Origin: Candidatus Saccharimonadota bacterium | GTDB taxonomy: Bacteria; Patescibacteriota; Saccharimonadia; Saccharimonadales; Saccharimonadaceae | Length of the DNA stretch: 64,000 bases | Reading direction: 5' to 3' | Assembly (NCBI GenBank): GCA_028286395.1 | Contig: JAQBRS010000005.1 | Coordinates: 1 to 64,000 of the forward strand | Part shown: positions 1-64,000 of the stretch, piece after piece | How positions within the stretch are numbered: position 1 is the first letter of the stretch | Layout of the letters: the number at the start of each line of letters is the position of its first letter | Program-made: the position numbers and the translations under genes | Notes under the pieces: model-generated | Told to the model about the DNA's origin: nothing | Database searches by the model: none | Seen by the model: the letters and a program-made list of their open reading frames with translations, nothing else

Positions 1-165
1 TTCGGTTTCGTTGAATTTGCTGATGAAGCAAACAACAACAAAGCTGTTGATCAACTAAACGGAAAGGAACTAGACGGACGTCCAATTAACGTTAGCCTAG
101 CCCGACCTAAAGAAGATCGCCCACGAAGCAACGACGGTGGTTCATTCCGCCAACGTAGCTGGTAA
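1..165 (+). CDS. RRM-type RNA-binding protein, C-terminal part (5' end outside window)
   Basis: The reading frame is open from the first base and ends at TAA 163-165. The visible 54 residues begin with the RNP1-like segment FGFVEFA, continue into the last helix and strand of an RNA-recognition motif (LNGKELDGRPINVSLARP), and finish with a short basic Arg/Ser/Gly tail. This is the layout of the small single-RRM glycine-rich proteins of bacteria, which bind single-stranded RNA and are often cold-induced. Only the C-terminal half of the RRM is present, so length and start cannot be judged. A strong intrinsic terminator follows directly. The family call is firm; the cellular role is known only at family level. 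Confidence 0.85.
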   Translation, partial: FGFVEFADEANNNKAVDQLNGKELDGRPINVSLARPKEDRPRSNDGGSFRQRSW

Positions 166-179
166 TCCAGTGTTTCAGA

Positions 180-213
180 AATAACCCCTCCTACGCGAGG
201 GGTTATTTTTTTA
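180..213 (+). terminator. Intrinsic terminator after the RRM gene
   Basis: An 11-bp stem (AATAACCCCTC pairing with GAGGGGTTATT) around a short loop is followed by a run of T residues. It lies 15 bases past the stop of the RRM gene and touches the end of the convergent PGPGW gene. Confidence 0.9.
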
Positions 214-570
214 CCTAAAAAACGGAGAGATCAACCACGTTTGATCGAGATGAAACAGTCGATTGATTGCACCGAATGTGTTTAAGAGGTAGACGGTTGC
301 AAGGATAACGAGTCCAGCTAGTAAGAGGCCCCCTATTTTAACGGCGGGATGTTGGCGCTTCAGCCAGGATGTCCATGTCGCATATTTTCCTCTTAGCCAT
401 GCCAGCCACTTAGCGGCAAATTCAAACTCTGTGGCAAGGACCGCGAAACCCGCAAAGACAATTAACCAGCCTGGGCCTGGATAGGGAATCAAAATTAATC
501 CAATCAGCACAACCAGTCCGCCAACAATGGCAGTACCGATTCGCTTCCCGTGTCGCAGAAGGTGATGCAT
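211..570 (-). CDS. PGPGW family small transmembrane protein (TIGR02611-like)
   Basis: A 119-residue membrane protein. It has a short basic N-terminus, a hydrophobic segment about residues 12-27, the diagnostic PYPGPGW motif about residues 29-35, a second hydrophobic stretch continuing to about residue 46, a polar loop with an amphipathic Trp-rich helix, and a last hydrophobic segment about residues 77-97. This matches the PGPGW putative transmembrane family, which has no assigned biochemical role. It is the last gene of the minus-strand operon that begins at htpX; only 4 bases separate it from the DUF1653 gene. Family assignment is confident, function unknown. Confidence 0.8.
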   Translation of the reverse strand: MHHLLRHGKRIGTAIVGGLVVLIGLILIPYPGPGWLIVFAGFAVLATEFEFAAKWLAWLRGKYATWTSWLKRQHPAVKIGGLLLAGLVILATVYLLNTFGAINRLFHLDQTWLISPFFR

Positions 571-574
571 ATAG

Positions 575-817
575 CTATTCGCTGATTTTCTCGAATCGCC
601 TTACTTTAGTGCCGTCGACATCGACAAATTCTAAAAACATTTCATATGGACGTACCCAGAATGGAACATTTGATTCGTAAAGCGGAACATACACGACAAC
701 AGGTTTGGTCGTTTCGGAATCGAGCCCCACGCCGATCACTTCGTAACGTTTGCCTTTGTAATGTTCGTAGACACCGGCTTCGATCAATGGAACCTCAAGA
801 TTTTCTGATTGGCTCAT
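575..817 (-). CDS. DUF1653 domain protein
   Basis: An 80-residue protein covering one DUF1653 domain. It shows the typical order: G-x-Y-x-HYKGKRYEVIGVG near residues 16-31, a Ser-Glu-Thr turn, VVYVPLY about residues 41-47, then FWVRPYEMFLEFV and a C-terminal VRRFEKI strand. The family consists of small beta-rich proteins of unknown function. Its start codon overlaps the stop region of the upstream NTP pyrophosphohydrolase gene by one base, which points to translational coupling in the htpX-ligA operon. Confidence 0.85.
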   Translation of the reverse strand: MSQSENLEVPLIEAGVYEHYKGKRYEVIGVGLDSETTKPVVVYVPLYESNVPFWVRPYEMFLEFVDVDGTKVRRFEKISE

Positions 818-1206
818 TATATCTCCTTATACTTATCTGGTGAACGACGGTAATAAGCGACCCATTCGTCGTCAGGATGTAACTCTACTTTTTCAACGAA
901 AAGTGCTTCGCTAAAACCACCTTTTTTCTCAAATTTTTTTTGTTTAGCATTCATAATTTCATCAACTGCAATACCGACACGAGCTGCGATATCATCGAGA
1001 ACTTGCTGGACGTCTGCGAGTTCGCCAATAATATCTTCCCTCGACCCATCGACTGGAATCTCTTTTGCTTCTTCGATAATCTTTTGCTTCAGCGCCTCAA
1101 ACAGTTCAGTGTCTGTTAGCTTTTTATAAGTCGCCTTGTGACCAAGCTTGATATATTCATCTTTTAATTTGTCACGAATAAGTTTATTAAACATAAAAGT
1201 TGGCAT
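817..1206 (-). CDS. MazG-like / phosphoribosyl-ATP pyrophosphohydrolase-type NTP pyrophosphatase
   Basis: A 129-residue all-alpha protein. It starts with FNKLIRDKLKDEY, the N-terminal signature of small MazG/HisE-like NTP pyrophosphohydrolases. A metal-binding helix pair follows: EEAKEIP about residues 46-52 and ELADVQQVLDDI about residues 62-73, which supply the E-x2-E and E-x2-D ligands. Family members cleave the alpha-beta phosphodiester bond of (often damaged) NTPs, releasing pyrophosphate. No histidine pathway genes are nearby, so a house-cleaning role is more likely than HisE. It starts one base inside the stop of ligA, so the two are probably translated together. Confidence 0.75.
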   Translation of the reverse strand: MPTFMFNKLIRDKLKDEYIKLGHKATYKKLTDTELFEALKQKIIEEAKEIPVDGSREDIIGELADVQQVLDDIAARVGIAVDEIMNAKQKKFEKKGGFSEALFVEKVELHPDDEWVAYYRRSPDKYKEI

Positions 1207-3224
1207 TATGTAATCATCTCTTTAAATGTAGCTTCGTCGATAATTTGTGTTCCGTATTGCTGCGCTTTCTTTAATTTGCTTCCACCAACTTTTCCGCCTG
1301 CGACAAGATAGGTCGTGTCTTTCGCAACCGCAGACTGAAATGTTCCACCTAATGCGCGAATCCTGTCAGCCGCTTCATCGCGCGATAATGATTCGAGCGT
1401 TCCTGTTACGACAAAGTTCTGCCCAGTAAACGGCCCCGTCTTTTTCTCGAAGACGGGCTTGACGCCAAGTTCAGCAAACTTAAGAATTAACGCTTCGTTA
1501 TCAGGATCGGCAAACCACGCAGCGACGCTTTCGGCGACAACTTCACCGATACCGTCAATGTCTTTCAACTCATCAATCGTTGCCGTCCGTAATTTCTCTA
1601 ACGTTCCAAATGCATTGACAAGGTCAATCGCCGTCTGTGTGCCCACATGACGAATCCCAAGCCCGTAGACGAATCGTTCAAGAAGCGGTGTTTTCTTATC
1701 TGCAATTGCATCAACTAATTTTCCTGCGGAAATATCAGCAAATCGATCAAGTTCGAGCAGCTGTGTTTTTGTCACCGTATAGATATCTGCTAAATCTTTG
1801 ACGAGTCCTGCATCAACCAACGCAATGACATTTTTCTCGCCCAATGTATCAATATCAAGCGCACCCTTCGACGCAAAATGCTCGACCGCTTTCGTCAAGA
1901 GCAATGGGCCGGTGACGCCTTCGACGCGATAGACGACTTCACCTTCTGGACGATAAAATGAAAGCTCTGGATACTGATGTTTCAACGCCTCTAGAAAATC
2001 AAACGGCTTTGCACCTTTTGGTCGTAATTCCAAAACGATGCTTTCAAGTTTTGGAATGATATCACCTGCCTTAAAAATAATAGCCGTGTCGCCGATCCGC
2101 ACATCAAGGCGTGCAATCTCATCAGCATTATGTAGACTTGCATGTTGAACGGTCGTTCCTGCAACAACCACCGGATCAAACACGGCGACTGGTGTCGCTG
2201 CACCTGTGCGTCCAATGCTAATAACAATGTCTTTCACGATCGTCGTCGCTTGTTCGGCAGCATATTTGTAGGCAACAGCAGCGCGTGGTTGTTTACCAAC
2301 AATCCCAAGTTTTGCAAACTGCGCGCGGTCATTTACCTTCACAACCAGCCCATCGGTATTGAACGGAAGATCGAGTCGCTTATCACTCCACTCGTCAATA
2401 AACTTCATAACACCATTAAGATCCGTAAACGTACTCGCCTCCCGGTTTCGACTAATGCCCAGCGCAGACAATGCTTCATATGCAAACATGTTGGTCGGTA
2501 CGTCACTAGGTGCATCACGAAGTAAATCGTAAGCACGGAAAGATAACGGTCGAGCGGCCACCAACTTCGGATCAAGTTGGCGAATCGTTCCTGCTGCTAA
2601 GTTCCGAGGGTTCGCAAATTCAGGCTCCCCCGCCGCGCGTCGTTTTTCGTTTAGCGCGTTAAAGTCTTTTTTCAACATGACGATCTCGCCACGAATTTCC
2701 GTTTTACCGATAAGGAATTTCTCAAAGCCTTCAGCGTCACGTAATCGTAATGGAACATTCTTAATCGTCCGAACATTCGTTGTCACATCTTCACCGACAA
2801 AACTATCACCGCGAGTGACAGCTTGTCGCAACACTCCATCTTGATAGGTCAAGGCACAGGCAAGCCCATCCATTTTAATATCCGTAAAGAATTCATGCCG
2901 CGTTCCAGGCAAGAGTTTATCCATACGTACAACCCAGGCTTCAACATCGGCTCGATCAAACACGTCATTCAAACTTAACATTCGTGAGCTATGGGTTACT
3001 TTTTTAAATCCACCGAGTAGTTCACCACCCACTCGCTGTGTTGGACTATCGGAAGTAATCAATTCCGGGTGTTCTGCTTCAATGGATTTTAGTTCACCAA
3101 ACAGACTATCGTAGACAGCATCGCTGACTGAAGGAAGATCAAGAACATGATATTCATAACTATACTTCGAGAGAATCTCTCGTAACTCTTTAACACGTTC
3201 TTTAGGCTGGCTTCGCATCATCAT
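1206..3224 (-). CDS. ligA: NAD-dependent DNA ligase LigA
   Basis: A 672-residue protein of normal LigA length. It contains the N-terminal Ia domain (YEYHVLDLPSVSDAVYDSLF), the adenylation motif KMDG with the nucleotide-accepting lysine near residue 117, TRGDSFVGEDVT, the OB-fold, helix-hairpin-helix repeats (GIGPATR-like segments about residues 480-585), and a C-terminal BRCT domain about residues 597-672. It seals nicks in replication and repair using NAD+. The zinc-finger segment about residues 415-435, normally held by four cysteines, has none: YPEL and YRVEGVTGP replace the usual CPxCG and YRCxNxxCP. The start is one of three consecutive ATG codons. It overlaps the upstream membrane-protein gene by 23 bases. 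Confidence 0.97.
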   Translation of the reverse strand: MMMRSQPKERVKELREILSKYSYEYHVLDLPSVSDAVYDSLFGELKSIEAEHPELITSDSPTQRVGGELLGGFKKVTHSSRMLSLNDVFDRADVEAWVVRMDKLLPGTRHEFFTDIKMDGLACALTYQDGVLRQAVTRGDSFVGEDVTTNVRTIKNVPLRLRDAEGFEKFLIGKTEIRGEIVMLKKDFNALNEKRRAAGEPEFANPRNLAAGTIRQLDPKLVAARPLSFRAYDLLRDAPSDVPTNMFAYEALSALGISRNREASTFTDLNGVMKFIDEWSDKRLDLPFNTDGLVVKVNDRAQFAKLGIVGKQPRAAVAYKYAAEQATTIVKDIVISIGRTGAATPVAVFDPVVVAGTTVQHASLHNADEIARLDVRIGDTAIIFKAGDIIPKLESIVLELRPKGAKPFDFLEALKHQYPELSFYRPEGEVVYRVEGVTGPLLLTKAVEHFASKGALDIDTLGEKNVIALVDAGLVKDLADIYTVTKTQLLELDRFADISAGKLVDAIADKKTPLLERFVYGLGIRHVGTQTAIDLVNAFGTLEKLRTATIDELKDIDGIGEVVAESVAAWFADPDNEALILKFAELGVKPVFEKKTGPFTGQNFVVTGTLESLSRDEAADRIRALGGTFQSAVAKDTTYLVAGGKVGGSKLKKAQQYGTQIIDEATFKEMIT

Positions 3225-4269
3225 CGACTACCTTTCTGTAGAGCAGGTATATATAACTTGAGCCCCAGATAAATGAGACAACGCTAAATAGCATCAACAC
3301 AATAGGAACAATGGGGGCGTTCCCGACAGCCGACCAGATATGTGCCAGTCCAGTATCAATCAAAATAGTTGGAATAAGGACAATGGCGGCTGCGATAATA
3401 ATCATGACGAACATCCAGAGAATACGGAGAAGGATTCGAATACGCCTTGATGCAACCATGTCCCCCGACGTTCGCAAAGCCTTGCCAGGATACATCCCAG
3501 GTAATGTCACAATGATAAGTGCAAAGAACGTGCTCGTCACCCAGTATAACGACGTTATCGCGAGTAGTGCAGCAGCAATCCAGAACAGCATCGCCGCAAC
3601 ACCGCCATTAAGAAGTCCGCTTGAGTTTGCGGCTGAATACCCAATCACTGCGAGCCCTAGCGGAAGAAGCTGCAGGACAAAAACGAGCGCGACAAGCAAT
3701 GTTGCAACGAGTGGCGCACCCGCACTATACAGTCCGTCGCGCATCTTTACCTTGTGTCCAGCGAGTAGATTCCGAAGTAGCCACACTGTCGTCAGCCAAA
3801 TAAGGAGGCCCAGGATCACAATGTATATTTGTTGTGCACCGGTTGGTGTTGCCGATATACCAGATGATCCAATCGAAATGAACAGTAACCCTGCTTTACC
3901 AAGCTCACCAAGATTACCTTGGAATATTTGCGATCCTGTATCTTGTAGCGTTGATACTAATGTCGAGTACGTATCTTGAGATCCAATCCCAACAAGAACA
4001 CTCGTCAGGACCGCATACACAACTGCCAGCCAAATAAACGTCTTGCGGTGCTGCCATAATGTCTTATTTACTGATCGAGTAAACGCAATATATCCAGGTA
4101 ATTGTAGTGACCGCTTGTAATCGCGGCGTCTCGTCAATCGAAAACTTCGATGTGCCCGACGATTAAGATACGTCGTCGTTCGTGTATGAATGGTGATAAA
4201 CGCTTTCTTTACACCATTAATAAATCGTTGCTTTTTCGTAAGTGGTATTTTTTTAGAATTGCGCGGCAT
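3202..4269 (-). CDS. Polytopic membrane protein of unknown function
   Basis: A 355-residue protein with a very basic cytoplasmic N-terminus (about 75 residues rich in Arg and Lys). About six to seven hydrophobic segments follow, near residues 78-97, 125-160, 185-212, 220-260, 285-312 and 320-345, and then a short charged tail. No catalytic motif is visible. Its start lies 17 bases inside htpX and its end 23 bases inside ligA, so it is the middle gene of a tightly coupled operon. I do not recognise the family. A role linked to membrane quality control through HtpX is only a neighbourhood guess. Confidence 0.6.
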   Translation of the reverse strand: MPRNSKKIPLTKKQRFINGVKKAFITIHTRTTTYLNRRAHRSFRLTRRRDYKRSLQLPGYIAFTRSVNKTLWQHRKTFIWLAVVYAVLTSVLVGIGSQDTYSTLVSTLQDTGSQIFQGNLGELGKAGLLFISIGSSGISATPTGAQQIYIVILGLLIWLTTVWLLRNLLAGHKVKMRDGLYSAGAPLVATLLVALVFVLQLLPLGLAVIGYSAANSSGLLNGGVAAMLFWIAAALLAITSLYWVTSTFFALIIVTLPGMYPGKALRTSGDMVASRRIRILLRILWMFVMIIIAAAIVLIPTILIDTGLAHIWSAVGNAPIVPIVLMLFSVVSFIWGSSYIYLLYRKVVDDDAKPA

Positions 4270-5131
4270 TTGCTTGTAACCTCTTTATACGTTCAGGAAG
4301 TGGCGGGTGTGTGCTAAATAATCGGGAAAAAATACCAGGCTTGAGCGGATCATTAAGGAACATATGCGCAGCGGATGTGTTTTGGCGCTTCATTGGACGG
4401 CCATACGTCTCAAGCTTTTTGAGTGCATCAATCAGGCCTTCAGAATCACGAGTTGTCATAGCGCCAGTCGCATCGGCAAGATACTCACGTTGCCTACTAA
4501 TTGCCAGTTGCACGATAGCGGCAATGATTGGCGCGAGAATGACGACGACAAGTCCAAAGGCAAGAAGGATTGGGTTGGTATTATTCTCACGTCGGTCATC
4601 ACCAAAAAAGATAATCCGCATCACGATATCGGAAAGAATACCGATTGCGCTTACCAGTCCAAAGGCAATCATACTGACACGAATGTCATAATTTTGAACG
4701 TGTCCCATTTCATGCGCCATAACAGCGGTTAATTCACGGTCATCCATAATTTCAAGAATACCAGTCGTTGCAGCAACGATCGCATGTTTCGGATCACGAC
4801 CGGTCGCAAAAGCATTCGGCGCAGGATCCTCGATAATATAAATTCGGGGTGTTGGAATACCGAGTGTTATTGCAAGATTCTCAACAATACGAAACAAACG
4901 AGGATTATCTTTCTTTTGGATCTCTTGTGCACCGGTCATCGCAACCGCTAATGTGCTGGCAAGAAAATACTGGATAATTGCATACAATGCAGCGCCGCCG
5001 ATGACCCAGTAGACGACCGACCGATTGCCATAAAAGTAGCTAATAGCCCATCCGATTGCAGTAATAAGCGCCACGAAAACAGCCATAATCAGCAATGTAT
5101 TTCGTTTATTTGCAGCGATCGCTTTGTACAT
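4253..5131 (-). CDS. htpX: HtpX-type M48 membrane zinc metalloprotease
   Basis: A 292-residue protein. It has two N-terminal membrane helices (about residues 12-32 and 38-60), then the PRIYIIEDPAPNAFATGRD segment typical of M48B proteases, the zinc-binding HEMGH motif near residues 138-142, two further membrane helices after it (about residues 150-172 and 188-210), and the third zinc ligand in REYLADATGAM. HtpX cleaves misfolded membrane proteins. It is the first gene of the operon. A TATAAT box lies 10 bases upstream of the ATG, leaving a leader of only a few bases. Confidence 0.93.
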   Translation of the reverse strand: MYKAIAANKRNTLLIMAVFVALITAIGWAISYFYGNRSVVYWVIGGAALYAIIQYFLASTLAVAMTGAQEIQKKDNPRLFRIVENLAITLGIPTPRIYIIEDPAPNAFATGRDPKHAIVAATTGILEIMDDRELTAVMAHEMGHVQNYDIRVSMIAFGLVSAIGILSDIVMRIIFFGDDRRENNTNPILLAFGLVVVILAPIIAAIVQLAISRQREYLADATGAMTTRDSEGLIDALKKLETYGRPMKRQNTSAAHMFLNDPLKPGIFSRLFSTHPPLPERIKRLQANAAQF

Positions 5132-5141
5132 TATTACCTCT

Positions 5142-5147
5142 ATTATA
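5142..5147 (-). promoter_or_regulatory. -10 box for the htpX-ligA operon
   Basis: TATAAT on the minus strand, 10 bases from the htpX start codon. The predicted transcript would have a leader of about three bases. Confidence 0.6.
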
Positions 5148-5152
5148 ACAGA

Positions 5153-6565
5153 TTAGAGCTTCATTTCTTTGTGCGCTTTTAAGACGATACCATAGAGAGC
5201 TGTGTATGTGCTGATATCTGTCTTCCCTTTCGTAAATAGATAGACGACATTGTCGGTGACTTCAATATTTACTTCGAATGAAAGGTCGCGAAGGTTAGCC
5301 ATAAAAGCTGGGTTTAAAAGTTCAAAGCTCGTGACGCGTTCAAGATCGCTCGCAAAGACATCATACATGTTATTGAACTCGCCCCACTCCATCTTGACCT
5401 GCGTCAGGCCTTTAACAGGCCAGTTAATGAACTTCGACCGACGACGGACCAAGATGCGTCCATACGTTTTAGGGACGTTGGTTTGCACAACAAGATACTG
5501 ATCGAGAGAAAAGCTTGAACTACTATTTGGATTTGGCGTGTAGGTATATAGCTGCGTCAAGACGTTGTTCACGTAGCCGATGACGTGATTATTAATGTCG
5601 GATGTTCCAAACTTACCGTGGCTAAAAAGATACCCGTCAGCAGGCAAAAGCAACCAGCCCCAGTCTGCGGAATAGTAAAGCCCGTTTTGCTGAGCAAACT
5701 GTGCAATTGCATAACTTGTTGTGGCTACGCTTTGTGTTGCTTGGCGAATACCATCAAACAGCCAGTCGTTGCCACGCCGAATAAACCGCCAGTACTCAGT
5801 AAACGTATTTGGATCTCTAAAAAGAAGCGTGTTATTTCGATCGTCATATAATCGGTCATCTGCCCTTGCGGTAAATGCAACTTCGAATGAATCCTCATCA
5901 TTATTGGCAGAATCGTTAGCGGTGACGATAGCCGACGAAATAATCTGTGGATCCATGACGTTATTTATACGATGAGCACCCTTCAACGCCGCCAGCATCA
6001 AGGTCGTATGATTCAAATAGTTTGGTGACATGTACTTTGCCATAGAGGCGGCATCAAATTTCGTCCAATCCTGTTGGAACTTATAAAAAATTCCTTGGAC
6101 GTATTTCATAAGATTAGCTTCATTCCACACATAGTCTTTGCTCGCCGCAACGGCAAGCGCATTCTTGATTTTTGTACTCTGATTTACTTTTGAATACCAC
6201 TTATTTAAACCAGATGCCATGCCGAGGAGTGCGCCGATTGCAATTGGAACGTTGACGTAAAAAGCGACAAGAAAAGAATGAAGAACAAATATTAAAATGA
6301 TCGAGACGAATGCGACAAGGCCTGCAATAACCCAGCCAATAATGCGTCCAGCTAACCAGTGGTCCTTATATAAAAACTTTCGAAGAAGACTTCCGACAAA
6401 ATGCATCGGGATATAGCCAACGAGCCCCACGATGTACAATATGCCACCGCCACCAGAACCAGATCCGCCTCCGCCGCCACCACCACCACCGGAGCCACCA
6501 CCGCCTCCACGAGCAAGCTCCTCTACGAAGAGAGGAATTTGCCCTAAGAGAAATGCGCCCAACAT
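5153..6565 (-). CDS. TIM44-like domain membrane protein with poly-Gly segment
   Basis: A 470-residue protein. An N-terminal hydrophobic stretch is followed by a long Gly/Ser-only run (about residues 20-42). Two membrane regions (about residues 43-62 and 75-118) precede a soluble alpha/beta domain. The segment about residues 150-270 (FYKFQQDWTKFDAASMAKYM ... WRFIRRGNDWLFDGIRQAT) matches the TIM44-like fold, a cystatin/NTF2-like module used in membrane-associated proteins. The C-terminal 200 residues have no motif I recognise. It sits directly downstream of lemA in the same direction, a pairing often seen in Gram-positives and Patescibacteria. It probably acts at the cell envelope; the exact role is unknown. 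Confidence 0.7.
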   Translation of the reverse strand: MLGAFLLGQIPLFVEELARGGGGGSGGGGGGGGGSGSGGGGILYIVGLVGYIPMHFVGSLLRKFLYKDHWLAGRIIGWVIAGLVAFVSIILIFVLHSFLVAFYVNVPIAIGALLGMASGLNKWYSKVNQSTKIKNALAVAASKDYVWNEANLMKYVQGIFYKFQQDWTKFDAASMAKYMSPNYLNHTTLMLAALKGAHRINNVMDPQIISSAIVTANDSANNDEDSFEVAFTARADDRLYDDRNNTLLFRDPNTFTEYWRFIRRGNDWLFDGIRQATQSVATTSYAIAQFAQQNGLYYSADWGWLLLPADGYLFSHGKFGTSDINNHVIGYVNNVLTQLYTYTPNPNSSSSFSLDQYLVVQTNVPKTYGRILVRRRSKFINWPVKGLTQVKMEWGEFNNMYDVFASDLERVTSFELLNPAFMANLRDLSFEVNIEVTDNVVYLFTKGKTDISTYTALYGIVLKAHKEMKL

Positions 6566-6593
6566 GTCAGTATGCTACGGTCTTAAAGAAGGA

Positions 6594-7157
6594 TTAAAAT
6601 TTAACTGCAGTTGGTTTGTTAGCAGCGGCTTGTTCTGCTTCGTCAACTTCGAAGAACTCACGAACGACGAAGTGGAAGATTGAGGCAATAATATTACTTG
6701 GGAACGTTTGAATCTTGGTGTTAAGATCACGAACGCCAGAGTTATAGAAACGGCGCGATGCTTGAATTTTATCTTCTGTATCAACAAGTTCACTTTGAAG
6801 ATCTTGGAAGTTTTGGCTTGCCTTTAGGTCTGGGTACGCTTCAGAAACAGCGAACAAACTCTTTAAAGTTCCTTCGAATTGGTTTTCTGCAGCGGCAGTC
6901 TCTTTGACACCCTTAGCGTTCATGACATTTGCACGAGCTTCAGTCACTGCGGTGAAGACACCACTTTCGTGTTTTGCATAACCCTTAACAGTTTCGACAA
7001 GATTCGGGATAAGATCCAAACGCCGTTTTAGCTGTACGTTAATATCACTCCACGCTTCGTCAACACGAACACGTAGTGTCACCAGGCCGTTATATGTTAC
7101 TCCTACGAATAGGGCAATCAAGACGACAATTGCAACGATGATCCAAATAGCTGTCAT
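6594..7157 (-). CDS. lemA: LemA family membrane protein
   Basis: A 187-residue protein using the ATG at 7157, preceded by the purine-rich GAAGGAAAC. A TTG-initiated extension of six residues has no such support. An N-terminal membrane helix (about residues 2-22) is followed by the LemA coiled helical bundle: [39 protein letters not shown], then [20 protein letters not shown] and [19 protein letters not shown], all close to the family consensus. LemA proteins are envelope proteins of unclear function, commonly next to TIM44-like or TPM-domain genes as here. Confidence 0.93.
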
Positions 7158-7196
7158 TATGTTTCCTTCTCTCAAGTTAGCTTAATTACTGCTTTA

Positions 7197-7202
7197 AGTA
7201 TA
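7197..7202 (-). promoter_or_regulatory. Probable -10 box for lemA
   Basis: TATACT on the minus strand about 40 bases upstream of the lemA ATG. A conventional leader with a GAAGGAAAC ribosome-binding site follows. No clear -35 is visible because the upstream sequence is the tRNA terminator. Confidence 0.45.
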
Positions 7203-7229
7203 ACAAAAACTCGGCCAAAAACCGAGTTT
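7203..7229 (-). terminator. Intrinsic terminator after tRNA-Leu(TAA)
   Basis: On the minus strand, AAACTCGG pairs with CCGAGTTT across a T/G-rich loop and is followed by TTTTTG. It lies immediately 3' of the tRNA-Leu gene. Confidence 0.8.
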
Positions 7230-7237
7230 CAAAAACG

Positions 7238-7324
7238 TGGTGCGCAGAGCGGGACTTGAACCCGCACGGCCTTGCGGCCAAGAGATTTTAAGTCTCTCAT
7301 GTCTACCGATTCCATCATCCGCGC
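7238..7324 (-). tRNA. tRNA-Leu (anticodon TAA)
   Basis: The minus strand folds into a class II tRNA. The 7-bp acceptor stem is GCGCGGA/TCTGCGC with one G-U pair, the anticodon loop is CTTAAAA giving anticodon TAA, a long variable arm (GGCCGCAAGGCC) is present, the T-loop is TTCAAGT, and the 3' CCA is encoded. It lies 22 bases downstream of tRNA-Cys and is probably co-transcribed with it. Confidence 0.96.
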
Positions 7325-7346
7325 ATGTGTGTATGTAAAATATATA

Positions 7347-7420
7347 TGGAGGCACGTACGGGAGTTGCACCCGTCTACGCGGTTTTGCAGACCGCTGCGT
7401 AACTGCTCCGCCAACGCGCC
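7347..7420 (-). tRNA. tRNA-Cys (anticodon GCA)
   Basis: Minus-strand cloverleaf of 74 nt including an encoded CCA. The acceptor stem is GGCGCGT/ACGTGCC. The anticodon loop CTGCAAA gives GCA. The discriminator base is U, as expected for cysteine tRNA. It marks the left edge of the tail-fibre-like island. Confidence 0.96.
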
Positions 7421-7447
7421 ATTACCGACATATTATACCAGAGTTAA

Positions 7448-8149
7448 TTAGATACCAACGCCCATTGTCATCATGGTGCCCGATTTAGAATTTGCCTGAC
7501 CGGAAGCCTGAATCTCTATCGCAAGCAACGTGTACGTCTGAGTTGTTGGCGACGTTAGTCCAAAACTTTGGGAGCCTGCAATACCTATTTGGTAAGCATA
7601 GTAGGCTGTATAGGCACCAGTAGCCGTATGATACCCATCCTGTGTGGTTTGTATGGGGGGACCCGATCCCACATAAGTAATCGTTCCCGTTGATGCGTTC
7701 CAATCACCATCAAGCCATGAAACCATGCTCCCAGCACTGACAACGGTTATTGTCCCTGTTGCCGCTCCCGTTGTGCCGTTTATGTAACACAGTGATGGCG
7801 CAGGGCCCAATTGGGCCCCTGTCCACCCTTCGAGGACCATTGATACGTACCCGGTAACTCCTCCGGATATAGTGACGGATACGGTGATCGCTGATCCCCC
7901 AGCCGTTACTATCCCTGTCCATATGGCGGCATAGCAAGTGCTAGCTACTTTGTTTTCTGTACGTTTTGTCCACGTAATACCTCCCCCTGTCGCACTCGGT
8001 GTGCCTGCGGGCGATCCTGTATCCTCTGAAACTACTTTCAACACAATAAGTTCTCCTGTAACGGGAGTAAAAGATGGCGTCGTGATTGTTTGGTTGATCG
8101 TATTACTGACGCTGTTAACGTTGTAGGATTCGGCGAGTACCACTGCCAT
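7448..8149 (-). CDS. Beta-rich tail-fibre-like protein, 233 aa
   Basis: A 233-residue Ser/Thr/Gly-rich protein with almost no Lys and no signal peptide or membrane helix. It reads as one beta-sandwich domain: GGGITWTKRT about residues 54-63, YAAIWTGIVTAGGSAITVSV about residues 73-92, and a final LLAIEIQAS strand. The order of these strands resembles, weakly, the domain in the 1125-aa tail protein (residues 181-396) and in the pilin at 16036-17109. It is the last gene of a three-gene minus-strand operon and abuts the gene upstream with no gap. I cannot assign a function; a surface or virion structural role is inferred from composition and company. Confidence 0.6.
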   Translation of the reverse strand: MAVVLAESYNVNSVSNTINQTITTPSFTPVTGELIVLKVVSEDTGSPAGTPSATGGGITWTKRTENKVASTCYAAIWTGIVTAGGSAITVSVTISGGVTGYVSMVLEGWTGAQLGPAPSLCYINGTTGAATGTITVVSAGSMVSWLDGDWNASTGTITYVGSGPPIQTTQDGYHTATGAYTAYYAYQIGIAGSQSFGLTSPTTQTYTLLAIEIQASGQANSKSGTMMTMGVGI

Positions 8150-9055
8150 TTATGCGTAAGCCCCGTTCAATTGAATTTGGGCTAAAGAAACAGCTGTGGT
8201 ATCCGCAAGTGTGGCGAGTCCTGTAAGTGCATACGCAATACCTGTCGAAAATGTGATCCCTGTCGGAGGTATCGGAACCATCACACCACCGTTAGGCGGA
8301 ATCATAAAGGTCATCACCGGAGTATCCGTACCGACAGTTGGCGCAGATGCCTTGTTATACATTTTCAAGAAAGCAACTGTTGCTGAGTTATTTGTTGCCG
8401 TCAGCATGTATAAGACACCCGCAGATGCTTTCACGAAGGTGGCATTCGTAGTTGCTGCAGAAATGAGGGTAAAGCCTGTTGCGCCACCGGTTGTTTGAGT
8501 GGTGATGTTCACCTTACCAACAAGGTTGGCACCAGTGGCAAGGATTGCAGTCGTCTGTAAAGAAGCAGCGGTAGCCTGGCCAACGGTAACGATTGGCTCA
8601 ATCGCCGTCGACACCGCCGCCATTTTTATGGTCGCAGTACCCGTACCTGTTATAACCGTGCTCAATCGAACCCTAAAGGCATTGAAACCATCCACTGATG
8701 TTGACCAGGCACGGTTAGCAACTGCACTCAATGTATACGTCGTTTCTGTCGTATACGAGTCAACACGGCCAAGAGCGATAGCAAACCAGGTCGTTCCTGC
8801 GTCCGGTGACGCCTCGAATGTTAAGACTCCGGCCGTCATAGTAGAGGTGTTCGACATAGTCATCGTCATGGTGCTGTAGCCAGTTGTTGCGATTGTAAGG
8901 GCGGTATTTACTGTTGTTGCGCTCGTCCAAGCAGCGGTGCTGAGAGCAGTCGTGCTACCAGATGTTTGGATAGCCACCTGATCGGATGCGATAACAACAG
9001 GAGCGCTATTGGCGCTTGTTGCGGATCCATTCGTGTTGGGTGGAATATATGCCAT
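8150..9055 (-). CDS. Phage virion-type structural protein, 301 aa
   Basis: A 301-residue Ser/Thr/Ala-rich beta protein. The N-terminal segment SANSAPVVIASDQVAIQ (about residues 15-31) is a motif I know from many phage and prophage structural proteins. A jelly-roll-like domain about residues 40-150 (LTFEASPDAGTTWFAIALG) and a C-terminal domain (MYNKASAPTVGTDTPVMTF) are also typical of phage decoration or tail proteins. There is no signal peptide. It is the second gene of the operon 9785 to 7448. Whether it still serves a phage or has been taken over by the cell cannot be read from the sequence. Confidence 0.65.
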   Translation of the reverse strand: MAYIPPNTNGSATSANSAPVVIASDQVAIQTSGSTTALSTAAWTSATTVNTALTIATTGYSTMTMTMSNTSTMTAGVLTFEASPDAGTTWFAIALGRVDSYTTETTYTLSAVANRAWSTSVDGFNAFRVRLSTVITGTGTATIKMAAVSTAIEPIVTVGQATAASLQTTAILATGANLVGKVNITTQTTGGATGFTLISAATTNATFVKASAGVLYMLTATNNSATVAFLKMYNKASAPTVGTDTPVMTFMIPPNGGVMVPIPPTGITFSTGIAYALTGLATLADTTAVSLAQIQLNGAYA

Positions 9056-9065
9056 AAATTTTAAC

Positions 9066-9785
9066 CTACTGTACTATCCAGTTAGAGCCATTGCTGACGA
9101 AGTCGAGACTCATATTCGCAATTGGCATTGCCGCCGACACGCTCCCGTCAATTGTCTGTGAGCTTGTTGTCGCAACTGTCACAACATTCGAACCCGTATT
9201 CGTCACAGTATAACGGTTTGTGTTACTAACCGCCGTCGGAAGTGTCAGTGTCGTCGTTCCAGATACGTTGTACACGTAATCCGTTGCGGTTATCGCACCT
9301 GCTGTCGTTGCCGTCGATATATTCAGAACCGAACGCGTTACCCCTGAACCACCGCCAGATGGCGCTGCCCACGTCGGCACACCACCTACTATCGTAAGCA
9401 CTTGGTTCGTCCCACCTGCGTGAAGCAATGCGAGTTCGAGATTCGACCCAACGTAAAACAAGTCGCCACCTGCCCCGCTACTTCCGTCGACCATCAACAT
9501 AACTTTTCGCGTCAAAGCCGCATTTTGGACGACCGTATAGTAGAGCAAGCCATTTAAGTACTCGAACGCTCCCTCTTCTGGGCTCGTCAATAATGGTCCC
9601 GAGGAAAGTTTCATAGGGGCTGTCCCCGCCACAGTTGTTCCTGGCCGAAGTGTAATATGTTGGTGACCACCGTTAGCAGCATTATCAGTCGCATCATCAT
9701 AATGCTCTTTTTTGAGGTACTGATTAAGAATGGTACCCCAAGCACCATCATCACTGCTTACTATCGGTAGTCGCTGCTGGACCAC
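9066..9785 (-). CDS. Tail-fibre-like protein, 239 aa
   Basis: A 239-residue protein starting at GTG 9785, with GGAGGG 10 bases upstream. The N-terminal segment RLPIVSSDDGAWGTILNQYL followed by NAANGGHQHITLRPGT and a GTAPMKLSSGPLLTSPEEG stretch (about residues 55-73) is a phage tail-fibre/tail-spike module. After a Gly-rich hinge (PSGGGSG, about residues 140-146) there is a second beta module ending in MSLDFVSNGSNWIVQ, also common in tail proteins. It heads the minus-strand operon, divergent from the two larger tail proteins. The 148-bp gap between the operons carries the promoters; nothing else is visible there. Confidence 0.7.
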   Translation of the reverse strand: MVQQRLPIVSSDDGAWGTILNQYLKKEHYDDATDNAANGGHQHITLRPGTTVAGTAPMKLSSGPLLTSPEEGAFEYLNGLLYYTVVQNAALTRKVMLMVDGSSGAGGDLFYVGSNLELALLHAGGTNQVLTIVGGVPTWAAPSGGGSGVTRSVLNISTATTAGAITATDYVYNVSGTTTLTLPTAVSNTNRYTVTNTGSNVVTVATTSSQTIDGSVSAAMPIANMSLDFVSNGSNWIVQ

Positions 9786-9913
9786 TATTCTTACACCCTC
9801 CTCGCAGGTAGAATTAACCGACTGTCTATAATCATAAGCTAGAAGTCAAACTCAGGCAAGTCTCACTGCATATTAAGGCATCGGGTGAAAATATTGGTTG
9901 TCTCCCTCATTTT

Positions 9914-9922
9914 TGCTATAAT
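9914..9922 (+). promoter_or_regulatory. Extended -10 promoter of the plus-strand tail-protein operon
   Basis: TGC followed by TATAAT, with the ATG of the 440-aa gene 11 bases after the box. The predicted leader is about five bases, so translation is leaderless or nearly so. No ribosome-binding site is present. Confidence 0.65.
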
Positions 9923-9933
9923 CATGAGCATAT

Positions 9934-11256
9934 ATGATCATTCTTAAAGCAACTACCGAATCACTTCAGATCGTCACTAGTACTGCCGCAGCGATCGACC
10001 TTTCTGTTTCCTATACAGATATCACCACAACAACATTTGGACCGTCCTCATTTGAAGTAAAAATCACGAGTGCGACAACCACTTCCATCGTCGCCGCACC
10101 GGCCGCTTCAACGCAACGACAAGTAAAACTGATTACTATCACAAACCGCGATGGGACCTTATCGTCAGCCGTGACAATCCAGAAAAATATCTCAAGTGTT
10201 CTTTACAATATAACGCCTACGATCACCCTTCTGATTGGCGAAACCGTCCAATACATGGATGGCCAAGGCTGGATCTATTATTCTGCAACTGGTGCCCCTA
10301 AAGGAAATCAAACAGCAGCCGGGAGCAACACTCAGCTTCAGTTTAATAACGCCGGAGTTCTTGCTGGAGATTCTGACCTCACCTGGAATAATAGTACGAA
10401 CACACTTGCATTAGGTACCAACCCGCAAATCAATATGAGCGCAGTTGCATCAACACCAGCAACACCGGGAGCTGGAACACTTTCACTTTACGCGCAAGCC
10501 GTAGCTGGGAAAATGCAACTCGCAAAAGTCGGACCAGACGGTAACCCTGAGGCACTTCAGGCAGCACTTTGGCAAAATAATACCGTATTCTGGACGCCAG
10601 GCGTCGCTGCCGGTGTCTACCAAGGGACGTCAGGATCTAACTTGGGAACCGCGGCCCTCGTCTTGCCGACAACGACCAACCTATACACTGCGATGCGTCG
10701 ATCTACTTTTGCAAGTGTCGTGACAACCACAAACCAACAAGTCGGTATTCGTACGGAAAACATGTTTTGGCGCGGAAACGTCGCCGGACAAGGCGGTTTC
10801 CTATTCGTCTGTCGATTTGGATTTACATCCTGGACAGCCGGCGACCGACTTTTCGTAGGCTTAACATCTGGTACTACCGCAGTCGTTACCGTTCAGCCAT
10901 CAACCGTTGCCAGCACAATAGGGTTTGCGATTGAGGCAGCCGATACTGCGATTACTTTCCTCCACACCGATGGCACACCAACCGCAGTCAAAGATGTCAT
11001 TAGTGGTCAACCAGCTCTCGCGAACAACAATGCCTACGATGCATACATCTATGCTCGTCCAAACGACTCAACGATTTACTATCGACTTGATAATGCCTTA
11101 ACTGGTGCAATACTCATCGATACGTCCATTACTGCGACACTGCCCGTTAACACTACTATGCTTGCTGCACAGGCGATTATGAGTAACGGCGCAAATACAG
11201 TTGTTGGTAACGCGACCCTCGGTGTCAACCGCCTGTACGTCGAGACAAACCGCTAA
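9934..11256 (+). CDS. Phage tail-fibre/receptor-binding-like protein, 440 aa
   Basis: A 440-residue protein without signal peptide. Residues 1-16 (ILKATTESLQIVTS) and about 49-127 (APAASTQRQVKLITITN ... VQYMDGQGWIYY) form a module frequent in tailed-phage virion proteins. Residues about 205-440 form a second module with FWTPG, a MRRSTF segment, GGFLFVCRFGF, NDSTIYYRL and the terminal LGVNRLYVET. I know this arrangement from phage tail-fibre receptor-binding ends. Both modules recur in the next gene, which is therefore a larger paralogue. No capsid, terminase or integrase gene is nearby, so a domesticated surface adhesin is as plausible as a prophage remnant. Confidence 0.75.
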   Translation: MIILKATTESLQIVTSTAAAIDLSVSYTDITTTTFGPSSFEVKITSATTTSIVAAPAASTQRQVKLITITNRDGTLSSAVTIQKNISSVLYNITPTITLLIGETVQYMDGQGWIYYSATGAPKGNQTAAGSNTQLQFNNAGVLAGDSDLTWNNSTNTLALGTNPQINMSAVASTPATPGAGTLSLYAQAVAGKMQLAKVGPDGNPEALQAALWQNNTVFWTPGVAAGVYQGTSGSNLGTAALVLPTTTNLYTAMRRSTFASVVTTTNQQVGIRTENMFWRGNVAGQGGFLFVCRFGFTSWTAGDRLFVGLTSGTTAVVTVQPSTVASTIGFAIEAADTAITFLHTDGTPTAVKDVISGQPALANNNAYDAYIYARPNDSTIYYRLDNALTGAILIDTSITATLPVNTTMLAAQAIMSNGANTVVGNATLGVNRLYVETNR

Positions 11257-11280
11257 ACATAGGACTGAGATGACTACCCA

Positions 11281-14200
11281 ATGCTACTCCTAAGGGCGAC
11301 AACTGAATCACTTCAACTCACTTCCAGCACAGTAGGTGGTTTGACGACGTATCAATTCCCTTCTGACAATAACCACTCGCCAGGAAGCGCCTTTAACGAT
11401 GCGACAGATTTGGTCATAGGGGTACTAGTGGCAGTTACTCAATCTTCAATCTCAACTGGAACTCGATTCTACTCGCCATCTCCAGGTGTCACCGTTACGC
11501 CGCTCTTATTTGATGACGCGACGAATAACATGCTTGCCAGTGGCCCATCAGTTGTTACTTCGGGTACGGGCTGGGTGTTCCTTCCTTTTTCACTGCCCTA
11601 TACGCTTAGTCCAGGTGTTTCATATGTTGCGGCCGCTCTTACGCTTGGAGGGCAATATTATGCGGCTACAGGAACAAGCTTTCCTTATACGGACGGGCCT
11701 GTCTACAATACCGCCCCTGATGCCGGCCGGTGGCTATACTCATCGTTCCCTAAAAACCCTACAAATACTGTCACGACACGCTACGGCATAGACATCGTCG
11801 TACAGTCAGGTGCGTTTGCGCCTGTACCGATCCTTATCGGAAGAGCCTACCAAAACCCGGGTCAAAGCAATACACTGACGGTGACACCAGACTCCACGCT
11901 CTCCGTTGGTAACTGGATGATACTCGTCCTTAGCACTATTTCAGGGACAACGGTGACGAATCCTTCTGGTTGGACGGTCCTACAATCCTATACGGTCGCA
12001 GGGACATTGGGGGTCGCGATCTACGCAAAAGTACGCGCAGCGGGAGAATCTACCTATAGCGTGACGCTCAATGCTAACGGCGTCGTCTCGACACTCACAT
12101 TATTTTGGGGAAATGGCGCTGACGCTATCAGCAACTGGATCATCGGAACGAATATGTTACGTGGTTCAATTACTCCAACAACGACCACGAATACCGTGGC
12201 GCCTAGTATCACGACAACGGCAAGTAATACGCTTGCGTTAGTGATTACTACTGAACGAACAATTGCCGACGAGAGTGGCATCATCAGCATGGCTGGTGCA
12301 ACGCCATGGTTTTATGGAAAACAAAGTGGTTCAGCGCAACTGGAGACAACAACTATTGGTATCATTGCCCAGACAGCCCCTGGTGCCACGGGTGATGTGA
12401 CGACGGTCTATCCAAATACCCAAGCGGTAAATGCTATGGCTATTCAAATTGGCATTCCTCCAGGAAACGGAACGCTTCAGTTTTCGGCATCTTTTAGTGA
12501 CACGCTTAGTGGGGATGTCACAAATTCCAGTAATGAGGGGGTTATTACCACAGCAACATCGACAGCAGTTATACCAGCCCCCGCTAGCAGCGTATTCCGA
12601 CTCGCCAAGCTCATTACTGTCGTCAACACAGACCTGTATGTTACCAATTCCCTCTTATTCCAAAAGAATAGTACAGGTACCCTGTATGCAGTCAGCCCCC
12701 TGTTCACTTTACTTCCTGGAGAAATGGTCCAGTATATGGACAAGGTTGGGTGGACGTACTATGCGGCGAACGGAGCGATAAAATCAGACTCGTCACTGAC
12801 GCTTAATTCAAACGGGCTCGTTCAATACAATAACTCGGATATGCTAGACCTCACCCTTGGAGGTGCGACACCCTGGATACAACAGCTAAAATCTGGCGTA
12901 CAGAATTGGAATTGCCTTGCATCCTCAGCTGACGGGACAAAACTAGCCGCTACCGCTGGAACAGGATATATTTATACCTCTACTGATTCGGGTGCAACAT
13001 GGGCGGCCCAAACCGCACCAGACTTACAAAACTGGCAGGCAATTACTTCATCCGCTGACGGGACAAAACTAGCCGCCGCAGTGTTTGGCGGGTATATATA
13101 CACATCCGCAGACTCTGGCCTGACATGGACACAGCAGACAGGCTCGACGTCACAAAACTGGTGGGCAATGACTTCCTCACCAAATGGCATGATCCTCGCC
13201 GCCTGTGTATCTGCAGGGTATATCTACACATCCATAGATGGCGGAGTGACGTGGACACAACAAACCGCATCGCCAACACCAGGATGGACCTCAATTACTA
13301 TGTCGGCCGATGGCACAAGGCTTGCCGCCGTCGCAGGGGTAGGATATGTGTACACTTCGCAAGACTCAGGAGCAACCTGGGTACAAAGGACAGGCTCAAC
13401 GTCACAAAACTGGCAGGCAATTACTTCATCAAACGACGGGACGAGAGTTGCAGCTGTAGCAAATAACGGATACATCTATACCTCACGGGACCTGGGGGTG
13501 ACGTGGACACAGCAGACAGGCTCGACGTCACAATATTGGCAATCTATCACTTCTTCGGTCGATGGAACACGGCTCACCGCTGCAGTATTTAGCGGCTACA
13601 TATATACGTCTGCAGACTTTGGAGTGACGTGGACACAACAGACCGCAGCAGGGTTCCAAACTTGGTCTTATGTTGCGTCTTCTGCTGACGGAACAAAACT
13701 TTCTGCTGTAGCTTACGGAGGCACTGCATATACGAGCTCTATTGCATCCGGATTAAGTTGGTCGTCTGGCCCAAATCCTTTTGGGACAAACATTCTTGCG
13801 CTCCAATATGGAAGTCCTTCGGTACAACTCAACGCTCGAACAACTGATCCGACACTGAGTCCTGGCGCAGTAACCCTCGGTCTCTACGCGCGATCAACCG
13901 CAAGTAATCCTATGCCATCCCTTGTTGATCCAACCCTGTCTCCTGTGAGTCTGCAATCATCGCTATATCAACGAAATACTTTCATGTGGACGCCTGGTCC
14001 AACCAACGTCGGAACATGGTTTAACACAAACGGTGCGACAATCGGAAGTGCGGCCAGTGTATCTCCAGCAACGACCACCTTGTATACGACAATGCGCCGA
14101 TCAACCTTTTCCTCCGTCGTTACCACCACCAATCAACAAGTAGGCTTACGTACGGATAATACATTCCTGCTCGGTCTTACTGCCAGAGCAGGCGGCTTCT

Positions 14201-14658
14201 TCTTTAGCTGTCGATTTGGTTTTGATGTCATTGCAACGGGTATGCGTGCCTTCGTTGGTTTTTGCCCAAGCACGGTCATCGTCAGCGGTGATCCATCAAC
14301 AAGCCTTAACACACTCGGCTTTGGCTTTGACCTAGCCGATACCGCCTGGAGCTTCTATCACAACGGCGCAGCGGGAACAGCAACAAAAGAAACGATAGGT
14401 GGCCAAGGAACACTCGCAACAAATAATACTGGCTATGACGCCTACATCTGGTGTAATCCAGGAAGCACCGTCGTTTACTATCGTCTCGATCGCACCGATA
14501 CGGGCGCGACTATCGTTGATAGCTCAGTGAACACAAACCTCCCCGCTAACAGCACTGCACTTATGGCGACCGCACAGATGAGTAACGGAACAGCCAATAT
14601 CACCGCCAGTGCCGCCGTCCTTGGTGTGAATAGAATCTACGTCGAAACAATTCGTTAA
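11281..14658 (+). CDS. Large modular tail-fibre-like protein with seven-blade BNR propeller, 1125 aa
   Basis: A paralogue of the upstream 440-aa protein with three insertions. Order: start tag LRATTESLQLTSS (1-16); a beta domain about 19-178 resembling DUF4082; a domain about 181-396 with PSGWT, FWGNGA, TERT, GATPWFY and QIGIPP, shared with the pilin at 16036-17109; the backbone module about 425-501 (LPGEMVQYMDKVGWTYY); seven 42-residue repeats about 536-830, each ending in an Asp-box such as TSADSGLTWTQQT; and the C-terminal receptor-binding-like module about 885-1125 (FMWTPG, GGFFFSCRFGF, LGVNRIYVET). It has no signal peptide. It lies 24 bases after the previous gene in one operon. The Asp-box propeller suggests glycan binding or protein scaffolding; no sialidase catalytic set is visible. 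Confidence 0.75.
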   Translation: MLLLRATTESLQLTSSTVGGLTTYQFPSDNNHSPGSAFNDATDLVIGVLVAVTQSSISTGTRFYSPSPGVTVTPLLFDDATNNMLASGPSVVTSGTGWVFLPFSLPYTLSPGVSYVAAALTLGGQYYAATGTSFPYTDGPVYNTAPDAGRWLYSSFPKNPTNTVTTRYGIDIVVQSGAFAPVPILIGRAYQNPGQSNTLTVTPDSTLSVGNWMILVLSTISGTTVTNPSGWTVLQSYTVAGTLGVAIYAKVRAAGESTYSVTLNANGVVSTLTLFWGNGADAISNWIIGTNMLRGSITPTTTTNTVAPSITTTASNTLALVITTERTIADESGIISMAGATPWFYGKQSGSAQLETTTIGIIAQTAPGATGDVTTVYPNTQAVNAMAIQIGIPPGNGTLQFSASFSDTLSGDVTNSSNEGVITTATSTAVIPAPASSVFRLAKLITVVNTDLYVTNSLLFQKNSTGTLYAVSPLFTLLPGEMVQYMDKVGWTYYAANGAIKSDSSLTLNSNGLVQYNNSDMLDLTLGGATPWIQQLKSGVQNWNCLASSADGTKLAATAGTGYIYTSTDSGATWAAQTAPDLQNWQAITSSADGTKLAAAVFGGYIYTSADSGLTWTQQTGSTSQNWWAMTSSPNGMILAACVSAGYIYTSIDGGVTWTQQTASPTPGWTSITMSADGTRLAAVAGVGYVYTSQDSGATWVQRTGSTSQNWQAITSSNDGTRVAAVANNGYIYTSRDLGVTWTQQTGSTSQYWQSITSSVDGTRLTAAVFSGYIYTSADFGVTWTQQTAAGFQTWSYVASSADGTKLSAVAYGGTAYTSSIASGLSWSSGPNPFGTNILALQYGSPSVQLNARTTDPTLSPGAVTLGLYARSTASNPMPSLVDPTLSPVSLQSSLYQRNTFMWTPGPTNVGTWFNTNGATIGSAASVSPATTTLYTTMRRSTFSSVVTTTNQQVGLRTDNTFLLGLTARAGGFFFSCRFGFDVIATGMRAFVGFCPSTVIVSGDPSTSLNTLGFGFDLADTAWSFYHNGAAGTATKETIGGQGTLATNNTGYDAYIWCNPGSTVVYYRLDRTDTGATIVDSSVNTNLPANSTALMATAQMSNGTANITASAAVLGVNRIYVETIR
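12886..13770 (+). repeat. Seven tandem ~126-bp repeats encoding Asp-box propeller blades
   Basis: Seven in-frame units of about 42 codons each. A unit runs W-x2-I/M-T-S-S-x-D-G-T, then A-A, then GYIYTS-x-D-x-G-x-T-W. Units 2, 3, 5 and 6 are closest at DNA level, for example the recurring CAGGCTCGACGTCACAA. Unit 7 has a degenerate Asp-box (SSIASGLSW). Seven units suit one closed beta-propeller. Confidence 0.85.
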
Positions 14659-14675
14659 CGAATAGACGAGCTTCG

Positions 14676-15251
14676 TTATTCGAAGAGTTTCTTTGCGACC
14701 TTCACTGTATCATCAAGACTGTTATTCGATGAGTCTGCACCAGGACCATAGCTCAAAATAATCCAGGTACTTTCTTTCAGGACATTAAGTTGGCCATTCG
14801 CTGGATTATAGAAAGCTGCGTCGCCTAAATCACTCACCGTCTGAATTCCCGTAGCGGATTCACCCGTTGCAAACCCATCTTTGTTCGCTGCGATTCCTTG
14901 ATCGTTAATGCCAGACCGAACAATCAATGCAATCACGACCGCATTAGCTGTGTCAGCCTTACCGTCAGAATAGCTACATTTACTATCGGCAACATTACCT
15001 GTCTGAGTTGGTGCTGTCACCACGCCGTTGATCGTTTTATCGCCAAGGAATGTTTTTGCTTCATTAAGCGTTAATAATTCACACGCAGTCGCCGGCTCGT
15101 AGACAACTGCTGGTTGTTTTGGCGTATTGTACGAAAATAGTGCGAGTCCGACGACGATAATGGCGATGCCGACAACGACCGATCCCCAAGTAACAAATTG
15201 TTTTTTATGATCTGCGACGTATTCTTTGGCAGTAAGGAAATAGTTTTTCAT
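14676..15251 (-). CDS. Membrane-anchored extracytoplasmic protein, DUF3558-like
   Basis: A 191-residue protein with a short cytoplasmic N-terminus, one membrane helix about residues 19-40, and an external domain. The domain begins CELLTLNEAKTFLGD (about residues 57-71) and contains a second Cys in SKCSYSD and a hydrophobic VIALIV strand. This Cys-LLT-x-E-A layout resembles the DUF3558 lipoproteins of actinobacteria, but here it is anchored by an uncleaved helix rather than a lipobox. It ends 18 bases from the convergent 1125-aa tail protein. The role is unknown. Confidence 0.55.
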   Translation of the reverse strand: MKNYFLTAKEYVADHKKQFVTWGSVVVGIAIIVVGLALFSYNTPKQPAVVYEPATACELLTLNEAKTFLGDKTINGVVTAPTQTGNVADSKCSYSDGKADTANAVVIALIVRSGINDQGIAANKDGFATGESATGIQTVSDLGDAAFYNPANGQLNVLKESTWIILSYGPGADSSNNSLDDTVKVAKKLFE

Positions 15252-15258
15252 AATTTAT

Positions 15259-15864
15259 TTATAGTATACCAGCTAGCTCACGTACTTCTTTAATTGCTCT
15301 CCCGTGATCGGTAACGTGTATGCCACTTATACCGAGTTCTTCAGCGCCGACAATACATCGCTCCCTGTCATCTAGGAAAATAACCTCACTGGCATCTATG
15401 CCTTTTAGCTGAGCCAGAGCAGTTTCATAGACTTTTGGATCAGGCTTCCTTGCCCCTGCTTCGCAACTAAGAACGACGAAGTCAAATCCCTCATAGCCAC
15501 CATGTTCACGAACCAATTGCGCTGTTACCGGAAAAACATTTGATAGTAGGCCGACCGCATAGCCTTTGGTTTTTAGTTCCTCTACGAGTTCTACCATTTC
15601 AGGTAATGGTGTCAGTTCTTTCCACTTATACCAAATGTCTCGCTGGTCGGGACTGATCGGTTTCCCGTACTGTTTCTCGATTTCAAACCAAGCTTCCTCA
15701 TCACTCATGGCGCCCGTAGAGTATGGATTCCATATGGTCGCTATCCACTCGGAAGCTTTTTCTGGGGAGACACCAAGTTGTTCGGCGAGTCTGGATGCGG
15801 GGACACCGTCCTGGACACCCGCCGTCATGACACCGTCGTAGTCGAAGAGGAATGCTTTTATCAT
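15259..15864 (-). CDS. HAD-superfamily hydrolase (subfamily IA)
   Basis: A 201-residue protein with the four HAD motifs: DYDGVMT at residues 8-14 (nucleophile Asp and acid/base Asp), LLSNV about residues 108-112 (motif II Ser), KPDPKVYE with the motif III Lys about residue 142, and VIFLDDRERCIVGAEELG (motif IV Asp pair). An alpha-helical cap lies between motifs I and II. Such enzymes are usually phosphatases of sugar phosphates or nucleotides; the substrate cannot be told. A TGCTATGAT extended -10 box lies six bases before the ATG, implying a leaderless transcript. Confidence 0.85.
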   Translation of the reverse strand: MIKAFLFDYDGVMTAGVQDGVPASRLAEQLGVSPEKASEWIATIWNPYSTGAMSDEEAWFEIEKQYGKPISPDQRDIWYKWKELTPLPEMVELVEELKTKGYAVGLLSNVFPVTAQLVREHGGYEGFDFVVLSCEAGARKPDPKVYETALAQLKGIDASEVIFLDDRERCIVGAEELGISGIHVTDHGRAIKEVRELAGIL

Positions 15865-15870
15865 TCACTC

Positions 15871-15879
15871 ATCATAGCA
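15871..15879 (-). promoter_or_regulatory. Extended -10 promoter, leaderless HAD gene
   Basis: TGC-TATGAT on the minus strand with exactly six bases to the ATG at 15864. The predicted transcription start is the start codon itself. Confidence 0.6.
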
Positions 15880-15907
15880 AATAAAATACCCCAACCAATG
15901 ATTGAGG
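15878..15907 (-). terminator. Probable terminator after tRNA-Gly
   Basis: Minus-strand CCTCAA pairs with TTGGGG across a seven-base loop, followed by TATTTTATTTG. The stem is short, so confidence is moderate. Confidence 0.5.
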
Positions 15908-15916
15908 CGATTTATT

Positions 15917-15992
15917 TGGTGCGGGTACAGGGACTCTAACCCTGGGCCTCATCCTTGGCAAGGATGCGCTCTAACAGCTGAGCTACACCCGC
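15917..15992 (-). tRNA. tRNA-Gly (anticodon GCC)
   Basis: Minus-strand cloverleaf of 76 nt with encoded CCA. The acceptor stem is GCGGGTG/TACCCGC, the D-arm is AGCTCAGCTGTTAGAGC, the anticodon loop is TTGCCAA, and the T-loop is TTAGAGT. It closes the right side of the region holding the tail-fibre-like island. Confidence 0.96.
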
Positions 15993-16035
15993 ACGCTCAT
16001 AGAATTATACGGAAATTGAAGGTCTTTTACAAGGG

Positions 16036-17109
16036 TTAGCTCGGAGGAAGTCCGATTTGGAATGCAGTACCGTTAACCGTTTGCAGGTTTGGATATGTCA
16101 CAACGACTGGGGTTGAAGTTGTCGCAGTGGCAAGTGTTGCATAACTCAAGGTAATTGTTTGAATTTTAGCGGGAGTATTATCGATTTGTGGAACATAAAA
16201 CCATCGTGTCGCACCCGTCAAGGAGCTTATATCTGTCTCTGTTATACTCGTGCGTTCAGTGCTGATAGATAATACAAGAGATTGAGGGACTGTCGTTGTT
16301 ATAGTTGGCGTTGTTGTTATATATTGCTGACCTGTTGTACCGTTCCTGTTTGCAATTGAGCCAAGTATCCAACTACCAAGATTGCTCGACGCGCCCGAAC
16401 CCCAGAACATAACCCCGTTAGCGGTGGCCGGGTTGATCGATCCTGTCACTGAAAATGTCGATGGGTCAGAAGATGTTTTGATTTTTCCAAACACCATAGT
16501 CGTCAAAGTACCTGTTAGGTTTCTTGCGTAGAGAGTCGTCCAGCCACTTGGTGGTACTGCATCTATTGGTGTGGCCACGTTGTATGCCATCACCATTATC
16601 ATCCAAGAGCCATCAGGTATTGCCGGGAATGGCAGGCTTGTCATAGTAAGTGAGCCACTAAAGTCATAGTACCCCGCCACAACAGGTGCCGAAGCTCCCG
16701 TAGGACTATCCCCTGGGCACGTTCCTGCCGTTGCCGAGGTCGCCTGAGTAATAAAGTAGGCATTGGATCCATTAACTGCTGTGACACAGAATGTCTGTGG
16801 GTTCGCCGTATTATCGACGGTATATTGATAGGTCGTCCCTGCACTCGCAGGAACACCCTTGCCGCCATCGGTCGCCGCCAACGTTGCCGGATACCCACCG
16901 TTGATCGTTTGATCAATCTTCAACTTCTTTGAAACGGCATTAAGGTCGCTTGTAACGAGGGCGACTTTTGCTCTATTGGATACACCATTAAAGGCCGTGA
17001 CTGTGATTGCAGCCAAAATGCCGATGACGACAATAACGATCAAGAGTTCAACAATAGTAAACCCTTTTAAGCGTGAATCTGTATGAAGTTGAGTAAGCTG
17101 CCCAGCCAT
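16036..17109 (-). CDS. Type IV pilin-like protein fused to a tail-protein-type beta domain
   Basis: A 357-residue protein. The prepilin signature is G16|FTIVELLIVIVVIGILAA, with Glu at +5 of the predicted mature N-terminus, followed by the usual long N-terminal helix. A pilin-like globular part about residues 40-140 carries two cysteines (QTFCVTAV and AGTCPG) in the D-region position. The C-terminal ~210 residues are a separate beta domain with PPSGWT, MFWGSGA, TERT, GATRWFY and QIGLPP. The same landmarks in the same order occur in residues 181-396 of the 1125-aa tail-fibre-like protein. Pilins are inserted in the inner membrane and processed by PilD; none of the assembly genes are in this window. 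An adhesive minor or tip pilin is the likely role. Confidence 0.8.
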   Translation of the reverse strand: MAGQLTQLHTDSRLKGFTIVELLIVIVVIGILAAITVTAFNGVSNRAKVALVTSDLNAVSKKLKIDQTINGGYPATLAATDGGKGVPASAGTTYQYTVDNTANPQTFCVTAVNGSNAYFITQATSATAGTCPGDSPTGASAPVVAGYYDFSGSLTMTSLPFPAIPDGSWMIMVMAYNVATPIDAVPPSGWTTLYARNLTGTLTTMVFGKIKTSSDPSTFSVTGSINPATANGVMFWGSGASSNLGSWILGSIANRNGTTGQQYITTTPTITTTVPQSLVLSISTERTSITETDISSLTGATRWFYVPQIDNTPAKIQTITLSYATLATATTSTPVVVTYPNLQTVNGTAFQIGLPPS

Positions 17110-17151
17110 GCTTCCCCCATTATAGCACCACTATGATCTCTCCCTTAAGCA

Positions 17152-17178
17152 AGAAAAAAACCGATCGATTGATCGGTT
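17152..17178 (-). terminator. Intrinsic terminator after tRNA-Phe
   Basis: Minus-strand ACCGATC pairs with GATCGGT and is followed by a T-rich run (TTTTTTTCTT). It lies eight bases past the tRNA-Phe CCA. Confidence 0.85.
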
Positions 17179-17185
17179 CATTTCT

Positions 17186-17261
17186 TGGTGGCTCCTCCCA
17201 GACTCGAACTGGGGACACGTGGATCTTCAATCCACTGCTCTACCAGCTGAGCTAAAGAGCC
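17186..17261 (-). tRNA. tRNA-Phe (anticodon GAA)
   Basis: Minus-strand 76-nt cloverleaf with encoded CCA. The acceptor stem is GGCTCTT/GGGAGCC-type with G-U pairs, the anticodon loop is ATTGAAGA giving GAA, and the T-loop is TTCGAGT. Confidence 0.96.
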
Positions 17262-17342
17262 ACGATGGTATGCGTAAACGCTCCACATATAATACAGGTG
17301 AATGCGGGTCTTTGCAAGGTGTTAGCCCCGCTCAGGTCGTAA

Positions 17343-18119
17343 CTATTCTTTGGTGTTCTTATTGCCCATAAGAACGTTTCCAGCACCGCGAAGTGCATCG
17401 ATCAACTCAACTGGGAACAGCATCATTGTCTTCTGGCTTGGCTCAGAGCTAATCCGCTCTAATGTACCTAGCGTACGAAGATTCAACGCCCCTGGAACCT
17501 TTGCGAAAATAGCTGCTGCATCCGCGAGATTTTGGGCTGCAAGCTTTTCACCATCAGCACTAATAATGTTAGCGCGTCGTTCTCGCTCAGCCTCAGCCTG
17601 CTTTGCCATTGCTCGCTTCATGTCCTGAGGCAATTCGATGTTCTGAACCCGAACGTTCTCAATATCAACGCCCCATTGTTCGGTTTGTTTGTCGACAATC
17701 TCTTTAATTTGAGTACTAATTTCTTCACGTTTCGAAAGTAGGTCGTCAAGTTCAACATTACCCGTGACATCACGAAGCGCTGCTTGCGCAAACTGACTCG
17801 TCGCGAATGAATAATTAGTCGTCTCAAGTACTGCTTTCGCAGGATCAACCACCCGAATGTACACAACGGCGTCAACCGCAGCCGTTACGTTATCTTTCGT
17901 AATGATTTCTTGCTTTGGGACATCGATTGGCGTTGAGCGGATATCAACGCGTACCATTTTCTGGAAAATAGGCACGATAATACGAAGCCCAGGCTGTTTA
18001 ATTCCCTTAAACTTTCCCAGAGTTAATACGACACCTCGCTGGTATTGGTTAATAACCTTCAGTCCGCTCAAAATAAAGATAACGACGATAATAATGACTG
18101 TCCAGAAAAATAATCCCAT
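17343..18119 (-). CDS. Slipin / SPFH (band 7) membrane protein
   Basis: A 258-residue protein with an N-terminal membrane helix (about residues 3-20). The SPFH domain starts at INQYQRGVVLTLGKFKG and includes GLRIIVPIF, DNVTAAVDAVVYIRV and FAQAALRDVTGNVELDDLL. A helical region AMAKQAEAERERRANIISADGE (about residues 180-200), typical of prokaryotic slipins, follows. Such proteins form membrane-bound oligomers that organise lipid microdomains and often work with an NfeD protease partner, which is not next to it here. A TATACT box about 25 bases upstream with a GGGAG ribosome site makes it one of the conventionally led genes. Confidence 0.9.
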   Translation of the reverse strand: MGLFFWTVIIIVVIFILSGLKVINQYQRGVVLTLGKFKGIKQPGLRIIVPIFQKMVRVDIRSTPIDVPKQEIITKDNVTAAVDAVVYIRVVDPAKAVLETTNYSFATSQFAQAALRDVTGNVELDDLLSKREEISTQIKEIVDKQTEQWGVDIENVRVQNIELPQDMKRAMAKQAEAERERRANIISADGEKLAAQNLADAAAIFAKVPGALNLRTLGTLERISSEPSQKTMMLFPVELIDALRGAGNVLMGNKNTKE

Positions 18120-18169
18120 ACAAACTCCCTGTTTATAGCCTTAGTATAGCCTACTTGTTGGTTGAGGCG

Positions 18170-19189
18170 TTACTTGGCCAGTGCGAGGTCGAGTAATCGT
18201 TCGATAAGTTCAGCATAGCTAACACCGGCGTGCTCCCATGTCTTTGGATACATGCTAATGTCCGTAAAGCCTGGAATCGTATTCACTTCATTCAGATAAA
18301 TATCGTGCGTATTCTTGTCGACAAAGAAGTCGACACGAGCCATGCCACTACAGCCTAAGATATGGAAAACGAGAATGGCTTGTCGACGTAGTTCGTCACT
18401 CAGTTCTGGTGAAATTTCCGCAGGTATCACAACCGATGATTCACTCAGTTCGTCGTACTTTGATTCATAACTGTAAAACTCACCTTGTGGTTTAATCTCA
18501 CCCACAACACTTGCCTCAATCGCTGGATAGTTCCCAAGTACGGCAATCTCTAATTCCCTCGCATTAATTGCGGTCTCGATCAACACGATGTCATCAAACA
18601 TATGCGCACCAACGATAGCTTTATCAAGTTCTTCTTGGTTGGTGACTTTGTAGACGCCAACTGAACTGCCGGCATTAGCTGGTTTTATAAATAACGTTTC
18701 GCCGAGTTTTTCAGAAACTTTAGCATACGCGGGGGTCGAATCGGTCGTATAGTGAACCGTAAACGGCGCAACGCGAATGTTATTCGCTATCGCGATTTGT
18801 TTTGTAAGGTATTTATTCATTGCTGCGGCACTCGATGTCATATCACAGCCCACGACTGGAATGTGAACCAGCTGAGCGACCGCCTGGATCGTCCCGTCTT
18901 CACCGTTTCGACCGTGAAGGATTGGAAGAATTACATCGGGGGTAACCGTTATCTCAGTTCCCTCAAGAATAAAAGATTTTCGGCCAAATTGTGGCAAAAG
19001 TTGCTTTGCGTCAGTCGTAAGATCAGTCGTAATACCATCGACGTGCCACCACGCGCCGTTGCGATCGATGTAGCTATAGATAATAGTGAACTTTGTTTTG
19101 TCGAGCGCTTGATCAACGTTTAATGCCGAAGCGATGGACACTTCATGCTCAGTTGATTCGCCGCCGAATAGTAATAGTACAGTCTGCAT
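18170..19189 (-). CDS. ddl: D-alanine--D-alanine ligase
   Basis: A 339-residue ATP-grasp enzyme joining two D-Ala residues for peptidoglycan precursors. Visible landmarks are VLLLFGGESTEHEVSIASA at the N-terminus, LPILHGRNGEDGTIQ, the ATP-binding LFIKPANAGSSVGV, GELEIAVLG-type NARELEIAVLG, GMARVDFFVDKN and YLNEVNTIPGFT with the metal-binding Glu and Asn. I use the ATG at 19189: a TATAAT box ends eight bases upstream, and the TTG three codons further up overlaps the promoter. It is divergent from rarA. Confidence 0.95.
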   Translation of the reverse strand: MQTVLLLFGGESTEHEVSIASALNVDQALDKTKFTIIYSYIDRNGAWWHVDGITTDLTTDAKQLLPQFGRKSFILEGTEITVTPDVILPILHGRNGEDGTIQAVAQLVHIPVVGCDMTSSAAAMNKYLTKQIAIANNIRVAPFTVHYTTDSTPAYAKVSEKLGETLFIKPANAGSSVGVYKVTNQEELDKAIVGAHMFDDIVLIETAINARELEIAVLGNYPAIEASVVGEIKPQGEFYSYESKYDELSESSVVIPAEISPELSDELRRQAILVFHILGCSGMARVDFFVDKNTHDIYLNEVNTIPGFTDISMYPKTWEHAGVSYAELIERLLDLALAK

Positions 19190-19197
19190 TGGATTCA

Positions 19198-19205
19198 ATT
19201 ATAAT
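19198..19205. promoter_or_regulatory. Shared divergent -10 element for ddl and rarA
   Basis: The octamer ATTATAAT contains TATAAT on the plus strand (19200-19205, six bases before the rarA ATG) and TATAAT on the minus strand (19198-19203, eight bases before the ddl ATG). The two boxes share four base pairs. Both transcripts would be leaderless or nearly so. Confidence 0.65.
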
Positions 19206-19211
19206 AGAAAT

Positions 19212-20384
19212 ATGCAAAGAGTACCACTCGCCGAACGAATGCGACCAGAAACCCTCGACGAAGTCATTGGTCAGACGCATCTTTTAGGTGACAAAGAAAT
19301 TTTAAAACAGATCGTTAAAAACCGTGAACCAGTCAGTCTTATTCTATGGGGACCTCCAGGAAGCGGTAAAACAACCCTGGCGAGAATCATCGCCAAAGAA
19401 GTAAATGCCGAGTTTATCGAGATCTCTGCCGTGACAAGTGGTAAAAAAGATGTCGAACGAATCGTTGAGCACGCTCGTCAAAACTGGAATTTACAACTAC
19501 GAACGATTCTATTTGTCGACGAGATTCACCGCTTCAATAAGGCGCAGCAAGATGCCTTTCTTCCACATGTTGAATCGGGTTTGATCACATTGATCGGTGC
19601 AACGACCGAGAACCCCAGCTTTGAGGTCATTACTCCTCTTCTTAGTCGCACACGAGTCCTCGTGCTCGAGCCACTTGCGAAGCCTGAAGTGATTGCCATC
19701 CTAAAACGCGCCATCAAAATTGAAAAAGCTACTTCAAAGATTGATGCAAAATCAATCGACTACATTGCGGAGCTTTCGGGTGGCGATGCACGTGTCGCTT
19801 TAGGTAATCTCGAACTTGCATTAGGTATGGCAAAGAAAGTGACTGTCGAAATTGTCAAAATGGCTGCGCAAAAACGATTACCTGGTTATGACAAAAAAGG
19901 CGACATGCACTATAACGTCATATCGGCATTTATTAAAAGTATGCGTGGCAGTAACGTTGATGCAACACTGTATTATCTGGCAAGAATGATTGATGCGGGT
20001 GAAGATCCAAAATTCATCGCACGCCGTATGGTTATCTTTGCCTCTGAAGATATCGGACTGGCCGGCAATGGAGCACTCGGACTAGCTTTAAATGCGTTCC
20101 AGGCCGTCGAACGAATCGGTATGCCCGAATCAAGCTATATCCTGTTTCATGTCGCAACCGCACTCGCAAAAAGTGAAAAATCTCGACAATCGACCGAAGC
20201 GATGGGCCGCGCAACCGCTTTAGCAAAACAATACTCCGAGGCGCCTGTTCCCCTTTGGTTACGCAATGCGCCAACAAAACTCATGAAAGACCTCGAGTAC
20301 GGTAAGGGCTACAAATGGCAAGCCGACTTCAAGCCTGAAAAAGGCTTCCTTCCCGACGAATTAAAGGATGAGAAGATTTTTTAA
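19212..20384 (+). CDS. rarA: Replication-associated recombination protein A (MgsA/RarA AAA+ ATPase)
   Basis: A 390-residue AAA+ protein. It has the N-terminal [17 protein letters not shown], Walker [10 protein letters not shown] about residues 46-54, Walker [19 protein letters not shown], sensor [13 protein letters not shown], the arginine-finger region LLSRTRV, and the C-terminal tetramerisation segment ([22 protein letters not shown], shown in part). RarA acts at stalled replication forks. I start at ATG 19212, since it follows the -10 box by six bases and gives the family N-terminus. An upstream in-frame ATG at 19134 lies inside ddl and adds 26 residues unlike the family. Confidence 0.95.
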
Positions 20385-20484
20385 TACTTGCATAAATGCA
20401 TAATTATGTATTAAATGAACATACTTACGTCAGAAGTCAATGTGACACAAGGAATGCAAAAGCTGTTGACTCGTATGGAATTAC

Positions 20485-22080
20485 TTAGCGACCTTTAACT
20501 TGGTATTTCAGGGCGACATACACGCCATTCGTCCAACCAAAGCCATCTTGCAACACGTATTCGCCACCGCCACCAAGTCCGTTGCCGCCCATGACGTTAT
20601 ACTTCTCTACCATGCGATGTGTTTTCTTGAAGACAGATTCATTGAGCTTGAGCCAACGTTTCGCAATCGTGTCCGCAAGTTCATCATACCCATAGCGACG
20701 CAAGCCTTCGACTGTCACCAGTTGCAAAGGCGCCCAGCCATTTGGACTATCCCACTGCTGACCATTATCAATCAACGTCGTCACAACGCCACCGGGTTTT
20801 AAGAATTCACGTTTAATTATTTCAGCAACAGAGGCGGCTTCCGCTTCACCGGCAATTCCCGCATACAGTGGGAAGACGCCTGCGAGACTAAATACATTGG
20901 TATTCTCCTGATGATGGAAATTGTAATCCATGTAAAACTTGCTCTCTTCATCCCAAAGATATTCGTTAATTGCGTCTTTTCGTTTTGCGGCATATTTCCT
21001 AAAACGACGTACCTGAACCGGGTGTAGTAGCGAATTATACGCATCCGCAATTGTCTCTTCCATGATGTACATTAAACTGTTCAGATCAACAGGAATAATA
21101 TCAACGGTGTGGATCGTCTTGAGGTCATTTGGATCTGATAGCCAGCGTGAACTGAAGTCCCAACCTGATTCTGCCGCTGCACGAAGGTGTAAGAATAGGC
21201 GGTCGCGAATTCGCTTGCCCGATGCAGTTGCGGTTTCATTATCTTCACGAAGTGATTCAGGGCGAGCCGTGACTTTATTATCGTAGTAACGATTCAATAA
21301 GCTGCCGTCTGACATTTGCACGACACGACGATAAGCATTGTGTTCTGTCTCAACAAGTTTTCGTCGACCCTTCATCCAGAAACGATATTCGATCAAAAGA
21401 TGTGGCAAGTAATCACGAAGTATTTTCTTGCCTTTATGTGATGCGATCAACTTCACCATCATAACGAAGAATGGTGGTTGCGAACGACTCAGGAAATACG
21501 TGCGGTTCGCTGTTGGTACATAGCCGTACTTGCGAACCATATAGGCCGCATTCTTTAGAATGTCTTCCGCCTTCTTCCATTCGCCTTGCGCAGCCAATCC
21601 TTCCATAATGAAGTAGCTGTCCCAGTAAAACTGTTCATTAAAACGCCCACCAGGAACAATATATTTGTGAGGAAGTGCGATTAAAGATCCCCGATCAACT
21701 CGGTTCTGTCGTTCAAGATACTCCCACAAACGAAAGATGTGTTTTTCGACCGTATCATTCGGATCAACAGCGAATGGCTCTTTTTTATGCACCGTTTGCG
21801 CCAAATCGACAAAACGCCGTCCAATAAATTCACGCAGATCAAAATTTGGGTCGGCTTTCAGAAGTTTGTATTCTTCTTTAATCAAACGAATACGCTTTTT
21901 TGGAACCAGATCAACGAATGTCTTTCCATCTGAATAAATCTGCTGTGTTTGAACATCACCAAACAATTCACCGAGGAGTTCATCAGGAGCTTTTTTCGAC
22001 GGCGCTAAAATACCCGTCGCTTTGACGAACGATGATTTCAAGAGGTCAATATTTTGTTCTGTGTATGTTTTTGCCGACAT
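20485..22080 (-). CDS. treA: Trehalase, glycoside hydrolase family 37
   Basis: A 531-residue protein hydrolysing trehalose to two glucose. Both trehalase signatures are present: PGGRFNEQFYWDSYF about residues 141-155 and QQWDSPNGWAPLQ about residues 439-451. The catalytic acid lies in ESGWDFSSRW about residue 305, and the catalytic base in GGGGEYVLQDGFGWTNG near the C-terminus. There is no signal peptide, so the enzyme is cytosolic like TreF. The gene has a TATAAT box 23 bases upstream of the ATG and a purine-rich AAGGATAACC. No trehalose transporter is adjacent. It is convergent with rarA, separated by 100 bp. Confidence 0.93.
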   Translation of the reverse strand: MSAKTYTEQNIDLLKSSFVKATGILAPSKKAPDELLGELFGDVQTQQIYSDGKTFVDLVPKKRIRLIKEEYKLLKADPNFDLREFIGRRFVDLAQTVHKKEPFAVDPNDTVEKHIFRLWEYLERQNRVDRGSLIALPHKYIVPGGRFNEQFYWDSYFIMEGLAAQGEWKKAEDILKNAAYMVRKYGYVPTANRTYFLSRSQPPFFVMMVKLIASHKGKKILRDYLPHLLIEYRFWMKGRRKLVETEHNAYRRVVQMSDGSLLNRYYDNKVTARPESLREDNETATASGKRIRDRLFLHLRAAAESGWDFSSRWLSDPNDLKTIHTVDIIPVDLNSLMYIMEETIADAYNSLLHPVQVRRFRKYAAKRKDAINEYLWDEESKFYMDYNFHHQENTNVFSLAGVFPLYAGIAGEAEAASVAEIIKREFLKPGGVVTTLIDNGQQWDSPNGWAPLQLVTVEGLRRYGYDELADTIAKRWLKLNESVFKKTHRMVEKYNVMGGNGLGGGGEYVLQDGFGWTNGVYVALKYQVKGR

Positions 22081-22138
22081 AAAGGTTATCCTTACCGTCT
22101 ATTATAGAGATGTCTTGAAATGATGAAAGGGTTTAATC

Positions 22139-22176
22139 AAAAAGCGTCACTCTTTTTTATGGAGTAACGCTTTTTT
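22139..22176 (-). terminator. Intrinsic terminator after typA
   Basis: Minus-strand GCGTTACTC pairs with GAGTGACGC (one G-U pair) across a nine-base loop and is followed by TTTTTG. It separates typA from trehalase. Confidence 0.85.
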
Positions 22177-22182
22177 CGATGA

Positions 22183-24012
22183 CTAGTTGTTCTTCTGAGA
22201 GTTCCGCTTACGCTGGTTTGGATCAAGGAATCGTTTTCGAAGACGAAGTGATTTTGGTGTTACTTCCAAAAGTTCATCGTTCTCGATAAAGTCGATTGAC
22301 TGTTCAAGACTCAGGTCAGTATATGGAGTCAACTGAATCGTTCCGTCACTTGATGACGTACGCATGTTGGTAAGCTGCTTTCCGCGACAAACGTTCACGT
22401 CAAGATCACCACCGCGGTTATACATACCGACGATCATACCTTGGTAGACAGTTGTTCCAGGACCAACGAAGAGCTCACCACGAGCTGATGCGTTATCAAG
22501 CGCAAAGGCAGTCGTTGCACCGGCTTCAGTTGCAATCAATGCACCATTACGAGTCTGTTGGAGCTTTGCACCAAGTGGTTGGTAGCCATGAGGCAAGGTG
22601 TTCATGATAACTGTACCCTTAGTTGCGGTCAGTAGTAGGTTACGAAGCCCAATCATCGCACGGGTTGGAATGATGTAGGTAGAGCGAGTTGCGCCACTAC
22701 TTGTCTGTTCTTGCTTGGTTGGAATTGCACGACGAGTACCAAGTTCTTGGCTGACTGCGCCGAGGAATTCACCCCCAACTTCAATAAGTAGTTCTTCGAC
22801 AGGCTCTTGTACTTCACCATCTACTTCAATCGTCACAGCCTGCGGACGACCAACTTCAAATTCGAAGTCTTCACGACGAAGCGTTTCAATCAATACTGAA
22901 AGGTGAAGTTCACCACGTCCAGAAACAACGAATCCAATTCCTTCTTCACGAACGCGAAGTGACACATTTGTTTCGGTTTCTTGACGAAGACGATCACCAA
23001 TTTGGCGACTCGTATTAAACTTCGCTTCTTTACCCTTAAGTGGGCTGGTGTTTGGACCAAGGTACATTGAAAGTGTTGGCGCTTCGATGTCGATGACAGG
23101 AAGTGCATCAGGCTGCTCTTTATCAGAAATAGTTTCACCGATTTTTGCATCAGCAATACCAGTCAAAGCGATAATGTCACCAGCTCCGGCTTCGGTTACC
23201 TCTTCACGTTGCAGTCCGCGGTACGCAAATAATTTTTCAATCTTCGCAGGGACGATTGATCCGTCACGCTTAATAAGAACGAGTGGTGATGCTTTGCTGA
23301 TCTTTCCGCGAGAGATACGACCAATGGCGTACTTTCCGAGGAATGAATCGTAGTACAGAGATGTGACGAGCATCTGGAATGGACCGTCGACGTTTACTGC
23401 AGGTGCAGGAATATCGTTAATAATAGCGTCAAAGATTGGCGTCAAGTCTGTGTGAAGGTCTGTGTTTTCAGGAAGTTCAGTCCAAGCTTTTCCTTCACGA
23501 CCGATTGCGTAGTACACAGGGTAGTGCAATTGGCTGTCATCAACAGCGAGTTCCAAGAAAAGGTCAGCGACTTCGTCTTCAACTTCAGCGATACGGCGTG
23601 ATGGCTTGTCAATTTTGTTGATAACAACAACTGGTTTAAGTCCAAGTTCAAGCGCTTTTGAAAGCACGAACTTAGTTTGAGGCATTGGACCTTCTTGCGC
23701 GTCAACGATAAGAAGCACGCCGTCGGCCATGTTAAGCGTTCGTTCAACTTCACCAGAAAAGTCAGCGTGTCCCGGGGTGTCAACGATGTTGATCTTGTAG
23801 TCACCGTGATATACGGCAGTCTGCTTAGCAGTAATGGTGATACCGCGTTCGTGCTCTTGGTCACCACTGTCCATAATCAGTGATTGTTCCATTTCAGCCT
23901 GGTTAGAACGGAAAGTGTTACTTTGTTTCAAAAGGCCATCAAGAAGCGTCGTCTTTCCATGGTCGACGTGAGCAATAATGGCAACGTTGCGAATGTATTT
24001 TGGGTCTTTCAT
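22183..24012 (-). CDS. typA: Ribosome-binding translational GTPase TypA/BipA
   Basis: A 609-residue protein of standard length. The G domain has [15 protein letters not shown] (G1), [12 protein letters not shown] (G2), [14 protein letters not shown] (G3) and [10 protein letters not shown] (G4). EF-G-like domains III and V follow, with [20 protein letters not shown], and the BipA-specific C-terminal domain starts at [19 protein letters not shown]. BipA binds the ribosome at the EF-G site and assists 50S assembly and stress adaptation. It is a single gene between the tRNA-Leu terminator and its own terminator. Confidence 0.97.
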
Positions 24013-24105
24013 AAAAATATGCCCTGCGTCTTTTCTACGTGGGCTTCCTTATCTGTAATTAAAGCACAGATTGAGCTTTTATGCAACCAGTTTGGGTAGT
24101 CGATG

Positions 24106-24140
24106 GAAATAAAATAAGCTCCGAAATGGAGCTTATTTTG
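24106..24140 (-). terminator. Intrinsic terminator after tRNA-Leu(GAG)
   Basis: CAAAATAAGCTCC pairs with GGAGCTTATTTTA around ATTTC on the minus strand. It lies eight bases past the tRNA CCA. The T-run is built into the stem, so it could act in both directions. Confidence 0.8.
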
Positions 24141-24148
24141 ATTATATC

Positions 24149-24235
24149 TGGTGCGCGTGAGAGGACTTGAACCTCCACGTCCTTGCGAACACTAGCACCT
24201 CAAGCTAGCCTGTCTACCAATTCCAGCACACGCGC
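24149..24235 (-). tRNA. tRNA-Leu (anticodon GAG)
   Basis: Class II tRNA of 87 nt on the minus strand. The acceptor stem is GCGCGTG/CACGCGC, the anticodon loop is CTTGAGG giving GAG, a long variable arm (TGTTCGCAAGGACG) is present, the T-loop is TTCAAGT, and CCA is encoded. Confidence 0.96.
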
Positions 24236-24280
24236 AGACCAGGTAATTATAGAGATATACAGACTAAAATGCAAGAATTC

Positions 24281-24352
24281 AAAAAGCCCATCGCCTGGGG
24301 CGGAGACTCATGACAAAGACTTGTCAGAATACTCCGCCCTCGGCGAGGGCTT
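24281..24352 (-). terminator. Very long imperfect hairpin (33-bp arms) with T-tract, downstream of the GC-rich gene
   Basis: On the minus strand, AAGCCCTCGCCGAGGGCGGA and the bases up to TGACAA form one arm. The other arm runs from TTGTCATGAG to GGGCTTTTT, leaving the loop GTCT. About four fifths of the arm positions pair. A T5 run follows, so it can act as a terminator for the 24368-24694 gene. It is far longer than any other terminator in the window. Confidence 0.7.
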
Positions 24353-24367
24353 GGTGCGGTCGCACGC

Positions 24368-24694
24368 CTAGACCAGACTGGCCTCGAGTTGCTCGATATA
24401 CTTGTCGACCAGGCGTGCGTGCTTGTCTGCCGACTGAGCCAGGTTGTTCATTGTGCCTCGTGGGACCTGGGTGGCGAGATACTGCACGGTACGGTACCGC
24501 ACATTCTGAGCCGGAGGCGTGTCGCCGTACCGCGTCAGCGACACCAACTTGAACGTGTCTCTCACCTCTTTCAGGTGCGAGATCAGGACGTAGGTCGATT
24601 CGGCCGTCCAGTCCTTCGAGCTAGGGAATAGGGTGACCCATCCCACTTCCTGATCGATGTGCTCGGTCACATCGAAAATTTCCTGTGTGGGCAT
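24368..24694 (-). CDS. Small orphan protein of unknown function, GC-rich and atypical
   Basis: A 108-residue soluble protein with a mixed alpha/beta look: VGWVTLFPSSKDW about residues 18-30, a helix LISHLKEVRDTF, a TRYGDTPPAQNVRY loop, and C-terminal helices SADKHARLVDKYIEQLEASL. No family recognised. Codon use is visibly richer in G and C than the neighbours. The start follows a consensus GGAGGG ribosome site, unlike the mostly leaderless genes here, and the ATG lies within a GGGCA/TGCCC hairpin. With its long terminator hairpin it forms a self-contained cassette between two tRNA genes, suggesting transfer. Being a real gene is likely but not proven. Confidence 0.6.
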   Translation of the reverse strand: MPTQEIFDVTEHIDQEVGWVTLFPSSKDWTAESTYVLISHLKEVRDTFKLVSLTRYGDTPPAQNVRYRTVQYLATQVPRGTMNNLAQSADKHARLVDKYIEQLEASLV

Positions 24695-24791
24695 TACTGC
24701 CCTCCTTTCGGTAGATCACTCTGCGCCATGCGTATCGACGACATAGATTATTTATGCAGAAAGAATAGATATTAAGCAAGCATGAGCCATA

Positions 24792-24818
24792 CAAAAAGCC
24801 CGTCATTTCTGACGGACT
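24792..24818 (-). terminator. Intrinsic terminator after tRNA-Val
   Basis: Minus-strand AGTCCGTCA pairs with TGACGGGCT around GAAA and is followed by TTTTTG. Confidence 0.9.
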
Positions 24819-24825
24819 GTTTGTA

Positions 24826-24902
24826 TGGTGGGCGCTGAGGGATTCGAACCCCCGACCCTCTCGGTGTAAACGAGATGCTCTAGCCAACTGAGCTAAGCGC
24901 CC
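24826..24902 (-). tRNA. tRNA-Val (anticodon TAC)
   Basis: Minus-strand 77-nt cloverleaf with encoded CCA. The acceptor stem is GGGCGCT/AGCGCCC, the D-loop carries AGTTGGCTAGA, the anticodon loop TTTACAC gives TAC, and the T-loop is TTCGAAT. Confidence 0.97.
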
Positions 24903-24956
24903 TAACAAGAGAGAATTATATACGATTCCACCTCTTAAATCAACTCTAAAGCCCTC

Positions 24957-26750
24957 TTATGGGGTTCGTTCAACTAAACGATCACCGACCGTCCAGTACA
25001 AAACAGTCGAATAGCGGTCGGTTGCAGAGATAAGCGTTTGGGTATCGGTCAGCGCATGAACATTTGTACTCGAGACATACTGCGTTGTTGCTTGGAACAG
25101 CCCAATAGCTGGCGCGTCGGCCATCCACTGCTTCGCAAACGTTACATATTTCGCATTACGGAGGTCTGGTTCGATCCTGGTACGAGCACTCGCGAGCGCA
25201 TCGTCACTGATTGGATTTGAGTAGTTCGAGAAGTTAAAACCTTTACTGGCTTGAGATGAGTGCCAGTAAGCGTACACGTCAGGGTCACCACCGATAGTAA
25301 GCTGGTACAGCAATACATCGTAGGCACGTGGTTGCAAGATATTCTGCACAACGTTCTGGGAAGGATCGGTTGGATCAACGATACTTGTCGTCACAGTAAT
25401 ACCGAGGCCACGCCATTGGGTAGCCATCGCATCAAGGACTCTCTCGAAGTCGTTGTTCTTTGTTGTGACAACAGACAACTTCAGCGACACACCATCTTTT
25501 TTACGAACGTTTCCTTCAAGCTTCCAGCCTGCTTGATCAAGTAGTCGTCCGGCATTAGCTTTGTCATAGACGACTTCCGACGGAACGTCACCAGTAACCT
25601 GTCCCGTAATAAACGGCAAGTGGATTTCAGGCGTATTCTTCCCTACCACCGCACGAAGCGCTGCAGTGTCTGTTCCCGTCTGAAGTGCTTGACGAACCAG
25701 CTTATCGGACATCACGCCAGTAGTGGTGTTAAATAATGCGTACACGCCAGCATTGATCGGTTTACGATCGACTGTATAACGATTCCCCGTAATCTTCGCG
25801 GCATCGGTCACCGTTAAGTCAGTAGCGGCATTTACTTCGGACGTCGTGACTGCGCGAATAATGGCGTCACTTGATGCGTAAACGTGAAGTTGCAAGCGAT
25901 CAAGTTTTGGCGCGCCCTTGTAGTACGTACTATTTCGCGCTAGGTGAATGATGCTTCGTCCAGTACTTGCGTCGATATCTTGAATAAAGCGAAGTGTAAA
26001 CGGACCACTTCCGATTGGATTAGTGCTAAATGCATTTTCACGCATTTCACTTGGAGCAACGTCGCGAAGGATATGTTCAGGAAGAATCGGTAAAAAGTCT
26101 AAGGCGTGCGGGAATGCAGCATACACATCAGGTAATTTGAATTGAACTGTCAAGTCGTTCAGCGCGGTGACCGTAATGTCGTTCCACCCACTAATTGTTG
26201 CCCGCGTTGCAGGATCTTTCAAAAGATTAACCGTAAAGACGACATCCTTGGCACGAACATATACGCCATCAGACCAACGAGCATCTGGACGAATACTTAC
26301 TGTATAGGTTGTCTGATCGGGGCTAATCGTCATACTATTCGCAAGATCATAGTTAAGGTGACCAGATTGGTCGTAGGTCAAAAGCCGTGAGAAGAGAAGC
26401 GCGCTGGCTGATTCTTCAGCACTCGTGTTAGCAAAGATAGGGTTCAAGGTATTAACGGGACCCTGCACGGCTTCGGCGTACGTTCCGTCGGTTGCATTTG
26501 CGGTTGTTCGATAGCTTTGTTGAAACCACATTAACTGTAGTCCGCTGGCGCCGATAATAAGACCAATCGTGAGCACCCATAAAATAATATGTCGTCGCAC
26601 TTCACGGATGCTATCCATGCGCTTGAACACAAAACGACGAGCGTGCTTTACGGTCGCACCCTCAACTTTTTTCATGCGCCTCGAAAGTTCCTTCGAGTTA
26701 AAGCTTAATTTTGGCAGTCGACGCCATTTATTAGGTTGGTTTTCAGCCAC
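24957..26750 (-). CDS. ABC-type peptide/oligopeptide substrate-binding protein (SBP family 5), membrane-anchored
   Basis: A 597-residue protein beginning at GTG. A basic cytoplasmic N-terminus of about 50 residues and one membrane helix (about residues 54-76) replace the usual lipobox signal. The external domain is a family 5 binding protein: AVQGPVNTLNPIFAN, then LLTYDQSGHLNYDLANSM, VSIRPDARWSDGVYVRAKDVVFTV (given in part), and a PERIPLASMIC-type lobe ending LYWTVGDRLV. No permease or ATPase gene is adjacent, so it is an orphan binding protein here. It lies downstream of secG in the same direction with a 17-base gap. Confidence 0.85.
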   Translation of the reverse strand: MAENQPNKWRRLPKLSFNSKELSRRMKKVEGATVKHARRFVFKRMDSIREVRRHIILWVLTIGLIIGASGLQLMWFQQSYRTTANATDGTYAEAVQGPVNTLNPIFANTSAEESASALLFSRLLTYDQSGHLNYDLANSMTISPDQTTYTVSIRPDARWSDGVYVRAKDVVFTVNLLKDPATRATISGWNDITVTALNDLTVQFKLPDVYAAFPHALDFLPILPEHILRDVAPSEMRENAFSTNPIGSGPFTLRFIQDIDASTGRSIIHLARNSTYYKGAPKLDRLQLHVYASSDAIIRAVTTSEVNAATDLTVTDAAKITGNRYTVDRKPINAGVYALFNTTTGVMSDKLVRQALQTGTDTAALRAVVGKNTPEIHLPFITGQVTGDVPSEVVYDKANAGRLLDQAGWKLEGNVRKKDGVSLKLSVVTTKNNDFERVLDAMATQWRGLGITVTTSIVDPTDPSQNVVQNILQPRAYDVLLYQLTIGGDPDVYAYWHSSQASKGFNFSNYSNPISDDALASARTRIEPDLRNAKYVTFAKQWMADAPAIGLFQATTQYVSSTNVHALTDTQTLISATDRYSTVLYWTVGDRLVERTP

Positions 26751-26767
26751 TTTGGTAAAGTGCTCCT

Positions 26768-26998
26768 TTAATTAGCTGGCAGCAACAAGCCGGCCAAGAT
26801 CGAAAGAATAAAGATCACGGCAAAGACAACGCTGACTTCGAAGAGGTTCTTATCAAGGCCTCGACGGGTTGTATAGAGTTCGCCAGAGCTACCAAATCCA
26901 GCACCAAGCGTTGCGCCACGTTGTTGAAGAAGCACCGAAACAATCATCAAGACTGCTGATGCAACGGTAATAATTTGTAGGATGAGGTCAATTGTCAT
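26768..26998 (-). CDS. secG: Preprotein translocase subunit SecG
   Basis: A 76-residue protein with two membrane helices (about residues 4-24 and 52-73). The conserved cytoplasmic loop LLQQRGATLGAGFGSSGELYTTRRG is recognisable (shown in parts: LLQQRG, GAGFGSSGE, RRGLDK). SecG assists SecYE-dependent export. Its start overlaps the upstream holin-like gene by 11 bases. Confidence 0.9.
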   Translation of the reverse strand: MTIDLILQIITVASAVLMIVSVLLQQRGATLGAGFGSSGELYTTRRGLDKNLFEVSVVFAVIFILSILAGLLLPAN

Positions 26999-27386
26999 AG
27001 TTTACTCCTGATTTACCGCCTCGGATCTCGACTGCGGCACTTACTATATAGTTTATCAGACTCAAGATGATTCCGGTAAGAATTGAGTTAAAGAATGACA
27101 TCGAGATATTCGGTGCCAACAAAATAGATACATATACAAGGATGCCGTTCACAACAATAACAAAAAGGCCAAGCGTGAGGAGAATCGCTGGTAACGACAA
27201 GACAACTGCCAGCGGCTTAAACACACTGTTGATAATCGAAAAGATAAGTCCAGCAATCAAAAAACCACCGACACCAGCCGTAATCTCAACATTCTGATAG
27301 CCTGATCCAAGAAGACGTACAGCAACCCAAAGTCCGAATGAATTCAGCATCCACCGCACAATAAATACAAGAAACTGCCTCTTCAT
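26988..27386 (-). CDS. Phage holin family 4 (superfamily IV)-type small membrane protein
   Basis: A 132-residue protein with four hydrophobic segments (about residues 6-24, 33-52, 58-88 and 95-118). The sequence NSVFKPLAVVLSLPAILLTLG is characteristic of the Phage_holin_4_2 / YvlD family. Despite the name, these are chromosomally encoded membrane proteins common in bacteria, with no demonstrated lytic role. It is the first gene of a unit with secG and the binding-protein gene. Confidence 0.8.
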   Translation of the reverse strand: MKRQFLVFIVRWMLNSFGLWVAVRLLGSGYQNVEITAGVGGFLIAGLIFSIINSVFKPLAVVLSLPAILLTLGLFVIVVNGILVYVSILLAPNISMSFFNSILTGIILSLINYIVSAAVEIRGGKSGVNYDN

Positions 27387-27415
27387 AACGTTATGCTTAG
27401 TATATCACGAATAAT

Positions 27416-28609
27416 TTATAGACCGGTAGGGAGTCTCTCGCTGAGATTCTCGTGCCCCGTCTCCGTAATTAAAATGTCGTCTTCGATACGCACGCCAATT
27501 CCCTCTTCTGGAATGTAGATGCCTGGCTCAACAGTCAGAATCATGCCTGGCTTGAATTCATCGGGACCCCCAAGTGAATCATGAACATCGATGCCTAGTC
27601 CGTGACTGACTGAGTGTGGGAAGTATTTTCGGTAGTCAGCCTTCTCTTTTAGAATTCCAAGCTCATTCAACGCGACTAACATGATCCTGTCGACTTTGTC
27701 GAAATACGCCTTTACATTCAGGCCCGGTTCAAGCAGATCAATAATTTTGTGATGCGCTGTTTCAACTGCAAGGTGCACGGCGCGATGTCGATCAGATACT
27801 TCACCGTGAGCGTAGGTTCGCGTAATATCGGCAGCGTAGCCATTGTATCGTGCACCGACGTCAAGCAATACCAATGCTCCAGGAACAAGTGGGGCTTGGT
27901 TTTTACTGTAGTGTAACGTTACTGCATTCTTACCTGCCGCGACAATCGGATCATAGGCATGCCCACGGGCGCCTTTTTTTCGAAAGTAAGCAGTAAAGTC
28001 AGCCTCGATTTCATACTCAAACGAATACTGATGGATTGTGTTTCGTACCAGCTCAAAAGCTTCCGTGGTGATCGTAATAGCACTTCGAATCAGATCAATT
28101 TCCTCGGGCTGCTTAACCGCCCTTAGTGCTGCAAGTGCCTTACGGCAATCTTGCACCTCACCGAATAGTTCCTGTAGTTCATGAAGTACATCAACGGGGC
28201 CAGGATTTAATGCAAAATCATAGTGTCCTTTTCTGGGATCTTCACCGAGACTTGCCACTGTTGGCTCAAAATCTTTCAGGTTTTCAAGTAGTTCCTGCGC
28301 TTCTTGATATGACAAAACTTCATCAACACCACTCGTTTTCTTTGCTTCGTCGTTTGAAAGTGAACCGTCAAACGTTCGATGGACTTCGTCAACATCCGGC
28401 GCAACTAAAGATACTTTTTCTTTTTGAATAATCAGCCGCCAACCAGCCGTATCAATACCCGTCAGGTACCAAAAGTTCGCTTCCTGTTCAAATGCATACG
28501 AGGCATCGTTTGAGCGCTGCACTAGAATGTTACCTGCAAAAACAAGAACATCGGCCCCTACGACATCAAAAATAGCCTGACGATTATGAGTAAAAAAGTC
28601 TTTGTCCAT
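27416..28609 (-). CDS. pepP: Xaa-Pro aminopeptidase (M24 family)
   Basis: A 397-residue metallopeptidase removing an N-terminal residue ahead of proline. An N-terminal creatinase-like domain is followed by the pita-bread catalytic domain. The metal ligands are visible in LDVGARYNGYAADITRTY (two Asp), HSVSHGLGIDVHD (His), LTVEPGIYIP (Glu) and GVRIEDDILIT (Glu). A TACAAT box lies seven bases ahead of the ATG, so the message is probably leaderless. It follows the Fn3 protein gene by 15 bases. Confidence 0.93.
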   Translation of the reverse strand: MDKDFFTHNRQAIFDVVGADVLVFAGNILVQRSNDASYAFEQEANFWYLTGIDTAGWRLIIQKEKVSLVAPDVDEVHRTFDGSLSNDEAKKTSGVDEVLSYQEAQELLENLKDFEPTVASLGEDPRKGHYDFALNPGPVDVLHELQELFGEVQDCRKALAALRAVKQPEEIDLIRSAITITTEAFELVRNTIHQYSFEYEIEADFTAYFRKKGARGHAYDPIVAAGKNAVTLHYSKNQAPLVPGALVLLDVGARYNGYAADITRTYAHGEVSDRHRAVHLAVETAHHKIIDLLEPGLNVKAYFDKVDRIMLVALNELGILKEKADYRKYFPHSVSHGLGIDVHDSLGGPDEFKPGMILTVEPGIYIPEEGIGVRIEDDILITETGHENLSERLPTGL

Positions 28610-28624
28610 TCAGTCTATTGTAAA

Positions 28625-29590
28625 CTATGGCTTCGCAGTACGGCCAAGTTCTTCAGTTGAAAATGAGGCGTGATCGGCATCAAAGCCAGCAGTTACTGCT
28701 TTAACATGGAAATAATAAGCCGTGTATGCCTTTAGCCCTGTAGCATCACCGGATGTTGCGGTCGTCGTCAGCCTCGTGACATCTTTCACAAAACTATCAT
28801 CTTCCGAATATTCGACGACGTACGACAATGCGCCATCGGTTGCTTTCCACGAATAGTGCAATGCCGTACTTGAAACTGTCGTGACTTTCATTTCTGTGGG
28901 AGCAACAGAGATTGGGTTCGTCATTGCTGAAAGTGTTGGTGACCACGCGCTTTGTCCCAGCGAGTTGCTTGCGGAAACACGACAGTAATATTGTCCGTCT
29001 CCCCCAAGATCACTCAGTGTTATTGCGGTCGTGTCAGTTGTTTTTGACTTGAGGCCAATAGTAAAGTCTTTGTCATTAGCACACTGTACTGTGTATGACG
29101 CAGCATACGGTGCCGTCTGCCAAGAAAGGCTCACAGCACCTGCACCGACTGAACCAATCGCGACTTCAGATGGAGTTAATGGCGGAACCGTTGCACTGTC
29201 AGAACAGCTCCCCTTCACTGGCGCATCTTCAGGAGTTGATTTGTCCATATGGAAGACAATTTTTGCGTCGCTCTTACTGGTTCCCGCGATACAATATGCG
29301 GTTCCCGACGCACTGACTGACGCATTGATAACTACTTTGTCTGTCGATTTCACTCCGGCTGGAACACTCGAAGGGAAAATGTTCCCTTTGGCTGATAATG
29401 TAATGATTTTGTTTTGCTTAATGAGTTCTGTTTTTACATCACTTTCAAGGACAGCCTGATGAACACTACGATACACAAGCAACGCAATGCCTGCAATAAC
29501 AGCAAGAATAACAGCAGCAACAATAATTTTGATCAGAACGTGTTTATTCTGCCGTAGCTGTGGTTGAGGTGTTGTCGTAGGTTCCATCAT
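28625..29590 (-). CDS. Membrane-anchored pilin-like protein with two fibronectin type III domains
   Basis: A 321-residue protein with a cytoplasmic N-terminus, one membrane helix about residues 19-42, a pilin-like external region, and two Fn3 domains (about residues 135-218 and 225-315). The external region has the Cys pair AYCIAGT and VKGSCSD, spaced like the Cys pair of the neighbouring pilins. The first Fn3 domain (VQCANDKDFT ... YYCRVSASNSLGQSAWS) is closely related to the Fn3 domain inside the adjacent pilin-collar protein. It has no FTIxE prepilin motif, so it is not a PilD substrate. It starts 6 bases after that gene, in one operon. A partner or anchor for the chimeric pilus subunit is a reasonable inference. 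Confidence 0.7.
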   Translation of the reverse strand: MMEPTTTPQPQLRQNKHVLIKIIVAAVILAVIAGIALLVYRSVHQAVLESDVKTELIKQNKIITLSAKGNIFPSSVPAGVKSTDKVVINASVSASGTAYCIAGTSKSDAKIVFHMDKSTPEDAPVKGSCSDSATVPPLTPSEVAIGSVGAGAVSLSWQTAPYAASYTVQCANDKDFTIGLKSKTTDTTAITLSDLGGDGQYYCRVSASNSLGQSAWSPTLSAMTNPISVAPTEMKVTTVSSTALHYSWKATDGALSYVVEYSEDDSFVKDVTRLTTTATSGDATGLKAYTAYYFHVKAVTAGFDADHASFSTEELGRTAKP

Positions 29591-29596
29591 TATTCC

Positions 29597-31023
29597 TTAA
29601 TACTTAATCGCAAACATTTTAGTAATCGACGGCTGAATCACATTGTATGCAGCTCCTCCACCCGTCCCATTGGTAGATATATTTTGACCATACGAGCCTC
29701 CTGCGGCATCAGCTTTATAGTCATTACGAATCGCCGAACCACCAGCAAGTGGGTTCGTCACGTACTGCGCATGACTATGAACTGGTAGCTCCGATAACGT
29801 CATAATATGGGTCTTTTCACCAAACTTCTGACCAATTGTCGCAAACTGCGTATCGCTTGCGTTCTTGTTAACTGCGACTCGCCCACGAGCATCAGGCAGG
29901 TTAAACGTCGTCGAACCATCACCGCTACCATAGGTCGTTCCGATCAGCGCAAACAGATCTGAATATGTCGTCCTTGATACTGCAGAGCCATCCTCAAGCA
30001 AGAATCCAGACGGCGCCGTTGCCCACCATCCTTCAATACTGGTTCCAGGTATCATACCCGAATCGTCATTTGTTCCTGTCGCAGCCGCAGTCTTTAGCGT
30101 TGAAGTCTTAGCGATCGAAGGCTGGATGACATTAAATGCCTGTCCACCACCAGCCGGACCAGTATTCGTTCCTTGAGCGTACACTCCACCAGCAGCATCA
30201 GCTGCGTAGTCGTTACGCACTCCCGAGCCACCACTGTTAGCGGTAATAATTTCAACGTGTGAGTGAGGGACCATTTCACCGATTGTCAGAAGGTGTGTCT
30301 TTTCTCCAAACGTCTGCCCGAGTGTCGCGAACTGCGTGTCAGATGCGTTCTTTTCAACACCAACTCTTCCTTGTGAATTTGGAGTACCAAATGTCGTTGT
30401 CCCATTCCCCGCACCGTACGTTGTTGAGATAGCTCCAAACAAATCACTGTAGGTTGTACGAGAAATCGTCGCCCCTGTCTCGGCCAGATAGCCCGTTGGT
30501 ATTGTCGACCAATAGCCTTGAAGCGTTGTCCCTGGAGCGAGTGTTGAGCTAGCTCCCGTTGACGGTCTATATTTAATCGCGTATTGCTTCACGATCGAAG
30601 GCTGAATGACATTTGAAGCCGCGCCTCCACCAGCACCGTTTGTATTGACTCCTTGAGCATAGCTTCCTCCGGCACCATCCGATGAATAGTCATTACGAAT
30701 CGCACTACCGCCACTATTTGCCGAGACGTTTTGCGCATGGCTATGTGAAGGTATTTCGTTCAGGGTAATCGTGTGTGATTTCTCACCGTACTTTTCGCCG
30801 ATAGAATTGAACTCTGCATCTGTGGAACTCAGACCGACGGTCGCACGTCCGCGAGAATCGGGAATATTGAAAGTTGTCGATCCATCACCCGCGCCATAGG
30901 TAGTTCCAATTAAGTTATACAGGTCGGCATATGTCGTTCGAGATACTGCAGACCCATCTTCAAGGAGATATTCATCCGGTGGTGTCGTCCAGTAGCCAGC
31001 AATTGACGTACCGACAGGAAGTG
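29597..31023 (-). repeat. Three tandem ~480-bp repeats encoding tail-collar domains
   Basis: Repeat 1 runs from about 31023 to 30560, repeat 2 from about 30541 to 30090, and repeat 3 from about 30058 to 29597. They share blocks such as GGCTG(A/G)AT(C/G)ACATT near each end and the codons for IRNDY, AGGSY and NVIQPSI. They differ enough to be old duplications rather than an assembly artefact. Confidence 0.85.
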
Positions 31024-31765
31024 AGTCGTAATCATAACAATCCGGATACGTTCCATATTGTTGCGAGTCTGCGCAAGTTCGTTGTTGTGTATTACCTGAG
31101 CCTCCACCACTCCAGTCACTTTGTCCATTCGTATTAAGTGCACGAACTCGACAATAGTAGGTCGTCACTGGGTTTGCGCCCGAGAGACTCGCTGATGTCG
31201 TGGCGGCACCCGTAACGGTTGCTTGAAGAAGTCCAGTAATAAATGCTGGGTCAAGTGCGCATTGAGCCAAATACTGCGTCGCATAGTTTGGTACAGCAAG
31301 TGACCAGCTAACCGAAATCTGAGTTGATCCGGTCGTGAAGGCAACGTTCGCGACCACTCCCGGAATAGGCAGGCTTGCTCGCGCTGCACATGTACCCGAG
31401 GTCGCACCATTTGCCTGTGTCAGGTTATCAATATAATATTTTACGGATGACGATATTGTGGTTGTACCGTCAAGACAGAATGATTTCGAATCAAGATACG
31501 TTGGAGTGATCGTATTATTCGCACTGGGAGTAAAGTTTATCAATGTAAAGGGCACCGGATACGTGCTATTAAACGTTCTGTAAGATTCTGTTTGCGATGC
31601 AGCGTGCTCGAGGTCGCTCTTCAAAGATGAGGTCGCTGTTGACGTTCGCCACGCACCATATGAAACAAGGATAATACCCGCAAGAATAGCGATGACCGAA
31701 ATCACCACAATTAACTCAACTATCGTAAAGGCGGAACGAAACTTGGCTTTTATCATACTCTCCAT
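29597..31765 (-). CDS. Type IV pilin-like protein fused to Fn3 and three phage tail-collar domains
   Basis: A 722-residue protein. The prepilin motif is A12|FTIVELIVVISVIAILAG (Ala instead of Gly before the cut, Glu at +5). A pilin domain to about residue 130 holds the Cys pair SFCLDGT and SGTCAA. An Fn3 domain follows about residues 140-225 (AQCALDPAFITGL ... YYCRVRALNTNGQSDW). Then come three tandem tail-collar repeats starting near residues 248, 409 and 570, each with PGT-type start, GYW, a DGSTTFNxPDxRGR core, GEKxH and an HSH motif (PSHSHAQ, VPHSHVE, PVHSHAQ), closing with NVIQPSI. Collar domains are known from phage tail-fibre proteins; HxH motifs bind iron in T4 fibre tips. Not a frameshift or assembly join: one continuous frame. 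Confidence 0.88.
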   Translation of the reverse strand: MESMIKAKFRSAFTIVELIVVISVIAILAGIILVSYGAWRTSTATSSLKSDLEHAASQTESYRTFNSTYPVPFTLINFTPSANNTITPTYLDSKSFCLDGTTTISSSVKYYIDNLTQANGATSGTCAARASLPIPGVVANVAFTTGSTQISVSWSLAVPNYATQYLAQCALDPAFITGLLQATVTGAATTSASLSGANPVTTYYCRVRALNTNGQSDWSGGGSGNTQQRTCADSQQYGTYPDCYDYDSLPVGTSIAGYWTTPPDEYLLEDGSAVSRTTYADLYNLIGTTYGAGDGSTTFNIPDSRGRATVGLSSTDAEFNSIGEKYGEKSHTITLNEIPSHSHAQNVSANSGGSAIRNDYSSDGAGGSYAQGVNTNGAGGGAASNVIQPSIVKQYAIKYRPSTGASSTLAPGTTLQGYWSTIPTGYLAETGATISRTTYSDLFGAISTTYGAGNGTTTFGTPNSQGRVGVEKNASDTQFATLGQTFGEKTHLLTIGEMVPHSHVEIITANSGGSGVRNDYAADAAGGVYAQGTNTGPAGGGQAFNVIQPSIAKTSTLKTAAATGTNDDSGMIPGTSIEGWWATAPSGFLLEDGSAVSRTTYSDLFALIGTTYGSGDGSTTFNLPDARGRVAVNKNASDTQFATIGQKFGEKTHIMTLSELPVHSHAQYVTNPLAGGSAIRNDYKADAAGGSYGQNISTNGTGGGAAYNVIQPSITKMFAIKY

Positions 31766-31814
31766 ATTTGGGTTCTGCCACCATAATATAGTGGTAACCC
31801 TATAAGCACAAGCG

Positions 31815-33383
31815 TTACGATTGAGGCTTTAGGAGTGGCAAAATAAGCTTGGTTTTCTTTTCCCCAATTGCCGCAATCAACGCCGTTTCGTCGGCAGTAC
31901 TGACGCCACGCATACTTCCAAATGTTCGGATAAGTTTTCGTCTTGTCGCAGGACCGATGCCTGGAATTTCTTCGAGGACATTAGCTGTCTGCTTGGCTCG
32001 CTTCAGCACTGTATGATAGCTGATCGCAAATCGGTGTGATTCATCACGAATACGCTGGAACAGTTTCGTCACGTCAGAATAGGTCGAGTGGATTGATGAA
32101 CTACGAAGGTTCTTTGAGTGAGATGATGCGTTCAACTGGCCAACGTGCAGATTGATCACATAATAATCACCGGAAATTGTCACAGCGACATCTTGTGTTG
32201 GATGTTGAATGAACTCTTTTAACGCATCGGTTCCAATGTTCGAACGAGTTCGGTGCACAATAATTTCTTCTTCCCGTTTTGCGATACTGATTGTCGGAAT
32301 TGCGAGGCTGTATTCTTCAACTGCTTTTAAAGCGGCGTCAAGTTGTCCTTTTCCACCGTCGATCAGGATAAGATCGGGCTTACCCCAAGCTTTGAGGTTC
32401 TTCTCGCTCAACCGTCGCTGCAATGTTTCGTGCATATTATAGTAATCGTCATTTTGCTCAATGCGCGTTTTAAACTTTCGATAATTTGCTCGATCACTGA
32501 CACCATTTGTGAATACCACCATACTTGCCACAACATTTGTGCCACCCATATGACTAATGTCATATCCTTCGATACGCACTGGAATTTTCGGGAGCCCCAA
32601 AAGAGTCATAAGACTGCTCAGCGCCTTGTCTTTACTGATGTCCATAAATTCGCGATCACCAAACATAATTTTCTGTTGTAACGATTTTAAGTCACTGATT
32701 TTATTTCGAAGTGCTGCGGCATTTTCAAAGTCGTGTAGCTTTGCTGCAAGATGCATTTCTTTATCAAGCTCGCGAACGATCGCGCTTCGTCCGCCTTCCA
32801 TGTAGCGAATAAGTCGTTTCAATGTCGACTTGTATTCCGCAGAAGACGTTCCTGGTCGTGGACTCAATCCAATATGCGCGTCAAGGTCGGGTCGACCGTT
32901 TTCTTTCGGTGGCGTCGTGTAGTACGGAAATACTTTCCGCAAATAACGAAGGGCTTTTTTAATCGTGTAGCCATTATAGTAGGGTCCAAAATACTCAGCA
33001 CCGTCATCGCTTGGATTACGCGTAAAACTGACTGTTGGCCATTCGCTTTTCAAATCAATGCGAATAAACGTCTCTGACTTATCATCGCGAAGGAGGATAT
33101 TAAATCGCGGCATGTAGCGTTTGACCATTTCAGATTCAAGAAACAGGGCGTCAATTTCGCTTTCCGTCTCGACCCAATCGGTATCGTAAATTTCCTCAAC
33201 CAAAGCACGGGTTTTGACATCCATATCTCTCGTACTTTGAAAATATTGACGAACCCGATTCTTTAAGACCGCCGCCTTGCCAACATAAATAATTTCGCCC
33301 GATTTTGCCTTATGAAAATAAACGCCTGCTGAGCGCGGAAGGGTTTTTAACTTATCTTGAAGTTTCTGTGTCTTTGACTCCAT
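31815..33383 (-). CDS. uvrC: Excinuclease ABC subunit C
   Basis: A 522-residue protein. It has the GIY-YIG nuclease domain at the N-terminus (LPRSAGVYFHKAKSGEIIYVGKA, shown in part; GYxx replaced by GVYF), a UvrB-binding UVR helix pair about residues 200-235 (ALRNKISDLKSL), the RNase H-like endonuclease domain (IEGYDISHMGGTNVVASMVV, ILIDGGKGQLDAA), and helix-hairpin-helix motifs ending (EEIPGIGPATRRKLIRTFG). It makes both incisions in nucleotide excision repair with UvrA (also in this window). I start at ATG 33383, six bases after a TATAAT box; the longer upstream frame runs through the promoter. Confidence 0.96.
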   Translation of the reverse strand: MESKTQKLQDKLKTLPRSAGVYFHKAKSGEIIYVGKAAVLKNRVRQYFQSTRDMDVKTRALVEEIYDTDWVETESEIDALFLESEMVKRYMPRFNILLRDDKSETFIRIDLKSEWPTVSFTRNPSDDGAEYFGPYYNGYTIKKALRYLRKVFPYYTTPPKENGRPDLDAHIGLSPRPGTSSAEYKSTLKRLIRYMEGGRSAIVRELDKEMHLAAKLHDFENAAALRNKISDLKSLQQKIMFGDREFMDISKDKALSSLMTLLGLPKIPVRIEGYDISHMGGTNVVASMVVFTNGVSDRANYRKFKTRIEQNDDYYNMHETLQRRLSEKNLKAWGKPDLILIDGGKGQLDAALKAVEEYSLAIPTISIAKREEEIIVHRTRSNIGTDALKEFIQHPTQDVAVTISGDYYVINLHVGQLNASSHSKNLRSSSIHSTYSDVTKLFQRIRDESHRFAISYHTVLKRAKQTANVLEEIPGIGPATRRKLIRTFGSMRGVSTADETALIAAIGEKKTKLILPLLKPQS

Positions 33384-33389
33384 ATCTCT

Positions 33390-33417
33390 ATTATATCGGT
33401 GAACGCCATAGTATAAT
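33390..33417. promoter_or_regulatory. Divergent promoters of uvrC and the MFS gene
   Basis: Minus-strand TATAAT at 33390-33395 lies six bases from the uvrC ATG (leaderless). Plus-strand TATAAT at 33412-33417 drives the MFS gene, which has a conventional leader with AAGGGAG ahead of its GTG start. Confidence 0.6.
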
Positions 33418-33445
33418 AGTAAGATTATTTTAAGGGAGTATATCT

Positions 33446-35161
33446 GTGGCGAAAGCTGAAACTGCGCATCCAACTACATCGGCCCATCACCATGCTGAGA
33501 AATTTACTTCACGCCAACGTACGATTGCGCTGGTTATCGTTGCGCTGGCATTTGTTATCGACCTGCTTGATAACACGATCGTTAACATTGCAATCCCTTC
33601 GATTCAGATTGACCTGGGCGCGAGTTACTCCGCAATTCAATGGTTAACAGCTGGCTACGCGCTTGCTTTTGCCGTCCTCCTTATCACAGGCGGACGACTT
33701 GGTGATGTTGTCGGCTACAAAAAACTCTTTATGACTGGCGTCGCCGGATTTACGATCGCTTCACTGCTTAGTGGACTAGCGTGGAGTACTGAAGTGCTGG
33801 TTGGCGCTCGACTTCTTCAAGGGGCAATGGCAGCCCTGATGGTACCGCAAGTTATGTCTCTCATGCAGGTGATGTACAAACCGAAAGAACGCGGTGCAGT
33901 CATGGGGTTGTTCGGTGCGCTTGGCGGACTGGCCGCATCTCTCGGACCCGTTGTCGGCGGACTCCTGATTCAAGCAAATATTGGTGGACTCGACTGGCGT
34001 CCAATCTTTCTGATCAATATCCCTATTGGCCTCTTCGCCTTCTTTGCCGCAATTAAGTATCTGCCTAACGGAAAATCACCCCACCCGCTAAAACTCGACA
34101 TATTTGGTACCGGTCTTATTATCGTAGCACTTGGATTATTACTCTTCCCACTCATTCAAGGTCGGGAGCTGGACTGGCCAGCCTGGGTATTCGTAATGAT
34201 GACGATTTCTCTGCCAATATTCGCACTCTTCTGGTGGTGGCAATTACGAAAGACCAAGAAGGATGGCTCACCACTGATCATTCCTTCCCTCTTTAAAGCA
34301 AATTCATTCCGTGTCGGACTCTTTGTTAACATTGTCTTCCAGATGATCATGCTTGGATTCTTCTTTACCTTTACATTGGTGCTACAAATTGGACTCGGCT
34401 ATAAAGTGCTCGAAGCCGCGTTGACCGGACTCCCAACGGCTGTTGGCATTAGCTTTAGCATTGGCTTCCTTGCCCAAAAGCTGACGAAAAAACTAGGTCG
34501 TTATACTATGTCACTCGGCGCAGTGATCATGGGTGTCGGACTTGGTGCAATCGTCCTCGCACTTGCTATTTCCGGACACGATACGCAGCCATGGGAATTC
34601 ATTCCAGGCCTTCTCTTAACAGGTACGGGTATGGGACTTGTCATGGGACTTATGTTCTCCGTCACGTTGAAAGATGTCGATACAAAGCACGCTGGTTCAG
34701 CCAGTGGAACACTAAACGCTGTTTCTCAACTCGGTGGCGCGATTGGTATTGCCATCGTTGGTGTCATTTTCTTCGGACACCTGACATCAAATGCCGCAAC
34801 CAGTTTTGCGAGTGTTGAGCCGCAAATTCGTTCAGAACTTACTTCGCAAATGGTTCCCGCACAGGCCCAAGATGCAATTCTTAAAAATATTCAAACATGT
34901 TATGTTGACCGCACGAGTCAAAAAGACACCAGCCAAACTCCCGAAAGCTGTAAAGCAATCGAGGCAACCAGTGCAACGCAAACTCCTGGCTCACAAAAAC
35001 TCGGTGACGTTATTGCAACTGCAACCAAGAAAGCTGCCAGCAATAACTTCGTCAATGCGTTCAGCATCACAATGATCTATGCAATATCACTGGTTGGCGT
35101 CACCTTCCTTCTTAGCTTCTTACTTCCTCGTAAGATTGACTTCGAAATGGCAAGTCACTAA
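33446..35161 (+). CDS. MFS multidrug exporter, DHA2 (EmrB/QacA) type
   Basis: A 571-residue integral membrane protein with about 14 membrane helices. The N-terminal DNTIVNIAIPSIQ motif (D-x-T-I-V-N-x-A-x-P), the GGRLGDVVGYKK loop between helices 2 and 3, and the antiporter motif LGGLAASLGPVVGG are all DHA2 features. A 70-residue external segment before the last helix carries two cysteines (QTCYVD, ESCKA). The family exports drugs or lipid-like compounds by proton antiport; the substrate is unknown. It starts at GTG 33446 with an AAGGGAG ribosome-binding site. Confidence 0.9.
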   Translation: MAKAETAHPTTSAHHHAEKFTSRQRTIALVIVALAFVIDLLDNTIVNIAIPSIQIDLGASYSAIQWLTAGYALAFAVLLITGGRLGDVVGYKKLFMTGVAGFTIASLLSGLAWSTEVLVGARLLQGAMAALMVPQVMSLMQVMYKPKERGAVMGLFGALGGLAASLGPVVGGLLIQANIGGLDWRPIFLINIPIGLFAFFAAIKYLPNGKSPHPLKLDIFGTGLIIVALGLLLFPLIQGRELDWPAWVFVMMTISLPIFALFWWWQLRKTKKDGSPLIIPSLFKANSFRVGLFVNIVFQMIMLGFFFTFTLVLQIGLGYKVLEAALTGLPTAVGISFSIGFLAQKLTKKLGRYTMSLGAVIMGVGLGAIVLALAISGHDTQPWEFIPGLLLTGTGMGLVMGLMFSVTLKDVDTKHAGSASGTLNAVSQLGGAIGIAIVGVIFFGHLTSNAATSFASVEPQIRSELTSQMVPAQAQDAILKNIQTCYVDRTSQKDTSQTPESCKAIEATSATQTPGSQKLGDVIATATKKAASNNFVNAFSITMIYAISLVGVTFLLSFLLPRKIDFEMASH

Positions 35162-35177
35162 AAAGATTGCTTCCTTT

Positions 35178-37385
35178 CTAGCCAAGCAATAATCGTGATC
35201 GTATCAATGCGATAACGATCCATACTATACCGACACCCGCAACGCTCGATCCAGCGATAATAATTGGTGTCCATGGGAACGTGCTTTTCGCCGCAGTGTG
35301 ATCCTTCGACGTATCGGCTGCCGTTTCTGGGGTGCTCACTGCGGTCGTCACTGTATTTTTATCCGCTGTTACTGGCGCTGTATCAGTCGTCGTCATATCC
35401 TGATTGTCCGAACCACCTGTTGTTGTAGCTGTCGAATTAGAGGTACTTCCGCCCGTTGTGCTTGATGGCGTGGTTGGTGGCGTCACGGGATCGACTGGAG
35501 GATTGTACTGACATATATTCCAAATTGCAGAGCGTCCTGTGGTCGCAAGAATGTACCAAGCGGTACTTGCAACTGATTTTCGGGTCGAGATACCGTACGT
35601 TACATCTTCGTCGGTTGCATATTGGAATGAGCCGTCACCTTGTTGGCCTGGAATCAACTGGTTGATGAGTGTTCGGTACGCATCGTAGTTACCAACATGG
35701 TACTGTGCCAATGCTGCACCAAATGAACCTTCAAACCACACAGTCGGGACTGCGCCTGGGTAGCCGGCGCTGTCGTAGAACGGTGCGTAGCCAGTTACCC
35801 CGTGACTCGTGAAGGTGAATGGCTGCAAGCGGTTCAAAGACTGTAGCGCTTGATCATATCGTCCCGATGAGTACATTTGCATTGCACCCCAAGTATTAAC
35901 GTCCAGCGGATCGGCTGTATCAACGCCACTTGGTTGCATGCCTTGATAATAACGCTGTTCGGTTGGACTATACAACTTGTTGATAATCACCTGGTTCAAG
36001 GTAGCTGCTTTTTGGGTATAATTATTAGTCGCATCACCAAATACTTTGGCAGCCTTTTCAAACATATTCCAGATATCGATATTGTGTTCGGTTGATGCCC
36101 ACGTAATCACTGTGTTCGGCGCAAAGCTACCTGACGGACCGCTGTAGTCACCGTAGCCGCCAAGATAGAGTCCGCTTGTCGTGCCTGATGCAGACAACGT
36201 CCCGTTAATAAAGTCGAGTGCGCTATGGGCCGCCGCAGTATCGGCAACAATATTTGTGGCATGAGGATACTTATCGATATAGCTAAGTAATGCATCAGTC
36301 GCGATTGCATGCGCACCTGTGCGAATTTGGTTATCGCGGAAGGTTGGACTAAGTTGTGGCGCCGCAAAGACGAATCCACCAACGAGCGGACCTGCTGTCA
36401 CCTGGAAGTTAAGCAGTCCGTTTGCAAGCGTATCGGCAAGTGATTGATTGTCCGTCCCAATTGCCGCAAACAATGCCAGCGCCTGATCGTAAACATAGGA
36501 CTGATCTTCAAAGGCTGTTCCGTATGATGGATCACTCGGATCGAGTTCGAATGAACGAATTAATCCTGTCTGGGCGACGTGTTCTGCAAGCACATCACCG
36601 GAGGCCGTATCGACTAATCGGAATAATTTCTTTCCTGTGTTTGAATCTGGGAAAGTGAATGTCCCGTCGACTAACGCCTTTGTCGTACTCCAGTCGTAGA
36701 TCGCGTCTGTCACCAGTTTCTGTTGGACTTCAAGCCCATTGTAGTAGGATGCGCTTGGCCACTTTACGCCGTAGGGTGCATAGCCCGCATTCGCATCCAA
36801 GATGCCGAATTCCCACTTCCCTACCGGAGGCGAAACGATGTCAGATAAATCGATTGTAAAGTTACCCGTCGTTCCGTCAGCCAACGCCTGTTTTGCCACC
36901 TGTACTTCGCCTGATCCAGTCAGTTTATATACCTGGATGATCCAGCGATTGGGCGTTGGCGTTGTCAGTACTTTACCCGATATGATACCCGCGTAATTAT
37001 CCGCGACAGTTGTGGGAGAATCGATTTCAATTGAAGCGTCATTTTTCGCAGGATAGCTGACGCCGTCTAATTGGAAAGTTCCAGAAATGGACCCCGTGTA
37101 ACTACTCGCGTATTCAGTGTTTGGCGTAACCGTACTATCGGTCGTGACGACGGTTCGCGTTTTGGTCATTGATGTCAGCCAACTAAGCGCCTGCGTTGCG
37201 TGGGTCGTATCAGCGCCCGTGATCGCACCAGGACCAGACGTCACTGTTGCATAGCTTCCGTCAGCCTGACAGGTGTATTGATTGGCGCTGATGGCTTGTG
37301 CATTCTGCCCTACATGATAAATAACGAGTCCGATAACGAACGCGCCGAGGAGGCTGCTGAGGATTTTTACTAATGTTTGTTTCAT
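35178..37385 (-). CDS. Surface-anchored (alpha/alpha)6-barrel glycosidase-like protein
   Basis: A 735-residue protein from ATG 37385 (MKQTLVKIL); the twelve-residue upstream extension lacks support. A signal-peptide-like helix spans about residues 5-25 and ends with AQA. A beta region runs about 60-220, followed by a helical-barrel region about 250-610 with repeated helices (SYVYDQALALFAAIG, WASTEHNIDIWNMFEKAAK, DVNTWGAMQMYSSGRYDQAL, TVWFEGSFGAALAQY). A Thr/Ser-rich linker and a C-terminal membrane helix (IIIAGSSVAGVGIVWIVIAL) end it. The layout resembles GH15/GH65-like or pectate-lyase-like barrels; I cannot identify the catalytic pair. The protein probably faces outward and acts on polysaccharide. 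Confidence 0.6.
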   Translation of the reverse strand: MKQTLVKILSSLLGAFVIGLVIYHVGQNAQAISANQYTCQADGSYATVTSGPGAITGADTTHATQALSWLTSMTKTRTVVTTDSTVTPNTEYASSYTGSISGTFQLDGVSYPAKNDASIEIDSPTTVADNYAGIISGKVLTTPTPNRWIIQVYKLTGSGEVQVAKQALADGTTGNFTIDLSDIVSPPVGKWEFGILDANAGYAPYGVKWPSASYYNGLEVQQKLVTDAIYDWSTTKALVDGTFTFPDSNTGKKLFRLVDTASGDVLAEHVAQTGLIRSFELDPSDPSYGTAFEDQSYVYDQALALFAAIGTDNQSLADTLANGLLNFQVTAGPLVGGFVFAAPQLSPTFRDNQIRTGAHAIATDALLSYIDKYPHATNIVADTAAAHSALDFINGTLSASGTTSGLYLGGYGDYSGPSGSFAPNTVITWASTEHNIDIWNMFEKAAKVFGDATNNYTQKAATLNQVIINKLYSPTEQRYYQGMQPSGVDTADPLDVNTWGAMQMYSSGRYDQALQSLNRLQPFTFTSHGVTGYAPFYDSAGYPGAVPTVWFEGSFGAALAQYHVGNYDAYRTLINQLIPGQQGDGSFQYATDEDVTYGISTRKSVASTAWYILATTGRSAIWNICQYNPPVDPVTPPTTPSSTTGGSTSNSTATTTGGSDNQDMTTTDTAPVTADKNTVTTAVSTPETAADTSKDHTAAKSTFPWTPIIIAGSSVAGVGIVWIVIALIRSRLLLG

Positions 37386-37450
37386 GGTTTTTGTAAACAC
37401 TATCAGTATACCAAACCACACCCATAAACGCCATGTCTGACCGAGGTTAT

Positions 37451-38344
37451 TTAGGCAACAAGCGTTGCACGTTCACGACACACGTCGGTGTGGAACAAAA
37501 GGTCAGGATTTTCTTTACAGTTTTCGCAGATCAAGACAAGATCGTTACAATTTGCAAAGGCGCAGTTCTCGTAATTACTCGTCGCTTCTTTACAGTGACT
37601 ACATTCACCGATAACAGCAGTGTGGTCAGAAAAATCGACGGTCATGCGGTCGTCAAAGACACGAAGACTGCCTTCCCATAATCCGTCGTCACCAAACTCT
37701 TCGCCATACTTTACGATGCCACCATCAATTTGGTAGACTTCTTTAAATCCACGATTCATCATGAGCGAGCTGAGGATTTCGCAGCGGATACCACCCGTAC
37801 AATACGTAACAATCGGCTTGTCTTTGAGATCGTCGTATTTACCACTCTCAAGTTCCTGGATAAAGTCACGACTCGTATGCGTATCAGGAACGACAGCGTC
37901 TTTAAACTTCCCGATTGCCGCTTCGTGAGCATTACGTCCGTCAAAGAAGACAACGTCGCCACGTTCCTCGACAAGCTTATTCACCTCTTTTGGTTTCAAG
38001 TGAACGCCGCCGCCAACGACACCATGTTCATCAACTCGAAGTTCATCGGCGGCATCAAAGGCAACGATTTCTGAACGAACCTTCACGCTCATACGCGGGA
38101 AAGCTTCACGGCCACCATCGCTCCATTTGAAAACGATGTCCTTAAAACCAGGTAATTCTTTTGTGGTTTTAATGTAGGTTTTAAGATCATCCATCTCGCC
38201 GCCAACGGTTCCGTTAAGGCCATGCGGAGAGATGATGATACGTCCTCGCAAGTTCAAACTCTCGGTCAATGTTTTCTGCCACAAACGAATAGCAGCCGGG
38301 TCCTTGATCGGTGTAAATTTGTAATAGAGGAGTATTTTTTGCAC
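37451..38344 (-). CDS. trhO: tRNA uridine(34) hydroxylase TrhO (rhodanese-like YceA)
   Basis: A 297-residue protein starting at GTG 38344. It has an N-terminal acylphosphatase-like domain with [18 protein letters not shown], and a rhodanese domain with the active-site loop YCTGGIRCE about residues 178-186. A C-terminal Cys-rich tail follows ([20 protein letters not shown]). The family installs 5-hydroxyuridine at tRNA position 34 using prephenate-independent oxygenation. TGGTATAAT lies seven bases before the GTG, so the message is leaderless and begins on GTG. Confidence 0.9.
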
Positions 38345-38351
38345 AAATAGT

Positions 38352-38379
38352 ATTATACCACGTCTACCAGTGTTATTAT
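38352..38379. promoter_or_regulatory. Divergent promoters of trhO and the ABC exporter operon
   Basis: Minus-strand TATAAT at 38352-38357, preceded by TGG, is seven bases from the trhO GTG. Plus-strand TATTAT at 38374-38379, preceded by TGT, is ten bases from the ABC gene ATG. Confidence 0.5.
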
Positions 38380-38389
38380 TGGATGATAC

Positions 38390-40171
38390 ATGGACGACAA
38401 ACCGAATATTCTCGCTTTCTTTGCAAAAGAAGCGTGGCGATACAAAAAGCTTGTCATCGCCATCATCATTATTCTACCTGTGACAGTAGTCTTAGAGCGG
38501 TACATTACACCGCTCCTTGTTGGCTATGTCCTTAATCACTTGCAAGCGGATGATATTACACTGCAAAACTCTTGGTGGGTCATCACCCTTTTCTTTACTA
38601 TTGAACTTGTGAGCCAAGTCGTTGGTTACCGAGTTGTCCTTTGGATGATGTGGACCGTGCAAGTGAGAGGTGAAGCAAACCTGTATCGACAAGCCTACGA
38701 TAAACTATCACGTCACTCGCTATCGTTTTACTCGGATACCTTTACCGGCTCCCTCGTTTCAAAAGTAGGCCGATTTACGTCCGCTTACATGGAATTCGTG
38801 AACACCGCTACCTACCAAGTGCTCGTCCTGCTAACTGTCGTGCTCGCAACTATCATTGGATTATTCTTCCTCATTTGGCAGTATGCAATCGTCCTTCTTA
38901 TTCTGACAATCCTATTTATTATCGCAGCCTTCTTTGGCACACGCTTCATGCGCCAAAGATTCAAGGAGCGCTCTCAAGCCTACACAGAAATCTCTGGTAA
39001 ATTATCTGACTCCATTAGTAATATGATGGCCGTCAAAACTGATGCCAAAGAAGACGACGAACGAAAGCTCCTCAACGTTTCAATTGAGAACATGGTTGAT
39101 AAAGAATCGTTCGCTCGAAAAGGAATGGTAAGCGTTACTTCGATTTACTCATTCATTACGACATTGATGAAAGTCGGCGCACTGATCGCCGCAATCTGGT
39201 CAGTCCAAGCCGGCTTCGGTAGTGCGGCGATTATTTACATCAGCCTGACCTACACATTCAACTTGATTGGCGAAATTTTTAACGTAAACGGACTACTTCG
39301 TTCGTACTACCAAATTACGGGTGACACAGCCGATACGCTCGCGATTATCCAGCAACCGATCGCTGTCGTCGATAAAACAAATAAGAAACTCGTCGTTAAC
39401 AAACCGGACATATCGTTTGAAAACGTGTCATTCACTCATCCGGATAACGATCCTGAAACATCAGTCGATCCTTTGTTCCGCGACTTCTCGCTTCATATAA
39501 AAACGAACCAAAAAATCGGACTGGTCGGTGCGAGTGGCTCAGGTAAGTCGACCTTACTCAAACTCCTTATGCGTTTTTACGATATTAATGCAGGGAAGAT
39601 CTTGATTGGCGGACAAGCGATTGATCGTGTTACACAGCAAAGCCTCCACGAAAATATCGCTTACGTCCCGCAAGAGCCGCTCCTCTTCCATCGTTCGGTA
39701 CTCGAAAATATTTCCTATTCTCGACCGTCGGCAACGCTGAAAGAAGTACGCAAAGCGGCTGAGCAAGCAAACGCGCTCGAGTTCATCGAGAAACTTCCAA
39801 AGGGCTTCGATACGCTGGTTGGTGAGCGTGGCGTCAAACTATCTGGCGGTCAACGACAACGTGTTGCCATTGCCCGTGCAATTCTGAAAGATGCGCCAAT
39901 TCTTATTTTGGACGAAGCAACATCGGCACTAGATAGTGAAAGCGAACACCTGATTCAAGAAGCGTTGTCACAACTCATGAAGGGCCGAACCAGCATCGTC
40001 ATCGCTCACCGCCTCTCAACGATTGCGAAACTGGATCGCGTGATCGTCCTGGATGATGGCGCTATTGTTGAAGAAGGTTCACACGAAGAACTGCTCCACA
40101 AAAAAGGTGCGTATGCGAAATTATGGGCACGCCAATCAGGCGGATTTATTGAGGAAGGTGAAGAGAACTAA
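38390..40171 (+). CDS. ABC exporter half-transporter (permease-ATPase), subunit 1
   Basis: A 593-residue type IV ABC exporter. Six membrane helices within residues 15-320 are followed by an ATPase domain with Walker [10 protein letters not shown] about residues 383-391, Q-loop YVPQEPLLF, signature [16 protein letters not shown], and Walker [13 protein letters not shown] with the catalytic Glu and H-loop AHRLST. It is followed after one base by a second half-transporter, so the pair probably forms a heterodimer. Lipids, peptides or drugs are typical substrates; nothing here tells which. Confidence 0.9.
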
Positions 40172-40172
40172 C

Positions 40173-41963
40173 ATGGCAAAACAAAAAATATTTGGCAGAG
40201 CCGATCCGGTTATCGCAAAACAAACCTTGCGCATTTTTTACCGTGAATTATCAAAAGATAAAAAATCGATGGCATTGTATGTCACGCTTATTCCCATTAA
40301 CCGATTACTCTACATCGTTATCCTGCCACTTATATTCAGCTTCATCCTGCAATCAATGATCACCAATCCTCATGACTGGCACCATCCACTGATGCTCATC
40401 GTTCTTTCTGTCGCAGTTGCAGTGGTTGCTCTCATTTCATCATTCATCGGATTTAATAAACTATTCCACCATGAAGAAAAAACCAGTACCGTTCTGATGA
40501 AACTTGCCATGGATAAACTCGTGCAACATAGTGACCAATTCTTTGCGAATAATAAAGTTGGTGCACTTGCTGGTGACGTCTCACTCTTCTCTCGATCGGT
40601 CGTAGCATTTCTTGATACTATTTTCCTGGCTGCCATGTCAGTTGTCGTCAACTTTACTGCCAGCCTGGTTATTATCGCCTTCCTCTCACCTGCACTATTA
40701 ATCCCATTTAGTATCGTGACTGTTTTCCTTGTCTTTCACAGCGTTCGCTCAATTACGAATCGTGGTGATCTCCGAAAAGACCGTAAAGAAAAAATGTCTC
40801 ACTTAACGGGAACTGTTGCAGATATTCTAGGTAACCATCAAATCGTTCGCTTTTTTGCAGGCAATACGGCCGAAATTAAACGTATCGCCGATGAGCGCGC
40901 AGCGATTGAAGCTGTATCGAGTAAAGAAATTGACGTCATTCAGCGCGAAGCATTCGTTCGGCAGTCAGTCTTGTTTGGATTACAAATCATCACGTTGGCT
41001 ATCGCGGTCTACTTATTCAGCAACGGCATCGTGACGATCGCGGCCCTTATCTTCGCAGTGACGTACATGGGTCGCCTCACAGGATCGTTGTTTGAAATTG
41101 GATCAATCGTTCGTAATATCGAACAAGCCTTCCTAGACGCTTCGAAAGTCACCAGCATTTTGAATGAGCCGCTTGAAGTTGTCGACGAACCTGATGCAAA
41201 GTTACTGAAAGTAAAGAATGGTGAAATTGAATTTGCCAGTATCGATTTTGCCTACAACGACTCAAAAGGACGGCATGTCATCGAAGATCTCAGCCTCATC
41301 ATTAAAGCCGGCCAGCGTGTTGGCTTGGTTGGTCATAGCGGTGGCGGAAAGACAACGCTCGCAAAACTCGTTCTTCGATTTGCTGATGTCGATGCCGGTG
41401 AGATCCTCATCGATGGTCAAAACATTCGTTCGGTCACGCAAGATAGTTTGAGGCAACAAGTTGCTTACGTCCCCCAAGAAGCCTCTTTATTCCACCGCTC
41501 GTTACGTGAGAATGTCGGCTACGGGAAAGCACATGTGACCGACAAAGAAATCAAACAAGCACTGCGACAAGCAAACGCCGAGGAATTTACATCCACGCTC
41601 TCGGAAGGACTTGATACAATCGTTGGCGAGCGTGGCGTGAAGTTGTCAGGAGGCCAACGACAGCGTATCGCCATTGCAAGAGCGCTGCTAAAAAATGCAC
41701 CGATCCTTATTCTCGACGAAGCAACGTCGGCGCTAGATAGTGCCAGTGAGCAACTCATTCAACGTGCACTCGAAGAACTCATGCAAAATCGTACAAGTAT
41801 CGTGATTGCCCACCGACTTTCAACTATCGCAAAGCTGGATCGTATTATTGTATTAGATAGCGGAAAGATCATTGAAGATGGTTCGCATGCAGAACTTCTT
41901 GAACAAAAAGGCGCCTACGCAAAACTATGGGCACATCAGTCCGGTGGTTTCATCAAAGAATAA
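40173..41963 (+). CDS. ABC exporter half-transporter (permease-ATPase), subunit 2
   Basis: A 596-residue partner of the preceding gene, starting at ATG 40173 one base after its stop, behind GGAAGGTGAAG. A longer frame opening at 40053 only reads the other gene out of phase. It has six membrane helices, Walker A GHSGGGKTT, signature [16 protein letters not shown] and Walker [13 protein letters not shown]. Both subunits keep the catalytic Glu, so neither nucleotide site is obviously degenerate, unlike many heterodimeric exporters. The final 100 residues of the two proteins are very similar, suggesting a tandem duplication. Confidence 0.9.
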   Translation: MAKQKIFGRADPVIAKQTLRIFYRELSKDKKSMALYVTLIPINRLLYIVILPLIFSFILQSMITNPHDWHHPLMLIVLSVAVAVVALISSFIGFNKLFHHEEKTSTVLMKLAMDKLVQHSDQFFANNKVGALAGDVSLFSRSVVAFLDTIFLAAMSVVVNFTASLVIIAFLSPALLIPFSIVTVFLVFHSVRSITNRGDLRKDRKEKMSHLTGTVADILGNHQIVRFFAGNTAEIKRIADERAAIEAVSSKEIDVIQREAFVRQSVLFGLQIITLAIAVYLFSNGIVTIAALIFAVTYMGRLTGSLFEIGSIVRNIEQAFLDASKVTSILNEPLEVVDEPDAKLLKVKNGEIEFASIDFAYNDSKGRHVIEDLSLIIKAGQRVGLVGHSGGGKTTLAKLVLRFADVDAGEILIDGQNIRSVTQDSLRQQVAYVPQEASLFHRSLRENVGYGKAHVTDKEIKQALRQANAEEFTSTLSEGLDTIVGERGVKLSGGQRQRIAIARALLKNAPILILDEATSALDSASEQLIQRALEELMQNRTSIVIAHRLSTIAKLDRIIVLDSGKIIEDGSHAELLEQKGAYAKLWAHQSGGFIKE

Positions 41964-41964
41964 A

Positions 41965-41996
41965 AATAACTCCCGTTTTGAAGCGGGAGTTATTTT
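41965..41996. terminator. Bidirectional intrinsic terminator between the ABC operon and rplY
   Basis: AAATAACTCCCG pairs with CGGGAGTTATTT around a short loop, with T-runs on both strands. It serves the two convergent units. Confidence 0.9.
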
Positions 41997-42010
41997 GTTG
42001 CGCGCGCTAC

Positions 42011-42778
42011 TTATTTGTTAGCGTCAACGTTTGATTGTTTAGGCTCAGCTTGAGCTTTTCCACCAGGTTGCTTTTCTTCAGCCTGCGAAGCTTGGTCGGT
42101 GTCTGAACCATTGTCAGATTCTACTTCAGCATCGATTGTTGCGTCACCGGCAGCTGCATCATTTGCGGCTTCGAGTGCAGCAGGTTCGTAAACACTTGCA
42201 ACCACTAGGTCAGTCAGCTTTGGAGCTTCCTCGTCGGCTTCTTCGTGTCCTGTGATGTGTTCAACGAATACGACACCTTCAGGCAACGTAATGTCACCAA
42301 GTGTGATTTGTTCACCCGCTTCTTTCAGGTGAGCAATTGAGACTTCAAGTGCTTCCGGAAGAACAAGTGGCAATGCGCGAACTTCGATTCGGTCGAGTGC
42401 TTGAAGGACAATAAGCCCTGCTCGCTCTGCAACGCTCTCACCTTCACCGATAAGACGGATTGGCACTTCGGCGTTAACCGGTTCGTTCTGCTTCACTGCG
42501 TGAAATGAGACGTGACGAGTAAGGCCTTTAACAGCATCAATTTCAACGTCTTTGATCATCGCAATTTCTTTCTTGCTATCGATCGTAAGGTGAACTGGCG
42601 TGTGCTTTCCAGCATCACGGATCACTTTATCGATAATGTTTCGAGCAGCCTGAACATTGATTGGCTCAAGTCCTGCTCCATAGACAACTGCAGGAATAAT
42701 TCCTTCTTTTCGCAATTGTCGCACCTTTTTACCTTGTAGGGTACGTAGGTCTAGTTTTAGATTAATTTTATCTCCCAT
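42011..42778 (-). CDS. rplY: 50S ribosomal protein L25 / general stress protein Ctc
   Basis: A 255-residue two-domain L25. The N-terminal 5S-rRNA-binding domain is seen in KLDLRTLQGKKVRQLRKEGI and PAVVYGAGLEPINVQ. The TL5-type beta domain spans about residues 95-190 (VPIRLIGEGES, LEVSIAHLKEAGEQI, LGDITLPEGV). An acidic, low-complexity tail of about 65 residues (Ala, Asp, Glu, Gln) follows. The tail is longer than in most homologues. It has a conventional leader with AAGGAGAG ahead of the ATG and an extended -10 box (TGCTATAAT) near 42845. Confidence 0.93.
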   Translation of the reverse strand: MGDKINLKLDLRTLQGKKVRQLRKEGIIPAVVYGAGLEPINVQAARNIIDKVIRDAGKHTPVHLTIDSKKEIAMIKDVEIDAVKGLTRHVSFHAVKQNEPVNAEVPIRLIGEGESVAERAGLIVLQALDRIEVRALPLVLPEALEVSIAHLKEAGEQITLGDITLPEGVVFVEHITGHEEADEEAPKLTDLVVASVYEPAALEAANDAAAGDATIDAEVESDNGSDTDQASQAEEKQPGGKAQAEPKQSNVDANK

Positions 42779-42841
42779 GTCTCTCCTTCTTTATCCTTAA
42801 AATGGATTTTAGATACCTTTACGGAAATATAATTGTCACCT

Positions 42842-42871
42842 AGCTATTATAGCATTTTTGATGCTAAAATA
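42842..42871. promoter_or_regulatory. Back-to-back extended -10 elements for rplY and dedA (inverted repeat)
   Basis: CTATTATAGCAT and ATGCTAAAATAG form an inverted repeat with one mismatch around TTTTG. Read on the minus strand it contains TGC-TATAAT (rplY); read on the plus strand TGC-TAAAAT at 42865-42870, seven bases before the dedA ATG. The symmetry is therefore explained by two divergent promoters, though an operator cannot be excluded. Confidence 0.55.
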
Positions 42872-42877
42872 GATCAG

Positions 42878-43552
42878 ATGATACCTGGAGTAGACCTAGT
42901 CACCTTTATTCAAACCGTAAGCATTCTCGGTGTTGCATTTGTTATTTTTGCCGAATCAGGTCTTTTAATTGGGTTTTTCCTACCTGGCGATAGTCTTCTT
43001 TTTACCGCTGGATTCTTGATGTTCACTGGCGTTCTTAGCTTCAATGTTCACCTCGCTGTCTTGATCATCTTTGTAGCTGCAGTCCTTGGAGATAGCGTCG
43101 GCTATACATTCGGGCGCCGAGTCGGCGGTCGCATCTTTAATCGACCAGATGCACGATTATTCAAACAAGAATATATTAAACAAGCTCAAGAGTTCTACGA
43201 TAAGCACGGCCCAAAGACAATTGTTCTTGCTCGCTTTATTCCAATCGTTCGTACATTTGCGCCAATCGTTGCCGGTGCTGGTAAAATGTCCTACCGTCGC
43301 TTTCTTTCCTTCAACCTCATTGGTGCATTCCTGTGGACAGCTGGTGTGACCTACGCAGGCTACTTCCTCGGTAAGTGGTTCCAAGCAATGGGCTGGCAAA
43401 TTGATCAGATACTGCTTCCCGTTGTTGCCATCATTATCGTAATCTCAGTACTTCCACCAGCAATTCATATCTTCAAAGACAAAAAGACTCGCGTCGCCTT
43501 CTGGAATGGCACAAAACGAGAAATTTCTTCTATTTTCGCAAAGAAAAAGTAG
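42878..43552 (+). CDS. DedA family membrane protein
   Basis: A 224-residue protein with about five to six hydrophobic segments. The family motifs are FAESGLLIGFFLPGDSLLF about residues 26-44, GDSVGYTFGRRVGGRIF about residues 71-87, and the re-entrant-loop motif ARFIPIVRTFAPIVAGAGKM about residues 122-141 with the conserved F/I-P-x-x-R. DedA proteins are linked to lipid-carrier (undecaprenyl phosphate) or phospholipid flipping and membrane homeostasis. The ATG at 42878 follows a -10 box by seven bases, so the transcript is probably leaderless. Confidence 0.92.
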   Translation: MIPGVDLVTFIQTVSILGVAFVIFAESGLLIGFFLPGDSLLFTAGFLMFTGVLSFNVHLAVLIIFVAAVLGDSVGYTFGRRVGGRIFNRPDARLFKQEYIKQAQEFYDKHGPKTIVLARFIPIVRTFAPIVAGAGKMSYRRFLSFNLIGAFLWTAGVTYAGYFLGKWFQAMGWQIDQILLPVVAIIIVISVLPPAIHIFKDKKTRVAFWNGTKREISSIFAKKK

Positions 43553-43605
43553 CCCTTTAACAGGGTTGTCAAAAAATGCTTATGCCTCCATACTAATGAC
43601 TAACT

Positions 43606-45384
43606 ATGGGGCATCAAACAGCACATTTCCTTGGATCACGTTTGGTTGGCAATGATGTCGCTTTTCGTGTCTGGGCACCGTTTGCAACTGCAGTCACTGT
43701 TCTTGTGAGCCAGGATTTTGATTGGAAAGAAACTCTTCTTGCCAGTGAAGGTACCGGCTATTGGTCTGGTATCAGCCAAGAGGCAAGTCCAGGACAATCG
43801 TACAAATATCGCCTCGCGACAGGTGACGGTTCGACCGTTGAGCGAAATGATCCGTACGCACGACAGCTGACCGTTTCGGATAATGGTTCGTCTGTTATTA
43901 TCGACCCTGCTTACGACTGGGAGGATGCACCACAACCTATCATTCCAAAAGAGAAGCAGATCATTTACGAACTTCACGTCGGCACGTTTAACCGACCCGA
44001 TGCTGCAACGCCAGGTACGTTTTATACTGCTATCGAGAAGCTGGAATATCTTCACAGTCTTGGCGTTAACATGATCGAGCTGATGCCCGTCACGAGTATG
44101 GCAAGTAGTAATGGTTGGGGCTACGCACCGAACTACCTATATTCTGTCGAGAATTCATACGGCGGACGGCACGGCTTGCTCGATTTCGTAAAAGCCTGCC
44201 ACAAACTTGGTATCGGCGTCATTCTTGATGTGGTGTATAATCACTTTTCAAATCAAACCGAACTCTGGCAATTTGACGGTTGGAGCGAAAATGGACGCGG
44301 CGGTATTTACTTCTATAACGACGAACGTGGCGATACACCATGGGGCGGACGACCAGACTATGGTCGACCTGAAGTAAGACAGTTCATTCTTGATAACGTT
44401 ACTATGTGGCTGACTGAATATCATATTGACGGACTCCGCATCGACTCAACGATTTACATGCGCAACAGCAAGGGATCAGACGGTGGCAAAGAGACCGAAA
44501 TTCCAGACGCCTGGTCACTCCTTCAGGACATAGCAAAACTAGCCCACAAGATTAGTCCGCATAGCATGATGATCGCCGAAGATAATTCAGGTAACGAATA
44601 TATCACCAAGCCAATCAGTGAAGGTGGCGCTGGCTATGATGCTCAATGGGGCTTAGGGTTTCCGTATGCCGTCCGTGCAATGCTCAATATCGGTGGCCAA
44701 CAATCTAATGATAGCCTTGCAAAAGAATTGCAGCATTCTTTCAATGGACAAGGCTTCCAAAAAGTTATCTTTAGTGACTCCCACGATACTGCAGCGAATG
44801 GTTCTGTTCGTCTGAACGAAGCGGCCACACCAGGGAATGCGGGAAGTGTGTTTGCGCGCCAATTCGGGTTATTAGCCAACGCAGTAATGTTGACCGCTCC
44901 AGGTATCCCGATGCTGCTTCAAGGTGAAGAATTCATGCAGGGTGGCAACTTTAACGATTGGCAAATGCTGGACTGGGATAAGACTGAACAATTTGCAGGT
45001 ATCGTTCTTGCGCATCAACATTTGATTGGGTTAAGACTTGATGCTTACAGTAATACCACTGGGCTGACGGGCGCAAACATCAATATCTTCCACCAAGACA
45101 ATGAGAATCACGTTATCGCCTATCACCGATGGCTAAACGGCGGCGCTCACGATGACGTCATTGTCATTGCTAACTTTAACGATCGAAGATTTAAAAAGTA
45201 TGAACTTATTCTTCCGATTGCTGGGAAGTGGCAGGTTCGATTCAATAGTAGCTGGAAAGGCTACAGTCCTGACTTCAACGAATCGAAAGTAACGACCGTT
45301 ACGACCGACGAGAGTAATCGCATTAGTCTCGAGCTTGCGGATTACAATTTACTTATTTTGTCTCAAGAAAAAGAGACAAACTAA
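43606..45384 (+). CDS. GH13 alpha-amylase-family enzyme of the branching enzyme / trehalohydrolase type
   Basis: A 592-residue protein. An N-terminal CBM48-like beta domain ([16 protein letters not shown]) precedes a TIM barrel with the GH13 blocks ILDVVYNH (region I), GLRIDST (region II with nucleophile Asp), MIAEDNS (region III with acid Glu) and SDSHDTA (region IV). [10 protein letters not shown] and WQMLDWD resemble GlgB and malto-oligosyltrehalose trehalohydrolase. A C-terminal beta domain closes it. With a trehalase elsewhere in the window, TreZ-like trehalose release is possible, but TreY and TreS are not visible and GlgB cannot be excluded. It converges on uvrA with a 4-base overlap of the stop regions. 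Confidence 0.8.
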
Positions 45385-48194
45385 AGCATTGCTTTAAGAT
45401 ATTTGCCGGTAAACGAATCGGTCACTTTTGTGATCTCTTCAGGCGTTCCTTCAGCGACAACAGTACCACCGCCAAGTCCACCCTCAGGACCCATGTCAAT
45501 CACGTGGTCAGCAGTTTTAATCACATCCAAGTTGTGTTCGATGATCACCATGCTGTTACCACCTTGGACAAGTTGTTGTAAAATAACGAGCAGACGTTTG
45601 ACGTCAGCACTGTGAAGTCCAGTTGTTGGTTCGTCAAGAATATACAGCGTCTTCCCCGTTGAACGACGAGACAGTTCAGATGCAAGTTTAATGCGCTGTG
45701 CTTCACCACCGGAGAACGTTGTCGCAGGTTGTCCAAGTTTAATGTAGCCAAGTCCAACCTCCACAAGTGTATCGAGTTTTCGCGCGATTGTCGGAAGGTT
45801 CTCGAAGAACTTCGCACCTTGCTCAACAGTCATATCAAGTACGTCACTAATCGTCGCGTCTTTGTACTTAATTTCCAAAGCTTCGCGATTGTAGCGTTTG
45901 CCCTTACAGACATCGCAAGTAACATACACGTCGGGTAAGAAGTGCATTTCAATCTTGATAACACCATCACCCTGACAGTTTTCACAGCGTCCGCCCTTGA
46001 CGTTAAAACTGAATCGTCCTGCTTTGTAGCCACGAATATTTGATTCAGGCGTACTCGCAAATAATTCACGGATCGGCGTAAAGACACCTGTGTAAGTTGC
46101 AGGGTTAGAGCGTGGTGTACGTCCAATGGCTGACTGGTCGATAACGATGACTTTATCAAGTTGCTCGATACCTTCGACGTTATCGTGAGCACCAGGAACT
46201 TCGTGTGCACGATGTAAACGTGCAGACAATTCTTTTGCAAGGATGTCATTCACGAGTGTTGATTTACCAGACCCACTCACGCCACTAACGACGGTCATCA
46301 CACCGAGCGGGAATACCACATCAATATTTTTAAGATTGTTTTCACGAGCACCCTTAATAACAAGACTACGGTCTCTTTCGATTGGTCGTCGCTTTTTCGG
46401 CACTTCGATCCTTTCAGACCCAATCAAGTATCGTCCGGTCACGCTATCCTTATTTTGGGCAACTTCATCGGGTGTTCCCGCAGCAACAACATGACCACCG
46501 GCGACACCGGCACCGGGGCCGATATCCAGCAGATAGTCTGCCTGACGAATCGTGTCTTCGTCATGTTCAACAACAAGCACGGTGTTTCCTAAATCACGAA
46601 GGTGCTTGAGTGTTGCAATCAAGCGATCGTTATCACGTTGGTGGAGCCCAATCGATGGTTCATCGAGCACATATAGCACGCCTTGTAGTCCTGAGCCAAT
46701 TTGCGTCGCCAAACGAATACGTTGCGCTTCACCGCCTGATAGCGTATTTGCCGCACGAGAAAGCTCAAGGTAATTAAGACCGACGTTATTCATGAAGCCA
46801 AGACGAGACTTGATCTCTTTCATGATTTGTTCAGCAATAAACGCCTCTTGGTCATTTAGTTTGAGCTTGTTCTCGAACATGTCAAGAGCAGCATCAACCC
46901 CAAGACTCGCAAAGTCCATAATGTTGAGATCGTGAATTGTTACCGCAAGAACAACGGGCTTCAAACGAGCACCGTGACATGCGGTACACTGGCGTTCACG
47001 CATGAATCGTTCGATGTCTTTACGCATAAAGTCGCTATCGGTTTCTCTGTAACGTCGTTCAAGGTTAGGGATAACACCTTCGTAAGCGGCATCGTAGGCA
47101 CGGCCGTCGCCCAAAGAAACACGGTACTTTTCCTCACCTGTTCCATAAAGGATTTTCTGAATCGATTCATCAGAAATTTCACGAACAGGAACTTTCAAAC
47201 TGAATCGGTGACGGTCGGCAACTGCCTGTAATCGCTTCATGTACCATGCGTCACTGTTAACACGGTTATATGGACGAATCGCACCCTCAGCAAGTGTCAG
47301 GTTTGGATTAAAGACAAGCTCCGGGTCAACTTCAAGACGGCTTCCTAGTCCGGTACACACAGGACAAGCACCTTGTGGCGCATTAAAGCTAAAGAGCCGC
47401 GGCTCAAGTTCTGGAATCTCTTCGTTCGGGTGATCAATACAGGCATAACGTTGGCTATAGATATAATTCGTATCAGAATCAACATCGTGTACTTCTACGA
47501 CGCCGTTAGCAATTTCAAGGGATTGTTCAATAGATTGAGCGACGCGAGTACGAACATCGTCAGACAATGCGATACGGTCGACAACAATTTCGATATCATG
47601 TTTGAATTTCTTATCGAGTTCCGGGAACTCATCAAGTGAATAGACGACGCCATCGACACGTGCACGAGCATACCCAAGTCGACGGTACTGCTCGGGCACA
47701 TGAGCGAACTCGCCCTTTTTGCTCTTCACAATTGGTGCAAGAATCATCAAACGAACCCCAGCAGGTAACTTCATTACTTCATCAATAATGTCTTCTGGCG
47801 TTCGACGACTGACAGGCTTACCGCAAATAGGACAGTGCGGCACACCGATACGAGCAAATAAAAGACGCAGGTAATCATAGATTTCTGTCACCGTCGCAAC
47901 GGTACTGCGAGGGTTTCGGCTGGTTGATTTCTGATCGATGCTAATCGCAGGACTCAGTCCATCAATCTGATCAACATCAGGCTTTTCCATTAGTCCTAAG
48001 AATTGTCGGGCATAGCTCGAAAGACTCTCGACGTAACGTCGTTGTCCTTCTGCGTAAATGGTATCAAAAGCGAGGCTCGACTTACCCGAACCGCTCAATC
48101 CCGTAATCACGACTAATTTATCGCGTGGAATTTCAACACTAATATTCTTCAGGTTGTGCTCTCTAGCTCCAACAACCCGTATAACCTCTGACAT
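45381..48194 (-). CDS. uvrA: Excinuclease ABC subunit A
   Basis: A 937-residue protein of normal length with two ABC ATPase modules. Walker A motifs are [12 protein letters not shown] about residue 31 and [13 protein letters not shown] about residue 640. Signatures are [13 protein letters not shown] and [13 protein letters not shown]. The C-terminal zinc finger is intact (CENC ... CDVC). In the first zinc module the usual CxxC becomes CIDH before [19 protein letters not shown], which can still bind zinc. UvrA finds DNA lesions and loads UvrB. TATAAT lies nine bases upstream of the ATG, so the leader is only one or two bases. Confidence 0.97.
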
Positions 48195-48273
48195 AACCGC
48201 TTAATTATACGCTTTTTAATACACTTTTTCTAGTCCTATACATAGTAAAGGATGAATAGTATCGTGCCTGTGC

Positions 48274-48302
48274 TTGCATATTCCGACCTCTGTTGGTATA
48301 GT
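48274..48302 (+). promoter_or_regulatory. Sigma70-type promoter of the 84-aa membrane protein
   Basis: TTGCAT (48274-48279), a 17-bp spacer, and TATAGT (48297-48302) preceded by TGG. The leader of about 25 bases contains GAAGGTA ahead of the ATG. Confidence 0.6.
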
Positions 48303-48331
48303 TCCTAACAATTCAATAGAAGGTACCCACC

Positions 48332-48586
48332 ATGAAAAAAGTAATCACCATCATCTGCCTCATCCTTTCCACCTTACTAATCCTCGACAGTATGAATGCA
48401 TGGCATGCTATTGCGATGTTCTATCTTGCAGGTGAAATTCCTGGAACGCGCCAATCAATTAACGCTGGGACAATGCTAGCACTATTCGCAGTATTGATCG
48501 GATTTGTGGTTGCGCGTATCGGCAATAGAGCCGTCTTGTCGCTCTTTGACCGACTCTACACGAAGACAAAACTAAAACGCGCTTAA
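48332..48586 (+). CDS. Small two-helix membrane protein of unknown function
   Basis: An 84-residue protein with two predicted membrane helices (about residues 4-20 and 47-67) separated by a short loop (FYLAGEIPGTRQSINAG) and a basic C-terminal tail (YTKTKLKRA). No family recognised. A good promoter and a GAAGGTA site support expression. It converges on sbcB with a 7-base gap. Confidence 0.6.
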   Translation: MKKVITIICLILSTLLILDSMNAWHAIAMFYLAGEIPGTRQSINAGTMLALFAVLIGFVVARIGNRAVLSLFDRLYTKTKLKRA

Positions 48587-48593
48587 CAACCTG

Positions 48594-50012
48594 CTAGTCG
48601 TTATCAGTGGGAACAATACTTTCTGCCCATAGCTGCAGCTCTTCTAGTACAAAGCGTTTGTTCTCATCACTCATTGTGGCACTTAAATCTTGCAATCTTT
48701 TTACAAAACCAGGTAATTGCTTCAAGACGTGCGCCGCTCGCCAGGTTTCCCATGCAACTGCTTCATCTTCAGCTAAACTCCTCGGAAAATTTCGCGCCTT
48801 GTAGTGTAAAAGGAGTGGTGATAACCGGTCGTCATTAAATTCAGGGTGAAGATCGGCTAGTTGCCCCTCGTCAGCTTGTCGTACTTTTTCAATTCGCAGC
48901 GTATCAACATCGGTGACAAACCCATCATATAACTGTGCTTCGGCATCGGTAGATTTTTTAAATTCAGGTCGTTTTTCGAGAATACTACGGATGTTTTCAG
49001 CAAAACTCGGCACAGATAATAATATATTGCGATGTTTTGTAATCGTTGCCTCATCAAGCCCGATTCGATTCCAGCCATCGGCTTGCTCAAGCACACCAAG
49101 TGGCGCAACGGCTGGCGCGCGGTTATACTGCATTTCCTTTATCGGCACCTGGACGAAGCCTTCTTTCTGACGATCTTCCCAGTTGGCAAATAAACGTTTT
49201 TCAAGATCAACCGGCGACAGCGTCAAAAATGGTGTTGGATCACATCGCAGATCGTACACGACGACATTGCTGTTTCGCCCGCTCGTGAGTGGAAACGCCA
49301 CTGTTGCTTTATGGAACTCACCGTTAAAGCGCCCGCTGACATACACAAAAGGCTGTTTGTCATCAAGGTTCACCAACTTCTTAACTTCTTTCTTATCGCG
49401 AATCTTAAGAAGGTAACTATAGAGTTGTGGCTGATTATCCTTCACCAGTTTTGTCACGGCAATCAATGCCTCAACGTCGCTTAAGGCATCGTGAGCTTTC
49501 AAATGATCGATCCCGTTCAACTTCGTAATGAGTTCGAGTCGGTTGGCCTCTTTGCCATCAACGAACGGCCACTCAATCCCCTCGGGACGGAGCGCACGGG
49601 TCATGCGAACAACGTCAAGGATATCCCAACGAGACCGACCGTCCTTCCACGCCCATTCATATGGGTCGTAGAAGTTACGCCAAAAAAGATGACGAATAAA
49701 CTCATCGTCAAAGCGAATATTATTAAACCCAACGGTAATCGTATCGGGAGTAAAAACTTCCTCAGTCAGCAGCTTTGAGAACTCGGCTTCCGTGTAGCCA
49801 TCGGCTTGTGTTTCCTGAGGCGTAATACTCGTCACCATAAGGGCGTCAGGACTTGGCAGCGTATCATCGTTTAGCTTAACGAGGACATTATACGGCTCCC
49901 CTATTGGTTCAAGCTCTAGAGTCGTGCGAATCCCCGCAAATTGCATGATGCGATCCTCACGAGCGCTAAGTCCAGAAGTTTCAAGGTCGTAAAAGAAAAA
50001 GGTTTGAGACAT
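48594..50012 (-). CDS. sbcB: Exodeoxyribonuclease I (SbcB)
   Basis: A 472-residue DEDDh 3'-5' exonuclease acting on single-stranded DNA. The DnaQ-like domain has FFYDLETSGL (Exo I, D-x-E) at residues 5-14, VGFNNIRFDDEFIRH (Exo II) about residues 107-121, and HDALSDVEAL (Exo III) about residues 184-193. An SH3-like and helical ExoI-specific region follows (VDLEKRLFANWEDRQ, HYKARNFPRSLAEDE). I start at ATG 50012: TGT-TATGCT lies six bases upstream, giving a leaderless message. The longer frame runs into the RNA gene upstream. Confidence 0.93.
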   Translation of the reverse strand: MSQTFFFYDLETSGLSAREDRIMQFAGIRTTLELEPIGEPYNVLVKLNDDTLPSPDALMVTSITPQETQADGYTEAEFSKLLTEEVFTPDTITVGFNNIRFDDEFIRHLFWRNFYDPYEWAWKDGRSRWDILDVVRMTRALRPEGIEWPFVDGKEANRLELITKLNGIDHLKAHDALSDVEALIAVTKLVKDNQPQLYSYLLKIRDKKEVKKLVNLDDKQPFVYVSGRFNGEFHKATVAFPLTSGRNSNVVVYDLRCDPTPFLTLSPVDLEKRLFANWEDRQKEGFVQVPIKEMQYNRAPAVAPLGVLEQADGWNRIGLDEATITKHRNILLSVPSFAENIRSILEKRPEFKKSTDAEAQLYDGFVTDVDTLRIEKVRQADEGQLADLHPEFNDDRLSPLLLHYKARNFPRSLAEDEAVAWETWRAAHVLKQLPGFVKRLQDLSATMSDENKRFVLEELQLWAESIVPTDND

Positions 50013-50025
50013 ACTCTTAGCATAA

Positions 50026-50050
50026 CAAAAAACACGCCATCTGGCGCGCT
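50026..50050 (-). terminator. Intrinsic terminator of the large RNA gene
   Basis: Minus-strand CGCGCC pairs with GGCGTG around AGAT, followed by T6. The pairing uses a G-U pair that would be an A-C mismatch on the other strand, so it supports minus-strand transcription. Confidence 0.7.
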
Positions 50051-50581
50051 TACGGTATTCGTTTAAGAAAAATGAAATATAACTAGGTACGATGTGCGGG
50101 GGTGGCCGCGGAGAAGCAAGCATCGGTCGAAACCGAGTGTGGGCTGTGAGTCGGGGGGGACTCATCCACTTGCTTGCTTCTCCGCGGGGTCACTCCATAG
50201 GAGCAACTCGAAGGCAATGCCTTCCCCTTCATCCTTTAAGAGCTTACTGGTCAAAGGATGGCGGCTCGGGGGAGCCGTTTTTTGTTAGCGCCGGACCATT
50301 CAGCGCAGGTAACAGACGAACTTTCGCTGAGAAAGTGGGGGGCCTTTAACGGCCATTCGTCTATTACGGTACTTACGGATCCTTTCGGGGGATGGGTATC
50401 CGCAGCGTCTGATTCTGGGCGGGTAGCCGCAGGGTTCGGGTCCCTTAGGACTCCAGAATCAGCTATAGCTTTTTATCTATCTTCGAAGATACATAAAAAG
50501 CTATAGCCAATAAAGGAATGTAACAAAAAACACATGTACCTAGCTATGAATGATCCTCAGGAAACTCCGTTTCAACTGATT
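50026..50581 (-). ncRNA. Large structured non-coding RNA, ~555 nt, family not recognised
   Basis: The 619-bp gap between obg and sbcB holds no plausible protein gene but dense complementary arms on the minus strand. TAGCTAGGTACATGTG (50546-50531) pairs with CACATCGTACCTAGTTA (50096-50080), 16 bp with one bulge, closing the whole molecule. Inside are a ~20-bp hairpin at 50462-50508; TGATTCTGG/CCAGAATCA; AGACGAA/TTCGTCT enclosing GGCC/GGCC and ACTTTC/GAAAGT; CGGCTC/GAGCCG; CATCCTTT/AAAGGATG; and a long GCGGAGAAGCAAGC/GCTTGCTTCTCCGC stem. A consensus promoter precedes it and a terminator ends it. I could not find the conserved cores of RNase P RNA, tmRNA, SRP RNA or 6S RNA. Confidence 0.75.
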
Positions 50582-50587
50582 AATTAC

Positions 50588-50616
50588 ATTATAGCACTTG
50601 TTTGTATAAAAGTCAA
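50588..50616 (-). promoter_or_regulatory. Strong sigma70 promoter of the large RNA
   Basis: TTGACT (50616-50611), a 17-bp spacer, and TATAAT (50593-50588) with the extended TGC. It is the best promoter match in the window, as expected for an abundant stable RNA. Confidence 0.8.
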
Positions 50617-50631
50617 TACCCTTATGTTAGG

Positions 50632-51973
<1,342 letters not shown>

Positions 51974-52005
51974 CTTCGGATTGTGTGAATTATGTTCGAA
52001 ATAGC

Positions 52006-53178
52006 TTAGTGAATGTACTGGTAAACAGCGGCTTGGCCGGCGCTAATCGTACGGTTGTTGATGATATTGAATCCACCATACGCGGCGTTATTCATCTCAC
52101 TCACAACGACAGTTCCGTCAGCAGCAACGCTTTCAACGACAGCGACGTGTCCAGGACTTCCGGCTTCAACAAGGACTGCACCATATGCTGGGATATTGTT
52201 AACGGCGTAACCGGCGGCGCGAGCACTGTATGCCCATGAACCACCATTACCCCAGAAGCTTCCGACAGGCATACCCATTGCGGCACGTCGTTCGTAAGCG
52301 TACCATGTACAGTTACCGTAGGCGTAGCGGTTACCAACTGATCCAGCACGGTAGCCAGCGTACGCAGAACTTCCACTTGAGTAAGAGTACGTTACTGGAG
52401 CAACATACCCAGGTTGTTCAGTGTTAGGAAGTTGACCGTTTGGAACGATAATCTTAAGACCAGGAGTAACACCACTGATTTCAAGGTCGTTCGCGCTCGT
52501 AATAAGTGATGCGTCTGCTTTGTACTTATCAGCGATACTTTGTACTGTGTCACCTGTTTTTACGGTGTACACAATACCATCACGAGGAAGAATATCGACG
52601 CTAGAGCCAACAACAAGGTTTTCTGTCGTTAAGTTATTTGCCCACTTCACCGTGGTTGCTGAAATGCCAAATTTTGCGGCAACAGATGAAGCTGTGTCGC
52701 CTGCAACTACCGTATAGCTGGTGATTTTACGTGTTGCAGATGAAACCTGAATAATTTGAGGCTTCGAAATCGAAGAATCATTGGTGCTTGGAAGTTCACT
52801 TTGAATCTGTGTAGAGATTGCAAGGCTGGCGACTGATGGAGCAACAGAAAGATTAGTCGCAGAGGCGACGTTTGCCGCAATATTAGAAGCAACAACGTCA
52901 TTGACAGTTGCTGTCTGCGTATCAGAGGTAGGCGTTGTTGCCAAAGGAGCTGCGTTAGCAACGCCAGAAACTTGTTGCGGTGCACGGTAGCCAATAGCAA
53001 TAAGTACTACAAGGAGTACAAAAACACTTGCGTAAACGGCGATAGTTGACGATTTGATCCGGCCTTTAGCTTTCGCCAGTCGGGGTCGGACGATCGTTTG
53101 CGGCCTGGAGGCTGCAACGGATCCTTGGGCAATATTGCCAGAGATCTGACTACGAATTATCGTTCTCCTGCCGCTCAT
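52006..53178 (-). CDS. Cell-wall hydrolase with two LysM repeats and a CHAP domain
   Basis: A 390-residue protein. A basic N-terminus and one membrane helix (about residues 47-66) are followed by a Ser/Ala/Thr-rich spacer. Two LysM repeats span about residues 153-198 (SYTVVAGDTASSVAAKFGIS) and 204-248 (YTVKTGDTVQSIADKY). The C-terminal CHAP domain spans about residues 275-390, with the catalytic Cys in GNCTWYAYERRAAMG and His in PGHVAVVE. It should cut peptidoglycan peptide or amide bonds outside the membrane. A ~220-base structured leader precedes it, so expression is probably controlled at RNA level. Confidence 0.9.
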   Translation of the reverse strand: MSGRRTIIRSQISGNIAQGSVAASRPQTIVRPRLAKAKGRIKSSTIAVYASVFVLLVVLIAIGYRAPQQVSGVANAAPLATTPTSDTQTATVNDVVASNIAANVASATNLSVAPSVASLAISTQIQSELPSTNDSSISKPQIIQVSSATRKITSYTVVAGDTASSVAAKFGISATTVKWANNLTTENLVVGSSVDILPRDGIVYTVKTGDTVQSIADKYKADASLITSANDLEISGVTPGLKIIVPNGQLPNTEQPGYVAPVTYSYSSGSSAYAGYRAGSVGNRYAYGNCTWYAYERRAAMGMPVGSFWGNGGSWAYSARAAGYAVNNIPAYGAVLVEAGSPGHVAVVESVAADGTVVVSEMNNAAYGGFNIINNRTISAGQAAVYQYIH

Positions 53179-53397
53179 ATTACTACGAGGGCGTCTACCT
53201 TACTAAGTCTTACTTCCCTTGCGGGAACGGGGTACATGTCGACCGATTTAATTAGTATATTTCAAGAGTTTTCGGTACCCGTGCGACAGTTTTGGTAGGC
53301 TCATTCATGAACTGTTCTTCCCACTCGCTTGTGTTTATTTTCATAAGCATAATGCTTATTTAGATATCACTAGTAGACAGTACCACATAATGTGCTT
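53179..53397 (-). promoter_or_regulatory. Long structured 5' leader of the LysM-CHAP gene (riboswitch candidate, unassigned)
   Basis: Between the predicted start near 53397 and the ATG lie about 219 bases with no ORF and several nested pairings: ACAGTT/AACTGT, GGGTAC/GTACCC, TTCCC-GCAA-GGGAA with a GNRA loop, and the palindrome ATAAGCATTATGCTTAT (53342-53358). Leaders this long are exceptional here, where most genes are leaderless. Cyclic di-AMP (ydaO) riboswitches are known before such hydrolases, but I do not see their conserved core. Confidence 0.5.
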
Positions 53398-53402
53398 TCC
53401 TA

Positions 53403-53431
53403 AGTTTAGCAAAAAAACGGGATTAGGTCAA
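53403..53431 (-). promoter_or_regulatory. Promoter of the LysM-CHAP leader
   Basis: TTGACC (53431-53426), a 17-bp spacer and TAAACT (53408-53403) preceded by TGC, on the minus strand. Confidence 0.6.
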
Positions 53432-53466
53432 TTAAGTTTGTGGTTTTCTATCTTACGCCACCCCCG

Positions 53467-54645
53467 TTAGAGAGTGCTACACTTAACTTTACAATGCGCC
53501 GCAATGTTGGCTTCGTGCTCGCTTAATGTATGTGCGTAATAGGTCACATTATCATCACCACTCAGGAAGTAAAGATAGTCCCCCACAGCTGGTGTCGCTA
53601 CTGCTTCAAGAGACCCTAGCCCTGGTGTCGAAATTGGTCCCGGAGGGAGTCCCGCATACCGACGAGTATTATACGGAGAATCAAGGTTTGGGTCGCGTGC
53701 CACACCCGTTTTATCGGCGATGTACTGATACGTGACATCGGAACCAAGGGGCATATTTTGAGCCAATCGAAGGTAAAATACCTGTGCGATCTGCGCTTCA
53801 GACCCCTTTGTCGCTTCTCTTTGGACAATAGAGGCGAGTGTTATCCCCTGGAAAAGAGTTAATCCGTGTGACTGAAACTTCGCAACGAGATCATTGTCCT
53901 TAATCACCTGTGCATATTCCTCGAAAGTCCGCGCCAAAATGTCTTGCACTGACGCCCCCGCACTGAAATTGTACGTTTCTCCGTAAATATAGCCTTCAAG
54001 ATCCGCCGAAGACGGCTTCGTATCGAAAAGTGACGAGTCATAAGTTGCCCCCAAGGCAGTATCAACTTCAGTTGTCGTATACCCAGCATCAAGTAACACT
54101 TTCCTATTCTCGGCTAATGTGGCCCCCGGCAGGAAGGTAATCTTAAACGTATCAACGTTACCATTTGTTAGGTGTGTCACAATTTGAGGGGTCGATTCAG
54201 CAGGTGAAAGACGATACGTCCCCGCTTGAAGGCTATTTTGAGCCTTTTCGAGCCGTGTATAAATCGTGTAAGCAGTTGTGTTGCGAATGACACCCTTGGC
54301 CTTAAGAAGCTCACCAATTGCTTTAGGTGATGTTCCTGGATCAATAGTTACCTTCACGAGATCAGTTCGTTTGCTATCAACGGGTGAAAGCTCCGCGTTG
54401 TACCAGATAAACGCTGTGGCGATGAACGCCATAATAAGAACCGCCAATGCTATAAGCGAAAAAAGAATGATCCTCTTAGTATTTTTCTTCTTTCTCGCAT
54501 CGAGTCCGGCAGGTGTCACGTCAATTGAAAGAGGTGCGGGAAGATCCACTGAAACGGTCGGTGTTGGGGGCACTACAGGAGTTGGCGGTGCACTCGGAGG
54601 AGTTGGTTTTCGAGGAAGTCCAGGTCGTATTGGTCGTATATCCAC
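53467..54645 (-). CDS. mltG: Endolytic murein transglycosylase MltG (YceG-like)
   Basis: A 392-residue protein starting at GTG 54645. It has a Pro-rich cytoplasmic N-terminus of about 50 residues, one membrane helix about residues 58-80, a LysM-like region, and the YceG catalytic domain: EGYIYGETYNF about residues 217-227, LASIVQREA with the catalytic Glu, and SPYNTRRYAGLPPGPISTPG near the C-terminus. It cuts nascent glycan strands and thereby sets their length. Its GTG shares a base with the TAG of ruvX, indicating coupled translation. Confidence 0.94.
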   Translation of the reverse strand: MDIRPIRPGLPRKPTPPSAPPTPVVPPTPTVSVDLPAPLSIDVTPAGLDARKKKNTKRIILFSLIALAVLIMAFIATAFIWYNAELSPVDSKRTDLVKVTIDPGTSPKAIGELLKAKGVIRNTTAYTIYTRLEKAQNSLQAGTYRLSPAESTPQIVTHLTNGNVDTFKITFLPGATLAENRKVLLDAGYTTTEVDTALGATYDSSLFDTKPSSADLEGYIYGETYNFSAGASVQDILARTFEEYAQVIKDNDLVAKFQSHGLTLFQGITLASIVQREATKGSEAQIAQVFYLRLAQNMPLGSDVTYQYIADKTGVARDPNLDSPYNTRRYAGLPPGPISTPGLGSLEAVATPAVGDYLYFLSGDDNVTYYAHTLSEHEANIAAHCKVKCSTL

Positions 54646-55046
54646 TAGTGCGTCTCCATGTAATCTTCAAGGATAATTGCCGCTGCCTGGGCATCAATGT
54701 CACCCTTTGTGTACGGTTTTTTCATCGCAATGAGTCGGTTTTCGGCCATGACACTCGTCAGAGATTCATCTTGGAACACAATCTCTTCGGCAATGTCAGC
54801 GAGGCCTTCAGTAAACTTCTCGACATAACTTGTCTGCGCAGTTGTTTCACCCTGCTGATTGCGAGGATAGCCAACGACAATTGTCTTAGCATCTTCACGA
54901 ATAACAATCTCAGCAATCTTATTCAACTCTTCGCCATCAACGTCGATCGTATCGAAAGCCACGGCAATCCGAACTGCAGTATCAGCAACTGCGACTCCGA
55001 TTCGCTTCTCACCCACGTCAAGACAGACAAGTGATTGGCTACTCAT
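54645..55046 (-). CDS. ruvX: Putative pre-16S rRNA nuclease / Holliday junction resolvase RuvX (YqgF)
   Basis: A 133-residue RNase H-fold protein with CLDVGEKRIGVAVAD at the N-terminus, IVVGYPRNQQGE about residues 56-67, QDESLTSVMAENRL about residues 91-104, and the C-terminal DIDAQAAAIILEDYM with the last acidic residue. The family processes 16S rRNA 5' ends in E. coli and was first proposed as a junction resolvase. It sits between the baseplate-J-like gene and mltG, an arrangement (ruvX-mltG) that is common in bacteria. Confidence 0.93.
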   Translation of the reverse strand: MSSQSLVCLDVGEKRIGVAVADTAVRIAVAFDTIDVDGEELNKIAEIVIREDAKTIVVGYPRNQQGETTAQTSYVEKFTEGLADIAEEIVFQDESLTSVMAENRLIAMKKPYTKGDIDAQAAAIILEDYMETH

Positions 55047-55050
55047 ACGG

Positions 55051-56754
55051 CTAACTGTTCTCTAGTTTAAATTCGATGTGAATCTTATTAGTATTGTTCG
55101 GAACTTTTGTTACCCAAAAGTACGAGAACTTCACGTCGACGTTCTTGATACCGTCAATCGATGACAAAGCTGATTGGACTTCGCCGTAGATCTTGCCCTT
55201 CACCTGATTCTTGATCGTTGCTTCATCGATCTTTGGACCTATCTGACCAGTCGTTGTGACAGCAACCGTCTGAACGCCGCCTTCATTCTTGTAGTTACTG
55301 AGGCCAGCTTGCTTAATACCTGTGTCGTATACTTTTTGGTTATTCGCGTCGGTTAATTGACTTGCAAGACTACTGTTGAGGTACGATTCCAGGTCGGCTG
55401 AAGGAATGGCCGAAATCGTGTAGGTTGTCGAGATAGTAAGCGTTGCTTTACCCGATGCCGCCTCAGTGTTGACTGCAGGGGCCGAGGTTGCAGGTGCACG
55501 GTCGACCGTGAAACTACTATCGATGATCTTCTCACCGTTCGTAAATTTAGCAGATAGTGATTTCTTTTCAGCATCCGTTGATTGACCAATGAGCTGTCCC
55601 GTTGCGCGGTCGATGTCGTCGGATGAAACAACCTTTGCAATCTTACTCGTCCCACCAGAAATTGCAGTTGTCGCAACGGCCTTAAAATAGAAGGCTCCAG
55701 AAGTTCCTGCTCGTCCAGCGACAGCAAACGTCGTATTGGTGTCGACGTTGTAGTTAGCCCCCGAATTTTGGGCAATGATTTGTACAGGACTAGAAGTACC
55801 CGCATTCGAACAGGTGGCAAATCCAGACGCGCCAGGCACGCTTGCTGCCGTTTGAGTAATGTAGTTCAATCCATTCGCGCTCACTGCCGTCCCCGCAGCT
55901 ACGGTAATCGTTTGATCAGATTCACAGTTTTTAAATACAACCGTCCCGCTCGCTTGAGCGCCGACGTCTTTTGTTCCTGTCGCATCGAATTGAATTGTTT
56001 CGTCCTTCTTTTCAGTTTGAGCCACCGATTTTACGACGCCACTCTTGAAGTCGGTGGCGGCAGTTCCACCGAGCTTAAAGGTTGCGCTGACGGGGGTTGG
56101 CGTAGTCGCTGCGGTCACAATCACTGTTGCGGCCGGAGCAAAGACAAACATCCATACCAATAGCGCAACGAGAAGAATTCCACCACCAATACCGAGGAAG
56201 AGACGCTTACGGAACTTGTCAAAGTTAGGAATGTTCACCTTGCTCTTTTGTCCACGAGCCGCCTTCTTTACGGCAGGCGCAGTACTGAGTACCTCGGAAA
56301 CGTCTTCATTGTTTGGGTTTTCGATATCAAGTGATTCAATAACGTCGCTTCGAACCGCGGTCGCACCAACAGCTTCACGAGTGCCGTCTTTTACCTTAAT
56401 AGTATTGGCATGATCACCAACTGGCAAATCAGCACCGTCAATAATATCGTCTGCATCATCAACGGCAATCGCCGTGATTTCAGCAATTTCAGGTTTTGAC
56501 TGAAGATTTTTTGCAACAGGAATCGCTGAATTGGCAGCAAGCGCGATCAATGCCTGGTTATTGGTGATGAGGACGAGCTGTTTTTTATCAGCTTTCGCCA
56601 TACGATCAAGAAGGCGCAGATTGACTGCACTTTGGAGTGTTCCCGCTCGTTTCGGAGGAACAACGGCGACGATTTTTTCTTTGGCTTTTTTGATTTTACC
56701 AATAATTGCGGTGACGTCGTCGTCAACATCGATGTAAATAACGTCTTTATTCAT
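55051..56754 (-). CDS. Membrane protein with baseplate-J-like domain
   Basis: A 567-residue protein. The cytoplasmic N-terminal domain (about residues 1-110) begins IYIDVDDDVTAIIGKIKKAK and is alpha/beta. A linker is followed by one membrane helix about residues 190-212 and a large external region. Residues about 265-350 (ASGTVVFKNCESDQTITVAA ... VPGASGFATCSNAGTSSPV ... NSGANYNVD) match the baseplate-J-like/gp47 motif of phage tails, and two cysteines there may pair. The end resembles secretin-like beta folds. Patescibacteria often carry such a gene. It follows the FtsA-like gene by one base and precedes ruvX by four, so it is part of a cell-envelope operon. Function unknown. Confidence 0.6.
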   Translation of the reverse strand: MNKDVIYIDVDDDVTAIIGKIKKAKEKIVAVVPPKRAGTLQSAVNLRLLDRMAKADKKQLVLITNNQALIALAANSAIPVAKNLQSKPEIAEITAIAVDDADDIIDGADLPVGDHANTIKVKDGTREAVGATAVRSDVIESLDIENPNNEDVSEVLSTAPAVKKAARGQKSKVNIPNFDKFRKRLFLGIGGGILLVALLVWMFVFAPAATVIVTAATTPTPVSATFKLGGTAATDFKSGVVKSVAQTEKKDETIQFDATGTKDVGAQASGTVVFKNCESDQTITVAAGTAVSANGLNYITQTAASVPGASGFATCSNAGTSSPVQIIAQNSGANYNVDTNTTFAVAGRAGTSGAFYFKAVATTAISGGTSKIAKVVSSDDIDRATGQLIGQSTDAEKKSLSAKFTNGEKIIDSSFTVDRAPATSAPAVNTEAASGKATLTISTTYTISAIPSADLESYLNSSLASQLTDANNQKVYDTGIKQAGLSNYKNEGGVQTVAVTTTGQIGPKIDEATIKNQVKGKIYGEVQSALSSIDGIKNVDVKFSYFWVTKVPNNTNKIHIEFKLENS

Positions 56755-56755
56755 G

Positions 56756-58021
56756 TTAGATTCTCAGAAGGCGATTAAGTTTTTCTTTGATCGAATCCCC
56801 TTCTCCACTCCCTAGTATTGTATCATAGCCAACCCGTAGAAGACCCATTGCGGTAATGAATGTATGGTCGGTCACATCCTTAGTAGAGTCGACCACACCA
56901 ATCACTTCGGACGGCTGAATGTGATGAACGGTTGGCTTCTTCGTGAAGGGGAGGTCTTTGTGCCATTCACTACTTTCAAGGGCTGTCACGAGCTTTTCAA
57001 GGCTTGAGCCACCGCCACAAAGGAGGATTCGATTTGGCAAGTGATCGAGTGAATCGAATTCGCTGAGGGCAAGTTCAACACCAGCAATCCAGACCTCGAG
57101 TGTCTTATCGATTGCTTCGTTTACTTCTTTGGCAACGCTTGCCTTAATCTGACTGTGATCGATGTTCACCTTCAGCTTTTCGGCGTCTTTATATGATAGT
57201 TCCATTTCACTGGCGATCGTCTGCGTAAAGCTTCGTCCACCGATACCAAACATCTTCGTCCCTTCGACACCACCGTCATTCACGACTGCAATATCCGTTG
57301 TTCCACCACCGACATCGGCGAGAATAGCGGTAAAGTTGCTACTGGCATCATTTCCTAAGACTGAACGGCTCACAGCAAACGGTTCTGCCGCAACAGCAAG
57401 CAATTCCAATGAGAGTTCGTCGGCAACTCGCTCAAGCGCACCGATGTGGACCATTGGGGCAAAAGCGGTGTAGATCTGGACCGCAACATCACGACCCTGG
57501 AAGCCAATTGGGTTACTGACTTTGTAGCCGTCGATATGAATGCTGACTAGGGCGCTGTTGACGAGTTTCACTTCGACTTCATCGTTACCTGATTCAAGGG
57601 CGATCTGTCGTTGTGCTTTAATCTGAGCGCGTTCTTGGACCTTCTCAATAATAAATTCCATTTCGGCAGAGTCGAGAGGACGATCTGGCTGTGGGCGACG
57701 GTAACGAATGGTATCCGTGACACCTTTGACAAGTTCACCGGCAATACCGATGACGACGCGTTTTGCCTGTAGTCCAGCTTGTTCTTCAGCGTCAGCCAAG
57801 GCTTCTTCGCAGTTACGAACGACCCCTGCGATATCAGCAATCGCTCCAGAGTGCATATCACTCACATCTTGACGTGAACGGCCAACGCCAATGATTTCGA
57901 GCTCTTCACCATTAACCTTAGCGATCAATGCTTTTACGAATTCCGTTCCTATATCAAGTGCAACAATGTAGTCATCGGCTGGCGCTTTTTTGCGGCCTTT
58001 TCGTAGTTTTTCTAATACCAT
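56756..58021 (-). CDS. FtsA/PilM-type actin-fold ATPase
   Basis: A 421-residue protein with the actin-family phosphate loops VALDIGTEFVKALI (phosphate 1) and LADVGGGTTDIAVV (phosphate 2), the adenosine motif LCGGGSSLEKLV, and the inserted SHS2 (1C) domain about residues 85-170, as in FtsA. The C-terminal KEKLNRLLRI could be an amphipathic membrane-targeting helix as in FtsA. FtsA tethers FtsZ in division; the related PilM serves type IV pilus assembly. Neither ftsZ nor pilN is adjacent, so I leave the choice open, with FtsA favoured by sequence. I use ATG 58021, preceded by GGAGG; an ATG four codons upstream overlaps the -10 box. Confidence 0.75.
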   Translation of the reverse strand: MVLEKLRKGRKKAPADDYIVALDIGTEFVKALIAKVNGEELEIIGVGRSRQDVSDMHSGAIADIAGVVRNCEEALADAEEQAGLQAKRVVIGIAGELVKGVTDTIRYRRPQPDRPLDSAEMEFIIEKVQERAQIKAQRQIALESGNDEVEVKLVNSALVSIHIDGYKVSNPIGFQGRDVAVQIYTAFAPMVHIGALERVADELSLELLAVAAEPFAVSRSVLGNDASSNFTAILADVGGGTTDIAVVNDGGVEGTKMFGIGGRSFTQTIASEMELSYKDAEKLKVNIDHSQIKASVAKEVNEAIDKTLEVWIAGVELALSEFDSLDHLPNRILLCGGGSSLEKLVTALESSEWHKDLPFTKKPTVHHIQPSEVIGVVDSTKDVTDHTFITAMGLLRVGYDTILGSGEGDSIKEKLNRLLRI

Positions 58022-58031
58022 ATTATCCTCC

Positions 58032-58093
58032 ATTATATAACATTGGCGCTTATGCTCCTAAAGGTTGTGTAAATATCAGTTTTGTGCTATAAT
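58032..58093. promoter_or_regulatory. Divergent promoters of the FtsA-like gene and the 311-aa gene
   Basis: Minus-strand TATAAT at 58032-58037 is ten bases from the FtsA-like ATG. Plus-strand TGC-TATAAT at 58085-58093 is nine bases from the ATG at 58103. Confidence 0.6.
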
Positions 58094-58102
58094 ATATGAC
58101 AT

Positions 58103-59038
58103 ATGGTACCTCCAAGACCAGAATTCATTCCCGTTGGGACACCTGTTAGAAACTCGCAGCCACTCGAGCTTTCTTACCATGACCAACAATCACTCGTTCA
58201 AGACATGCAACAAACGGGTCGTGAATTAAACAATAGCCCGGTCGCAAAACCTGCTTTTCGCAAGGTTGTTATGGAGCGTATTCCTATTCTTGGTGAATTT
58301 GGTGAATCACGAAGCGGTGATTCATTGCTCGTTAACTTCTCGGAAGATAACGAGGGTCGCCACAATGCGTTAATGCAACTCTACATCGGACAGGTAGCGA
58401 CTCGTTTCCAGCTTGGAGTTTCAGGTGATAAGTGGGACGTCTTTGCTCAAGGCGACAGGGCACCACACGATCAAATCAAAAATACCGACATGGCGGCGAT
58501 CCTATCGTCAAAACTTCCTAATCCACGAGTACTCGATGCTATTTCTGATAGCGCCTATTTCGAAGGCATGATGATCCCACAGCTCCTCGCAAACGGTTTG
58601 TTTGAGCAAGTCCCACAAAGATTCAAAGAAGAACACGTCGTATACACAACAAACGAGCGTGTCAGTCAGGGACTAGGCGTGTTCGCTGGCAGAGGTGGAA
58701 CACCGTTTGTTAGCCCCGAGTATCTCGCTGCAGTGAATACCTACCTCTCGATCCAAGAAAAGTCAGGCACAACGACACACCAACTTGTCACCCGTGCAAA
58801 CTTTGACGTCAGTGGACGCCAAATTCAAAAAGAGTATGCCTACCAGTCTGAAATGCGTCGTTCGAGTTACGGCAAATCAATCGGCCATGTGGCAATGTCT
58901 AGCGTTGATGGCATCAGTCGCGAACAAGTTGAGGAGTATGCACGTCGTGACCAAGAACGAAATGAGCCGATCAGTTCACTTCGACGTGGACTTGATAATC
59001 TTCGTGCAAGTCAGCGACTTCACAAGCTCGCTTCTTAG
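58103..59038 (+). CDS. Conserved-looking soluble protein of unknown function, 311 aa
   Basis: A soluble, polar 311-residue protein with no membrane segment and no motif I recognise. The N-terminus is Pro-rich (PPRPEFIPVGTPV). The middle has MQLYIGQVATRFQLGVSG and a helical FEGMMIPQLLANGLFEQVPQ. The last 60 residues are rich in Arg and Glu (EYARRDQERNEPISSLRR) and probably helical. An extended -10 box nine bases upstream and normal codon use support a real gene. It overlaps the end of alaS by four bases. Confidence 0.65.
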   Translation: MVPPRPEFIPVGTPVRNSQPLELSYHDQQSLVQDMQQTGRELNNSPVAKPAFRKVVMERIPILGEFGESRSGDSLLVNFSEDNEGRHNALMQLYIGQVATRFQLGVSGDKWDVFAQGDRAPHDQIKNTDMAAILSSKLPNPRVLDAISDSAYFEGMMIPQLLANGLFEQVPQRFKEEHVVYTTNERVSQGLGVFAGRGGTPFVSPEYLAAVNTYLSIQEKSGTTTHQLVTRANFDVSGRQIQKEYAYQSEMRRSSYGKSIGHVAMSSVDGISREQVEEYARRDQERNEPISSLRRGLDNLRASQRLHKLAS

Positions 59039-60984
59039 ATTAAGACTGCTTTGATACGTCGAATTCCGGCGCTTGAAGATTCTTCTTTTGTAATCTTAAA
59101 GACTTTGTCACCAGGTTGAATAAGCTCTAGCGTGTGCTCGACATGAGGACCACCGCAGATTTCAAAGCTAACGCGGTTTGGCTCTTCGCCCATTTTGTAT
59201 ACTTTGACGGTTTCACCGTACTTATCGCCAAATGCGCCGATAGCGCCCATTTCGAATGCTTCGGCGGTAGGATATTCTTTGTACGAAACAGGGAGATCTT
59301 GTTTGATCCATGTATTTACAAGATCTTCGACTTCTTTGATTTGTTCTGGCGTCATTTTTTCGTCATTATTAAAGTCGAAACGAAGCCGTTCCTCCGTAAT
59401 GTTACTTCCGTGTTGCGTCACGTGATCGCCGAGAACTTTTCGGAGTGCCGCATACATTAGGTGTGTTGCGGTATGATACTGTTTGTGAACTTCAGTCTGG
59501 CCGCCAAGACCACCCTTGAAGACACCTTTCGCTGCGGTTTGAGAACGTTCGCGTTGCTCTTTCATTTTGGCATCGAATTCTTCACGCCAGTTGTCAGAAA
59601 GAGGGATATCTTGCTTAAAAGCCTCTTCTGTGGAAAGTTCCACAGGGAATCCGTACGTGTCATACAGAGTAAACAGAGTGTCACCACCGACGACACTATA
59701 TCCTTCCGTCACCAGCTGGTCGCCGTTTTCAGTAACTAGTCCAGAGCCGTCTTCGGTTACAATTTTTGCAGACTTAACTAATACCTGTAGTCCTTTTCGG
59801 AGTGTCTGACGGAATACTTTCTCTTCCTTCACAAGGGTCGCAATAATATCATCGCGTTGTTCAGCAACTTCTGGATAATCACTCGCGTACATATCCGCAA
59901 TTACAGGAACAATTCCTTCAAGGAAGTTCTGCTCAATCCCAAGATCAAACGCAAAACGAACGGCGCGACGAATCAGGCGACGCATGACGTAGCCTTGTTC
60001 CTTGTTTGAAGGTTTCACGCCGTCAACAGCGAGGAATGTTGCCGCACGAAGGTGATCGGCAATAACTCGCATACTGGCAGTATTCGCTTCGTAGGTTTTA
60101 CTAGAGAGTTTCTGGAGCCGTTCAATGATTGGCCATAGCAGACTGATTTTAAAGACATCAGGACTATCAATTTGTGCGGCTGCGATACGTTCAAGGCCGC
60201 CACCAAAGTCGACGTTCTGCTTTTCGAGTGGTTCAAATGAACCATCTTCAAGGCGTCGATACTGCATAAAGACTTGGTTTCCGATTTCCATAAATTGTCC
60301 GCTATCGCTGGCAGGGTGCGCCAGTCCGAAACCTTCGGCGTGATTCTGAGGGCCGAAGTCGTAAAAGACTTCGCTATCTGGACCACAGGGATCGCCAATC
60401 GGTGTTTTTTCAATACCACCACCTCGGCTCCACCAGTTTTCGCCATCATCGTAAAAGAAAATACGCTCGCCTGGGTTGATACCGCGTGCGTCGCCGTCAG
60501 CCTGTGAACCAACCTCAACAATCTTTGCTTCAATACCCTTTTCTTCAAAGACTTTTTGCCAAATATTGGCCGCTTCGTCATCGCGAGGAATGCTATGTTT
60601 TTCGTCACCAATAAACGCTGTGACGTAAATTTTGTGTGGATCGAGCCCAACGACGTCAACGAGGAATTCAAAGAACCAACGAATTTGCTGTTCTTTAAAG
60701 TAATCTCCGAGACTCCAGTTACCCAGCATCTCAAAGAAGGTTGTGTGACGATTGTCGCCAACATCTTCAATATCTTGGGAACGAAGACTTGTTTGACTAT
60801 CCGTTAAACGAACACCAGCTGGGTGCGGTTCACCAAGAAGATACGGCAAGAGTGGTTGCATGCCGCTTCCGGTAAATAAGGTCGTCGGATCGTTGTAGGG
60901 AACCAGTTTGGCACGAGGAATAATTGCGTGGCCACGTTCTTTAAAGAACTCTAGGTACGAGTTTCGGATATCTTGCGCATTCAT
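59035..60984 (-). CDS. alaS: Alanine--tRNA ligase, short form lacking the C-Ala domain
   Basis: A 649-residue protein; bacterial AlaRS is usually near 870. The class II catalytic core is complete (FTGSGMQPLLPYLLG, SQDIEDVGDNRHTTFFEMLG, NVDFGGGLERIAA) and is followed by the tRNA-binding helices. The editing domain keeps HTATH about residues 501-505 and the CGGPHV zinc ligands about residues 611-616. The chain ends right after (SSAGIRRIKAVLI), so the coiled-coil and C-Ala (DHHA1) domain are absent. The stop is genuine: the next 50 bases overlap another gene. TGG-TATAAT eight bases upstream gives a nearly leaderless message. Confidence 0.95.
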   Translation of the reverse strand: MNAQDIRNSYLEFFKERGHAIIPRAKLVPYNDPTTLFTGSGMQPLLPYLLGEPHPAGVRLTDSQTSLRSQDIEDVGDNRHTTFFEMLGNWSLGDYFKEQQIRWFFEFLVDVVGLDPHKIYVTAFIGDEKHSIPRDDEAANIWQKVFEEKGIEAKIVEVGSQADGDARGINPGERIFFYDDGENWWSRGGGIEKTPIGDPCGPDSEVFYDFGPQNHAEGFGLAHPASDSGQFMEIGNQVFMQYRRLEDGSFEPLEKQNVDFGGGLERIAAAQIDSPDVFKISLLWPIIERLQKLSSKTYEANTASMRVIADHLRAATFLAVDGVKPSNKEQGYVMRRLIRRAVRFAFDLGIEQNFLEGIVPVIADMYASDYPEVAEQRDDIIATLVKEEKVFRQTLRKGLQVLVKSAKIVTEDGSGLVTENGDQLVTEGYSVVGGDTLFTLYDTYGFPVELSTEEAFKQDIPLSDNWREEFDAKMKEQRERSQTAAKGVFKGGLGGQTEVHKQYHTATHLMYAALRKVLGDHVTQHGSNITEERLRFDFNNDEKMTPEQIKEVEDLVNTWIKQDLPVSYKEYPTAEAFEMGAIGAFGDKYGETVKVYKMGEEPNRVSFEICGGPHVEHTLELIQPGDKVFKITKEESSSAGIRRIKAVLI

Positions 60985-60992
60985 TAGGGTTA

Positions 60993-60998
60993 ATTATA
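60993..60998 (-). promoter_or_regulatory. -10 box of alaS
   Basis: TATAAT on the minus strand, preceded by TGG (extended -10), eight bases from the alaS ATG. Confidence 0.6.
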
Positions 60999-61023
60999 CC
61001 AGTTACTGACGGATTTTCGAGCG

Positions 61024-61494
61024 TTAGCAACTTGGAATTGTCGCTCCCCACCACGTTGTATCAATATTCTGCCCCGTTTTACAGACGGCTTTCGCTTCAT
61101 AGCTCACCAGTAGTCCATAGGAATCGTAATCTTTTGTCGGAGGATTCACCGATCCCCTAATGTAACGATAATCAGTTGCTGAATCGGCCACATTTCGTGG
61201 ATCATGTGGAATTGCAGACAGGTATGGAGCCAACGCCGTCGCAAGTGTACTCGCAGGACAATCCGTATCATCCCCACCCGAACAAACATCGGGATACTGG
61301 CCTTTTTCAGAGTGATATTTCTCGATCGCAATTTTTAGTTGCGTGGTATCACTGCCCCGTTCAGAGTCGCGAGATCGCTGCTGAATCCCTCCATATGAAA
61401 CAATCATAATCGTGACAAGAATGCCAATGACTACAATCGAGACAAGTAGCTCGATGATCGTAAATCCTTTTTTAGCTGCCCACGCTTTGTTCAT
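61024..61494 (-). CDS. Type IV pilin-like (prepilin) protein
   Basis: A 156-residue protein with a classical prepilin N-terminus, KKG10|FTIIELLVSIVVIGILVTI, Glu at +5, then the amphipathic helix and a small globular domain with two Cys pairs (DVCSGGDDTDC and AVCKTG...PSC). It has the ordinary major-pilin/pseudopilin size, unlike the two chimeric pilins elsewhere in the window. TATAAC lies seven bases before the ATG (leaderless). Pilus assembly genes are not in the window. Confidence 0.88.
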   Translation of the reverse strand: MNKAWAAKKGFTIIELLVSIVVIGILVTIMIVSYGGIQQRSRDSERGSDTTQLKIAIEKYHSEKGQYPDVCSGGDDTDCPASTLATALAPYLSAIPHDPRNVADSATDYRYIRGSVNPPTKDYDSYGLLVSYEAKAVCKTGQNIDTTWWGATIPSC

Positions 61495-61551
61495 GATAGT
61501 AGTTATAGTCTATCATGACGCTTACGGTAATGCACTCTCGTGAACGAGCTG

Positions 61552-62589
61552 CTAAGCAATGATCCCGCCACCAATACATACATCGCCGTCATAGATAACA
61601 ACTGACTGACCAGCTGCGACGGCGCGTTCCGAGTTGTCCAAAACAAGTTTTGCAGTGTCACCTTCAAAGTTTACTGTTGCGGGCGCAAGAGCTGCACGGT
61701 GTCGAACTCGAATCGTGAATTCGCCCTCTGTCGGCGTCTGATTAATCCAGTGAACGTTAATGAGATCAAGCACTGGCTTCCACAATGTATCGTCATTTAA
61801 ATCAGTCGTCACGTAGACTTCGTTCTTGTCCATGTTCTTTCCTACGACGTAATATGGCAATCCGCCGCCTAGATCAAGTCCGTGGCGTTGTCCAATCGTA
61901 TAGAAAATCGCTCCGTCATGTTGCCCGAGAACTGTACCTGTTTTCTTATCAATAATCGGACCAGCAACTTGCTCAACATACTGAGACAAGAACTCACGAA
62001 TCCCAATTTGACCAACGAAACAAATTCCCTGGCTATCTTTTTTAGCAGCGGTATACAGCCCGCGTTCTTTAGCCATCTCACGAACTTGAGGTTTTTTAAA
62101 TTCACCTAAAGGAAACAATGTTTTCTTGAGAGCTTCTTCGGTCACACGATACAAGAAATAGGTTTGGTCTTTATTCGTATCGACTGCTTGTTTCAAGACC
62201 CCGTTTTCAACTCGAGCATAATGACCAGTCGCAATCATATCCGCGCCGTCTTCAAGCGCGGTTTCAAGAAACAACTTAAACTTTACTTCTTGATTACACA
62301 TAATGTCAGGGTTTGGTGTTCGGCCAAGCTTATATTCTTCAATCATGTAATCGACAACTTTGTGTTTGTACTCATTCTCGAAATCAAAGACCTTAAAATC
62401 AATACCAAGTTGCACGGCAACTCGTTTTGCATCAGCGAGGTCATCAGCCCATGGGCATTTCATTCCAGGTAGATCCTGCGTCCAGTTTTTCATGTACACG
62501 CCAGTGACGTTATAGCCCTGTTCTTTCAAAAGTGCGGCGGTCAGGCTTGAATCAACACCGCCACTCATACCAACATATACTTTTGTCAT
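61552..62589 (-). CDS. mnmA: tRNA-specific 2-thiouridylase MnmA
   Basis: A 345-residue enzyme installing the 2-thio group on U34 of Glu, Gln and Lys tRNAs. PP-loop GMSGGVDSSLTAALL at residues 7-21, catalytic Cys in DIMCNQEVKF about residue 97, second Cys in SQGICFVG about residue 192, and a C-terminal beta barrel (FTIRVRHRAALAPATV). Its ATG overlaps the stop of the YdcF-like gene (ATGA), and the cysteine desulfurase lies one gene upstream, so sulfur donor and user are co-transcribed. Confidence 0.96.
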   Translation of the reverse strand: MTKVYVGMSGGVDSSLTAALLKEQGYNVTGVYMKNWTQDLPGMKCPWADDLADAKRVAVQLGIDFKVFDFENEYKHKVVDYMIEEYKLGRTPNPDIMCNQEVKFKLFLETALEDGADMIATGHYARVENGVLKQAVDTNKDQTYFLYRVTEEALKKTLFPLGEFKKPQVREMAKERGLYTAAKKDSQGICFVGQIGIREFLSQYVEQVAGPIIDKKTGTVLGQHDGAIFYTIGQRHGLDLGGGLPYYVVGKNMDKNEVYVTTDLNDDTLWKPVLDLINVHWINQTPTEGEFTIRVRHRAALAPATVNFEGDTAKLVLDNSERAVAAGQSVVIYDGDVCIGGGIIA

Positions 62590-63191
62590 GATGTACCGCC
62601 CCCGGCGTAGAACGCAATAATCTTTACGACCTCACCACCAGCAAGCCACCAACCACGTGGTGTCACCCACCAGAAAAATGACCAGTCCTTATCTTTTAAT
62701 AGGGGGTGGTTAAGCACGGTAATATTCTGATTTTCTTTTTTAAATTCAAGTTCAGAGCGACGCTGGTGATACCCGGATGTCACTAAGATGACTCTGCTAA
62801 AGTTATTGTTTTCAAAAATAGTATGCGTATTCATAGCGTTCTCTTGAGTTGTCGCTGCTGCTTCTTCAATATAAATTGATGCGTCAGGGACGCCTGCAGC
62901 TATCGCACGTACACGCATCGCAGCCGCGTTACTCGGACCAGACTTGTCTTGTGCTGCGCCAGAAAAAACGATCGAGCTTGCCCAGCCATTTTGGAATAAT
63001 TTGATGCCTTCATCGGTACGGGCATTCGTATCACCACCGCTGACGACGACAATCGCGTCAGCTTTTTCGCACTGCCCACTGCCCGCAACTGGCTTATCAC
63101 TACAGCCAATAAAATCATTTGGTTGCAGATAGAAGCTAAGACTCAAGACTAATACAACGAATAACCCTGGAATGATAAAAAGCCATTTCAT
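62586..63191 (-). CDS. YdcF-like DUF218 membrane protein
   Basis: A 201-residue protein with an N-terminal membrane helix (about residues 3-22). The DUF218 domain has ADAIVVVSGGDTNARTDEGI about residues 45-64, SGAAQDKSG, a TQENAMNT motif, and ILVTSGYHQRRSELEF. Members include E. coli YdcF and SanA, linked to envelope integrity; some bind S-adenosylmethionine. It overlaps both neighbours by four bases (ATGA). Nothing in its sequence ties it to sulfur transfer. Confidence 0.85.
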   Translation of the reverse strand: MKWLFIIPGLFVVLVLSLSFYLQPNDFIGCSDKPVAGSGQCEKADAIVVVSGGDTNARTDEGIKLFQNGWASSIVFSGAAQDKSGPSNAAAMRVRAIAAGVPDASIYIEEAAATTQENAMNTHTIFENNNFSRVILVTSGYHQRRSELEFKKENQNITVLNHPLLKDKDWSFFWWVTPRGWWLAGGEVVKIIAFYAGGGTS

Positions 63192-64000
63192 CGTGCACGT
63201 ACCCGTTCATATTCTCGAGTGACTTCTTCGATTATAATCTCAGCCGCTTTTGCGATATTTTCATCATTCGAAAGATGCCCGAGTGTCATACGGAGACTTC
63301 CATCGGCAACTTCAGGCGCCAATCCAATTGCCGTGAGTACATGTGATCGCGTTCCCTTATTGGCAGCGCACGCACTGCCCGTTGCGACTAATACATTTCG
63401 TGATTCAAGCGCAAATAATACTCGTTCAGCATCAAGATTTGGAAAAGAAATATGCAGATGTCCTGCAAGACGATGTTTTCGGTGACCCGATAGTACAGCG
63501 TCCGAGAATGCGCTCGTCAGTTTTGATTCAAGACTATCGCGAAGCTTGGAAAGACGATCCGATTCATAACGACGATGCTCTGAAGCAAGTTCCATTGCTT
63601 TCGCAAATCCAATTGCACCGGCGACGTTTTCAGTTCCACTTCGAATCCCCCGCTCTTGTCCTCCTCCACGAACTTGTGGTTTCAGTTCAACATGTGACGC
63701 CGACCATAATAGCCCGACTTGTTTTGGACCATATACTTTTGCGGCGTTTAATGTCAGTAAATCAACGCCAAGTCGCGCAACATTCACGTCCAGTTGCCCG
63801 ACACCCTGTGACGCATCACTATGTAAATAAATCGGCGTGTGATCACCACGACCAAGTCGGGCTTCACGTTCCTTACGAACAACTTCGGCAATATCACGAA
63901 TCGGTTGGATCGTTCCCAGTTCATTGTTTGCAAGCGCGATACTGACCAAACGAGTTTCCGGTGTAATCGCAGCCTTGACCGAATCAGCCGTTACCATTCC
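63188..64000 (-). CDS. iscS: Cysteine desulfurase (NifS/IscS family), 5' end outside window
   Basis: The frame remains open to the window edge, so the N-terminal third is missing. Visible parts of the PLP fold type I enzyme are ANNELGTIQPI, HSDASQGVGQLDVNV, the PLP-lysine segment LNAAKVYGPKQVG (the His usually before Lys is Ala), GGGQERGIRSGTENV, and the catalytic Cys loop GSACAANKGTRSHVL. It removes sulfur from cysteine for tRNA thiolation and Fe-S clusters. Overlap with the YdcF-like gene, then mnmA, suggests its main client is MnmA. No IscU/SufU is in view. The iscS/sufS choice is not resolvable. Confidence 0.9.
   Translation of the reverse strand, partial: GMVTADSVKAAITPETRLVSIALANNELGTIQPIRDIAEVVRKEREARLGRGDHTPIYLHSDASQGVGQLDVNVARLGVDLLTLNAAKVYGPKQVGLLWSASHVELKPQVRGGGQERGIRSGTENVAGAIGFAKAMELASEHRRYESDRLSKLRDSLESKLTSAFSDAVLSGHRKHRLAGHLHISFPNLDAERVLFALESRNVLVATGSACAANKGTRSHVLTAIGLAPEVADGSLRMTLGHLSNDENIAKAAEIIIEEVTREYERVRAR

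Follow-up and report, generated by a model that had tools for sequence, protein, structure and literature searches.

A single gene of a Saccharimonadaceae genome encodes a type IV prepilin that ends in three tandem domains of the phage tail-collar family. This protein, hereafter the collar pilin, is real and conserved and is a member of the modular pilin class, and its head of three collar modules appears to be new. The gene lies in a stretch of 64,000 nucleotides from Candidatus Saccharimonadota (GenBank assembly GCA_028286395.1, contig JAQBRS010000005.1, positions 1 to 64,000), which is referred to here as the window. The initial annotation, which gave no strand, had described one continuous frame running from a prepilin signal through a Cys-pair pilin domain and an Fn3 domain into three collar repeats, and this frame is borne out: it is on the minus strand, is open throughout with zero internal stops, and encodes the prepilin N-terminus, a putative Cys-pair pilin domain, fn3 and the three collar modules in that order. 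To this description we add the strand, a diverged second repeat, a constant copy number of three, a slot between uvrC and pepP in which heads are swapped, and a paralogous partner gene. The gene and its parts preceding the collar region are as follows.

29597..31765, minus strand: collar-pilin gene, 722 aa from ATG to stop; the same fusion occurs in relatives
31667..31738, minus strand: prepilin N-terminus, with Ala before the cleavage site and FTIVELIVVISVIAILAG after it; N_methyl motif with Glu5
31376..31666, minus strand: putative globular pilin domain with the Cys pair C97/C126, recognised by conservation and paralogous to the partner gene
31109..31348, minus strand: fn3 domain, residues 140-219 (Pfam, 32.6 bits)

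The N-terminus carries a class III signal, with a short leader, Gly or Ala followed by Phe at the cleavage site, Glu5 and a hydrophobic helix; with cleavage between Ala and Phe, this Glu is position 5 of the mature collar pilin. Comparison with N-methylation profiles, proposed in the initial annotation, gave a divided result, as the Pfam N_methyl profile (cut-off 21.2 bits) scores over the cut-off in the whole-genome scan (23.9 bits) and just under it on the collar-pilin protein alone (18.9 bits). The residue at position -1 is Ala in this species and the usual Gly, followed by Phe, in most relatives. In the pilin domain C97 is invariant and C126 is conserved in the alignment rows that have this domain, which is common to other prepilins of the genus and is modelled at low confidence in the full-length AlphaFold model. 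An error of frame or assembly can be ruled out, since frames that join prepilin, fn3 and collar in the same way are found, at 42-88% identity, in genomes that were assembled independently.

Two T2SSF (PilC-type) platform genes are present in the genome, consistent with the pair of T4P systems known from clade G1 Saccharibacteria (PMC12206443), together with 17 prepilin-like N-termini, several of them with other heads (LamG, repeated propeller-like units). Cultivated Saccharibacterial relatives attach to host cells via type IV pili, and Nanosynbacter lyticus binds its host less well when PilX2, a minor pilin whose C-terminal part is a propeller, is deleted (PMC12206443). It is nevertheless conceivable that the prepilin-like helix of the collar pilin acts as a membrane anchor only, and that the protein is a cell-anchored surface protein and no pilus subunit: the gene is located away from the pilus machinery loci, its N_methyl score is near the cut-off with Ala at -1, and its neighbour encodes an uncleavable anchor. 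However, Glu5 and the prepilin motif are kept in the alignment of collar-pilin relatives, the two platform genes are present, and locus four of N. lyticus likewise has an orphan pilin apart from the machinery (PMC12206443); we consider a pure anchor highly improbable.

Further modular pilin-like ORFs with LamG-like, repeated propeller-like or fn3-like parts, read by eye, are seen elsewhere in this genome (L258, L249, L244). Within the window, a second prepilin (16036-17109, minus strand) has a head (residues 139-356) that aligns over 221 aa, at 36% identity, with a segment of a surface-like protein of 1125 aa that also bears DUF4082 and BNR-type repeats (11281-14658, plus strand), and this head is, judging from the alignment, another one common to a pilin and a separate protein. 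The region 7448-14658 contains five beta-rich repetitive ORFs, of which 9934-11256 matches phrog_13925 (unknown function) at 3.8e-26 and 9066-9785 gives a weak match to phrog_37034.

The collar region is made up of the following parts.

30569..30997, minus strand: collar module 1, residues 257-399, identified from Pfam and relatives
30518..30568, minus strand: linker between modules 1 and 2, 17 aa (range in the measured relatives, 17-18 aa)
30089..30517, minus strand: collar module 2, residues 417-559, in this species more diverged than modules 1 and 3
30032..30088, minus strand: linker between modules 2 and 3, 19 aa (range in the measured relatives, 17-19 aa)
29600..30031, minus strand: collar module 3, residues 579-722 (the model covers residues 566-722, pLDDT 85)
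30737..30745, minus strand: HSH of module 1, H341/H343, invariant in 13 proteins
30257..30265, minus strand: HSH of module 2, H501/H503, invariant in 13 proteins
29771..29779, minus strand: HSH of module 3, H663/H665, invariant in 13 proteins and aligned with HKH of T4 gp12

The tail-collar identity of the repeats, claimed in the initial annotation from motifs, is confirmed by Pfam, where Collar (PF07484) matches three stretches of the protein with 165.8 bits (E = 2e-49) and Gp10_C three stretches with 80.7 bits; phrog_9116 (tail protein) also matches, with 321.8 bits. Given this E-value and the six histidines invariant in 13 proteins, the match is far beyond chance. GEKxH and HSH are indeed present in all three repeats, whereas DGSTTFNxP, also attributed to each of them, is found only in repeats 1 and 3 and is replaced by NGTTTFGTP in repeat 2. 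A profile built from 127 modules matches PDB entries 8KEC, 9NXK, 9QGO, 1OCY, 1PDI and 6OV6, which, with the exception of 6OV6, are phage tail-fibre proteins by name, and its alignment to 1OCY spans the whole module and brings the HxH onto the HKH of gp12. The AlphaFold model of module 3 (pLDDT 84.9, pTM 0.72) could be superimposed using VIA-align on the cyanophage A-1(L) tail fibre (PDB identifier 8KEC; Z 11.9), the gp12 receptor-binding domain (PDB identifier 1OCY; Z 10.6 over 96 residues at 2.8 Å) and the T4 long-fibre tip (PDB identifier 2XGF; Z 10.4). On the profile matches and this model, we assign the collar modules to the T4 gp12 receptor-binding fold. Module 3 alone was modelled singly because MAFFT, when used to deepen the three-repeat alignment, put every single-module protein on repeat 3. 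The single-module model is weakest in the head loop after the HxH motif (pLDDT 55-65), a stretch that may need adjacent modules, and the full-length model (12 sequences) gives the collar region a pLDDT of 20-50, at which an association of the three modules in cis is not resolved.

The survey of Saccharibacteria suggested in the initial annotation recovers the same fusion in about 13 other assemblies from two genera, and the public records with the fusion are Saccharibacteria assemblies, including Candidatus Microsaccharimonas sossegonensis. A genome scan found PF07484 in 19 of 394 genomes of the family, nearly all of these two genera; a wider scan of 393 genomes of the class added only two further proteins, with a single module each, and a scan of 380 genomes of the phylum three more single-module ORFs, and the two of these that were inspected have no prepilin motif at their start. 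Both genera share a design of prepilin N-terminus, Cys-pair domain, one or two fn3 and three modules. Variants are a PilX-like N-terminus with a glycine-rich domain and three modules (G192), a PilX-like N-terminus with one module (G127), a prepilin with one module (G180) and a second gene with two modules in a further genome (G194b in G194); three modules are hence not obligatory, the last three being complete proteins.

Exactly three modules are present in 13 of the 16 complete prepilin- or PilX-collar proteins and in one (L101) of 174 other collar ORFs in the fetched bacterial and viral loci, where three ORFs have two modules and the rest one; the Fisher value for this comparison is descriptive and overstates independence, as the triple proteins are related. 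These probably stem, by their sequences, from one or a few triplications. The exceptional ORF L101 (L101:3-3053), from an uncultured Bacilli assembly, carries its three collar modules on a single chain; no pilin part is visible, and the contig cuts off its 5' end. Saccharibacterial repeats form a clade of their own in a tree of collar repeats, and close collar relatives occur in phage contigs as well as in bacterial chromosomes. The initial annotation had concluded that the cell grafted a phage receptor-binding device onto a pilus subunit; the fusion of a pilin with a receptor-binding fold used by phages stands, whereas a transfer from phage to this cell does not follow from such a tree. In the repeat tree, which is based on few columns, repeat 1 groups within genus, and position-wise descent was rejected, as repeats 1, 2 and 3 form no clean clades between the genera.

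In gp12 the fold is a 'knitted' trimer in which His445 and His447 of all three chains bind a single metal on the threefold axis (PMC3004832), and an octahedral six-histidine metal site is seen also in R-pyocin fibres and other spikes (PMC6116203). We infer that the triplet of the collar pilin is one such trimer, folded in cis on one pilin. All 12 proteins that were measured have linkers of 17-19 aa, with loops of widely differing length after HxH, and constant linkers with variable heads would fit three modules closed into one assembly. Among the loci examined, collar genes of phages and bacteria sit singly, paired or in threes, with none of four or more, which is suggestive of a three-part assembly in a sample that is biased, the query having had three copies. 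Seven phage and bacterial loci (L137, L148, L152, L155, L163, L174, L205) contain single-collar genes in a row of exactly three, the genes frequently overlapping or abutting one another, and such triplets could encode heterotrimers.

The modules may instead be independent binding or spacer domains that serve reach or avidity, three in number by chance or common descent. Repeats in surface adhesins often act as spacers, and one inherited triplication, in keeping with the single clade of Saccharibacterial repeats, would yield the same count everywhere. However, HxH is invariant in every module, the low confidence of the single-module head loop is as expected if partners are needed, and no four-module case occurs among the examined ORFs although tandem repeats usually expand and contract; we regard independent modules as distinctly unlikely. 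A different arrangement would be a homotrimeric tip, in which three pilin chains lie side by side and the modules form three stacked gp12-like trimers. Domains of the gp12 type are trimers of chains (PMC3004832), the tip pilins CofB and TcpB are trimeric (PMC8179133), R-pyocin fibres hold two tandem knobs in one trimer (PMC6116203), and fusions with one module exist (G127, G180). Stacking, on the other hand, gives no reason for a near-fixed copy number of three or for linkers of 17-19 aa, and in the flower motif of gp12 the last strand is formed where the chain has come back to the collar (PMC3004832 and, in part, our own reasoning); because of this return both ends of a module would lie at one end, and packing around an axis suits better than end-to-end stacking. 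A homotrimeric tip thus appears unlikely to us.

The genomic setting of the collar-pilin gene is defined by the following neighbours.

31815..33473, minus strand: a gene that we take, from its sequence features, to be uvrC-like; upstream border of the slot
28625..29590, minus strand: partner gene, 321 aa, a pilin paralogue with two fn3 domains, separated by a 6-base gap from the collar-pilin gene
27416..28609, minus strand: presumably, from its sequence features, a pepP-like aminopeptidase gene; downstream border of the slot

Synteny places the collar-pilin gene between uvrC and pepP in collar genomes of two genera. A prophage remnant or prophage tail gene is ruled out by this synteny and the housekeeping neighbours, with no phage structural genes adjoining. 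In congeners that lack a collar at this site the slot is occupied by prepilins with a Laminin_G_3 head (G192, G064), a DUF285 BspA-like head (G170) or a head of no assigned family (G090, G151, G188) and by a short frame (G176), and it is empty in G143, G182 and G127. The partner protein is without the cleavage motif of Gly or Ala before Phe and without Glu5, as read from its sequence, and is 29% identical to the N-terminal part of the collar pilin over 231 aa. Its gene is next downstream in about 10 of 12 collar slots and in 0 of 5 other pilin slots compared, and its nearest matches in the genus come from collar-slot genomes. In one locus (L037, genome G158) both pepP and the partner gene are absent beside a collar gene whose sequence is interrupted by N runs. 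Analogy suggests that the partner may load or cap the collar pilin, as PilA of Streptococcus sanguinis, a partner pilin lacking Glu5, stabilises the modular pilin PilC (PMC9934059).

The initial annotation knew of no described system of this kind. Our literature search likewise found no paper joining tail-collar domains with type IV pilins, though the dataset of PMC8179133 may already list the architecture, and none linking Saccharibacteria with tail fibres and pilins; as a class, however, modular pilins are already described, in 264 catalogued architectures (PMC8179133), and Saccharibacteria themselves have minor pilins with a head at the C-terminus, PilX1 and PilX2 of N. lyticus TM7x, of which PilX2 is needed for full host binding (PMC12206443). 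The latter two have a jelly roll and a beta-propeller as heads and lack a predicted PilD signal (PMC12206443), whereas here the canonical motif is retained in the collar pilin and absent from its partner. S. sanguinis PilB and PilC (PMC8179133, PMC9934059) resemble the collar pilin in their prepilin N-terminus, small pilin module, bulky C-terminal adhesive module and predicted tip position, and PilC also in having a partner minor pilin without Glu5; here, however, the head is a tandem triplicate of a fold that needs three chains elsewhere. T4 gp12 (PDB identifier 1OCY) and the gp37 tip (PDB identifier 2XGF) share the single-module fold and the HxH motif, and gp12 also the sequence profile, but are homotrimers of single-module chains on a fibre, in contrast to three modules per chain on a pilin, and gp12 requires the chaperone gp57A (PMC3004832). 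CofB and TcpB, likened here by their description in PMC8179133, have a trimeric head at the pilus tip that is built from separate chains. The uncultured Bacilli ORF resembles the collar pilin in having three modules per chain, borne by a surface-like protein rich in repeats, and differs in that no pilin domain is seen, its 5' end being truncated.

We propose that the collar pilin is a modular minor tip pilin. Prepilin peptidase would cleave its N-terminus, the helix would then be inserted into the pilus, and the bulky C-terminal part, a receptor-binding head of the T4 gp12 kind, would fit only at or near the filament tip. Within one chain the three tandem modules most likely interlock in cis, with their HxH motifs holding a single metal ion, so that one pilin would bear a complete three-part head, and the variable loops after HxH would touch a surface molecule of the partner cell, a contact that is most likely the first tether in episymbiosis. 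The uncleavable paralogue most likely helps to load or cap the collar pilin. We consider this account of partner-cell recognition, taken as a whole, somewhat probable; that a phage-type trimeric tip was rebuilt as one chain around one metal, as one of several interchangeable heads in a dedicated Saccharibacterial slot, seems to us an evenly balanced proposition.

Little is known about host recognition by Saccharibacteria and other episymbionts, and the collar pilin is a concrete candidate adhesin, whose fold has phage relatives that bind cell surfaces. With a slot that holds different heads in close relatives, head type can be set against host range. If the trimer in cis is true, it would explain why the collar domain occurs in threes and show how a protein of three chains can move onto a carrier that presents one chain, here a pilin that is added to the filament singly and would yet bear a whole three-part head.
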